Notes under the pieces: generated by a model | What the model was told of the DNA's origin: nothing | Seen by the model: only the letters and a program-made list of their open reading frames with translations | Databases searched by the model: none | Assembly: GCA_949317995.1 (NCBI GenBank) | Contig: OX439041.1 | Location: forward strand, 48,221,269 to 48,285,268 | DNA from: Acholoe squamosa | Taxonomy: Eukaryota; Annelida; Polychaeta; Phyllodocida; Polynoidae | Direction: 5' to 3' | Length of the DNA: 64,000 nt | Shown here: positions 1-64,000 of the stretch, piece after piece | Layout of the letters: each line of letters begins with the position of its first letter | How positions within the stretch are numbered: the first letter of the stretch is position 1 | Made by a program: the position numbers and the translations under genes

Positions 1-46
1 ACAGGGGAATGTGTTGGTGCCCGTGCATATGTGCACCACACACATA
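1..46. repeat. Partial interspersed repeat, inverted partner of 11161-11205
   Basis: The first 46 bases match the reverse complement of 11161-11205 at roughly 39 of 46 positions, sharing the core GGTGCACAT.TGCACGGGCA. The similarity stops abruptly on the inner side, and the window edge cuts off the other side. That pattern fits the conserved end of a dispersed transposable element. The family is not recognised. Confidence 0.5.
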
Positions 47-710
47 TAGATGTTGGAGTGTGTCTAGACATTGAATGGGTCCTACACACAAAAAAATATT
101 CTGAATATCTTAGGCCTTTCGCCTAACATTTGTTGGACTTGCTAACCCAAGTTGGGAGTTTGCACGTCCCCAAACCACCGAAGTTTTCTTGGGAGTTTAC
201 GCCTAACCATTAGGAAAAATGCCCGACTTGCCTGATTTCTCCTAACTTGCCTTAGACTTTTCCACTAACTACATAGACTTTCAAGCAATATAGCAACTCT
301 TTTAATTCTGAAATTCTGAAATGGAAAGTGTAAACTCCACATAGGTTAAGACATCCAGAATAGAGCCTCTCCATTTGAGAAGCAAGTCCAATACCTCACA
401 TCATTTTCTTTGCAACCCGTGAACTTAGTTGCTCTGGGTTTATCATAATGCCAAAGATGTGGATATATGAGTAAATTAGATTTTCACAAAAAAAGGTGTT
501 TCCATTCTTCTTCATTGCTCCTTCAATAACAAATATATATTTATTAAGTGTATTCTGTTAAATCACATGCCAGGTTGAATTGTAGAGGATTTTTTATGTC
601 GATAGTCATTGAAAGCACCATTATTCTGACATTCATAGGCTTTTCCATGATATGCACTTTAATACCATAAAAATCCTCATGCAAACCACACTGCCACCTG
701 GTGTGAAAAA

Positions 711-770
711 AATCTACTACCCCTTAGACAAAACTGCTACCCCTTAGACAAAACTACTACCCCTTAGACA
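711..770. repeat. 20-bp tandem repeat, about 3 copies
   Basis: The unit CCCTTAGACAAAACTRCTAC is repeated at 721, 741 and 761, with a partial unit before 721. Copies are almost identical, differing only at the R position and at the truncated end. No coding meaning is evident. Confidence 0.85.
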
Positions 771-1779
771 TGGCTAAGTCAAGTCAGCTTGCCTTAATAG
801 GTTAGTTAATACTACTAACACATTAGTAAGATGTTACTAACATGTTGGGTATTTTGCCTAATGGGTGATTTTGTCTAAGTTAGATTAGTATTTACTAACT
901 TGGATTATTTTCTGTGTAGACATTATAATCATAGTTCTAATTAGAATACAATTTATACCAGAAATATGGAGGAATGTATATTACAGGTATTTGCTAATAA
1001 TTCATATATTATGGTCAATAAGTCATATATTTATCATATTAATATAGATATTGCATCAAATTATGTAACACTTAAGGGAAAACGTTGATGTGGGGAATCC
1101 ATGGATGACAATACTCGATTGTCACGCGCGACACAGGAGGTTGTAAAGATCGACACACGCGACACGGCACTTTTAAGAATCGACGGACACAGGAGTAGAC
1201 AGCAGAATGTAGTACTGAGGGTATTAGATAAAAATAGCCATGTGACATACGGCACTCTGCTAAAATTTGACACGCCAAAACAGCGTTTTTTCTCGGCACC
1301 CATGTATAGGCACCATTATGCCCTTCCCACCCTAGATCACAACTATAGAACTATAAATGAGCTTTACTTATTCTGAGACAAATCCACTAGATAGAGGACT
1401 GGGTGAATTTTCTTTTGCAAGGAATGTTCTTTTCTGCCCCCACCCCACCTATAAAGTAAAGTAATTGTGATTGCTCTCAATAGACAATTGCCTGGGAATC
1501 ATTTTTACCTCACTAGGCCCAACAAAATGCCACCAAACCCTTATATATCCAATTTTCATTAAGCCTCTCTCCCAATACCCATTTAGTTCATTTTGTGGTA
1601 TTCTCAATAGGAGATGCGTAATAGTGGGGATATTTGTATGATTGAGGAGATACATGTAATTCTGTTGTTATCTCCAGGGGGGGGTTGGGGCATTCATGCA
1701 TTTGCCACACCCACCACATTACATTAAGATTAAGAGTGCCAATACTGTTCGGACAAACCTCCCAGCAAACACGCCTGTA

Positions 1780-2700
1780 CTGGACTGGTACTGGGCCAAT
1801 GATGGCAACGGTATCGGGCCACTACTGGCAATACAGTACTGGCCCAGTAAAAAAGTGCAATATGGATTTCTTCTGGGCCACAAATGACAAACATTACTGG
1901 CCCAGTACTGGGCCATTCAAGGGCCATTTACCTTACAGTTTGTTGGTTTATCTGATCTGTTTCAGACACACATGTGTTTTGAATGACATGCTTTTTATTC
2001 TACCATTTTCTACGATATTTGGTTTTAAACTTTAAGGCTAGTAAGTTTCCAATGAAATTTGTTCCATGCTAAACAAGTTTGTCCTAAGCAGAGAAGTTTT
2101 TGACCATAATTATTATTATAAAGAAAGGTTATACACCTCAGTACCAAATACTGTAATTCAAGCACTGGGGACCTCTTGTGGTGTGGTTAGAAATTAATCA
2201 AGCGTTTTCTGGTGATTCTAGGCCAGTACTGGTATGCCTGATGTAAATTGCCATCATAAGTCTGGTACCGGGCCAGCACTGGCATGCCGGCACTGGTATG
2301 CCATTATAAAACCAGAACTGTGCCAGTATGATTGAGGCTAAATGGTAATGTAACAGCTCAGGAATTCATTTCTCAGATGCTAAGTATTGGGTGCTCCCAA
2401 ATCGTACCAACCCAGCCTCGATCCTAATGTATTTCTTTGGGGCAGAGTGTCAATCAGTATGACTGGTGTAGATATACAGTGAAAAGGCATGCCTATATAT
2501 ATGCATTGCAGGTGTTGTAGCGTGACCCACCCCCCCCCCCCCTCACTAGGAGTGGACTAGTTTGTAAGGGCTGTGCATTTCGTAGTGGGCAGTGTCAATT
2601 TGTTGCATTTGAGAAATACCTAGCTGTACTGGCAGTACAGTTAATGCCATTACAATGTTAGTACTGACCCGGTACAGGCATTTTTGCTGTGCTAGTTCAA
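1780..2700. repeat. Cluster of palindromic TACTGG / CCAGTA motifs
   Basis: Variants of TACTGGCCCAGTA and CCAGTACTGG recur in three clumps: 1783-1915, 2221-2325 and 2625-2690. The copy at 1837-1849 is a perfect 6+1+6 palindrome, and 1895-1914 holds two overlapping units. Spacing is irregular and copies are degenerate, so this is not a simple tandem array. It may be an old satellite-like repeat or a cluster of binding sites; neither can be settled here. Confidence 0.55.
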
Positions 2701-2772
2701 CATGAAGACGTAAAAAACGTGATAGCCCTAGCAACCCAGAGTTTGTATAGAGCTATTGGGGTTCCTCTGGGT

Positions 2773-3082
2773 CTCAGGCAACCCTTAAAAATATGTTAGT
2801 TTCCTGTCCAGAGGGTGGGATTTTTCGGACCCATGAGGGAGGGAGGGGAAATTTTTTGTTTAGGAAAAGATTTTTGTTTGTCATGAACATCGCAAGTGGG
2901 GATGGCGTGAATTTGTCATCGCGTTCTAGGATTCAGTGATTGAAAACCTAGATTCTTGTGCTAATAGACAAAAAAAAAATTTTTTTTTTAGAACTCAAGA
3001 AAACAATTTTCCCATTCTCAAAAAAAAAAATTCCACCAGGCCTCTGGACAGGAAATGAACATATTTTTAAGGGTGGCCTCAG
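2773..3082. mobile_element. Small fold-back (inverted-repeat) element
   Basis: Bases 2773-2813 match the reverse complement of 3042-3082 at 37 of 41 positions. Weaker inverted similarity continues inward (GGTGGGATTTTT opposite AAAAATTCCACC). The interior contains A10T10 at 2970-2989. There is no open frame of note, and no target-site duplication was identified. This looks like a non-autonomous MITE or fold-back element of about 310 bp. Confidence 0.65.
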
Positions 3083-3802
3083 TCTATAAGCTTGCATAGG
3101 GCACCGGACCATTATTGGGGCCTTTTTCCTATCACTTGATGCTCAATAAACAACCCTTCCTTTGAAAGTTTTGCCTTCCCCTGACTCTGCTGTCTACTGT
3201 TTACAGATGTACAGCCATATTTAAGTCTAAAAGAATATCAGCAATGGGCACAAAAAGAGTATGCCTGTAGACGCCCCGCCCCCCACCCCTGATTTCATGT
3301 AATGCATTTGTAAGCATTTGGCAAGACCCCCACCCCCTGGATGTGTACATACTTTATGGAAGCCTCTTCATGATAACAGGGTTGTCTTTTTCATTAACAG
3401 TTATCTAGCGCCTCCCACGCCGCGTAGCGGCGGTACCGCGAAGTGGTACACGAGTGCGCTATGATGATTGCATTTGCCCCGTGTGATGAGGTCTCACAAT
3501 ACAAAATTACTGAATACAGACATTAACGGCGGGAGGCGTTTTTTTACGCGGTCACAACTGCATTTCTTGTTAAATATTGAATATTCGATAAGTCAATTTT
3601 TCTCATTCAATCATAATGAAAACCTACAAAAGAGTTCTCCTTGGGGTTATCTTTACGTCCGAGGTTGTATAGCCAACAGGTAGTACCTTATACATGAGGG
3701 CCAAGGGCCTTTTTAAAATAGTTACCCCCAAAGGGCCTCTAACCAAGAAGCTTCAATAGATAGGAGGTGAAACTCAGAGCTTTACCTATGGACACAGTGT
3801 AA

Positions 3803-6034
3803 CAGCCCCCCCCCTCTACCCCCCCTTCAAAGTAGGCTCCCTTTTGTGTTCAGTATTGAGTCCTATGCAGGGTAAGGGGGTTTATAGAGATGTCAGGAAT
3901 CTTTATCAGAGTGATATCAAATGAAAACAAGGGGCCACCTATACCAAAAAATCCTGCTGAATCCAAAATTTGTGATCTTGATTCTCAAAATTTGACCAAA
4001 AGTACCTAAAAAGGAGGTTTGATGATGAGAATATTTTAAAAATGTACAAAAGTTATATTGAAAATGATTGGAACTATTTATAAATGCAACATGCTAATCA
4101 AAGTCAATACCTGAATCTACATATCCTAATGTTTGCCTATCTCAACCTGACAAGTACTCTACCTGTGTATGGCTCTGCCTCTCCTACATACTGCCTATCC
4201 CTTAGTCTACCTATCACTCATACTACGTATCCCTTGAAACATCTAGAGTTTAATTAGGTTTTCTCTCAAATGGCTTAAAGGATTAAAGTTTACCCTTCAC
4301 CTTTGTACCTAATTTTCTCTGTACATTCTTACCATTAGTCTACCTATCCTCAATCTGCCTATCATTCACTTTACCTATCCCTCATGGTGACTATCCCCCA
4401 ACTCTTCACATCCCTCATGTTTGACTGGCACATCTGTGATATTACCTAGCACCAATATATCTTTTGAATATGCTCACCTTACAAGGTACCCTCTGTACCT
4501 ATCTCTTAAACTGTTTATTACCTATCCTCCTTGCTACCCATCCTCTTAAATACCTATCCCTCAAGCTCACTTTATAGCTTTCCTACCTATCACAGCTTGA
4601 TCAGCTGGGATAGCCCACGACCAACCTTCATTTTGATCTCTTAGTCAACCTATACCCTAAGGAACAAATTTAACAGTCTACCTCGCACATACATCTACCT
4701 ATCACTCATGCTATATATCATTGAGGTTACCTATCCTTCAGGCTGCCTATCCTCAGTTTTTTAACTTGTCAAGTGGGATAGCATGAACGATATGCAGCAT
4801 GAAGGATAGGAAGAGGGGAATAAACAACATACATGTAGGATAGGAAGTAAGCTAGTCTAATGATAGCCATGGTGAGGCATTTTAGAAAAGCATGATAATT
4901 CAATGGGCTGAGGGATATGTAAGGTAAACATGAGTGATATGCAGACTTGAGGATAGGTACAATGAGCGATAGGTATATTTCACAAGGCATAGACTATAAG
5001 AGCTACTATAAAGGTAGAAAGAATAGCATACAAGGTGAGAGATACATAGATAGCTGGTTAGGTAGGCAGAGGGCTATATACCATGAAGGATAGGCAGCAT
5101 GAAGGATAGGTAACCTCAAGGATATATAGCATGAGTGATCAGTAGATGTATGCTTGAGGTAGACTGTTGGATTTGTTCTTTAGGGGATAGGTTGACTAAG
5201 AGATCATACAAAGGTTGGATTTGAGCTATCCCAGCTGTTCAAGCTGTGATAGGCAGGAAAGCTATAAATTGAGCTTGAGGGATAGGCATGAAGAGGATGG
5301 GTAGCAAGGAGGATAGGTAATAAACAGTTTAAGAGATAGGTACAGAGGGTACCTTGTAAGGTGAGCATATTCAAAAGATACATTGGTGCTAGGTAATATT
5401 ACAGATGTGCCAGTCAAATATGATGGATGTGCAGAGTTAGGGGATAGTCACCATGAGGGATAGGTAAAGTGAATGATAGGCAGATTGAGGATAGGTAGAC
5501 TAATGGTAAGAATGTACAGAGAAAATTAGGTACAAAGGTGAGGGGTAAACTTTAATCCTTTAAGCCATGTGAGGGAAAACCTAATTAAACTCTAGATGTT
5601 TCAGGGGATAGGTAGTATGAGTGATAGGGCAGACTAAGGGATAGGCAGTATGTGGGAGAGGTAGAGCCATACGCAAGCAGAGTACTTGTCAGGTTCGGAT
5701 AGGCAAACATTGGGATATGTAGATTGAGGTACTGACTTTGATTAGCATGTTGCATCTATAAAAAGTTCCAATCATTTTCAATATAACTTTTTTACATTTT
5801 TAAAATATTCTCATCATCAAACCTCATTTTTAGGTACCTTTGGCCAAATTTTGAGAATCAAGACCACAAATTTTGGATTCAGCAGGATTTTCTGGTATAG
5901 GTGGCCCCTTGTTTCCATTTGATATCACTCCGATAAAGATTCCTGACATCTCCATAAACCCCCTTATCTTACATAGGACTCAGTACTGAACACAAAAGGT
6001 AGCCTACTTTTAAGGGGGGTAGAGGGGGGTGGCT
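3803..6034. mobile_element. 2.2-kb imperfect palindrome with about 950-bp arms
   Basis: The left arm (about 3803-4755) and right arm (about 5085-6034) are reverse complements along almost their whole length, separated by a loop of about 330 bp. Identity is very high in the outer arms: 3892-3946 matches the reverse complement of 5893-5947 at 53 of 55 positions. It is lower, with small indels, towards the centre. The inner two thirds of each arm are degenerate repeats of CTACCTATCCCTCA (left) and its complement TGAGGGATAGGTAG (right); the loop carries the right-arm polarity. No transposase-like frame is visible. The best reading is a fold-back-type non-autonomous DNA element or an inverted duplication. 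No target-site duplication could be defined. Confidence 0.8.
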
Positions 6035-6354
6035 TGCACTATAGGACTCTATGGAGTAACATATCCTAGGGAACCTATACTATTCTTGCTCTAACCCCGT
6101 CCTACCCTATCCACCGTTCCATGGACTTTCCTCAGCCTCAGGGACTTTCCTTGTTGCAAGTGTTCACAGTTGTGGACCAGTATGAGATCAGAGTGAGCCA
6201 GTGAATATGTGTGTCACAAAAGTTCTTTAGTTGTTGCTTTAAACCGCTGTGACTCATTCTTGCAGCATTATAGGGGTAGGTTTCATCAGTTTTCCCCTGA
6301 CCGCTGGGTCGACGCTACGAACACATGCTTCAGAATACGTCCACACAAAAGCGC

Positions 6355-6700
6355 CACGTGTTTCACATCCACGCCCCCTGGATATAAACAAAGGAACAAC
6401 ATCCCAGTCTACCTTCCTCTGCCAAACCACAACCACTTCCCCGTGCTCTAAGCTGCAATTACTACATCCACAGCTATCAAAGAACATACATTCGACCATA
6501 GTAAACACAGGGAGCTCTTGTCTGTGTATAACCGGAGTTTTGAGGGGAAATTTGTGTTTGCTTGCCGGTGGTGGCTGCTTTTATAAATAGCGTGGAATCC
6601 AAGACGTGCTGTCTCTGACGTCATGCTGCCCATTTGAGGTCAGTGGACGGCCACGTGACCGGTTTTCAGCCAATCAGATCGCTCCACATTAAATCCGCGT
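6355..6700 (+). promoter_or_regulatory. Candidate SERCA promoter region
   Basis: This CpG-richer stretch lies 425-770 bases before the SERCA start codon and collects several core and proximal motifs: E-boxes CACGTG at 6355-6360 and 6652-6657, TATAAATA at 6582-6589, the full cyclic-AMP response element TGACGTCA at 6616-6623, and a CCAAT box at 6670-6674 inside CAGCCAATCAG. If the TATA-like box is used, transcription would begin near 6610, placing the CRE and CCAAT just downstream. If the CCAAT and CRE work upstream, the start is later. The transcription start site itself cannot be read from the sequence. Confidence 0.4.
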
Positions 6701-7124
6701 GGTATGCGCAGGCTGAGTCCATTACTGTAAATCCAGCAGAGAGAGGGGTGGTAGTCTATCCCACTAAATAATATATAGCTATTTAAAATTATTTCTCCAC
6801 TAGAAAATATCATAGATTTGCAATTGTATGACTTGTACAGATATAATTTCATGTATATAGAATTCTTTCTGCTAGTAGTTGTTTGAATTTTATTTGACCT
6901 CGCGGGACACCCCTATGGATGGACGGTGAGCCAGACGGCCACGAATATTCAGCACTTGTGGCGGAGTGGATATAGGGGTTGGTGAGTCCGGCGGAAAATC
7001 AAGCTGGATATCAACAGCTTCCTGCTTGGATTTCGGACCCATTGAGCAGAACACGCTAGTTGGGGATAGTCGGAGAGGAGGGTCCAACTTACCTACAGTG
7101 TTGGTGAAAGGGGGGACTCACAAG
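6700..7124 (+). other. SERCA 5' leader, possibly with a small 5' UTR intron
   Basis: This is the likely 5' untranslated leader. The frame of the SERCA start stays open back to an upstream ATG at 6966, which would add 53 residues if used. The extension has no resemblance to the family's N-terminus. A strong donor, TTG|GTGAGT, has its GT at 6982, and a modest acceptor, ACCTACAG, ends at 7098, so a 117-bp leader intron could remove most of the extension. A second donor-like GGTGAG lies at 6925. A short separate uORF starts at 6915. Confidence 0.4.
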
Positions 7125-7245
7125 ATGGAGTTGGACGCGTGGACGAAATCGCCCGAGGAGGTAGTGAACTACTTCAAATCGGACGAAGCGACGGGCCTTA
7201 GCGATGAACAAATCAAGAGAAATTTTGACAAGTTCGGCCCCAACG
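7125..7245 (+). CDS. SERCA exon 1: cytosolic N-terminus
   Basis: This is the first coding exon of a P2A-type calcium ATPase, the pump that moves cytosolic Ca2+ into the sarco/endoplasmic reticulum at the expense of ATP. It encodes 40 residues beginning MELDAWTKSPEEVVNYFKSD and ending KFGPN, plus one base of the next codon. The vertebrate family has the same layout (ME..TK..EE.L..F....GL...Q....) but is about one residue shorter. The start was chosen because it fits the family N-terminus and has a strong context: A at -3 and G at +4 (CAAGATGG). The exon ends AACG|GTGAGC in phase 1. The segment forms the start of the actuator domain on the cytosolic side. An in-frame ATG at 6966 is a less likely alternative start. 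Confidence 0.93.
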
Positions 7246-7539
7246 GTGAGCCTTTTGCAATTCTCCTGTATATCTTTACCTGTAGCGTATCTGAAATTGT
7301 AAATAGTGTTAGCGTGTAACACTTCCGTAGAGAAATACAGAGATCAGAGCTAACAGAAGGGGCTTCTTTCTCTCCCTTCTCCTGTAAGCCCGATACCGGG
7401 TGGGTGCGGGCAGGTCCCGTCACTGTGACGGCCCATCCCCGTGTCGTTCATTCATCGTAATCTCTCCTATTACCGCTCACTGCCGGTCCCACTGGTGTGT
7501 CACACATTTCTGAAAATCTGCTCTTTATTTCTTTTGCAG
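7246..7539 (+). other. SERCA intron 1 (294 bp)
   Basis: The intron runs from GTGAGC at 7246 to the acceptor CTTTTGCAG at 7539, with a pyrimidine-rich run before the AG. It contains a perfect 7+1+7 palindrome, CCGTCACTGTGACGG, at 7417-7431. Nothing else in it was recognised. Confidence 0.9.
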
Positions 7540-7557
7540 AGCTACCCGCTGAAGAAG
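7540..7557 (+). CDS. SERCA exon 2: 18-nt exon, ELPAEEG
   Basis: This 18-nt exon (AGCTACCCGCTGAAGAAG) completes the split Glu codon from exon 1 and encodes the invariant ELPAEEG block, whose final Gly codon is finished by exon 3. The exon has the same size and phase in vertebrate ATP2A genes. Flanking signals are TTTTGCAG before and GTGAGT after. The motif belongs to the actuator-domain strand just before helix M1. Despite its tiny size, the fit of reading frame, splice sites and family motif makes the call secure. Confidence 0.93.
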
Positions 7558-7790
7558 GTGAGTCTAAACAACAAAGTGGAATAAACCAATTAAGGACGAC
7601 ACTTTTGGAGTTCGATCGATTTCCATCGCCGTCTGGCAGTCCCAATTTTCAGTGTCAGTGTGTATTCGTCGATTTGAGTGTATGCGAGCGATGCGACCTG
7701 TTCCAAATGGTCAGGTGGCACTCCTCCTACCACTGTGTTTCTACTATGGATTTTACCTGATACCACCATTTTTTTGCTCTTTCCATCCAG
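7558..7790 (+). other. SERCA intron 2 (233 bp)
   Basis: The intron runs from GTGAGT at 7558 to TTTCCATCCAG ending at 7790. It is short and T-rich at its 3' end. No independent feature was seen. Confidence 0.9.
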
Positions 7791-7873
7791 GCAAATCACT
7801 ATGGGAACTCATTTTAGAACAATTCGATGATCTCCTAGTCAAGATTCTTTTATTAGCTGCCATTATCTCCTTC
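7791..7873 (+). CDS. SERCA exon 3: start of helix M1
   Basis: This 83-nt exon gives residues 48-74 of the joined protein, [20 protein letters not shown] followed by LAAIISF, after completing the Gly codon. The first part is the amphipathic cytosolic approach helix ([12 protein letters not shown]). The second part begins transmembrane helix M1, roughly residues 60-79. Length and phase are the same as in vertebrate ATP2A exon 3. The donor is TTC|GTAAGT, in phase 0. The sequence differs from vertebrate paralogues only by conservative changes such as V to I and R to K. It is unbroken and shows no sign of pseudogene decay. Confidence 0.95.
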
Positions 7874-10800
7874 GTAAGTATTATACCTTTTTATCAAATC
7901 CATGTAGTAGTGTTAAGTTACTGGTTGTGTAGGATGTTACATGTTCTTAACACTTGTGTGTTGTTCTTTGCAAGTCATTTCCCCCCTGCTATATGACGAG
8001 CGGATTATATCTACCTCTGTGCCAAAATCTCCTTTGGATAAGACACACCCGGGCCTACTGTGATTATTCTTCACATGGATTGTTATAAGATACCTGAATT
8101 TAAAAAGAATATGCAACGTTCTACCACTATCACCCACCACCATCCACTAGAAGTCGCTACGGACCCCACTGGACTGGGTTCAGGTTCTTTCAAAAGGTTA
8201 TTAGTGATTTACCCTTGAGTATTTGTCCTAGTTCTGTGCCATTTCCAAGTGCCGTGGATTTAACAAGTGTTACTTCTGCTAAAAAGCACCATAAGGAGTC
8301 AGGCGAACATCTATTAATCTGCACATAACCACCATTATTATAGACTATTTTGACAATGCCAATGGAAATTACCAGTATACACTACCACAGGAAGGACATA
8401 ACTCTACCATGCACAGTACAGTGAGTGTACTTATCCATTATCTCCATACATTATAACCACAAGTATCATCAAGTGACAAGGTTAGGACCAGATATTGTCC
8501 ATAATTTGAAAGGGCCTTTAGAAATTGAGTTTATGACTGTGTTCAAACTTCTATGGACAGCTGTCATCTGTAGGTTGGGTCCCATCACCCAGCCTCCTGG
8601 TGGCATACACCAATCAGCTGACTGATATAGGCTGCCGCATTTAGCCTCTCCCAGCAACAGCAGCATATACCAGTACCAGGAGCAACTCGCCACTGAGCCG
8701 CCAGGGGGCGCCCCGAGTTGGAGCAGCTGGGCGTGAGGAGTTGTACCTGCTCCGCCACCCTCCCATAGAAGGCTGTGGGCACGGGGGCAACTTGAGCGGG
8801 TTTATTTTGGGCTGGCCTGTAGTAGTACCATGAGCTCACTACCGGCTCTTACAGCAGTACCCATCCTATGCAGCAGACGCAGGGTGTGAGCAGTTACTAA
8901 CCTGGCCCCATTCCACAATGTAGACCTCAGATAAAAGGGTATTTGCATGTATTTGGGCATATTCGGGTAAATTTCACATTTAAACGCGGTGTTTATGTAC
9001 CTAGATTTAATGTCTCCATTAGGTTGCTATGTGGTAAAGGTAAAAGTAAATTTCAGAATTTCAAAAATGTAGTTTTTCTCAATCATCTGAATATTTGCAT
9101 GCACAGAGAGAGGAATTTAAAGATACAATGGTGAGCTATCTGGGAAGCTGAATTTATCCCCCGGATTTATCCCCTCCTAGGGGGTTTTGATTTGAAAGGA
9201 GTGTTGTTATAGAATGTATTTATGTGTGTACACATTTTTTGTAGATCACTTAGTAAAAAGAAACCAAAGGTCAATACTTGGCACTCTTTGTAGTGCATAC
9301 AAAAGCATGACCTTGAAGTCCGCTGCATTTGAGAAACCAGTTATAATTCCTAACACCTGAAGGCTATAATAGGTTAGCAAAGAGAAGGCAACTTTATTGA
9401 TTTAACGTGAGAAATAACTCACTGGAAATTATTGTGGGGAAATAAGCCTTTTGAGGGGTCTAAATACAAAAAGACTATATGGCAAACAGTGACCAGGCCG
9501 GTCAAGGTACAAGAGGCGCTAGCGTGTCCCAGCTATAGGTGCAGGGAGTGAGTAGGTGTCTAGGGGAAGTGCAGGGACTGTTATACAGGGTTATATACCA
9601 TTGCTATTTTCCTGAGCATGGTGGAGAGAGAAGCTGACAGCTCGGTCCCCAATATACCCTCTTACTGCATCCACTCAACTCTACTCTCACACCTAGCACC
9701 CACCTCACCAGCCATCTTTAGAGTTACCCAGACTCCTCCATACTCCCTGCTACACCCAGCTGCTGCTCATATGTGGACTTAATGACTGAATTGAAATGTA
9801 ATTCATAATTATAGAGCCAGGTTGAAAAACCCTGGCCTGTACATGCCATACCGCTCCTATTGAACCACTTTAAATGGTTCTCATGGGGGTGGGGTATGGT
9901 CAATTGCACAGATTTTATTGCAGCTGCAAATGACTAAACCCACTTCAGTGATTAAGACTAGGATTAAATAATGATAAGAATTTTATCAAGTACTCATGTT
10001 GGGATACAACTACGTGTACAAAGTTAACCATCTATCAACACGTAGCTGTGGATAGAGGCACACATGTACCGGTAATACATGTACATGTATAATGAAGTTC
10101 AGAGGTCAGTGGTGACACAGAGGTGTCCCTATGACCCAGACTGCACACGCACATAGCGGTATACATGTGCTTTAGCTGCTTTGTACCACAATCTCTAACA
10201 GCCACGTAGCAGTCCTGATATCAGGAGCAGGGGTCACCATTAGTGAGCTGTGGCCAAGGGTGGTAAGATGTGAACACTGACTCACTGATGTGTCCTGGTT
10301 GGGTTAAAGTAGCACACTGCAGGCAGTGGTTCAGCATCGGTTGGTTTAGTTACCCTCCCGGGTTGCCCTTTGTCCATTTTAGGCTCTTTACCGAGATCAG
10401 AAGTGTAATAATAGATACATCGAAAGCTTATATATAGGAATGATCGGGAGTCGAATGAAACCATCGGTCAGTATCAGTGTCAGTCAAATGTGGCTATAAC
10501 ACTAGATGACTAATTCTTTTTGTGGCCTACAAACCAGCCATGGTTATACCAATGGCTCTAGTGATCAAGTCAAACTGTGTAAGGAAAGCAGGTAGGTGTT
10601 GTCAGCAACAGTCAACACAAGCTTCAAATTAAACAGTGTTTGTCTAATTAACAGTACATCCACCCTCCCCCAAATCAATGTGCACAACATGTTGATTTGA
10701 CATGACGGCTGTATTGGGGCCATATACTGTATTGTATACAGCCATGTGTGCACATATAGCTGTGAGTGTGACATGGGTTGTATGTATATCAAGATTAACC

Positions 10801-11160
10801 CAACCACATGTCTCAACATGTACGGCTTTAGGCTCTACACACATTATAACACACATCTGACACACACTTCTTCCACCATTTGTCCACTCTTTGTCCCTCA
10901 CCCCAGACCCAGTGTAAATGCTGAATGGGGTGGCACTGGACAGTAAGGCCAGCTGTCTGGCCACATAGTCTACCACTACCTTTACATTACCTGGCGCATA
11001 CTTTGTATTAGGCTGACCAATTGATATCTTTTCTAAATATGTACCCGGGAATAAGATGAGAGCAATGTGCAACGGGCAGACTTATTTGACCCTTTATATT
11101 TCATTTCTCGTTCTTCCCACTAAATTCAAAACGGGCTTCTCATCTTTCCTATCCCCTCGG

Positions 11161-11205
11161 ATGTATGTGGTGCACATTTGCACGGGCATTGACACATTCC
11201 TCTGT
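11161..11205. repeat. Dispersed repeat fragment, inverted partner of 1-46
   Basis: This matches the reverse complement of bases 1-46 at about 39 of 46 positions. The downstream flank (11206-11290), ending in TATTACTCACTCACTA, has the look of a decayed DNA-transposon tail. That is an impression only; the family is not recognised. Confidence 0.45.
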
Positions 11206-13886
11206 GAAATTGTGTAATGTAGTTCTCGCCATGATTATGACCTTAGCTCTCGAAATGGCGTTAAACATCTATTACTCACTCACTAAATTGAATACATAGA
11301 GAAAAATGCAGAGTTATACGATGATAATAGTGTGTAATGAGTTTCATCTATTTGCGAGGTTAGACGTCATGGTATATATCCTCTCTTTATAATTGCCCAG
11401 TAATAACTCAGGCTATCTGATAATGATATACCTGATATGGTTATGTCAGATTAACGTGGGGTGATAGTTAAATGTCAATCTACCTCGATGATACAGGGAC
11501 CTTTACCTGAACCCATTGACCTTCATTTTCACACTCCAGGTGTAGATTAGCTATCTCTATACCAGGACATTGGGTGCAAGGCCAATTAAAGTGAACTGTG
11601 TAATAATTTATTTATTTATTTATGTCAATTATCTCAAAAGAGTGAGAGATCGCTTTTCTTTAGACATGACCATGCGGTGATGTAGTTATTTTAAAGACTT
11701 AATGAATTAGGAATACATGTATGTGCTGGCTTCAAATTCAAGTTCAAATGAATAACCAAACACGTGGTATCCACCCCTGCTATTTCTATACACATATACC
11801 GGTACATTGTATATACAGATAACTACAATAGTTAGTGAGGCTGTAGTGAACACGGCTATATATAGGCCTACCTGACCCTGTATGAATGAAGCACCTGGGC
11901 GGACAATAGAGAAGTGTCCAAGGGGCTTAGTACCTATATAGGGGTAACTTACACCTGGGTTCACCGTGGTCAGTTATAACCCCGCATTAAGCTGACCATG
12001 TGGTGTTTGTTCTATATTGGTGGCTGGGACAGCTATTGTGGAAGGAAAGAGTGCAATATTGTTTATAGGAGAACAATCACAAAAAAAACTAAGCCTGCTA
12101 GGCCCACGTTCAAAATACATCCCTGGTTCCACAATAAATAAACTAATCTCAGTCAAACAGTTAAAAGCTGTGTCTGAAACCCCTATTGGTTAACACCAGG
12201 CTGTATGTTACCCTGTAATTGATCAATATAAAATGCTGAATTTCTGTCTGACAAGTACCAGTAAGTACATGGTGGAGACAAAGTAGGTCTCAGCTGGACT
12301 TGTACGTCAGGCCTTGTGGCACGTGTGTGCATTACATAAAGGCAGAGAAATTCTCTGTTCTCAGTGCAAACTGTGGTACAATGACTATGGAAGGACAGCT
12401 CAGATGTGGATTATCCTACCTTCCCCAGCTGTAATATCACACACTTGGTGTCCACCTCTGTAGTACACACACACACACACCCTGTAATTACCACTATAGG
12501 GAACCCTCCCTAGCTGTCAGCTTCTGCCACACGTATTGTCATCTTTCATTAAGGTCACCTGCCAGGTGTTAATCTAAGGTTACCACATCTGAATGTTGCA
12601 TATCCCGCACACAGGTTTTTGGATAGACCCTTGTTTGAGTGGGCTACAAGATATACATACAAGTAGATTGACCCGACTCTATAATTGATCAGTTCAAAAT
12701 ATAAAGTTGTAAAAAGCCACGATTTATGTACATAATGATGAGTGAATTATTTCCGCCTGTGTACCCACTGAGCTGACTGCACCCAGTGCTGGTGCTATGT
12801 GGGCAGTGAGTCTGACAGTGACTGGGATGGCTGAATCACAATACACACGTGGCACCCATGTGTGTAGTAATACTTCCACTGTCTTACTATACATACTCTC
12901 GCCTACATCATTATAGAAAACAGAAACTTTTATTTCTCATGGGGACTTGAAAATAGGTAGAAGAGTAAAATCAGATTTGTACAAAAGTCAAGTGACAATT
13001 TTTAAAGACACTCTTTATAACTTGTACCGCCTATCAAATCTATTTGACGTAAAATGGTAAAGATAACGGGTGTATATATGACAAATATGGTCTTTATCTA
13101 TCACTAGACTATATCTGTTATCTAGAGACAATCAGCACAAGTGGTACTCCCTATACCTTTTCTACATATCAGCACAGCACTATGTACAGAGACATCCCAC
13201 TAAGACACCCATAGGGTTGGATTTGGTATAGAATGAGGACAGAATGAATGAGAAATTGTGTGGGGTGGGGTAGCACACTTGCTTTTCAGACTGTGTCTAT
13301 GTACATTGAGTAACCTTTGACACAATATGTATAGGACTCAGTATGGAGGCCGAGTGGAGCCGCCATATTGAATTTTGCTGGTTGAGGTAAAACCCACTGA
13401 TAAGACAAACCATGATGGGTACCTTGTCCCTAGTTAACACCCACTTCCTGGGACATGCTGGTCCCATCCTATCATTGTGTGTTGCCGGAACCAGTGCCAG
13501 ACCAGCTTGTGGCCAATACATCGAAGCTGTCGCCCTGATTGAAAGGAGGCCAAGGCTGAATTTGTAAATGAGATTGGTCCAAAGTCAGGGGATAAAGCAT
13601 GAGCTGCTTTCATACACCATTGTTTTATGTGGAATACCTATGGTAATGTCATAATGCGCCTTTTAACATAAGACCTTCCCATAACAGGATCAGGTTTGAG
13701 AAATGTTAGTTATTTTTGTATTGGCACATCCTCCCCTTCCCCCAAACATATATATCAGTGGGTTTATCCTTTTGGGAGGCCAGCCATGGTTCAGTCCGTG
13801 AGTGCCCCTTATGTGCCTCCTTTATGTACCAGCGCCATTTTAACTCTGACCCTTTGGCACTGATACTCTCTAGGGGACTAATGAAG

Positions 13887-13902
13887 CCTGTAGGGGGCAC
13901 TG
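13887..13902 (+). promoter_or_regulatory. CTCF-like motif
   Basis: CCTGTAGGGGGCACTG matches the bilaterian CTCF core consensus CCASYAGRKGGCRSTR at 15 of 16 positions; the third base is T instead of A. A match this good is expected by chance only about 0.1 times in a window this size. Weaker 14/16 matches occur at 44433-44448 (+) and 49285-49300 (-), about as many as chance predicts. Binding is inferred, not shown. Confidence 0.35.
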
Positions 13903-14416
13903 GGGTCGTTTAGTGGAGACGTGTCTGACGTCACAAGGCTTAACTGGCATCCCAGTTTGAAATTTACTACTAGTGCCTGAATATTTACATACCAGGTTCA
14001 TCTACTGGTGTATAACAGGTAAACTTAGGTAGTCTTAGATGGCATTAATTACACTGTAGTAATTTAGAAAACAACACTGTGGCTTTTCACAGAGATGATA
14101 TAATTAATGATAAAAATGGCTTAAACATCTTCAATACCCAACTGGTAATAGCGTGGCATTCATATTGAGTTATTCTCATTCTAAGTGAACATTGACAACT
14201 CTGTACAACTCTTATCACTTTGACCTGCTCCCCTGCAAAAAAAAAAACAAAAAAACAACAACAAACAAACCCACATCAAACAAAAAACGGACCGATCTTA
14301 AATAAATAGTACAAATTCAGGGTGGTTATACAAGACCCCTCCCTGCTTGTGGAACGTATCTAGGCATGACTGGATTTAAAATGAGACCAGAGGGAGTGTG
14401 GGAGGGGATTTTAGTG

Positions 14417-14451
14417 TGTTGTGTGTGTGTGTGTGTGTGTGTGGGGGGGGG
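14417..14451. repeat. (GT)n microsatellite followed by poly-G
   Basis: An uninterrupted GT run passes directly into nine Gs. Simple-sequence DNA. Confidence 0.9.
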
Positions 14452-17400
14452 TATTAGGAGGGACTGCAAGGATCCATGGGAGGGGGGACTCAGTGACGCC
14501 AGAGGCACACTTTAATGCCTACAGCACGTCATAGCACAGTCAGGGACACACTAGTGTGCTGTAGATAGCCTTCTGCCCCAGATTAGACAGGCCATATAAT
14601 GTAAGATATATGGACACAGGCCATAGAATGATGTAATATACATGAGTCATACAACCCTGTTATATGCATATGGCACATGTGCGTGTATCGTAAAAACCGC
14701 ACCTAGGTACACGCTACAGCTGGACACTGTAAAAATGCTATAATATTCCACCATTTCTTGAGCTGGTCCAGGTGAGATATGCACTGATAAGTTTCTGTTG
14801 CATCTCGAGAATTCTACAATGAATAGATAGAATTGTTTCATTGGTCCAAAATCTACCACAATTGACCCGTACAAGCTGCACCTGGGGCCTGACTATTGCA
14901 TGGCTTACTGCTGTAGCATACAAAGTAAAAGTAAACTTGTGTAAGCCACACCCTGATTTTGTGTATATCATCTTACCGACAGGAGCTGGTTATAAACGGG
15001 ACTTATTTGCAGCGTGTTACAGTAAAACAACGTGGTTATGCTATATGCCTTAGCTGATGGCATAGATGTGCCATATTCAATACAATGAGCACTCCCACTC
15101 AGTCTTATTGAAATCATTTGAAAATCACTTTTCACTTTTTTTTTTGATTGATGGGGTGCATGGTTGTCACAGAGGTTTGTAATCTCTAAACCAGTGAATA
15201 GAAAGGCTTGAGATTTTGATATGGTAAATTGTCTCAATTTTAGATTAACGATATCAAATACCATCCCTGTGAACCCCTCCCTATGCGTGCTTGAAACCCG
15301 ATGAAAACAGGTCTAGATGCACTTGTAAGGCCACACTCTATGAATTATTGTGAGAAGACACTGAAGCCTTCAATAGCTGAGTCCTTTTAACTACCTTCTT
15401 GTCTCATCCTGGCACAGATATCAGTTGGGGGATAGGATGGGGTGCCAAAATGTTAGAGGAAGACGTATTCTAAGGATGCCCCACCTTGTCTGCCAGCCCA
15501 GCTGTGCCTGTTCTCTGGTTGTGGTGACAACACCCAAACACGTACAGGGTGGGACTGGTTTTATGTCATACACCTTGTAGTGTCTACACAGGTCCTGGTG
15601 TGCCAATTATATATGGGAAATCTGCTCTTATCCTAGCACGGAACACATTGTGTGGGAACCAGCAGCCCCCCCCCCCCCCCAGGATGCAAAATGACTGCCT
15701 CTATAGTACAACCAGCAACATGCTTATAGCATGTCCTGGTGCCGTTTTACATTATTTGACACACATATGAGCACTTGAGTTGCTGCTCTGATAAACTTGT
15801 AGAACATATATTTAGCAAGTATCATGGAGGCAGTTATGAAGTTATGAATGCTTACCTTGCACAACTGTAAAAGTTGTATGTTATTGCGGCCATCAGTGGG
15901 AGGTGCAATAATACAGCTTAATTAACAGCTAGAACTTCTGAAACCAACATTAGTCATGGAAATCAAATACTGGCAGATGCAGTTGATTATTTTCTGCATT
16001 CTTCCCAGAGGTTCTTCCCTTTAAACTGCATACCTTACGATGCAGATCTATGTGCTCTACTTCATGGCATGGGAGTCTCAGCAGCAGACTCGATTTGGCC
16101 TTTCTTTCTGGAGGTGCTTCCTGCTGTTTCCAATCAAGCATCATTCTCCCAATGAGAATATCTTCCCAGTGGTTATTCCGGCCTACAGTTTTATATTACT
16201 GCGCATATATATTGCCTTGGGGAATGGGCCTTTGTAGTAACTAGGGCATAGATCAGGTACGGTATAGAGGTATTCAAATGGAAGAAGAAAAGCGACAAGA
16301 TATACACCATTCCAATGAACATTTAAATAGGCCATGGGTTCATAACATATTCAGGCTTTTTTTTATATACTTTTTTTCTCAGCCAACCGAAACTATACAT
16401 ATGATATGTCAGTGTGTCACATACATGTACTTAGGGCCCAAGCGCGCATACCTTACATGGTGGACTTTCCTGAATGGCTCTGTGATTATGTCAATTTTAT
16501 ACCGAAGCTGTTCTTGTTCTTCCAAATCAAATGATACATTCTTATTCTTCCCCCATACATTCGTTAAATATCCCCCGGCATACCCCAGTCGCACAACCCC
16601 AAATGTTACGTCCACGTGGAATCAGTGAGGCACCACGCGGCCCTACCCCGCCTATGTGGCGGACCGTGGTTGGCTGAAATAGGCCACGCCCTTGTCCTCC
16701 AGCGGAGACATAGTAAACATGACCATGTGGTGCGTTTACTAGAGCAGAACTTTCTCCATCCACAGCCCCCCCCCCCCCAACACCCTACCTGTAGTTCAGT
16801 GACACGGGGAGGGGGGGGGACGCACCCAGTGTGCATCCGCCCGTATCTACCGGTGGAACATTCTACAAGATGGGTGGAGTCTGCCACCATCTGTACATAG
16901 TGGACTGTAGAAGTTTATATATCGGGTAGAGAAAAAACATGAAAGGAATTACTTGTTGTTTCATGTGTTTACTGTTCAGTAGGAAAATCACATGCCACCA
17001 ATAATACCCTGTAAGAAGTTCAGGGGAAAGCTACCTATGTCCTGTATTTGTAAGGTGGAATTCAACGTTAACTATCACAAGGATAAACTAATCAGTCTAA
17101 TGAGTGTATTTTTGATCTCCCAATTCAGTTACCTTTTTCTGTATTTGGTTTAATGGTGCTTGAAGAAAGGCCATCTAAAATTAGAGAGGGTTTACCTTAT
17201 GGCGGTGGATTATGGTGGTTTGCCTCGCCCTCACTATGAGTCCCTTTATAGGAATTGACAGAACCATGTCAGAAGTCTACGGGTCCTGTTGTTGCACTAT
17301 AAATATTTTATCATCTATAAATGGGTTAATCCCAGGGTTCCCACACCAATTTGCTAATGTACTGGTACTTACCCAGGTAGGTTAGAAGGGAGTTGGGGGA

Positions 17401-19651
17401 AACCATCTTAGGTTGGCTAGATAATGTTCGAGGATAGAGTTACCCATGATAATTAATACGCTACATGTAGCCAGAAAACCCCTTCCCGAAAGCACCGACT
17501 TATAGTGTACAACATATTGACGTCAAAAGTAGCTTTAGATTTTATGTAGCGAGAATTCAAACCTTATCCATCGCCCGAGGTCCATCAATATCTGTCATAG
17601 AAAGTGTCTCTACGTGTATGCTGGTAATCAGATACATAGCTGACAGTAGGTGTTAGCCATTCCTAACATGTTAACATCAGTTAAAGATATGCAATCAAAA
17701 TGGCCTCGCATGTATTCATTGCGTAGCTTCGACCAATCAATCAAACATTTTATTCATGCTTATTGTAACAATCATTGTCAAATATATGGTATTTACCGGT
17801 AAGTAGGTGGCAGCAACCTTTGCATTAATACTGCGTAGGAGGGAAAACAAGTTTAAAACCAGTCTAAAAAAGCTGTGCCAGCCATTTACTTTAGCTCATG
17901 GTCCCAGTCCATAAAGTAAGAACAAAAAGCTGCCCCAGTGTTGAGTTTTTCACAGAGCCCCGTGAAGACAGCGTGCACTCAGAGAGAGAAGGTCAGCCGG
18001 GAATGTGCCCAGGTTGGATCCCGCGTTCTGCAATGGGGGGTGATCCAAAGATCCTGCCCGCCCCAGCATGTTGGCAAAGGACGCTGAAGCTGACCTATAG
18101 GGCTGACCTTTGCTGTTAGGGATGACCTTCGAGCCATGGGGGAGTGCTGGGTACGGGCGCAGCTCTGGGTAAGGTATCTGTGGTATATTACAGTGTGGAG
18201 AATCTGTGAGAAGATTAATAAATGTACTACACCCATTCAGATCCTAGTTTTGAGCTATGTTTCCCTCCAGCATTCTTTGAGCTATAGACAATTAACCATT
18301 GGTTATTTAGTTATATACTAACTGTAGTTCATAACTGATCTTTACTATTTAAGAGTACTTCACTAATAGATGCAACATTGCCCAAAATATCAGTTATCAT
18401 TTGTGACCTTCAAATTACCACAGCACAAGAAGCAATTTTGAGCACCCTGAAGTAGTGCATCAACCCAGTAGCTGCCCCTGACGGGTATACAAAGAAGCAG
18501 ATGGGGTCTGGGCCGTAATCTCATCCAGGGCTGGGTAGAGACAGGAAATTAACTTGTCCGTGTCAGGGTATTGGCAGAGACCCTATACTACGTAACGTTA
18601 GTGGTATATAAGGTGTCTGGTATTGGTTCCGGGTGGCCATGACACATGCAGGTGGTGGGTAGGATCCTGCAGCCCTGACATCTTCTATCTTAATCCTAGC
18701 TACATTGATACTCCTTCTACATGTATATGACCTAAAGGCAAAGACTGTACATGTTCCCACAAGAACAGGATTTCTACAGCATTTGACATTATAATGATGG
18801 TGGACTGAATGAAATAACATTAAATAGTTTAGTACATGCATTAAACCACATGTATGCATGGCTATTTCCATACAGGAGGATGGGTTGGATATGGGGGTTG
18901 AACAAGATGAGGCTGTGTCAGTCCTAGACCTCCTGCACCTCCTGCCACCATCCACTTTGAGACAAGGTGCCAATAGCCCTCAATAACCACACTATGTACA
19001 TGGGACAGAGGGACGGGTTTTAGCATGCAGCCACTAAGAGGCCTACATGTTGTACATAGCCATGTACCACAATGTTTTCTCAGTACAAGTAGACCCAGGT
19101 TGAGTGGGTTATCAGAGATATGATTGGGACCAGGGCCTTTTACAGAAACAGCACTGCTCCTTGCAATGCTTTTCTGCCCAAATTTCAACAATTCAATTCG
19201 CCGTGATCACCACAGCCCCTGACCAGTGGTACGTGTACATTGTACTAGCGGCGTCCATGGACTCTCTTAGTCTATGTACGTTAGTGTACCTATATATTGA
19301 AGTGGTTAGCCCTCCTCACGCCTCTTGTACTTCGTTCAGCTCCATCTTCAGGCAAATGGGGATATATTTGTAACCTGCTGACCTTTTGTATGCACACTGT
19401 GTACGTGATTTGTCTATGTAGGGACTCCCTCCTCCCTAACCCCCAGTCCTCACCACTGCAGCCCCTCACCCTCTTCTCCTGGGCTGTCAGGACTACAGGC
19501 GATTGCTGATGAAAATAGCATTGGGCCAGGGTAGCAGGGGGAGAGTGGGGTCTAAAACGGGCAGTGGCCAGCCGACCCCCTACCCCCGCCCACCCAAAAT
19601 CCAATGCAGTACTCCCATGTAGCTTGGGGTAAACAGGCATGGGATTCTTTT

Positions 19652-19670
19652 GGAAATTTCCGGAAATTTC
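19652..19670. promoter_or_regulatory. 18-bp perfect palindrome containing a Rel/NF-kB-type site
   Basis: GAAATTTCCGGAAATTTC at 19653-19670 is its own reverse complement. With the preceding G, 19652-19661 reads GGAAATTTCC, a consensus Rel/NF-kB site. The centre TTCCGGAA also fits STAT or ETS sites. It lies in intron 3, and any regulatory role is inferred. Confidence 0.35.
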
Positions 19671-21710
19671 AAGGTCAGACAGGTCACTTTTGTGACTTGC
19701 ACAGATCCACTGAGTAAATATTTTAACATTAATAGGGGGGCAGGGTCTTAGATTTTTTAAGGTTAAACACTTTTTCCCAAAGAAGTTTTATCTCTTAAAA
19801 TAGTAGTTTTTGATTGATTAAGAATATTCAGAAGTTAAAGTTAAAGACCAACCAAATTCCAGCCCATGCTGAAGACCATCTAACCCTGGCAACTGTGCAG
19901 TCAACATCCAGCCCACCACTGCAAGCACACCAACTCACACATCACTCTCCTCCCGCATTCTACGTTATCCTGCTCCTAAACCACACTGTTTTGCTCAATC
20001 TTGAAGCTGTGACTCCTGCAACTGCAGATGAGCAAATCCCAGGTAAAAATACTGCATAGGAAGGGGGTAGATGGAGATGGGGGTATACTCCCAGGTACCT
20101 CCTCCCACCGCCGCCAGGAGGTAGCAGTAGCTAGAGTAGGGTGGTAGGTGCTGCAGGGGTGGGTGGGCCTGATAGCTGGGAGGATACAAGTGAGATGGGG
20201 AGTGTGAGCGGAGACCTTTCTCCGTCTCTGTTGTGGGATAACCTGAGCTTGTATTTTACTGCACCTGTAGTCGGTCAGCAGATTGTAGGTCTTTTCTATA
20301 CTGTGGACCTAAATATCATGTCCGTGTCTATATTTTGCTGTACCTAAATGAGGAACGAGAATAAAGATGGTTTTGGATAGTCATTGAGACCGGGATTGAG
20401 ACTTATATAAATACATGGGCATGGACTTTTAAGCACGAAGTTTGCATGTGAAACCATGAGTAGACGTTCATGCATGCAATGTGTATAAAAGTACTTCAAT
20501 ACTTGGGGTCCCTCTACCCGTTCTACCGCTATATGACATTGTATTGACGTAGCAGTGTGGTCTGTATAGTTATAGAGGAGTGAAGTACATGTACATAGTC
20601 ATAGGACAGGTTAGCTAACAGACATTCAATAGAAGCTGTTGTGTCATATATGGTACAACCAGACATCAAACAGATAATAGCTGAGGGAATTATTATTCAT
20701 TATCATTTTAGGATAGGAGTAACCAAAGTTTGTGTAATATGAGGGTTGTTATTATCGCTGTGTGTGACATGACCACATAACACATTAACTAATACATGTG
20801 TACAAAGTATACATAAAACTAAGGACCAATCCCATGTGGAATATTTCAGCTGCATTCCTCAAACGTTGCTGTAATACTATTAGGACCTCGAATCACTAAC
20901 CCGGTATATTTAGCACTTACAAAATACACATTGTATTTTAGCTGCCAGTGGGGGAGTACATGGTATAGCCAAGAGAATACCGTCTGACTGCCACACATAC
21001 ATTACAATAACCGTTACAGAGCATCATGTGGGCTCTAAGCCATCTCCCTCCCCAAGTATTGAACAAAGGCTAACCCAATACAACCCCCTCCCTATGTACT
21101 GTGTAATCCTGTATTACCAGACATATGACGGACATGGGCTCATAGGTGACAGCTGGTCCTGCGTACTGCAGGTATACCCCTCACATAGCCTAGTATGTTA
21201 ATAGAGGGCACTACTAAATATACCGGGTACATGTATACAGTGTATTGGTAGAGATTCACTCTGTTAGATATTTAGGTCATTGGCGTTGGTACGTAAAGTA
21301 TTAAAAGTCGAATCTTATGGTACACGTAGTAATTTGTTGGAGAATGATAGAGGAGTTAACAAAAATGACTTTCTTCATATTTTATCTCATTGGATTGACG
21401 TGATGAATGCCGTGAATCTCTGCTGCACTAACAAAGTCATTAGAGCCATACACAATTAGTACCTCCTTAGTACATGGGTGAAAAAAGAGAAAGTAAGTTT
21501 CTCAGGGTTGATAAGTGGTCATACGAAGTGATATTTAACCGGTCAATACTTCGATCACAGATAAAAAGATGAGAAATATATCCGAGAACCACACAATGAA
21601 GAATAGATCTGTGATTCAAATTGACAGCTTCAATACGTAAACGTATACTCTGAACAATGAAAGATCGCATTTATAACTAGACTGAATGGTAAAAATGATA
21701 TAATTGACGG

Positions 21711-21900
21711 TAGTAAATCAGATCAATAATACCTGTTAACCATTCAAGAGGCATAGGGACCAAGCGGGATGCACGATCAACCAATCAGATAGAACTCTCT
21801 ATTCACTTCAGAAACGTTGGGGTACATAATGTAACAACTTGTACCCATCATGCTAGTTTTTATCTCGCCAGGTAACAGATCAAGCAATAGCGGCCCCACC
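21711..21900. repeat. Dispersed repeat copy A
   Basis: This shares about 130 bp of patchy similarity with 25200-25400 in the same orientation, including CCAATCA, TATTCACT.CAGAA, GGTACAT.ATGTAACA and GTACCCATCATGCT.G. It is probably a diverged copy of an unidentified transposable element. Confidence 0.55.
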
Positions 21901-22676
21901 ATGATATAGAAACGTAACCCAGATTGTGGAGTGAAGAGAATACAGCTACAAACACACCCACCTTCAAAAGGATACAGCTGGTGCTGCTATAGGGTTATCT
22001 AGGTAGTCAAATAATCTATGTTGATAAGGCTCCTTACTCAGATAGCCACATAAATTATCGACCAAGACATTGACCATGTTTTATTGCAGCAGTTTCTGTG
22101 CTGTTCTCATACTTCACAGAACCCATTTTGCCAAGGCTTCCAGTAATGAAATAAAAGATGAAAGATAAAATTTGTAAAGACGTTTCCCGAGTTTAGGAAT
22201 TATACAATGATGTGGGTTCTCCATAATGTGTATATCTATTTCCAAGTGTAGAGAAGTAAGAAGGGGTGGTGTGTTGTTTACCGGGAGCATGCAGATAGTG
22301 AGAATGCCTGGTGTGCACTGAGCCTACTGGCACCTAGCCTTACTGCTGCAGCCTATGGGCCTTCTACCACTGGCACCTGGGGTGGTGGGATGGGGTTGGC
22401 AGACGGAGAACCTACTAGAAATAAACTATGGCTCAAAACCTTGGAGTGCAGCAAATGCTGTTACAAAATTCTTGGCGAGAAACATGCCGTGAACAACAGT
22501 CATTTGTCCCTTTTGACAAACTTATCTTCACTTCAGAATTATCATTAAAACCTGTGAAGATAGTGTATATCTGTATAGATGCTTTAAATCTAGCGATCTC
22601 TAAAAGTTGAATATGTAGATGTGGCATTCAAGATAAAATATACAGAAATGAGGTCCACGTATTGAGAACGTGACCA

Positions 22677-22811
22677 CCCACTTGGTATAAAAACGTGTTT
22701 TTTTTTGTTTTGTTTTTTAACCTTAAAAACCGTTTTTATCGGTTTCCCTGTTGGTTATTTGGTTGAAAATTGGTTTACAAAGCGTTTAAAAACGTTTCTT
22801 TGCCAAGTGGG
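22677..22811. mobile_element. 135-bp MITE-like hairpin element
   Basis: The first 24 bases match the reverse complement of the last 24 at 20 positions, beginning with a perfect 9-bp terminal CCCACTTGG ... CCAAGTGGG. Between the ends lie T-rich runs and short inverted segments (AAAACCGTTTTTATCGGTTT). There is no coding frame. Size, terminal inverted repeats and AT-richness fit a miniature inverted-repeat transposable element. No clear target-site duplication was found. Confidence 0.6.
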
Positions 22812-25035
22812 CATTTTCATCAAGCTCCACGATAATTCCACTCAGATGATTTTGGTTTGTCATGTGACCGAGAAATGAAAAGCAGACATAGTAGCTATTT
22901 AGAAAGTAGAGGGGGAAAAAAACCCAAAGAACAGAGCGTTTGTAGACGGGAAAGTGGTGGTAAAAACTGAAGTATAGAGTATATTGTAGGTGATCCAGAA
23001 AACCACATGCACATGGCGCCATTCTCACAACCTATTGAATTGTGATGATTTGGTGTATGGGAAGGGGGGGGGGGGGCTGTTGAATACATACTCTTGTGAT
23101 GGTGGAAGTCAGATGATGAAGTATATTCAGGTGTTGTGCTGGAACTGAATAGTAGCACCCCGGGGAGCGAAGCAAAATAGCTTAGAAAGTGATATACAGA
23201 AAAAACATGTTGGATAAACCATCCCATGCAGAACTAAATGTTACACTGCACTTTTTCTACGCTACTGGTACCGTCATAGAAGTCTAATCTGTTTGTAATA
23301 GTTATATGCTATGGGAGGTATTGTTTCCATATCGACATATAAATTTCCCAACCAAACATTAAAACCACCGCCTCCTAATGGATTTCCTATTAAATGACGG
23401 CAAGATTTTTACTCAGTAATGAAGAACTAGATTAAACAGTCAGACGTTTGTGCCTGAAGCAAATATCATCTACAGGCGTCTTTCCACATGGTATTTATTA
23501 TCATCTGATTGTAATAGGCATTAAGCATTGTTCGAAGCAGACAGTGTGCCTTCTTTTGAATTCAATGTACAGGTATTTCACTCTTCGTGCAAATTGAAAT
23601 GAAATGAACATTCCCAGAGATCTGTGGCATTTTGTACCTTAATATTTGCTTTGTGAACTTGTCCTAAGAGAATAGCCAATGCAGTTAGGTCTACTCGAAT
23701 GCCATATAATCCTATTTCGAGATAGGAATTAGCTGAGTATAATCTCTAATGTTGGCATTTCCATGGTAATCTCCCTTTTCATGTGACTGAGTTATCAATA
23801 CTATAGAGAGGTAGATTGAGTATAGTTATCCGTTTTATAATCCTTGCCGTCTCAATGAATTCTTAGTTTGACCTCTCCAGACTCCGTAGTACTGCTGGTC
23901 ATAGGAATGTGTCTAGTGGGTAATTATAGCTTACTCATACATTTATACCGGTATATAGAGTACCCAATCATAGTCAGGAAGTAGACAAAACCCGGTAGCC
24001 AGACTTGGTGATCCATGTCGAAGGTTACTATATTAGGGTACTGACACAAGAAGTAGGGCGGGCCTCCTAGCCATGGTCTGTTAAACACCACCTAGACTAA
24101 ACCCACAGTCATGGTGACCCCATATCCCACCTACCGATATGGCCTTAGCGTGTTCCTTAGTGGGCTGACAGGTGGGCTGGAGGTGCAAATAGTTCCCTGT
24201 TGTAGAAAAGTACAAAGTACATAATCATTGTAGTGGTGACAATGACAATGATTTTATTCTCTAAACCTCATTGAGGTACATGAGATACATAGTGAGATAC
24301 ATAGCTCCATATAATGAACTGAATAATAGCTTAAGACTAATCTCACATATCCTTTGTATTTCCTAACTACAAAACTCATGTTTTTATACAAGCTAAGGCA
24401 TGACAAAACAAAGAAAAAAAATCGGCTCTTCAAGTTACCTGCAATGCACATTGCTATCCTATATTTCAGAGCAATGTACCAAGTGGATGATACACCAGAC
24501 ATGTATGTGAGGTATATACCATATTGTTACTTCGCTAAATGATCTCTGTGGGTACCAGCAGCACCAAGGTATCAGTAAGACCAGGGGAGAGAAATAGAAA
24601 GTTTCTATCCAAAAGGTAATCAGATCCAGGAAGGGAAAATTAAGCAGTTGTTGTAGGACAAATCAAGATGATTGGGTTAAAGGTAGGACGGGGTTACACC
24701 TGCCAAGAACGTCTACATCAATGGGCCCTTCGCAGTCTGTAACCCATTGTCCGGACCCATTGTAATCAACATTTTCTTTTTCAGCGTGGATCGTGCTAGT
24801 TTCAATTTAATCCCAATACTGTAGGGCAGGTATAAAAAGGGTTCACTTGATGAGAGAATGCTTGCTGCTTGCTAAGCAGTTGTTGTGTTGTACTACAGTG
24901 CAATAGAAACCATCCAAGTCACTGGTTCTATCATAGAGAAATTAATGTTTATTCCTTGGCATTTCCTTAGCAGATAGAGGTGGATATCTGTAGAAAATTA
25001 AGAAGTTATTAGTTCCTCAACCACAGTAAAAGGAT

Positions 25036-25157
<122 letters not shown>

Positions 25158-25199
25158 GTGATAATATGATATTGCAGAAAACTAAATATGACATACTGT

Positions 25200-25400
25200 A
25201 TTAGGGAGGGGATCTATAATACAGATGACATAGTACTTGGATGCCCACTCCCGTTTGACCCGGGATATATTATTAACCAATCAAATGGTTCCCTGTATTC
25301 ACTGCAGAACTTTTTAGGTACATTATGTAACACATGGTACCCATCATGCTGGTTGTTATCAGTGCTTATCTAGCCAGGTGCCGGATTAAGCAATGTCCGT
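25200..25400. repeat. Dispersed repeat copy B
   Basis: This is the second copy of the element at 21711-21900, in the same orientation and about 3.5 kb downstream. The two copies are clearly diverged, with many substitutions and a small insertion near 25358, so the insertions are not recent. Confidence 0.55.
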
Positions 25401-26155
25401 TCCACTAGGCATTAACACTAAGCCCTATACTGAGGTAGCCGCGTTGATTATTCTACTAAGGAGATGTTCAGGTAGCTGGGTGTCACAGGTCTCTAATGGT
25501 GATTAGCCTCCTCACTTCAGTCTCTTTAACTCTATACAGGCATCACTTACTCACTACACCCAATACTTGCACTTAATATCTTAGCTTACTGGTACACTTG
25601 TAGCCTTTGACTGGTGAGTCTAAGAAGGGACTGATATAGGTATATGCTCGTAGCTAGTGTTCCAGCATGGCATTATAAAGTCTAGGTATCAAGATTTTAA
25701 TTGGACATGTAGCCAGTGGGCTGGAAAGATGGGTTGGGTGTCGGTCATCTAACTGTTGCTGCCATTGCTAGCACTACCATGTGCATACATTACTGTTACA
25801 ATTGCTTCTCTGCTTACAATAGCTCCAGCAGCAATCTGGACAGTTGTGTTCGTACTGGGGAGGGGGGGGGTAAAATAATGACAAATACAGACTTTAATGT
25901 GATTAATAGAATGCTAGTTGTTGCGGGGTGCACCTGTGTGCCATGTTACTTTACACGTGTACATGAGCCACCTGTACAGGACAGGTGTACACACGGCGTG
26001 TCATGCCGCACACCTGTACTACTTGTCAACCTCCCATGTGGCATTCACAATACACAACAAGGCACATTCCTCATACAACAATTTACAGATAACAGTACTG
26101 GAAGCAGGAGTATATGGTCAACATGCCAGCCACTGATTAACATACCGCACAAAAG

Positions 26156-26191
<36 letters not shown>
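26156..26191. repeat. (ACA)n microsatellite
   Basis: About twelve uninterrupted ACA triplets. Confidence 0.95.
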
Positions 26192-26309
26192 AAACGGATC
26201 ATTTTGATTTAATTTATGAGCATGTATATGCTCTAGGTCATAAATCAATTCATATGGATCCTTGTCAAGAAAAAGATTCAATCAGCTTAAACCCAGAGGG
26301 AATTCTTTT

Positions 26310-26710
26310 ATATAAACCAATATCCCTCTCTCCACCTTCCCGCTTGGCATCCCCAGGTCTGGTTCCTCGCCATATAGTTCTATTAAATCTGCCTGTCCAG
26401 CGTTCAGGTTGTAAATCTCTCAATGGCTTCCCGTCCCTCCATCCCTCCCAATACCCCTTATTGTTGCTCGGCAAATGGCCCCCCCCCCCCGCTCTGCCCT
26501 AATCCTTTCCTCTCAATGCACGTCCCTCCAGTTCGAATTCCTCCAACCCCCCTTCCTTCCCTTTCTGCTTCATTCCCCCGTCCTGATTTCCCTCCCTCAA
26601 TCATGCCCATCCGATTTCCTCCCGATATAGCGTCGGTCATGTCTTTCTTTCCAGTTACAGCCCGTTTCTAGTCACTGTGCCCCCACCCCCCCCCCCGTCC
26701 GCCTGTACTC
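26310..26710. repeat. Pyrimidine-biased stretch
   Basis: About 400 bases in which the + strand is strongly rich in C and T, including C12 at 26479-26490 and C11 at 26686-26696 and many CCTTCC/CCTCCC runs. It is not a tandem repeat. Such tracts can adopt triplex structures, but whether this one does is speculative. Confidence 0.6.
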
Positions 26711-28240
26711 GTGCTGCCTCCGCACTCAGCATCCCCATCTCAAACCTTCGATACGGTAACCATGGTAACGCAGTCGGTGGGGTCCCCTGGCCCTGCCTCA
26801 GTGATGATGCGCGCTAAGCATTCAATGCTGGAGAAGGTGGCGAAGGGATCCTTGTGACTGCTATGGGTAGAAAAACCTGGTTTGCTTCCGAAATGCATCA
26901 TTTCGTGCCCGGTACGCCACATTAGGCTTTGTTCACAGCTGATTGCTCCTGTATAAGTGGTATATAACTCTTAAGTGCAGCACGAAACGCCTTGAAGGGC
27001 CTGGGGCAAGTTGTGATAACATGGGTCTATTGCGCTGCCCTGGTTCAAGTTATTTCTACCCCTCCTGTAGCTGAAGAAATGCGTGTAGGGGAAACTGAGG
27101 CTAAGATCAATCTGGGCTATGACTTCTGTGATGTTCAGTTTCTAAGACAGAGCTCTGACGGGGTTTTATGCATCTGAGATCTGAGATCCCTCTCCGGTGC
27201 TCGGAGCAGGCTGCAGCGCTGAAATATTAAAGACGTTGGTGTGTGTAATCTGCAGGTAGCATGCGGCTACCGGTCACCAAACACACAGCTCATATCTGCT
27301 GTCTCGGCTTATCGTGCCACGACATGCCTCATCATACCTTATCACACAGAACAACGCCTCTCCCCAAACTCACAAACACATCCTTCACTTTGTTTTTGTT
27401 GGACCCCTCCTTTGCTGCACCTTGTAAGATGTGGTACAAATGTATCATGAGGTTGGCTCTGATCTTGATGATAACTGCCAAGTCTTAAGGTATGCCTGGT
27501 GCAAGTTTGTCTTTCATATACCTTAGATTCATATCGTTTGCATCTGTCGGTATAGGCCACTTCAGAAATCGCTGAGGCGAAATAATGATGCTGGCCTTTG
27601 GAGTCTGCCTAGATATACTGCACTGAATACAGTGGGTGATATGACTACATCACATATTCTCTATGGATCACTCTCCCTCTCTATTCTAAGACAGGGAGAG
27701 GTAATGGTATAAAGTCCAATTGTACCGACCTCCTGGCAGATCCTACATTGTGCAACTTTACCCAAATCTGCTAATGAATCCATTGATCAATGAGGGGAAA
27801 ATACTCCTGGCTTAGACTTTCCAGGATCAAAATCTCCAGCGTCAGACTGCTCAGAAAAGTCTCTAGCGGTATTGCTTTATTTAATCACACCTGCTTTACC
27901 TTATACCAGGACCAGTAAGCTACAACAATATTCTGTAATAATCCGCAAGTTTGGTCCTTTTGTCAACCACCATCCGCTCAAAGACGGTCGGTTTCGTTTC
28001 ATGTAGTGTGTAGGACGGATTGTATAGCCGTGTAATTCTGGGATTGGGGCTGAGATGGAAATCCTATTTGTCCTAGGGTATGGACAGTGGGAGGTAGTGG
28101 GGGGGGGGGGTAGGCCGTATTTAGTTCATTATCTCAGGCTGTTTGCACACAAGATATCCTCTCCCCTTCCTAGGTACCAAGCCGTCTTGAATCGGATGCT
28201 CGTGACTGAGCAGGAATTATCAGGCTGTGAAATTATGGGT

Positions 28241-28267
28241 CATATAAACTACCGGGTAGTTTATATG
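28241..28267. other. Perfect 13+1+13 palindrome
   Basis: CATATAAACTACC, a single G, then its exact reverse complement. The hairpin is perfect but short and is not followed by a T-run. Its function is unknown. Confidence 0.8.
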
Positions 28268-29029
28268 GGTATAAATGTGATCGGTGAGTGGTTGGCTCAT
28301 GGTCAGTTTACCGTATCAGGTGACTGGGGGTGGTGGGACAGCCACCACTACCTGTGCTCATTTCATATTCACAGCCGCCACTCACCTGTACACACATGTT
28401 TTTTTTTAAATCTACCACACCCCTTAGATACAAGAATTGATATGTATGAAAAAAAAAATTCTTGAGTTTAGTCAATTAATTAATAGAAGCGGTACTCCGG
28501 TCATGATCCAATAACCTGTTATTTCCATCCTCGTCTTGTCTCTATTGGCCCTGTTCCTCTGGACGCTCGGGGCCCCAGTAGAGGGGCTTCAAAATTTCAT
28601 CACCATCATCTTGTCCCATACCTGCCCATATTGACCCCAGCTCCACCTTGTGTAGAGATGGTGGCACAGATTGCGTGCCCGTCATGTTGTAAGGATGGTA
28701 TCGGGAGGAGGCGGTGGTGAGGACTTCCTCGTTCCAGTCCCGTGTGTAAGAAGAGTCTTGACAGCCACACCCACACCACACCCTGCAATGTGTGCAGTGC
28801 GCACAACTCAGCAATATGCCACACTACATCCCAGTGCCACCACCTCATTAACCTCTAACTGTAGTAGGAAGGGTGTATGATGACAAATTGAATATGAAAT
28901 ACACTATTATTTCAACTAGGACAAACGCATTAAGAAATATTCCTAATATATTGGAGAAGGGGGCACTTACGTGCTTCTTATATTGGGGGAAATCCACAAT
29001 TGTTCAATGTTTAAGATAGAGTCATGATA

Positions 29030-29202
29030 GGCAGTTATAGAGCCATGAGGAAGTGGCAGTGAGTTAGTTATAGAGCCATAAGGAAGTGGCAGTGAGTTAG
29101 CAATCTAAGGCAGTTATAGAGCCATAAGGAAGTGGCAGTGAGTTAGCAATCTAAGGCAGTTATAGAGCCATAAGGAAGTGGCAGTGAGTTAGCAATCTAA
29201 GG
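29030..29202. repeat. 46-bp minisatellite, about 4 copies
   Basis: The unit begins GAGCCATAAGGAAGTGGCAG and ends GGCAGTTATA. The first copy is internally shortened (it lacks the CAATCTAAGGCAG part) and has one substitution. The last copies are identical. Confidence 0.9.
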
Positions 29203-31445
29203 AGCATTGCCGAAGAAAAGGCCGTACTTATTTCACCCCCACTGGAAACACAAAGGGCCTATTCGCGAGGAGAGGACTAAATTAAGCCTTTTTGAATCTG
29301 TTCCAAGTGCTGTTTGTTGGGGTGTATATCCCTGTCTGGTGTTTCTGCTAACACCCCTTAGCCTTGTCTATGTTCTGTTTTCTTCATACCCTTTTTACCC
29401 CCTCCCCCACCACCGAGTGCCTGCCTGGAGATTTCTAGGACATAGTAAATATTCCTAGCGCTCAGTAGGTGGCCACCTAGGCCGGGCGCCACTGGGGCAC
29501 CTCCATTTAGGGGGCACTGAAAAAGTATAAATGCCCTAGCAGATACCCTAGATAGTAACAGGACTGGTGTCCTAAAACCGGTTTATAACCTCGCTACTCC
29601 ACTTACATAGAACTGACAAGGCTGAGATACCTTACATACGTAAAACGTGTCTGACTAAGACTTACATTTTAATCCTTTTACCAGAAGGGTAAATGTATCG
29701 GATTGCAATTCGTTATACAGAAATGGTAACCCCCAGTGGATCTTTAAATTTGATTATGTCCCTCTGTTCCAAAAAGCTTTTATTGTACAGCTTCATTCAA
29801 CTTAGGTCTGGCATGAGGGTAGGCACCATGAATTACAAGCCAAGTCGGTGTGAACTTAGCAAACCAATAACCTGCCTAAGTCAACACCTGAGCAGCTCGT
29901 TATAGCAGGCCCTTATTGCTGCAGGCCGAGTCGGTCCAAGCAAAGAGGTTCTACAACCTCCCTGGTCCAAGCAATGATTGCCTCCCTGCCTCCCAGCTCT
30001 ACCCCAAGTCACATTCCTTATGCCACTGACATTAAACTCAACTGCGTGGACAGGAGGGATATACTCTCGGTCCTAGAACTCTCAGTTAAGACCATTGATG
30101 AAACTAACAATGATTGGTTGGCTTAACATCCATGCCTCTTTCAAATTGCAGTCGCAAGACCATGACCTTAGTCTAAAAATCTGTTAGGTGTCCATAGCCC
30201 AAATGATTTCTTACAGTAACATCAAGCGAATCCATTTGTCATTTGCCAATAATCTTTTCAGTGAAACTGTTAAGAAAATGACGTTTTATTATGAAAATAC
30301 GGCTACTCAAATGTTAAGTGAAAACACATCTGCAATTTTTCGGATAATAACTAATTGGAAGCCACTCCCCAGTGTTAAGGTATCGTTCCACTATTGATGA
30401 TGACGTTACTTCCGGTAATACACTGAGATGCACGGATTTAGGACTTGGAGGGCTGTGATTGGTCTATATTAGAGTTCAAACTCATTGTAAACTTTTATAT
30501 AAAGCATAGATAAAATGTTTAACCTGTTGTGATTCAGAAAATATGGCGTACAAGGGACAGCTCCTATGTCTAGGATCCCGAAATATTTATTTAAAAAAAG
30601 GTTGGAAATAATCACTAATTGTGTGCAGAATAGGCCAAAATGGGGATGGGTTCAAACATATCCTCATACAGGAAAACTGGGTTGGTGAACGACGTCTGAA
30701 TCTGGCACCCAGAAAGGGGTGAAATGTGTCTCTTCATGATTTTGAGTGATTTAGAGTGTTGAAAGGTGAAATTCCACTTTAACGGGTGCATGAGTTACAT
30801 TAAATTATAGTGCAGAATGTTTTGGTGGTCCAATACCTTAAAAGATCCTTGTTAGTGGATGGCGGAGGGAGTTCTGGGGCCCCCTGTGATATTGGATATA
30901 GTGGTGTGCGCGTGTGCATGGCAGTATTGACACAGAGAAGAGACGCTGTATGTGCAGTATGCACAGTCAGGTTGTGATGGCAACCAGTACCGTGTATAAC
31001 ATGTCAATGACACACTGATTTCCTATAGCAGGAAAAACTCTGTGCCTGTTCCCATGTCATAGTTTTGTGGTGTGTGTTCAAGTTATTGAATTGACACGTT
31101 TGTATGTGGTCGTTCTTAATGTATTTCGCTTCCTTGCATGCACGGTGTTGTCACAAAATGTATAGCTCAATCAGAGCTAACCAATTTACGGTACTGTCAA
31201 TACCAATGTATTAGCATGGCTATCACTACAATGTAATATAAAGGAAAAGGCACAAGAGAACCAATATATACATCGTATTTGCACATATCAACTTACTTAA
31301 GTACAATTTTGATGAGTCTCAGTGTGATGTACCCTTGTGGTATTAACTGCCAATACGCCAGTATATAGCTCGAAAGACAATGTAATGCTTTAGCCAAAGG
31401 ATGGATTGCCAGTTAATGACTTGATTAAATATAGGTAGCAAGTAA

Positions 31446-31649
<204 letters not shown>

Positions 31650-31735
31650 TGATTAAATGTTGAAAATAAATGCAGAGATTCAATGAGAAATTTAGTTTGT
31701 CACTTATACTAAAGACGAATCTTTGGATCAAATTT

Positions 31736-31737
<2 letters not shown>

Positions 31738-31803
<66 letters not shown>
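31738..31803. repeat. (GA)n microsatellite
   Basis: About 33 uninterrupted GA units, starting some 160 bp after the exon 4 donor site. Confidence 0.95.
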
Positions 31804-31806
<3 letters not shown>

Positions 31807-34471
31807 AAGAAAAACATGTGCTAGATCTATCTTAAATGGACCTACCGGTACAGTGTATTATCTATGTTGATATTGTATGGAAATCAGATAACAGTGAATA
31901 CTTCATTGGTCAAAATCATGAAAAAAGAAAAATCTAAAAAAACAACACTTGTGGATAATAATATAAAATAACTGCCCAGACATTTAAGTTTATTGTAAAA
32001 CTAGACTGAATGTATTCCTTTTTACCTGGCGTTTCCATACAATGCATTTGGCAAGTTGTATTCAATATTTGGACCCGAAGTGAGGAATGAGAGATGATGT
32101 GAATATTACTGTAGTTTTTAGTAGCATTGTGTACATGTATTTAGCCGTGTGGCGCCAACCATGACATGGAGCAAGAAATAAGGTAAGTACGTCTTTATGT
32201 CACTCAACCTCTTAGAACTGGACAATGACGCCGAAAAACAAAATAGTAACAGTAAAACGTGAAGATGAATTGTATAAGGAAGAAATATTTACACTAAGGA
32301 TGTGGACATTAAATACTTAGTCCAGTACCTATTGTGTGGAATAGTAGTAATTCAATCGGACGTCATCTGTTATTACCAACCGAAGGCTGGCACAAACCAA
32401 GAGTTCATATTAAACAAAGAGGCAGTGGATGCATGTGTTGGCATATAGAGTTCAATTATATTTACCTTTAGAAAGACATTGGGAAAATTATAATAGAAAA
32501 GAAAAGATTTACACCACTATGGGTATAGTGTAAAGTTACTACCGGCAAGAATAGTGTTCTTGTACTGCCTGCCTGCGTGTCTCTGGGGACGGTCGTGTCG
32601 GGACGTGTCAACCCCCTCACCTTACCATACCCTGGAGGAGACGACCATACAGTTCCTCGTCTACTCCTTCTCACGTCTTTTACACACGCCACGGTCAACG
32701 TAACAGCAATGTCAGTTTAGTTTGGTCACCATTCATTGAATCATTGACTGATCAATCACTGGCGCTAGTACTGCTCCCTTTATACTGCAAAGTGTTTTCC
32801 GGTATAGACAAGAAGGCAAAGAGTGGTCTTGTTACTTGTATCGACTTCAAGGGTAATTTCTCAAAAAAAATGGTGCTTGTACTCTCCAGTCTCATAATCT
32901 AAAGCTATTAGCAATAGCCTGGTTGAATGATCGGACCCTGGTCTCCCTCCCCCAGGTGGCATGTTCACACAGGCCCCTGACCACAGTCTGACCTCCGCCC
33001 CACCACCTCCAAACCCTCCAGTCTCCTTCTTCCACCATATTGAATAATACATGTACACAGCGATAAGGAAGGTCAAGATACGTAATGCAGACATGAGGGA
33101 ATCTTGTTTGGCGTAGTGCCGTTTTGTTAGTTATAGCAACAGTGGTTAACACCCATTGACCATATTGTCCATTCTGATGGTACATTCAGTATTTAGCGCA
33201 GAGGTTGTCACCATCATCCTAACGTGGTATTCTAATTATGCCTAGGGAAATCTACATTAGTACAAATCAATCTGTTTAATACGAGGGTATCAGTGTAGAG
33301 GGAGGGTTTCGTAAATTTGGTCACCTGTAGCAAGAATATTATAGTACACTATACTATTCTTGCCTGTATAGCGTTTGTATGGGTTGGTTCACGTAGGTCC
33401 TGCCAGACTTACACAAATATTTGCTAAGTGCAAATAAAGCTAACTCACACACGCAATGTATTTACATCAATATGTATAATACTAGGTCAGAGGCTGCAAC
33501 AACTGGGCCATTGGGTTACTGACAGACGTATGGCAAGGCCTTGTGGCAAATCTCCCCCATCCCACTACCCCGTCCATAGTTAGGTCCTTCTGAGTGTAAG
33601 TGAAGCAGAAGATGGCCTTTGATGACAGCATAGGGCTCTGGCTGAGGATGAGGCAGTATTATATACAGGAAGCTGAATGATATCCATGGCACAGTAACGG
33701 AATGAGATGTAAAAACAACAACACTTAATCTGGTAATTCACTAATGTCTAAGGAAATCTCACTCTGAAATATTAGACCTTTTTACATGTTTGGAGTTGGG
33801 ATCTGATTTGGGCCGCACAAGGTTTTGATATGGGGCGAGAACCTATGTCCATGAAATAGACAACTGGTAATACCACTCCATCCAACTACCATCCCACCCT
33901 CCGTGAAGGAAATTCATTGCTGCGGTAAGGGCTACGCTTTATGCCAAGGTTGTAACCTTGACCGCAGGCTGGACAATGGCGCTTTTGTGATAGGACAGGG
34001 CCTGTCCCTCTCACGACCCATCGGTGTATATTCAGTTTGTCTGATGGCACAATTCCCTTTCTAGAAATTCCTCTTCATATATCATATATTTTAAATTATG
34101 TGTAATCTTGCACCCCCGAGCAGCAGTTCTATATCCGATAACAAGAAGTTTCCACTAAGATCAGAACACATCACTGACTGTGTTTATGTGGCAGTAGTGG
34201 GCAGAACTACGTAGTTCTGTGGGGCTGTGACTTTAACCCTTGTTCAGCCTGGTCAGCGAGTGTTTGATAAATCCATATGCTGACAACCAGCTTAAGAATC
34301 AGACCCGCCTCCAAGTCCCTCACCAACATATCCCACCACGGCCCACATGCAGCTATGAATGATGTATGTGCGACCTCATCACACACTGTCCCACTCTAAT
34401 ACCTCATTCCTCCTACACAGAAAACTGCAAATACATCACATCTTTGAATGTCTGAGTTCCTCGATGGCCCC

Positions 34472-34509
34472 CGGACGTAAAACTAAACAAACAAACAAAC
34501 AAACAAACA
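34472..34509. repeat. Retroelement-type tail, (AAAC)n
   Basis: GGACGTAAAACTAAACAAAC followed by further AAAC units. The same string occurs at 36870-36906 in the same orientation, while the upstream flanks differ. A shared 3' string ending in a short simple repeat is typical of SINE or LINE tails. Confidence 0.6.
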
Positions 34510-36454
34510 TCACATCTTGTCCTACCCGTCCATGTTCTACTCAGTCCTTCCTTACGACCAATAACCGCCATTTTAGGCAGACTTGGATGTCTTATGTATT
34601 GTGCCATAAACCAGACTCCTCAAACAAGTTGATATGTATGCTTAAATATGGTGCCAACAATTTGCAAAGGTCGTTATTAGTTTGCACCTAGGTGAGATAC
34701 TTGTTAGATAGCAATGGTAGCTCAGAAAAAAGGCACTGATCATTATGAAGTAGAATGTATGATCTGTGCGGATTTACATCAATACGTGCCGATTCATATG
34801 GGCGATGTTGAAGAGAATAGACTTACACATTCCTGGCCCCTCCTACACCATTACGCAAGTCTACAGTAATCAGCACTAAGAGCTCTCAGAGTAAATTGTG
34901 ATGGATTTCTTCCCGATCCCCGGTCCCGATTCTCTGAAATGCCCGGAGTCGGAAGCAAGGGTGCAATTTTGGACTGAGGGCTGCTTAGGTGCATAAGCTG
35001 CTGGAACATGTCCAACTGGGGGCTTATATTGAATGAACGGTGGATCGTGAAATGCCAATGCAATGATTCCTGATTGGTGTGGAATCTGTAGGATTAGGGC
35101 AGTGCTGATGGCACCCCATGGTGCATTGATGTCATTGAGGGAAAATGGCTCGCCGAAAAAGGGGAAAAACGCACGTAAATTGCTATGTACAAAGCAAGTT
35201 TTAAGGGTCTAGGTAAAAGAGATGTCCATTGAGAAAGCAAAACTTTTATTGTGGAACAAATTACGTTGGTTATCTGAAGGCTGCCAAGTATAGAAACTGA
35301 AGGAATATCGCTGTTAGTGAAACATGGGGGTAAGCAATAGGATGATATCTGAAAACCTATCCAAGTTAGTACATGTATAGTAGCTATAAACCATGAAATA
35401 TGGGGACAGCTCCCAGCCCAGATGTTTTATGACAGCGGGTGCTCCATACAGTATACTTTATAACTTCCCCTCTGTGAACAACAGGCCTTTGGAGGGTAAT
35501 CTCTAATTGGCACTCAATCTGCAGATCCTCTGGTGACTGAACGAACTGCCCTGGTAGCCTGATGGGTCATGGTGTAACGGGACGAGGCTAGGCACGTCTC
35601 AGGAGGGTTGGCGGACACCGGAGATTGAGGCATCAACAGTAAATGTAAGGAGGGGTGGGTTGATGCCAGGCAGGGGCAGCCTAGAGTGCATCTCAGCGTC
35701 AATTGCCAAGCTGTCATGACACACCTTGTCGGAGCAGAGGATAGAAAATATAATTATGTATACACTGTGTGGTTCTTCTTAACATGTGGGCCATCCAGTA
35801 TCTAGCTATGAACCTGGCCCTATCCTGAGCTCTGAACTGACGCCATACAAGTGAATAGCGTACCCTTAGAATGCTATAATCAGCCATCTTATTGCGTCCT
35901 GGAATGGCAGCAGGTCATGGCCTTAGTGGGACACCCCTATCATGTACCTCATTAAGGAGCTCCAGTCAAAGCACCATGTTGACAAATCCCTCAGCTCAGG
36001 CCTAGTTATTTCAAACTGAAACCCTCACCTATACCCTCTTAATAACTACCACCATGGCCGGGGCGATGGAAGTAAAATGAGTAGGCCCTACTTTCAGTTA
36101 CATTGGTGGGCATAGAACAATTCAGGAGGATATAGCATAAGATATGATTTAAGGTGGCTGGCGGGGATAGGCTAAGAGTAATAAGATTTTCGCCATATCC
36201 TCACCAGATTCCCAAAATGATATGTACTTTTCATATGTGCAAAAATAATGTGGGGGTCCCATGCATATTTTTGAGATTCAATCCTATATAGGATTATAGA
36301 GTGATTTGTCACATAAATCCCCAGATTCATATCCAAAAGTAATAAAATCTTTTCATAACTTCTTTAGCATTTAGATTTTATGCATATCTTTGCAGTAAAT
36401 ACAATATTGACATATGGTCCCATGCATATTTCTTATGTTTTGGGTGATTGAAAT

Positions 36455-36496
36455 AACAAATGTAAAGAAATTTCTAACAAATGTAAAGAAATTTCT
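36455..36496. repeat. 21-bp perfect tandem duplication
   Basis: AACAAATGTAAAGAAATTTC plus T occurs twice head to tail with no differences. Confidence 0.95.
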
Positions 36497-36555
36497 AGAT
36501 TAGTGACATGTAGATTATGTAGCCTCTTCTAGGTGGTTATATACAGCAGTCCTCA

Positions 36556-36609
36556 TGGCTCATGTTTAGGGCTTCTGCCTCACCCTCAGGAGATCCAGGG
36601 TTCAAATCC
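36556..36609 (+). mobile_element. tRNA-derived SINE head (RNA polymerase III promoter)
   Basis: An A-box-like TGGCTCATGTTTAGG at 36556-36570 is followed by the B-box GGTTCAAATCC at 36599-36609, with spacing suitable for a type 2 Pol III promoter. It does not fold as an intact tRNA with a recognisable anticodon arm, so a SINE head is the better call. The (AAAC)n tail at 36870-36906 lies in the same orientation about 260 bp downstream and may be the 3' end of the same element. Confidence 0.6.
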
Positions 36610-36869
36610 AAGCCAAGCCTTTCTGTATTTTGCACATTTTGTTTATCCATAGTGCCAATGTAAAAAAAAGACCCCTGGTGTCCAAATCCTGAACTATCAA
36701 TCTAGCCCTTGGACATGGGAGGGCGAGGGGTAATTGAAATATAAATAAATCCTCACGTAGCTCCTAATAGAGTGATACAGGATAAAAATAAACACTCCTG
36801 AAATGGATTCTGGGTGAATCCTATTGTTCAGTCGGCTAAGTGTTTAAAAGACTTCACACGCTCAGGTCT

Positions 36870-36906
36870 GGACGTAAAACTAAACAAACAAACAAACAAA
36901 CAAACA
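36870..36906. repeat. Retroelement-type tail, (AAAC)n, second copy
   Basis: Same string as at 34472-34509: GGACGTAAAACTAAACAAAC and further AAAC units. It may end the SINE whose head lies at 36556. Confidence 0.6.
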
Positions 36907-39900
36907 CCTTCATTGAGGGTGGTTTTTCCTCGGCTGTGGCTTCTCTTGGATTGGCATCCTGTGAAATGACTTTCCACTAGGATTTCTCTATAAGTAGATA
37001 GGGAATAGGGACAGGGTCCTGCTCTGCTGTAATTGTGGCATGACTTAACGTTATAGCCTGTTCCCTTGATACCTTCTCCCTCTTTCCCTTTACTATTATA
37101 GTAAGTACTACTCTTGTGCACACATAGCACCCCTCTCTGACTGGGAGGCTTTTAAAGCCATTAAGTCAAAGCTGACTTAGTATTCCCCTGATAAATCTAG
37201 ACTCTCCCTGTCATAGTTAATTAATGCTCTAGTAAGGTGCCTAGCAAGGATTATGTGTTGGTTTAGGGAGAGGATTGTTAAAGCTCTTAGAATTAGTACT
37301 GCCATCAAATGGAATCGGTTAGGGGAACTGTTAGGGGATCAAGTTCTCCGCGTTTCAATTCATATTTCATATTACGCATATCTGGAGCACAAGCCAGAAT
37401 ATCACAGAGACTTGCAGTGTCATCACCTTTCCTCCCTCTTGTCACTTTAGATATTTCATTTGATACCTTTGTCGTTAACGCCAGTATCTTGTGACATGAA
37501 ACAGTGAGTTAGAGAAAATGACTTCCTAGGCAAGGAAGAGAGAGTATACAGTTAGTTTGGATAACATGACCCCCATGTGCCCTTCACCCAGCTATGTACA
37601 GGCGGCGTTAGGCTGTAGGTGATATCAGACGGCGGCTGGTGGCAGTATAGGACGGTAAGTCATCACCATCCATTAACACAGCCTGTCACTGCCGCTACAT
37701 GAGCCTCCAGACATCCTGCCTACCTCCTCCATGGTCATCTATCCTACTCTGGCAGCCACAGCCTCCACCACGCCCCGCTATCAACACTTGACCAATCAGC
37801 AATCGATTCCCCATTCTCCATAAACCAAAAGCTAGGAGGGCATGTGCGCATGTCTCAAGTACCGAGGTGGAAATTTGCCGGCATCAGGTCTTCCAGGCAG
37901 GGTTCTTACTGATCGCTGTGGTTTCCTACAGTTGTGAATACAAAAAAAAAAAATTTTGTTGGTTTTAAAATCTTTGTAATTGTTATTTTATTTTGTATTT
38001 TCTATCAGTGACTTTGTGCGCCGATACAGCTAAGTAATGCATTTCAGACATTCTACATAAGTATATAAATGCCCCATGTGTGTAAAATGGCAGGCTTGGG
38101 GGAATACTGTAGTCATCCCAGGTCTGGAAGATAGAGGGTTGAGGTTGTCCTCAGACATGATTAGCTCCCATGATCATTGGTTAATACAGGTACCGTTCAC
38201 CTCTAGACTAGCCATTCCCTATCGGTAGCACAACCTAATACAAGACCAATGGTTCATTGTTTAGCAGCCCCTCTGCTCTCTATACCACTGCACCAATTCA
38301 TTGTCAGCAGAAACTGGGACTGTTAGCAATTAGCCCCAGCCGAGTTTAAGAGTCTGAGCTACACAAATAGACCGGAAGGTACCATGGGGAATGAATAGCT
38401 TTGTACCCTGAGCAGCCCCGTCGACGCTAATAGGAGCAGGAACAATAAGTAGTAACTCGAGCTTAATTCTGGAGTCAATCATTGTTGAGCAGCTCCTGTG
38501 CACATAGGGCTTTAGCTATAGAAGCAGATCTGCATTCCCACCCTGCCCGTTCACACCATTAGCTGTTATGTCCCCCATAGCCACTGAGAACACGGTAGCC
38601 CCGAGCTGATCTAAATAAAGGAGCTGCTCCTCCGACCATTATGTATGTCAGGCTAAAAGGACTGTACCGTGTGACAATGGAGCTGTCATGGACAGTGTCG
38701 CCCCATTTATTATCTACGTCTTTCTGTCCAAACAAGGTGTGGCACCAGGGACGGTCTAATAATAAACCATAGCTGTTCACTGCAACAATAGACCATCCTC
38801 CTCATTACCTGATCATAGCAGGCCCCACGTAAGAATCTCAGTAACATTAAAGAAGGGCCCACAGAGCAGCTAAGGGTGTGCATACAAGGTAGTGAACAGC
38901 TCACAGGACCTCATTAACTGGTGAGACAGGGTATAATAGGCTGCAGAGAGAATAGTGTAGCCATGCACATAATGATGTCCACATAGGAGCAGCTCAGGTT
39001 ATACGTAAAGGACACACAGTGAGCCGCTCACAGGACCCTTCCTGGTGTGCAGCATCGTACCCCACAGCCAGGCGTCCCTGGGTGTCACCAGTAGTGAGTA
39101 GTATATGCACTTGTCGTCTTGGGGCAGGCACGGACAGTTTCGGAATGACAACAGTCTGTACATGCTATATATTCTGCACCTTAAAGGACATAGCTAACAG
39201 GGATCAGTTAGAATGACAGAGAAACAGTGGACATGTACATTTGCCCTACAGTGCTGGCATCCTGTATACCTCTTAACTGTCTCCCTCCACCTCCACTCTT
39301 CCTCCATTCCCTGTTCTACCGTGACTGTTATACCCCGTTCCGATTAGCTAGTCAACCCTCCGACCTCTATAAGCTAACCACGCAGTACCAGCCTCCAGGG
39401 TTGGCTGTCTGTACAGAGGCAGTCCCAAGCCTTGCCCGCTGCCCGTGATGCGGCTCCTCTTTTTACGTGCACAGCCCGCTGTGTGGGGACTGGTTGAGGA
39501 CCAGGGTTAGTGGTGCTGTGCGGCCGCACACAGCGAGCTGCGTCCGCATACAGCGAGCTGCGGCCGGCCCTGTTTTATATGTCCACTCTCATCACTTCCA
39601 GCACTCCACTGGCGCTGCTGTAAGTGCTGAAGGTGTTCTTACACATAAAGTGCTGAAAGTGACAATAGTATTGCATCTGCTGAGATTGCTCGGATGCTAT
39701 GCGTGATACTAGATGAATTACTACTGCCCTTACAATTGTTGGTGTAAGGGCACACTTCCACGATAAATGCTGCAACTGACAGTTCGGTCTGAACTGATGT
39801 CTGTATCTATTGCTGTATATAATATTAGATTTTGTATTACGGACGCTCTTGGTATGGCAGCTGTAATTGATGCAACTAGAATGAATGCCTCTATGTTATT

Positions 39901-40086
39901 CCTAATGCTCTCCCAGTTACTGTTAATTTTAGAGCGAGTGACTCCTTTCACAATATGGCTACACGTGTAGATGCCTTAGCCCCCCCCCCCCCCACAAAAA
40001 AAGTTTTGTTTACGGTCCTCCGACCGTGCTCAGCTCAAAGGGGCCGACCTCAGATTTTTTTTTCAAAATTTTCCAAATCTTTTTTA

Positions 40087-40190
40087 ACAGGGTTCCCACT
40101 GGTCAGTTAAAAGCCAGTTAAACCCATTTTTCTTTAAAGGTCAGTTAAGAAGATATTTTAGGGTAAAGTCAGTTAAAAATGGTATTTTGA
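40087..40190. repeat. Degenerate CAGTTAAAA repeats
   Basis: CAGTTAAAA and close variants (CAGTTAAAC, CAGTTAAGA) occur four times, at about 40112, 40123, 40142 and 40171, in GGTCAGTTAAAA-type contexts. This is probably a small internal repeat of a decayed element. Confidence 0.45.
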
Positions 40191-42522
40191 CTCTTTTAAG
40201 GGAGAGTGATTGTCAAGATTTCATGCGAATTCGAAGAATTCTTCAACGTCTGCTCTTCAGAGCTGATGATTTTTTTTCGTGAACCCCATGAATTATTCAA
40301 CATTTGGTGAGGTAAAAGCCAGGAAATCAACGTTTATAACAATCATCATTGAAAAAAATAGCAATATATGACTGTGAGACCTTGGATACAAAAAAAAAAA
40401 AAATCGACCTACCGACCTCAACTCTTTTAACCATGTTACCGGAAACACAGCTTCTCTTCTTTTTAGGCCTTTACACTTCGTTTTGTGGTTGGCCTACTAT
40501 TGATTCAGTTATCTACTGTCAGGTTCATCCTTACAATACTGCATCCTCTCATCCGCCTGCTTGTATTATTGCTGCTACTGTTGCCATGGCTACAGCAGAT
40601 ATGGGCACACTGTGCAGAATGGAGCACAAATGGACCAGAAACGCATTTCTAAGGAGTAGTGGCTGGTCACATGACTCGCTCACTACATGTAGTCACTGGT
40701 GGCCTGCAGGCAGTGTGTGCAGAGGGAAGACAACACGCACACCGCCTGTGTGCAACAGGCGGATGTGCACTGTGGGTGTGGCTGCCTGACATGTTTAATG
40801 ACTATCACTTATATATAGTGTGTTATTGTCTCATGATGAACCATCTCAGTAGAGGTATTTTACATGGTATTGTGAGGAGAGTTCTATGGGTGACAGACAA
40901 AGGGATGGGGGGAAACATTGCTGCAAGGGTAATTTACACTGATGGGCAAACTGAGGATGATGGAGTGGCTTCACGAAAAGGCAAATAAAGCTCTCCGTGC
41001 AGTGCACTCTCACCCTACACTTCCCTGCTATATTCCCACCCCACCTATGGTGCAACTACATGGTTTGGTGACACTCCACACCCTTGGAGACTGACCTTCT
41101 AGGCTCAGAGGATCGTGTCTAGAATGACCAGACACAGACAAAGGCTTATCTCAACATTAAGTCATCAGCTGTTCTTCGGTCAGCACCCTAGAGTGTGCGC
41201 TGTCCACCCTACCAACCCTTCTCTCTACACTAGTATTATACAGGCTAGACTGTTATTGCCTCGGGAAACCCAGTATATGGGTAATGCAACCATGTGATAA
41301 ATCTGCAGTATGTTGTGAGGCTATAGTATAAGCTGTACTACGATATAATGCTGCGAGTTACCCTGCGAGTAAAAGCAGTAATGTGAGCTGCACAGAGGGG
41401 GACACTGCTGCCGTGCCTTGATTTATGATGATGATATAGGGTACGTGGCACTGAGAGATGCGAGCTGGAGCAGGGCATAGGAGGCAGGGGTGTAGTCTAG
41501 GCTGAAATGAAATGGGAAAGATAGACTTTGATGAGATAGACAGGTAAGGGATATTATAGGTTTCAGGTGTTGCTCTATCTGCTGTATGATAGGATGGGAT
41601 AGATATCTCCTTCCGTAGCTCCTGTCCCATCCCCTTCATAGAGCATTCAAGCTCAGCACTTCCCTTCTAAACGACGCCCTGTCTCAGGACTCAGACAAAA
41701 GCATCTGCTCGTACAGGTACCATATTCAGGAACCATCCCCTGCAAAGCTGACAAATCTGATTTGGTCTGCAAATAGGCAAAGTCCCTAAATCTGTGGTGC
41801 AGGCAGTGAGATGAATATGGAGAATCTAATTAGGAGGTGCTGAATGTAGTGTGGGTGTAGGGGGCTTGGTGTCAGTTGTAGAAGACTGGGTGCGTGTGGA
41901 TAATACAGGCTCATTATGTGGGAATTATGATACAGCCAATATGCAGCCTATACCTCTGATACACGGCTTGTAAAGTGACACCACATGGAATAAGGTAATA
42001 TTACACATTGACGTCCTATCATATGAACAAGGTCAGGAAAGCTCCAGCTACACCGACACTAATACCAGTCCTCTAGATTGGCCTAATGATGATACATATA
42101 TATGCAGATATATCTGTGACATACGATCTGATATAATGCCCCTTAGCAATATTGGATTGTGTTCAGTGTTAATGATTCCGAGCTAACCGTGCCTTCCCAC
42201 TTGCAGCTATGTTTAGTTCTTCCCAATAGAATTCAATCACGGCTAGTACGAGTAGGAGAATTGATGATGTCATTACTGAGCGTGGTGTCGTATAGTGAGC
42301 AATAGCGGAGGTGAATACAAATTGACTTGCCAATAGCACCTCTACCTGACCTGAACACTAGTGGTGTGCTCCCTAGATTAAGTCTCATCGAGACTGATTG
42401 GCAAATGTATATTACATTTATGTGAGCGCATAGAGAGGACAAGTTCAGTTTGAATGCAGTTGTTGGAATCAGCATTATAGATCTGATAGAGCTCCTGCTG
42501 ATGGTATTGCTAATGGTGCTGC

Positions 42523-42671
42523 TGTTAGCTCCAATACTGCTGCTGTTAGCTCCAATACTGCTGCTGTTAGCTCCAATACTGCTGCTGTTAGCTCCAATAC
42601 TGCTGCTGTTAGCTCCAATACTGCTGCTGTTAGCTCCAATACTGCTGCTGTTAGCTCCAATACTGCTGCTG
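42523..42671. repeat. 21-bp minisatellite, 7 copies
   Basis: The unit GTTAGCTCCAATACTGCTGC plus T is repeated seven times almost perfectly. Because 21 is a multiple of three, all frames stay open: the - strand reads SSSIGAN repeats within an open frame spanning 42233-42679, and the + strand reads LLLAPIL repeats. This explains the frames without invoking a gene. Confidence 0.92.
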
Positions 42672-45435
42672 CTACTCATCCTACTGCAGGTTCCCGTTCT
42701 GTAGGTAGCGTTAGTGGAGAGGGTTGTGGAATGCTGGCAAACATCTGTCGGTTCTTAGCTCACCCACTGGTCTGGTCTAGGATTAAACATGACAGTTAAA
42801 GCAGCAAACAGGGGCAGAGCATTCCACCCACCTCTGCCACTCACCCACCTCACCACCATCACTGCCACCACAGGCACTGCTCTACCAGTGTCCTACTCTA
42901 CTTCTCAAACTGATGGAGCAATCGTCTTTAGTGGTACAAGGCTTTGATACTCAGAAAGTTATTGATCACATACTTGAAAAGTATTCTCCTTTAAATATGA
43001 ATGTATTTAGATGCACACAAATGTTCAGAGTAGCCTAGGATTATGTACACATTCACTCCGAGCCACCACAAACAAAGTATTGTGTTAGGTGTTGTAGTAA
43101 AAGTACTAATAAGAAATCCCAGCATTAACAAGTTTCTTCTCACTTGGCAGAATCTTGAGCCTCCAGGAATAGATGTGGGGCCTCACAAATCTTGTAAGTA
43201 GCAATGAAATGGAGGTGGCTGCTGTGAAATATGTCCAGCGCCTTGTTTATGCATGATTGCTCGCAATAACAAATGGCCATCATAGTCTTCTATCAATTTT
43301 GCTGAGTCTGCAGTGGGTGAGGTTTGATAAATACTACTTCTTATGGCTTTTTGCAAAAGTACCAAATGTCAAGAGATTTTCTGGGAGCGATAATGAAAGT
43401 TGAACAGCCAGCTTTCAGCTATTGATGTGCCGAGTAGAATAAATGGATTACGTTGGTGTTATCCTATTTCATGTGCACCCCAAGCTACCATCTAATATCT
43501 GCATCTTCAATACAGAGGGATAGGTTTTACTCTTGTTTATTGATGTGCTCCCATCGTCGTGCTTTGTAGAAGTCTAGTGGGTAGCCTTTCCGCTTGAAAT
43601 CATATCATATTAAAAACTGATCAGATCTAGTGGAATTCCTCTAGATCGGAAGTTCCTTTGATTAAACGAGAACTTATTCCGGATGCACAATTTACAGTTT
43701 TTCAACTTGTCAATGCTAAAATCCAGTGGCCCATAAGAGAACCTTAGGTTTCCTCATTAGGATCGTAACCGAGATTTGATCAACATGATTTAATTTAAGG
43801 CCAGGCCTGTCTGTGAGATAGAGGTGCCCAAAATGGATGAAAGTGCATTCGGAGGGGACGATGGAAGGATTTAGCTTTAGGTTGCAAGTCATTCAGAACT
43901 TAATCATAGTTCCTTGGTTAGATCTATCTCATTGAATCTAATGTTTTATGGACCTCCATGGATACTGGTTGAGCCTGCCGTTGCTTAACAGGAAAGTCTT
44001 AGCACAAAATTTGGATCTGACCAAAATTCTTGATAGATGAGACCATAATGGTTCACATTAATTGGCTCAGGGACCCCCTTGAGTTTATACCGCCGGGTAG
44101 GTGGTAGCAGTTTCAACAAGTCAGGCATCCAATTGTGACTTTCATTCAAAATTTCCAAATAATTAAAAAAAACAAAAAACACATGCAGATGGATGAACAA
44201 GATGGTATTGTGTCCTGACACAAAATAATGGAAAAAAAAGATAAAGCAAAAGCGCCATTATACCTGTTGTAAAAAGAAGAATGTTTCCAGGTGCAATTCT
44301 TCTCCAATCCAGTCCTCCATAGGCTTAGGTCTGGACTTGACTTTTTTCTCTATATTACTATATGGTCGTGGGAGAGTTGGGGCCAGCTTGCAGCCAGAGC
44401 GTCTAAATATGAGACGCTGGTTCCTCCACTACACACCAGGTGGCGCCACCCTGAGCCTTGTGTGTGGCACTGCACATCGCCCAATTTTTTGCATTGTCGG
44501 CTGGTTCCCCAAGGAACAGGTCATGATCTTGTCAGGATAGGGCGCCACCAGCAGCACCTCAACACATTGCCACCACCCTCTTAGAGAGTGCCAGCCTTCT
44601 TTGATGCCAGTGGATCTGATTGGTGGCCGAGTGACGGACTCCCTTAAGGGGCTGCTGATAAGGGGGGGGGGGTGTCTGGAGGGGGAGGTATCGGGAGTAT
44701 TGTGGGGATGTATGAGAGCAGGAAAGGACGGATAGACACCATCATGGCCTGTGGGCAGTCGTACACTACTGTAACGCTTATCTACTACTCAGGGAATGAG
44801 TTGCTCGATAAGGGTGGGATCAGACGCAGGTGTTGAGTAGGTCGCCTTTGGACCACCCACTCTCCACCCTCTCCACATCTGTTGTGGATATCATAAATGT
44901 ATACACACACTGGCCTGTCTTCTAACGCAGTATGTGTTGCCATCGTTTCAGACCAGGCTGTGGACAGTTGGGAATTTCCTTCGTTTTATTTTTTTGCACT
45001 ACTTATCCAAAACGGCTAACCCGGAAGTCGTCGGCTTTGACCTTGGATGTTCCCGTAGTTGGCAACTCACACTCTATCTGTAGTGCAACCAGCGAAAGTG
45101 ACCCAGTGAATTAGAAAAAAGTAGAAGTTGTGTGAAAGCACAGAGTTACAACAGTAGAAGTTGCAATGCTTTTGGCACGTGGTGGCGCCACTTCTTTTCT
45201 TGCCACTTTCGTATCTCTACTCTACTCCCGTTCCCCTCCCGTAGGCCCACCCGTGACACAGACGAAACTCAGTCAACTTCTTTTCGTGCGAGCAGCGCCG
45301 CAGGCGCTGGTATCACTAATAAACAAATGGAAATTGGAGCTGATTACAAAATCTCCCACAAAGCACATTCCCAAACCCCTCTGGTCACTTTTGTCTGTTA
45401 TGTGATGTCTTTCCCCTGAGGGACCTGGATTCGCA

Positions 45436-45517
45436 TTGGTTTGGAGTTTCTTTTTTTTTTTTACAATTCATAGCAAGGTAGTGCTGAGGTGTGGAAGTTC
45501 AACATTTGTCCTCCAGA

Positions 45518-45548
<31 letters not shown>

Positions 45549-45563
45549 GGTTTGGAGTTTCGC
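45436..45563 (-). mobile_element. Small retroposed insertion flanked by a 13-15-bp duplication
   Basis: GGTTTGGAGTTTC occurs at 45438-45450 and again at 45549-45561; with adjoining Ts the match reaches 15 bp. Between the copies lies about 98 bp with T13 at its left end, a unique 60-bp middle, and about 30 Ts at its right end. Read on the - strand it begins with a long A-run and ends in A13 before the duplication. A target-site duplication with poly-A is the hallmark of LINE-type target-primed insertion. The unique part is not recognised. Confidence 0.6.
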
Positions 45564-48500
45564 ATCCAATTGAGTCAGTATTGATTATTTTTTTTCCCAG
45601 GCCTTTTCGCTAACGCCCCTTGCCCAATGTGAGCCCAAAGGTACTGCTTCAAACCCTGGTGTTGAGCAGCGAGATGGTTCAGGTACTAATTGTATTACAA
45701 CCCAGACATTGGCACTGCACTCAAATATTGACGTTGGTTGCCACCAGAAGGCTGTGATCTGGGTGCAGCTCCATGTGTGGGCTGGCAGCAGGGGTGCAGC
45801 TTCTAGCAGCACTGAAATGTGGGGTCACAAGTGCCACACTCATTATCCCCACTTGAAATCGGGGACAGAAACAGATTTTTAACACTGAAAAGTCCATAGC
45901 CACTTCTGGCTATAGGAAGATATTGTTATAGGATTGCAAGCTTCGATTCAGTAGATTGTCAGTGTAATTTTGAACTGATGCTTCCTTAGCTATGTGGCAA
46001 TCATATTCAATGGCTTCATGCAAGAATTAAATTCCATATAGGGAAGTGTAGTTTGTGGACGGTGATACTTACAGGGAGGCGCGATGGACGGTTAATCAGC
46101 TCAGACCTACAATTGATCCCCTCACGTCAGGGGCCTGTCTTCCCACACCATCCACCAGTTTGAACACTCAGTATCATTAATTCACAAAGACTTCCTCTCT
46201 CCATTAACGTCTTCCCTGAGCAGTCTGTGTTGGCCTCCAGTCGTGGATCTGGTCTGGAGGACCACATTCATGTGCCTGGAGGGCTTCTTCAAAGCGTGAT
46301 CATATTTTTGCTCAAGACATTCCCTTTTTACAATGAGAATCTCTCTTTGCGTGTCAAAGAAAATTGGCAAATTGGACTATTGAAATAAATACTTCTGGAA
46401 TTCACTGAAATGGACCACTGATTTAAGGTTAATGGACCACCAAAATGCCTTGTTTTGGTTGTAAGTAGTCTCTTCATAGTTGTATGGAAGAAAAAAGTTT
46501 ACACTTGGATCTGCCTTTGAATAGAGCTTCTCAGATAGTCCCGTTGTAAATGATTGCACAGGCATTAGAGGGAGTTTTAAATGTGTGTTAATACCGTATG
46601 CCCCGCACCGATGAATCTACATTAACGTTCAGAAAACTCCACAGTAAAAGTTCTGACTTAAAACAATAGGTACTGAGCTAAATGGATGTAGTGTGGCATC
46701 TGCATACATGTCCTTAGCTTTTACCCGGATATTACCCCATGGAAGCCTCCACAGTTCACTCTGTGCCGTCAGACTTCATGCAGACTCGAAGTAACAAGGC
46801 ATTCTTTCACAGAAGGTCTGTAGCTGGAACTGCAATCTCAGCACTTTTCGCCTGGCCATTATAGACTCCACAGAGCCACGGCAATATAATGCCAGCCATT
46901 CTAAGGTGTTATCAAGCCTTAACCTAGGATAGTGTCCTGAGTTATGACAGGCCATAGCAAGTGATATTAGCTTAATGTTATAGCACTGTGCAAACTAGTC
47001 AGAATCTGCAGTCTATAGCACTGCATCAGGCTATTCCGTGGTAATCGCCAACCTGGCCCTCTAGGGTTAGATTACACTAACATCTACAATGAGAAGAAGA
47101 AAAAAGAAATCAGCTGAACTGTTGCCTGCATTTCCGAATCTGCCATAGTACACGATCGGTTCTGTAGTCGACTTATGTTCTCCTTATATATAGGGCGCCA
47201 GTGTTGCAGTTAGTGTAGTAACGCGCACGTAATGGACACGTCTTGGTGTCACTGGAAGAGTTTCCTCAAACGCTTTCACAGACAAATACACATAGGAGAG
47301 ATTAAGGAGCAAGAAAAAGACCCCTGGTATTTTGTAGAACAATTACTGATTCACGAACAGGTATTTTCTCAACAGCCGGTCATTCCAAAAAATCCAATAT
47401 GGAAAGACCTCTCCTTACATCAATGTCCCAAATAGCTGCCTCTGAGGTTCGGCCCACTCCTCCCATAACCTCAGTGGTTGTGTATGAAATGTCTTCAGAC
47501 AGTTGAGGATTGAGTGATTGTTAAAGGTCACAGTAGGGCCCTGGGTGATGTGGATAGCTTACCTGTCATGTTGGGGGTAAATAAAACACCAATGTGAGAC
47601 CCACCGGTGTGCCACCTGACCTTGGCATTTGTATTAAGGTGTAATGGATGGTAAACACATGGTAAAAGTGGTAGGTATCTTTAATAGCTGCCTACCCCAC
47701 ACCTGAATCACAGTCTATATCATTATAAACTATCCTACTTATAGGCCTTCATGTTCAGCCTCATGGTTAGAGTTCTCTTATTGCGAAGCCCCGTGAAACA
47801 TATATCACAGTGTTATGTGTAGGTTTACAACAATTGGATCAACATACCACACTGTTTGCATTTATTTGCCATTAAGAATAGTTATGGTGGGGTTAACAGC
47901 TTTGACTAATGTAATCTCACAAAGCCTGGTTAACTACCCGCTCACATCCTCTTGGTGTAAATTCCAACTAGACCAAGACCTTGAACCACTGTCTGTAGGC
48001 TGCCAGCATTACTGACCTTCACACGCTGACCTGTGTCAGCACCAGTCCCCCTGACCTTTGTGTAATACACACAGGGAGCGCTGTTAGGATTTACCAAAGG
48101 GACACCGCCGACATTCAGCCTGGGGTGTTTGCTAAATGTTTCACCAACCACATGTAGGACTTGAGGATATTACATTGCTGTATTGATGGTACTCTGCTGT
48201 AGTATCATGTCACAGAGTGAGTGTTTTAGTTGAACTCGAGGTCCCAACATCGCACCAGGCCCAACAAATGCCAGATTTCGAATTTACCAATACATGTATC
48301 ACCCCTGGGCCAACCCTGCTGTAGAAAGAATGTAGTATACGGATCGAGGTACTGTATTGAAATGTTCTCTCTCCTTTTGACAGTTCAAACCCGTTTTGAC
48401 CCCATTAGCTGACATGATTTTAGGAAAGAAAAAAAAAAGAGAAATAAGTGAGGCATTGAGTGGTTAGTGTGAACATTGCCTGCAGGGCTACATGTTGAGC

Positions 48501-50428
48501 CTTTGCCCTGGCATCAATCAGTCTGGGACTAGCTTGATTAGTATTGTAACATGGCTGGATGATCCCCCACCATCCGGATCAAAGAGGAGGGATCAGCAGA
48601 TGAGTCGTGGCAGATCGCAGTAGCTGCACGCCATGGCTGCACACAGATCCATATCAGCGAACAAGGCCTGACAGCTAGTATTTACCAATACCACTCTCAT
48701 TACTTTATTTCATGGATGTGTTTACAGGTTTGATCTAAGCCCTGTCTAAAAACCTAGATACCCCGCTGGAGTGGGGCGCTGACTCTTATTACCTTTCTTC
48801 CATTATCAGATTATGGGACTGAAAACGTGTGGTCAATCAGAGGATTTCAGTCATAGCATTTTTACGCCAGCCGCCAACAAAATAAAAGTTCAGATACACA
48901 TCAAGTTCAGATGTTTTACCGTGCTGCTTCTTAGTAAAGACTTGGGACTTCAGCCACAGGCCCGGACTCCCAACCCCCTTGAATGGACATAAAGGACTCC
49001 CGACAGGACATCTTTATAAGGTTGCCTAATTAAGGGGTGCACTAATGAAGCAAACATCCCAGTCTACTTCTTGTACCAGAGTGAAGATGCTGCCTCCCTC
49101 TTGTGGTATATGAATGTACTACTTATTACCATAGCAACAACAAGAAGGCAATCAACCCAGCTTTTCAAACAACACCCCTGGCAGCCCTGGACCCCATCCC
49201 TTAAACCCTACATCACATGCACACATATACATACAAACAGTACCAGTCTCCTATCTTAGAGGAGGAAAGACCCCCCTGTACTGATGGCGCCACGTGGTGG
49301 CCAGGGTAGTCATTAGGGAGGCCTGCCAGGTGCGATTACCCGAATCTCACTTTGGTTTGCTATACCCTTGTGGGAGGTATATTTCGGTAGCTAGACCCAA
49401 GACCTTGAGTGGAGAGGTAGTTTATGCCAGCGGGTAGTGACTTGTGCCCCTTCAACCACCCTCCTCCTCCTCCTCCTCCTCCTTCTGCTCTCTCCCTCTC
49501 CCCCTCTCCTGCTCTCTCACCTTCAACTCTAGAGGCGACCTTGACTCCAGCCAGCTGATGACGTCAAGAACCCCATTTGCCACCCACCCAGGGGGTAAGA
49601 GCCAAGTAGAGGTACTGAGGTTCTAGAATACATATAGAAACTGTATTAATCTCACATGTCTAGCCAAGATACAGTTCTATATCATCTACTACATGGGTTA
49701 TCAGTAAAAAGGTGGAAGTTTTCAGTTATGGACCTTTTTAGAGTCTAATATTCAATGTGATACTATAGGAATCCTATCAGAGCTGAGCTTATATTGATCA
49801 GATTTGAAATGCAAAGCTTTAGCTTCTTGTCCATTGTATCCTTAGTTCTTGGCAAATTTTTGGGGGCCCGGACATACTCCAGCCCCACCTCCTTTATATT
49901 TGGGGGTGCCCCCCCCCCTTTTTTTTTTTCCCTACGTCCCTGATGGGCACGGGGAATGAGTCGCTGATCTCCTTTCGGTCTCCGTACTTCTTGACCTTCG
50001 CTGTACTGCCAACAACACAGGAAATCTGTACTCACAGACCCTTACCACTCAGTCTGCTAACCAGGAGGGAAATGCCCCACGTCAGAGAATTCTAACGCCT
50101 GACAAGTTTAGAAGTAAACACGTGAGGTCAATACAAGATTGTATAATTTAGGTGACTTGGTTTATAGGCAATATACTTGTCTATGTGACGTCACATTTAG
50201 TCTATGTATTGAGGTAAGGACGAGGAGTTTGCACATGCTGTAGTAAAAGATGTCGGCTATCAGTCGTCTGCTACCGAACATCATATTTTGTAATATTGTG
50301 TCAATGCACGAGGCTAAAATAGGATAACTTCTACAGCACAATCTCCAATCACAGTCAATTCTACTGCCCCTTTATGATGCCATATTGAGCACAGATATAC
50401 GTGTTCTGTATCTATTCGCTACTGACAC

Positions 50429-50460
50429 ATCTTATCTAATCCAGGGACGTTAGATAAGAT
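50429..50460. other. Hairpin with inverted GATA-type sites
   Basis: ATCTTATCTAA, a 10-base spacer, then TTAGATAAGAT: perfect 11-bp arms. Each arm carries AGATAAG, a consensus GATA-factor site, so the pair forms an inverted double site. A regulatory role is inferred only. Confidence 0.5.
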
Positions 50461-53400
50461 TAGAAAGGGGATGTGGGGTGATGATAGCTCCATTGGTTAG
50501 ATGGGATGGCTTTTAGAGCTAAAAGTTTCCAGGTGTAGTTATTTGTATCCTGTTTGCAATTTCTATTTGACGAAAATGATGTCGGGCATAGGGACTACTC
50601 AAACGCACGTGATACTCTCTATATTATATGATAATTTTAAAGGCCTTCATTTTTGTTTGTTCATACTGTGGTCGGTTTTCTAACATCACAGTGGTTAATG
50701 TGTTGCAGAAAAAAGGCCCATTGACCAGTCAACCTATCAGGCACAGATAAGCTCAGACTGAATGCCTGGCCTAGATTTGGGCCGCTCTACCAGCCCCAGC
50801 CAGGCTACAGGCAGTCCTTGTTAGATCCAATCCATCATATATGAATTTATTCATTATTAATTCTGAGGTTTAGGGGTCCCTTAGAACAATGCTTTTTAAA
50901 TTCCCTCCTCCCCCCCCCCCCTCTTGATAATCTAAGAAATTGACTCACAACTCTTAAAGTGGTCAATGTACACTTGAATACTTGTCATAGAAAACTATGT
51001 CATAAGTTCGCCTGAGGTCAGGTTTTGCTTAGATCAGCAGCGGTAACGCTAGCTCAATCAGGCTGTGTAGGCAATTAAAGCATTCCTGGTGTCATCCAGT
51101 AACAAATGCTGCACTAGCCTGCATGTCTACTGTATACCCCAACACACGTACCTACCTCCCAACCAACTCAGGTGCTGTACCCTCTGGGCACAAGATGGAT
51201 ACACATGGCTCATAGTCAAAGGCACCTTGAGTAGGGGTTCCCCTGACCTGGGCTGCTCTTTGGGCCGCTCTTTGGGTCTCTGTTGAGCAGTTCTTGGAGG
51301 TGCTCAGCCGTTCTGAGGACTGATGCACCGTGGGGTGATCAGGAGATAAGGTGGAATGTAATTAATATATTTAGAATAATTGCCTCTTCAACCGCTAAAG
51401 TAATGCATAGTTACTTAGGTTTCACGACTCAGGTTTAAATGCAATGCCAAAGAAGAGAGCTTTGGAGCTGCTCCATGAACTGATGCAATATGATCCACTA
51501 ATAAGGGACCACTAGGCGCATTTCTGTATATCAGCATTTACAAGTATAGTGCATGTATAGTAAGCTCCTTTGGGTCTTCAACATAAGACGGACAGAAGTA
51601 GCATTTCTAACACCTGTAGAACTGCCTCCTTTCTCCTAGCTCATGTGAGCTTAAAGAGCCATAGACATGTTTACGAGGTCGCTGTTGGTGCCGAAAACTG
51701 GGTTGTGTAGTTGGAAACATCTGCATGCACCTTGCAAGATATCCCGACGGAAAGGTATTTGTTGGTAAGGAGGTAACTTAGCTGACTGTCTTGACAATGG
51801 GTACGCTCATATGACAGTGGGAATATACTGAACATTTGCATCTGAGGTTAGTGTGATAAGCAGCATATTGCAAATTTACTTTATGGAATACGAGAACGAA
51901 AACAAAGTACGATGACGGATTGTCCCTTCTAACTCTAATGCGATCAGTGCTTTCACTCCTCGACCCTCCCCTCCCTAGGTATGTCTTACTGCCATACACA
52001 AAGCCCATCTCTCTCTATGCAGCTCTACACCTAGGCAGGGTGAGTGTAAGATTGAGGTGAGCACTGGATCCAGGTGCCAAACTCACGCACCATGTGTGTA
52101 ACCTCTTACTGAGGGACACCTGGAGAGAGAATGGTGGGGTGGGGGTGGGGGGTCAGAGTAGAGGCCTGGAGATAGTAGCAGTGGTACCAGGGGGTTATCG
52201 TCCCTCTGAGTGTGTTAAGAAAGAGGGTTCATGATAAGAAGGGTTGGGTGCTCATAAGGTACTGACCCACTGAGCATATGCCTTGCTGTGCATGCTTTCA
52301 ACTGTGGTTGCGTGATCTGTGTAGGCGAATATGGTGATCCATTGACCTGTAGAATTCACTTACATGTTGTGTAGGCTATGGTTCCCAAAGCAGATTTAGT
52401 CAAAGAGGCATAGCAACCCTCTGTATTGTGTTTCCTGGTTAAATTCATCTCATGTTACGCGTACCAAAACCCATTCCCATCCCAAGAAAAAAAAACAACA
52501 CTGAAAACAGTTGACAGATGATTGAATTTACAACAATCCGATCTAATGATACATCATCCCCTTTACCAATAAATGAAATTCCTTGTAACACCCATGTTAC
52601 TAGCAAGTCCCTTAGCCCCGTGCGTCATAATAGTAGTTGTAGTAGGTAAACCTCCTGTGTGATCCTGAATTGACAGAGTAAGTTACTAAAATTCTCAGAA
52701 AGGCAAGCCACTCAAATATGTCTTGCCTCAGCCCCAATATTTCCTACCCTCCTACTGTTATGCCCATACAGTGCCCTGCTCATCCTGACCTTGCCAGACG
52801 TGGGAGAAGATAAGGCGACATGGTTAGAGACCACAGGGAGACTGAGGGCTTACCCCTGTCAGGGAAGGAGGCTTTTTGGTGACCGGGGCTGAGTAGAACA
52901 AATTGCCGGAATACTCTGTAGGGGAAGACACACTTTTATCCTAATTAAAAACGGTCAGCAGTGGCGGGGAATGTTTCACCATAGATTATATTAAAGTACA
53001 TGTAGTAGAATTTACACAACTTATCCCCTATACTTTTTCAGCAGCTCCACTCCCACTGTTAATAACTTAATTAAAGGGTCTTCTAGATTGCCAAAATAAG
53101 TTGTCCTTTCTCCAGTCCTTACAAAGCAAACATGCACCAGACGTATGAATCAAACCCTGCTACTTCTCTTCATAGTAATATATAAGTGTACCTTCCTGCC
53201 GTCTCACTTAAGGTGAGTTCCTATTCCTTTGGGAATTCTGTCAGCTGATGTCTTAGACCGGCCGGATGCTATTGACCTGATAAATACTGCTGGGTCCGGT
53301 GACATTAGTAGAACGCTTGTATGGGAGCATGGGACCCCAGTAAATGCAGGCCTGAGAGGAAGCAGAAAGTGGAGCATGCGTGATGGGAGGCAGGAAGCCA

Positions 53401-56100
53401 CTCTCGGAAGCCACTATCGGAATCAACAGAAATAAACCTTTCGAACGCCATTTCATTGGTTATTAAGTGACAAATAGACGATTGAATCAGAAGTCCCTGT
53501 GGTATATGGTAACTAGAAGCCATATATAAGGCCTAGTTGGGGAGCCCATCTCCAGGAAATGATTTCAGAATCATTTGACATCACTCCGACGGAACCACTC
53601 TGAGGGGCAGTTATCAGCTGTACATTAGAAGCCATACGGAAGCCATTGGTAGAGTAACCTTGAATGGCTGGTATGACCTATCAACTGCTCTCCTTTTTTA
53701 AAAAAAAGGGAAAAAAAAATAATACGACTCTGCACCAGATAGATCAACTTTATTAAGATATAAATTACGTTTTTATGTACGACATGTCAGAGCCAAGATT
53801 TCCACGTTAAAGGTACTCAGCAGCCGATGACATTGCACACCTCCCCTCAGTATCTCCCATAGCCAAATCTAACAGTACAAAAAAAAAAAGACACACACAA
53901 AAAAAACACACACTTTGACATTAACCAGAGGTGGCAGTATCTAATACTACCCCTCTGTTCCCTTGTGATTGACAGCCCATATTTAAGCTCAGGGGCGTGG
54001 GAAGCAGTTTCAGAGTGGGTGGGACCAGGGGGCTTTCTGCAATTTTTGTCCTCCCTTTGCTTGACCTTTTAGTTTTGACCTTTTGAGGAGTTGGCCAAAA
54101 GTGGGGGGTGGGGGTGGGACATGTCCCCCCTGTCCCCCCTGCTTTCCACGCCCATGAAGCTCCGTGTTACCTAACGTGCAGTCAGCCGGCACTGTGGACC
54201 ATTCGCCGGAGGGTTGAAATGAGCCTGCCAGTTTCTACCCACGCCCTTTGTCACTTAATGCAAACCAACTGTCACTTACAGGCACCAGTCGGGGACTAAC
54301 GCCACTGAACTGCTTTTGAAATGTCGGAATCGAAATAGTTAAAATGCAGAGAAATTGAACGAGTGCTTTTTTTCAGTCAAGAGCAGATTAGCATTGTATA
54401 ATGTGACTTGGATAGACTTGGTACTGGTGTAATACAAAGATTGTATGTGATGGCAGTACACGTATTGACGCATATATAAAGTGGTACCCTATGGTCATAT
54501 CACAAAGTAAACATATTGCTGTTGTGTGTGGTTTAAAGTACTTTATGAGAAAGGAAAGTCTTTTCCCCTTAATATATGCTCTACTTTGCCTGAATCAAAT
54601 CTGATTGGAAACCACAGAACTGTCATTGTTATGTATGCATCACAAATGACACTAAAACCTTTCAGGATTTCCCACACACTTAAAGATAGCAATATTCCCC
54701 TCTTATACCTCAGCTGATCTCAAACGCGTATTACATTATTTGAATATGCTCAGGTGAAAAAATAAATGGTGGGCTTGTTTTCACAAAGTCTCCAATCCAA
54801 AGCCTAGAAACCCTCTCATGATGAAAGATCAGCTCTCGAACCAGACATGAACTGGTAATAAGGAGGCAATTTATCTAACTGACATTAAAGGCCACCTTAT
54901 TTTGAGGGAGCGAATTGTGATAAAAGCTTCAAAGACTAATCAGTTATTCTCCGCGCGGTGCCTTGTGGTGAGGGGCCATTAGTTGGGAGGGTGGTTGACA
55001 ACTGGAGGCACGTGCTGTGAACCTGGAGAAGGTTTCATGGAGAGGTGCTGAATTGAACAGCCTTGGGCAGCAATTGGTTATTACAGAACCTTGTAGGGGA
55101 AGTGGCAGTCTAAAGGCAGGGAGGGGACGGACCACTCCCCTTAATCACGAAATAGGTTCAGATAGAGTGAAAAGATGTACATTGATATTGATACGCTATG
55201 CAGGAGTTGCTGCCTAGTCCAGATGAAGTGAAATATGTGACTTTGATTTTTTTTTATGAGATTCCCAGTGACACTCTCATAAATTATAGATTTACTAACT
55301 TTGTTTTATGCAGGGAAAAGAAAAATTGTACACAAGTTCACTATTGCTTGGAAATAGTACGGGAATTATGTTGAAAGACAACCTATGATGCATATAAATG
55401 GGAAAAAAACCCTTAGGTTTGCTTGTTTTTGCAGTTAGAAAAGGGTATACATGTATCAGTTATTTCTGTCAGCAATAGATGAGAAGGGTTGGTGAATGGA
55501 GACGTGCAATATGTTGGCTGTGTGCCCGTTGGGCAGGCATAAGGTGTGGATGGAGATCTAGTTAGTGTAGTATTTCATGCTGATAATGATGAACATGGGT
55601 GTAGATGAAACCCAGGTGGGATGTTACAGAAGGTGTTAACTCTGCTCCTGTACCTCACTGACACACTTCTACCTCTACACACATAGATACAGGCAGAATC
55701 CAACACCAAAGGTGGCACCCTGCCTTACAGGCAACTCTCTATACAAGGCGGCCAGTGTAGGATATTATGGCTTCTACATGTTAATCAATGCACCACATGG
55801 GTTTTTATACACACGAAGCCTTTTGAGAATCTGGAGTCTCCAGGCGAAATAATGACACAATTATGAATATATAAATGGCGTAGAATTGTCCTTATACCAC
55901 GCTTTGGGGACTTCCGGTGGTTTTATATGCAGTTTAGCCATGCATTATTCTGCATATACCACACATGTGCATTTTTGAAATTTTTGGTATATACTTTTTC
56001 GAGGTCAAGTTGGACTTAGAATATTTTGGGATATGCTGGTGGACATACAAATGTAGTCTCGCCATAGTTTTAATGTGAAAAATCGTCCAAACTTGTAGGA

Positions 56101-56165
56101 GAATTGAACCCCAGCCGCAGTGGAGGTAGGCGAAGGCCTTAGCTATAGCGCCACACTGAACGGTG
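56101..56165 (-). mobile_element. tRNA-derived SINE head, - strand
   Basis: Read on the - strand, TGGCGCTATAGCTAAGGCC (A-box region) is followed by GGTTCAATTC (B-box at 56101-56110) after about 25 bases, in a tRNA-like layout. No complete cloverleaf is apparent. Its sequence differs from the head at 36556, so it is probably another family. The 3' end was not identified. Confidence 0.55.
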
Positions 56166-56327
56166 ATGAAACTCAATGCGAAAATAAATAAGTTCTAACC
56201 TGAGGTCCTAATCCTATGTTTCCACTCAGTTTTCGTCTTAATTCCAACCTTTTCATGTTATAATATCGAAATCCCAAGAAGTATTCGATCCATAGAAGAG
56301 GAATGCGTGCTAATTTTCTCCATTTTC

Positions 56328-56521
56328 TTCAATATAAATAAGAATCCAATGATTTGTCTATCCTAAGCGAGTCGCGGTCCGGCCATTCCCACCTGCCTCC
56401 TTGTCCGGCGAAAGTGTGTCAGTGGCCCGGATATAGATATAGGTCAACACGCCGCAGTTGAAAATGTCGGACCGCGACTCGCTTACGATGGAAAAAGCAA
56501 TGGATTCTCCTTTATTTTGAA
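56328..56521. mobile_element. 194-bp hairpin MITE-like element with 54-bp arms
   Basis: Bases 56328-56381 match the reverse complement of 56468-56521 at 46 of 54 positions. The innermost 17 bases, AAGCGAGTCGCGGTCCG, are perfect and CpG-rich. The loop is 86 bp. No transposase frame is present. Conservation is highest next to the loop rather than at the outer ends, which is unusual for a terminal-inverted-repeat transposon and could mean the element's true ends are the 17-bp motifs. Confidence 0.65.
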
Positions 56522-56797
56522 TATATTGGACATAATATGTATGGAGGGATCATCTAGAATGTCTAAGGATGTGTATGTTTTAATTTGAAGACTTGTCATG
56601 GTTGGATTCGATACAAAAAGTGTGTGTGAACACAGCGGTACCTCTCCCGGCAAGGAACAAAAACAATGGCTTCGTGCAGAGCGGCCACGGGCCGTATCGC
56701 TTGCACTTACAAAATGTCTTCTCCTGGCTATATTCTTTTGATATCAGGTAAGAAATTAATACAAAATGGAGGAAATTGTGGTATAAACCTATTAGGT

Positions 56798-56873
56798 CAT
56801 GGATATTGCAGCCCACAGGCCTAACAAGCTGGATATATCCAGCATGTACGGCTCTAGGGCTGCAATATCCATG
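56798..56873. other. Hairpin with 17-bp perfect arms and a nested palindrome
   Basis: CATGGATATTGCAGCCC at 56798-56814 pairs perfectly with 56857-56873. The loop contains GCTGGATATATCCAGC at 56828-56843, itself a perfect 16-bp palindrome. The transcript would form two stacked stems. It lies about 280 bp from the hairpin element at 56328 and may be another miniature element. It is shorter than most pre-miRNA stems. Confidence 0.7.
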
Positions 56874-58552
56874 GTCTATTTAGCTTAATAAGGGGTCGGT
56901 TCCTCATGTGTGGAAGAGCATATTGAATGATCTTAAAACAGGTAACGTGCAGCTATAGCAATGTAGATTTGAATTGCTCACGAGGAAGGTTAAAAGAAGT
57001 GAGCGGAAAGTTAGTTATAAAGTGATCTGCAGTTGTTTAAATGAGCTTAAATCAATAAGTTGATAACGATGGAATGCTGGGTTCATGTTGAGATATGTAT
57101 GGAGGTGCAGTTAGTAGACAAGACTTCCTCTAACCACCCTATGAGGGATAGAGAGGCCCTGGGTGTTGTTCGTTAGCCTCCACACACACCCGCACCGTGC
57201 CTGCCGCCGGGACCCAGCCATATAAATAACCGGTGCTGGTCCCCGGCCGTGTGTGAGCAGCTCTGGAGGAGTGGCAGGGTACCAGCGGCAACAGGAATAG
57301 CTGTAACCGGAGAGGGAGCTGCTCACTACCCTCTCTCTGCCTACCTACCTACCTGCAGGCTGGGGTAGGGAGCTCTAGTATGGGAAAGCTACGACAGGTA
57401 GCAATAGTGAATAAGGGTGGGGAAGTATTGGTAGACAGCCAGAAGGTCTGCAATATTTGGAATATTTGGAGTTCATGTGGTCATAACAGAAGGAGGATGG
57501 TATAGGTCGAGATCTCTTAGTAAAAGCTATGAGGAGGATAATAAGGAGACTCATACTTTGATAATGCCATAGTTGCTAAAACTCAATCTAAACCTATTTT
57601 ATAAACTTGCCAAGAGTATAAATCAAGAGTAGTAGTATTGGTGTAAGGTTGGAGTAGGCAGTAGTATAGTGTGATACACAGGGGGTACTGCTATAGACTG
57701 GTTCCCGTCGGTTCTCTCGGGTCGTAATCTGGACAACACGTCAGCGGAGCGAAGCGCAGCAGTGTCTGCTAGATGAACACAGGTGGGCCAGTGTAGAACT
57801 GCTACTGCTGAGTGATGGGGCAGCAGCAACAGAAGTGTGCCATACCTAGAGTTGCACACACCAGCTGTGTGTGAACCACACCCTGCTCCAGCTACCCCCG
57901 CCCATATAAGGGGCTACATGCAGGTTAGCGGTGCTGGTCAGCCTGGCTATAACCCCTATTGTAGGGTACTACTAACACAGTCACTACATGGCCAGCACGC
58001 TATTTGACAAAGCGTCATTTGGTGACCTAGTTGATCTGGCCTCACACATGTAGCGAGGTCCTCTGCTAAAATCACCTCATATCGGAGTCAAATTGAACAC
58101 ATAACGGTTTAAAATCATTAGGAATTCACAGATGATTTATTGTTAATGCTCATTAAATCTTGAGTTAATAAAACTTGTCTGATCAAGGAAAAAGTTATTA
58201 TTTGTTGATGGGGTCGAATCTTTAATTTCTCAGCAGAACTGCTTTACTAAAGTGAGGGCAATTGATGCTCATTAAGCTAAGTAGTGATTGATGTGTGAAC
58301 AAAGATTTCCATAGATCTGGTTACAAACCAGTCTGCCACCTCAGCCACCCCACACAACCTTCGTCCTCCTCACGGCTCCAATTACATGATCGGTAAATAA
58401 ATAAGCTGAGGAAAGGGGTCATCTTATTTTCACTGCCGAATTAAAAAGAAAACCTTAATGAACTTGAATTTCGCTGACATTGTGCGTTTGAGGATAGAAT
58501 TACAATTTATGTTGAGTCGACCCTTTCGCTCATTAAATTCGAGGCCTACTCA

Positions 58553-58697
58553 TCGAGTGATATCAGGCAAAGCTAATGTCTTCAATTGTCAGCTGTTTGG
58601 ATATTAAAGTTGTCATATTAAAGCTTTGCCTGATATCGAGTGATATCAAGCAAAGCTAATGTTTTCAATTGTCAGCTGTTTGGATATTAAAGTTGTC
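58553..58697. repeat. 62-bp direct repeat with an inverted piece between copies
   Basis: 58553-58614 and 58636-58697 are identical at 60 of 62 positions, beginning TCGAGTGATATCA and ending AAAGTTGTC. The 21-bp spacer ATATTAAAGCTTTGCCTGATA contains the reverse complement of TATCAGGCAAAGCT from the start of the unit, so one arm can pair with the spacer. Flanks are AT-rich. Origin unknown. Confidence 0.85.
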
Positions 58698-59067
58698 CCA
58701 TTGTGTGTTAGTTTACAGGCATTCACCTGAATCATCTCAGGTCTAATAAACCTTTACAGAGATCATGTCATCAGGGGTAAACAGACCCCAAACATGTCTA
58801 TAGGATCATATCAGGTGTGAAGAGGACAGGTAGAACCAGGTGACTGCAGTGACATAGGAGCTGTAGCCAGTGACAGATGAAGGAACAAATGAGTATCATT
58901 GGGTTTCCCTGGTTGCCAGACTCTCAAATGATTGAAGAAAAAAAAAGAGATGAATAATTTACTATGAGAATTTCGTGGTAGGTGTGATTTCATTATACAA
59001 GATGGCAGCATACAGTATTAAACCAGATAGATAACTATATGGGTGTGAAGAGGGGTGCTGGGTGCCT

Positions 59068-59724
59068 GTCAGTATCAAGTGTTGCCCTACAGGGGGTGCT
59101 AAGGGAGGGTTTAGTCAGTATCAAGTGTTGCCCTACAGGGGGTGCTAAGGGAGGGGTTTAGTCAGTATCAAGTGTTGCCCTACAGGGGGTGCTAAGGGAG
59201 GGGTTTAGTCAGTATTAAGTGTTGCCCTACAGGGGGTGCTAAGGGAGGGGTTTAGTCAGTATTAAGTGTTGCCCTACAGGGGGTGCTAAGGGAGGGGTTT
59301 AGTCAGTATTAAGTGTTGCCCTACAGGGGGTGCTAAGGGAGGGGTTTAGTCAGTATTAAGTGTTGCCCTACAGGGGGTGCTAAGGGAGGGGTTTAGTCAG
59401 TATCAAGTGTTGCCCTACAGGGGGTGCTAAGGGAGGGTTTAGTCAGTATCAAGTGTTGCCCTACAGGGGGTGCTAAGGGAGGGGTTTAGTCAGTATCAAG
59501 TGTTGCCCTACAGGGGGTGCTAAGGGAGGGGTTTAGTCAGTATTAAGTGTTGCCCTACAGGGGGTGCTAAGGGAGGGGTTTAGTCAGTATCAAGTGTTGC
59601 CCTACAGGGGGTGCTAAGGGAGGGGTTTAGTCAGTATTAAGTGTTGCCCTACAGGGGGTGCTAAGGGAGGGGTTTAGTCAGTATTAAGTGTTGCCCTACA
59701 GGGGGTGCTAAGGGAGGGGTTTAG
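59068..59724. repeat. 47-bp minisatellite, 14 copies
   Basis: The unit begins GTCAGTATYAAGTGTTGCCC and continues TACAGGGGGTGCTAAGGGAG to GGGTTTA. Fourteen head-to-tail copies are nearly identical, apart from a TATCAAG/TATTAAG alternation and a one-base shortening (GGAGGG instead of GGAGGGG) in two units. The block CCTACAGGGGGTGCTA in each copy matches the CTCF consensus at 13 of 16 positions. There is no coding potential. Confidence 0.95.
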
Positions 59725-60537
59725 GGACGTGAAGATATCTAGGTATTTACTATAACCTGGTTTTGGCACTGATAGAAAACAAACTCCACGATCCACACCC
59801 GATGCAGCAGTCAGTATAGATGAGTTGGTGCAAGGGTCGGTCTCTTCACACCTGAATATGTTAGAACCGCGGAGATAATACTAACTGTATGTACTCTGGG
59901 GGTAGATACACAGACTACAGGTTAACTGTTGGCACATTAAAGTGAGGGCAGCCACCGCCACCTCTATCACAGCCTGGTGATGTCCATTCAGCACTGGGTA
60001 GATCCTCCCACACTAATGGCTGTGGTCACTTATTGGGGAGATAAATGTTACCATAGACATGGCTTAATAGCATCCATGATGCTACAAAGTGTATGAAGCA
60101 TTAGGGTCGCCGTGCTTCTCTGACCGACAAGTATAAATATTCACCATAACCCATTCCATCCCAATTCATATGATACTTAGGCAATGTAACGGGTCTGGGG
60201 AAAAGGGACATTTATTGTGTGTGCTCATGAAATATGTGTTAGGATGAAGGAGGACCGCACGACCCGGGCTGGGAGAGTGATGGCTTCGTGTTTCACTGTC
60301 TTGTCCTATGGACGAGGTAAGGACCGTATGGAAAGATTCAGTGAGATAGAGCGGTCTTTTTAACTCCCGGCAACTCTAGGAAATAATCAGTTCAGCAAAT
60401 AGTAACACAAGAATGGACGTTTTTGGGATATGAACACGATCGAGGTTCTATTCTCTCCCTTGAAACGTTATGTAATGGTCAGCCATAGCAGAAGCACTAG
60501 GAAATGACGTAACTATGAAATTGAAGTACAAATGTAA

Positions 60538-60607
<70 letters not shown>

Positions 60608-60609
60608 CA

Positions 60610-60645
<36 letters not shown>

Positions 60646-60681
60646 CACACATATATATATATATATATATATGTATGTATA
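60538..60681. repeat. Long (TA)n microsatellite with ACAT interruptions
   Basis: About 60 bp of pure TA followed by TA blocks interrupted by CATACAT, CAT and CACAC and ending in GTATGTAT. Ile-Tyr open frames on both strands are artefacts of the repeat. Confidence 0.95.
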
Positions 60682-63600
60682 GTAAGATAAGTTTACATCA
60701 GTCGGCATTTTATGGTAGTGTTCTGCTAAGAGCCCACCTGGCATCCACAGAGGTGGTAAAGTTGCAGGAAGTGCCTCTACTCGCCCCTCCCCTCACTTAC
60801 CTCACCCCTCTCACCAATGCACCTCACTACACACAACGCTACTTTATGAGATGGGCGGCTACTTGAAGCTTATCTCCTTCTAACCCACTACAGTCATGTC
60901 TATAAACCGACCACCTCGGTATCAGATAAAATTTGACTGGTTCCTGAATCAATGGGAATAATCTAATCTGTTTAGAGCGCTTTGTGGCTGGTAAGTGAAT
61001 CAGCGGACTTATTGAAGACCAATATATCGAGACCTGACTGTACTTCACACACGCTGAGGCTCTCTGCTGTAAGATATCTGAAGCGTCTTTAGTTCCATAA
61101 CACAGGTGGATGTTAGATTTGAAATAGAGTAGCATCAAGTAGGGGCTAAATGTGGAAAATCAGTCAAAGGAAAGAAATAAGACGTTGGTAAAATGAAGTA
61201 GGAAAATGGCAGGAAAGGTGGGACTGGCTGGGTGTGCGCCCAGGCCGTTATGTCAACTTGGTGAGCGGAATCTGAGAGTAAGTCAACCCACAGCAGATTC
61301 CCATTACACACCAGTTATGCTGTACGCCAGCTGGATGCAGAAAGGCTGTGGAGAGGGGGTCGGCGCTCAGATATGGAGCAAATGTAGCTCACCTGCTCTT
61401 GAGGTCGACAAAATATACCCAATTCATGTGATAAGTGTGAAATATGTGATAAGTGTGATATATTTTCTGATTATCTGTTTCAAAAATCAGCTGTTCCTGT
61501 CTTTCTTCCCAGAAATATATTTGATCAATGGCATTTAAGCAAGTCTGAATAATATACATGTGTCCGCCCCCGTCCATGAAAGCGGCCCAAGCACCCCTCA
61601 GCCTCTCCATGGCGAGCAAAACTGATAGGCAGTGGAACTGCTCCAGGCGACTATTTGTCACCCAGAGGCGAGGCCCAACCACATTTTGTCTCCTGGGCCA
61701 CATGATAATTTCATAGCCCTCCCTTAACCAGGACTACAGTCTACCGCCATTGTACCTGTCTCTAAGCACTTCGAGGAATTTGCCTTATTGGAGGGCCAGG
61801 ACCTCAAACACAAAAAATTTAGAAATAACGTTTATATTTTAGTAAACGATAGATACATTCTCGGAACAAGCCTTTCTTGCAATCACAGGAAGTATGTTTA
61901 AAAAAAGGATACCTTTATTTCCAATGTTGGTTACATTGCATTTTCTTCAGCAGTCCAAGATTGATGATGCGTGGTTGTGGCATATATACTTAAAATCATT
62001 GCAAAGTTTGGGGGGGGGGGGTGGGTGGTAGGGAGGTATGGAGTATATTGGTAGGGTTTGTAGAGGAGAGTGATCTCCATGGAATACATTTATTTTGCAA
62101 ACACATGCCCCAGGTGTATCTCCCTTTACTGTAACCACAGTTTGCAGCCTGGGGCGTCCAGTGAGTAAGGTCATGGGGAGGCAGCTAGGTGTGTACATAG
62201 GTGTGTATCCACAGGGAGGGTGTATACAGGACTAACATGGTGTATGGGTGGGTGAAGGGGTAGTACCCCATCTGACTATACAAGGACGTGCCATGGCCTA
62301 TGTACATAACTCACGTCCTACCCTCCCCTTACCTGTAGCCCCCTTGTGGCTGTAGTCTGTTGTCAGGCTGTATGTACTCTAACCTGCTGCACACACCAGC
62401 TTATACTGACCCCAGCCGTTTACCAACCCTCCTCTGTGCAACGGTAAAGATTAGGGCTGGTGGATAGATGTGGAGGGAGGCTGTAGGCATATGCAACCTA
62501 CCTAAGCTAGCATTTTTTTTTACTACCGCCTAGCCTCTCCCCTAGCTATACCCAACCACCCCTGACTTTTCACCTAAAGGGTGCTGATGGTGTCCCAAGG
62601 CGGCGATGTGAGTTAGTGTGGTAGATGGGGAGCATCTCAGGGCAGATAGAGGAGCAGCTATGAGCAGCTCAGGGGGTGGATACTGGAGACCAGGTGAGTG
62701 TATGATTAGCTCACCTGTGCCTCCAGGTGATTGATAGAGGTAGCCTGCAGGAGGATGGAGGTGTACTTGTATCACCTGTCCAGCCGCCAGTCCTGCCGGC
62801 CGGGATATACATCCTATATATACGCGTACACCTATGTACAGAGCCAATGCGTTCTCACCATCGTACATGCCCATATTTTTGAAGGAAAGTGTATCATTGA
62901 GTTGAATTTTCAGTCATCTGGTCATAGGAATTAAATGGAATATACACCCGGTGATGTAGATCTTCATAGAATAGAATGGACAAGTAAAGTTTGCCAAACT
63001 TCTCTTTGGATGTTACCTGTATATGCTGAGCAGTTTCAGAACTTCTATCATTAACGCAGCTCCGCCGCGTTTCTGGTATCGCCCAAAAAGCCATGACACA
63101 CGTATAGGGGAGCTTGATGTATTGCTTTTACAATCCGCCTTGAAAGTAAGAAATTTCAACAATCCTCTATTCTAATTATGTGGAAATGAAGGGGAACATG
63201 TTGGCACACAATTTAAACCTTATATTTCTTTGCGAAACAGTGTATTATTATGGGAAAAAGGGTAGTAAAGTAACAAATTTTCCTAATAAGATGGTAGGAT
63301 TAAGACAGGATGATGTATCGCAATATCTCGTGCATATTGTGAGAAATCACGAGAGTTGGTGCAAGCTGGCCCCAAACCTCCATACCGTAGGTCTATACTT
63401 TAGAGATTGAAACATCGAACAGAATTGTTCACAAAGATGCCAAGACAGTACAAAAATGGCGGATGGGTGGGGTGAGAGGAGTACATGTAGCACCGAAATG
63501 GCTTCATAACAGGTTTGTAAAAGCTATTTGAGGTGCCCTGGTCTGTACAGTGTTAGATTAGATCCTTATTCAATGCCTCCTGATATCATTTTCGCCAGCA

Positions 63601-64000
63601 ATGGCGAGAAGAGAAAAATCCAATATAGGCGACTGTACAGGGAGACGATCGGTCCCGGGCGGAAGACTTGTGAGGGGAGCCCCCCCCCCCCGCTGTGTTC
63701 ATTGCACGCTTTGGCGTGTATGTATTCTATATTTATAATATCTGCATTTATGTTATGCAAAGTGTTGGTTGGGTTGTAAAAGACACCCTCTATGGATAAA
63801 TGAAATTCTAATGAAATAGTGTTCTTATGTCAGATGATTACAATAGCACCCCCTAGTCCTTCCTGTAAATGTGTTAATCCGGCAGACCTAATCTACAACC
63901 CACCACACAGCATTGACATCACAAACTGTAACTCCACCTCAGGATTTTCCTGGAATATCAAACATGTCGGTTTATTGACTAAGCAAACTGTAAACCCAAC

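Follow-up and report, generated by a model that had tools for sequence, protein, structure and literature searches.

A giant palindrome near a calcium-pump gene of Acholoe squamosa is one copy of a young fold-back DNA transposon family whose scars resemble P-element excision footprints

The window analyzed here is a 64,000-nucleotide stretch of the Acholoe squamosa genome in which a very large palindrome lies upstream of a calcium-pump gene. An inverted-repeat search confirmed this palindrome, which had been claimed earlier from the letters of the DNA, by pairing 3807–4211 with 5628–6032 (92%), 4210–4547 with 5291–5628 (97%), and further blocks inward as far as 4753/5087. However, the motifs AGCC and GGCT, which the original prediction took as the sharp limits of an element, bound only the arms. 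The element itself ends at 3744 and 6088, about 60 bp beyond both palindrome limits and in two unlike tips, and the palindrome is therefore internal to it.

Read on the + strand, the element begins with a 60-bp left tip (3744–3803) that starts CAAGAAGCTTC and lies outside the palindrome; likeness to other copies ends at 3744. There follow arm 1 (3804–4754, +), which corresponds to consensus positions 61–1028, has its inner limit set from the consensus, and lacks consensus 1008–1024 in the window copy; a center of about 314 bp (4755–5068, +), also delimited from the consensus, with its motif sites oriented as in arm 2; arm 2 (5069–6034, +), the reverse complement of arm 1, as placed by the inverted-repeat search, the copy alignment, and the consensus; and a 54-bp right tip (6035–6088, +), likewise outside the palindrome, that ends ATTCTTG according to copy alignments. 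The whole is flanked by the target-site duplication CTCTAAC, which is the same on the left (3737–3743) and on the right (6089–6095). The consensus, built from 38 two-ended copies (37 other loci plus the window copy), is 2364 bp long and comprises a 60-bp left tip, a 968-bp arm, a 314-bp center, an inverted 968-bp arm, and a 54-bp right tip. Its arms align without gaps and are identical at 929 of 968 positions (96%), and the sole sequence common to both tips is CAAGAA at the ends, a 6-bp inverted repeat. The arms of about 950 bp described before thus hold, whereas the 330-bp loop between them is corrected to the shorter center.

Both arms carry many TACCTATCC-like sites. With two or fewer mismatches, the consensus contains 26 forward and 29 reverse sites, whereas 200 mononucleotide shuffles average 6.7 and reach 14 at most. 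All but three of the forward sites (23/26) lie before consensus position 1002, and all but one of the reverse sites (28/29) lie after position 1077. Their most frequent spacing is 16 bp, not the 14 bp of the repeat motif proposed at first. A search for a long ORF across the element found none; five ORFs of at least 50 aa overlap it, the longest being 73 aa. The predicted RNA fold of the window copy is mostly arm on arm (896 of 947 arm-1 bases), with a minimum free energy of −1671.9 kcal/mol versus −575.8 to −594.6 kcal/mol for three mononucleotide shuffles. If the palindrome is transcribed, a long double-stranded RNA is a structural possibility under this folding model.

The neighboring calcium-pump gene lies outside the element and starts at 7125–7247 on the + strand, where the translation matches Pfam PF00690 (Cation_ATPase_N, E 1.8e-7). 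A pump gene is thus located downstream on the + strand as foreseen, and the distance to its first exon at 7125, given earlier as 1.1 kb to a SERCA start, is about 1.04 kb when measured from the true end of the element. No further tip pair with CAAGAA-type ends and 7-bp duplications was found in the window. Elsewhere in the window, a 47-bp unit is repeated 14 times at 98% (59068–59724), and a perfect 21-bp tandem repeat of 7.4 copies (42517–42671) has frames open on both strands.

The genome (1.48 Gb in 63 contigs) was searched with the first arm of the palindrome as query. From 2898 first-look candidates, 40 matches were scored, each covering almost the full query at 97% or higher. One of them is the window copy, and the remaining 39 loci lie on 11 contigs and agree with the arm at 97–99%. 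The sequence is therefore multi-copy, and its copies carry target-site duplications of their own. A single alignment covers at least window positions 3744–6088 in 33 of the 39 loci and is split or partial in the other six. Both ends are present in 38 of the 40 loci, L025 and L045 each lacking one end. Directly outside CAAGAAGCTTC...ATTCTTG, an exact 7-bp duplication, with no longer match, was found at 36 of the 38 two-ended loci, and at L010 the duplication has one mismatch. At L011, both ends are kept and the flanking 7-mers differ at six of seven positions, which is expected if two copies recombined. The earlier expectation that copies would end at 3803 and 6034 is literally refuted, since the ends sit about 60 bp beyond those positions. 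Nevertheless, the multi-copy arm matches and exact duplications support the fold-back transposon reading that accompanied it.

The 36 empty sites that could be rebuilt reveal a roughly palindromic preference centered on the duplication, with G at position −2 in 23, T at 2 in 26, A at 6 in 27, and C at 10 in 29, as well as A or T at −4 in 34 of 36 and at 12 in 30 of 36. The symmetry does not extend to positions 1 and 7 (G at position 1 in 15 of 36, C at position 7 in 6 of 36).

Mean divergence is 0.99% (median 0.79%) between the 38 copies and their consensus and 1.7% among the copies; because they were chosen as best matches, the family as a whole is broader than their divergence of about 1%. 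Arm 1 and arm 2 differ by 4.0% in the consensus and by a mean of 5.4% within 37 copies, compared with the 0.99% that separates copies from the consensus, and the palindrome therefore predates the burst. Of the variants at the 39 positions that distinguish the two consensus arms, 108 match the base of the partner arm and 18 are another base, with 29 gaps. These partner-base variants stem in part from shared ancestry, but variants also occur in runs, for example in L044 and in one group of five copies, which suggests that the arms occasionally exchange sequence. Such exchange is weak, since the arms of one copy (5.38% apart) are only slightly closer to each other than to the arms of other copies (5.45%; 0 of 5000 permutations as low). 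A private-variant test gave a similarly weak result (5/210 versus 3/210 in the control), and the two tests thus back homogenization of the arms weakly.

With two or fewer mismatches, the left tip (first 24 bases) occurs at 977 places genome-wide and the right tip (last 23 bases) at 1324, with no occurrences in either reversed control. Right tips thus exceed left tips in searches whose patterns are slightly unequal in length. Tip pairing was assessed with 100 listed matches per tip, all exact, on contig C1 and on contig C2 below 55.2 Mb, leaving aside three listed left tips further along C2. Among the matches listed, a right tip lies within 15 kb of 61 of 97 left tips, and 27 of these 61 pairs span 2300–2420 bp. 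Among the 12 left tips that head the list for C1, five belong to two-ended copies with an exact duplication within about 2.57 kb, one belongs to a two-ended copy without an exact duplication, and six have no right end in the stretch. Six long tip pairs on C1 and C2 (2985–12318 bp), five of which have an exact duplication by eye, were considered as a larger autonomous version; this was rejected because all six combine pieces of this element with additional sequence, and no transposase of the family was recognized in them. Short tip pairs are internal deletions, with an exact 7-bp duplication by eye in four of four. A discrete 1.1-kb subfamily was also rejected, because the internal deletions differ between the two that were read of seven such pairs.

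The genome also contains scars in which a short stub of the left tip lies close to a stub of the right tip. An initial search required that the opening 16 bases of the tip run into sequence foreign to the family, and the left stub is thus at least 16 bases long by design. This search returned 27 places (reversed control, 0), all of which were fetched and which represent 23 flank groups. Twenty groups are stub-to-stub scars under a criterion of two or fewer mismatches in the duplication, which is exact in 12, has one mismatch in seven, and has two in one. The three others (L080/L092, L083, and L094) are not stub-to-stub scars. L080 and L092 have the first 19 tip bases followed by one shared foreign sequence, with different left flanks, and this continuation is another repeat, perhaps one joined onto a broken tip.

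Because the initial search forced a left stub of at least 16 bases, a wider pattern was run (CAAGAAGCTTC, 0–30 bases, TTCTTG) that allowed up to 41 matching bases on the left and 36 on the right. It matched 228 places genome-wide and none in the reversed control. Among the 100 of these 228 places that were listed, the left stub match ranges from 11 (forced) to 19 bases and the right from 6 (forced) to 22. Microhomology of 1–3 nt is present in 64 of the 100 listed strings, a share for which the chance expectation was not computed, and a single 28-bp string accounts for 15. Of the 100 listed, 20 strings leave five or more bases unexplained, and some are therefore mutated or unrelated. In 20 scars fetched from the list, none of which share flanks, the duplication is exact in 15, has one mismatch in one, two in one, three in two, and seven in one. 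Note that the wider pattern misses scars with shorter stubs, so that the figure of 228 is both incomplete and impure. These short tip-stub pairs resemble excision footprints left by cuts with a long stagger, such as those of P-element transposase.

According to excerpts of the published account, P transposase leaves 17-nt noncomplementary 3′ overhangs, its repair products have a duplicated target around tail pieces that are often joined at microhomologies, and P element insertions carry 8-bp duplications (PMC2895639). An excerpted account of other systems gives Tc1/mariner footprints of a few bases, none for piggyBac, and random ones for hAT (PMC3878927). Because P excision leaves joined tail pieces and the other footprints differ, the scars point to P-like excision; as with P, each places short remnants of the two ends between target duplications, and microhomologies often mark the join. 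The duplication, 7 bp and exact at 36 of 38 loci, agrees with the 7 or 8 bp of the P superfamily, and the stubs agree in kind with about 17 nt per end but are somewhat longer, with limits of 19 and 22 bases among the 100 of 228 places listed. P itself combines 8 bp with 17-nt tails. The terminal repeats of P elements are 31 bp long, whereas CAAGAA alone is common to both ends here, and P-type excision is known mainly from Drosophila experiments.

Excerpts of three reports describe Galileo of Drosophila as a P-superfamily element with mostly 7-bp duplications, internally repetitive inverted repeats of up to about 1.2 kb that contain several THAP binding sites, transposase-less copies, and the target consensus GTANTAC (PMC4168063, PMC3573991, PMC3688188). 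The palindromic family comes closest to the non-autonomous two-TIR copies of Galileo as described there, sharing 7-bp duplications, long repetitive inverted repeats, and the lack of a transposase. However, the long inverted repeats of Galileo form its ends, whereas the arms here start 60 and 54 bp inside unlike tips, and the target is not GTANTAC (G1, T2, A6, and C7 in 15, 26, 27, and 6 of the 36 sites). Judged by these sequence features, end structure and target consensus, the palindromic family is not a Galileo. Tetris, in the excerpted description, likewise has long inverted repeats of short repeats, a variable middle, and known copies without transposase; its duplications are 8–10 bp rather than 7 bp, and its authors placed it with Mutator (PMC4079207). 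A literature search that did not use the organism name returned no paper recognized as describing the palindromic family. FB and the sea-urchin TU are other fold-back elements with long inverted repeats built of short repeats and with a variable middle. Mutator-type fold-backs have 8–11-bp duplications, compared with 7 bp at 36 of 38 loci here, and hAT elements combine an 8-bp duplication (NTNNNNAN) with no long end stub, compared with 7 bp and stubs of up to 19 and 22 bases.

Twenty matches to PF21787 show that the genome does contain P-type transposase domains. At the two P transposase loci inspected, no family tip was found in the 2.1 kb upstream. Four further matches on C1 and C2 lie 69–207 kb, by eye, from the nearest listed exact left tip. 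No autonomous copy with the same tips was found among the six long tip pairs or in the 2.1 kb upstream of the two loci.

The palindrome near the pump gene is one young copy of an enzyme-less DNA transposon with about a thousand relatives in the genome. We consider it likely that this DNA transposon is non-autonomous and fold-back in form, was amplified recently, and is mobilized in trans by a transposase like that of the P element. A P-like enzyme supplied in trans would be recruited by binding the TACCTATCC-like array and would pair the two unlike tips, and its long-staggered cut would leave about 17–22 nt of each tip on the donor. The break would become a scar when closed by end joining, or, when copied from a template, would give a restored element or an internally deleted copy; insertion would duplicate 7 bp. 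The fold-back form may multiply binding sites, while the unlike tips may preserve the distinction between the left end and the right. The copies with internal deletions are consistent with template copying that was interrupted. Against the P-like reading stand the stub limits, which exceed 17 nt and are unequal (19 left, 22 right), the terminal inverted repeat of only 6 bp, the failure to find an autonomous copy, a target preference that is not that of Galileo, and the 5 of 20 fetched scars without an exact duplication.

Several of these points would also suit the same fold-back element served by a transposase from a different, perhaps undescribed, superfamily whose insertions duplicate 7 bp and whose cuts fall about 19–22 nt inside the ends. 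No partner appears among the six long tip pairs or upstream of the two P transposase loci, the stub limits are 19 and 22 rather than 17 and unequal at the two ends, and the target preference is unlike the Galileo consensus. We nevertheless regard this as unlikely, because about 17 nt per end after a long-staggered cut is a reported property of P transposase (PMC2895639) and the footprints of Tc1/mariner, piggyBac, and hAT are given as shorter, absent, or random (PMC3878927), as far as the excerpts of both sources extend. It is less probable still that the scars are micro-elements of 19–37 bp that transposed themselves and are not footprints. Such units could account for the 28-bp string seen 15 times among the 100 listed and for the duplications that scars carry. 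However, many different junctions obey the same limits, with none of the 100 listed exceeding 19 + 22 bases, and the commonest repeated strings match 1–3-nt microhomologies between the two stubs, so that repeated end joining at the same microhomology explains their recurrence without mobility. As for the readings as a lone inverted duplication or as an artefact of assembly upstream of the pump gene, the former of which was offered in the original prediction, the palindrome itself and nothing more speaks in favor, and the 39 other loci, at 97–99% over the queried arm with the same ends and their own duplications, effectively rule both out.

Under the preferred P-like reading, a single young family appears to have left a couple of hundred inherited excision scars, or more, in one genome. 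Sequence data alone then yield approximate cut positions, the outcomes of end joining, and a ratio of excision to presence for an animal without genetics. Two roles that are usually mixed in long-TIR transposons also stand apart here, in that the short unlike tips are cut and the long inverted array may only recruit the enzyme. More tentatively, and less likely than not in our view, the genome may amount to a natural experiment in cutting and repair, in which a transposase mechanistically unlike that of P would cut the unlike ends at about 17–19 nt on the left and 20–22 nt on the right, and at least about 228 scars, set against the roughly one thousand remaining tips of each kind, would record germ-line end joining in which a few microhomologies are dominant.

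Some copies are broken. L049 and L058 retain the left arm only, and the second arm is absent in 7 kb further. L056 is broken near the arm/center junction, just upstream of a frame that by eye resembles a short-chain dehydrogenase. Consensus positions 1000–1030 at this junction, a region picked post hoc, contain 8 of 25 hand-listed deletion or truncation breakpoints, a cluster that perhaps arose from breakage at the hairpin tip.
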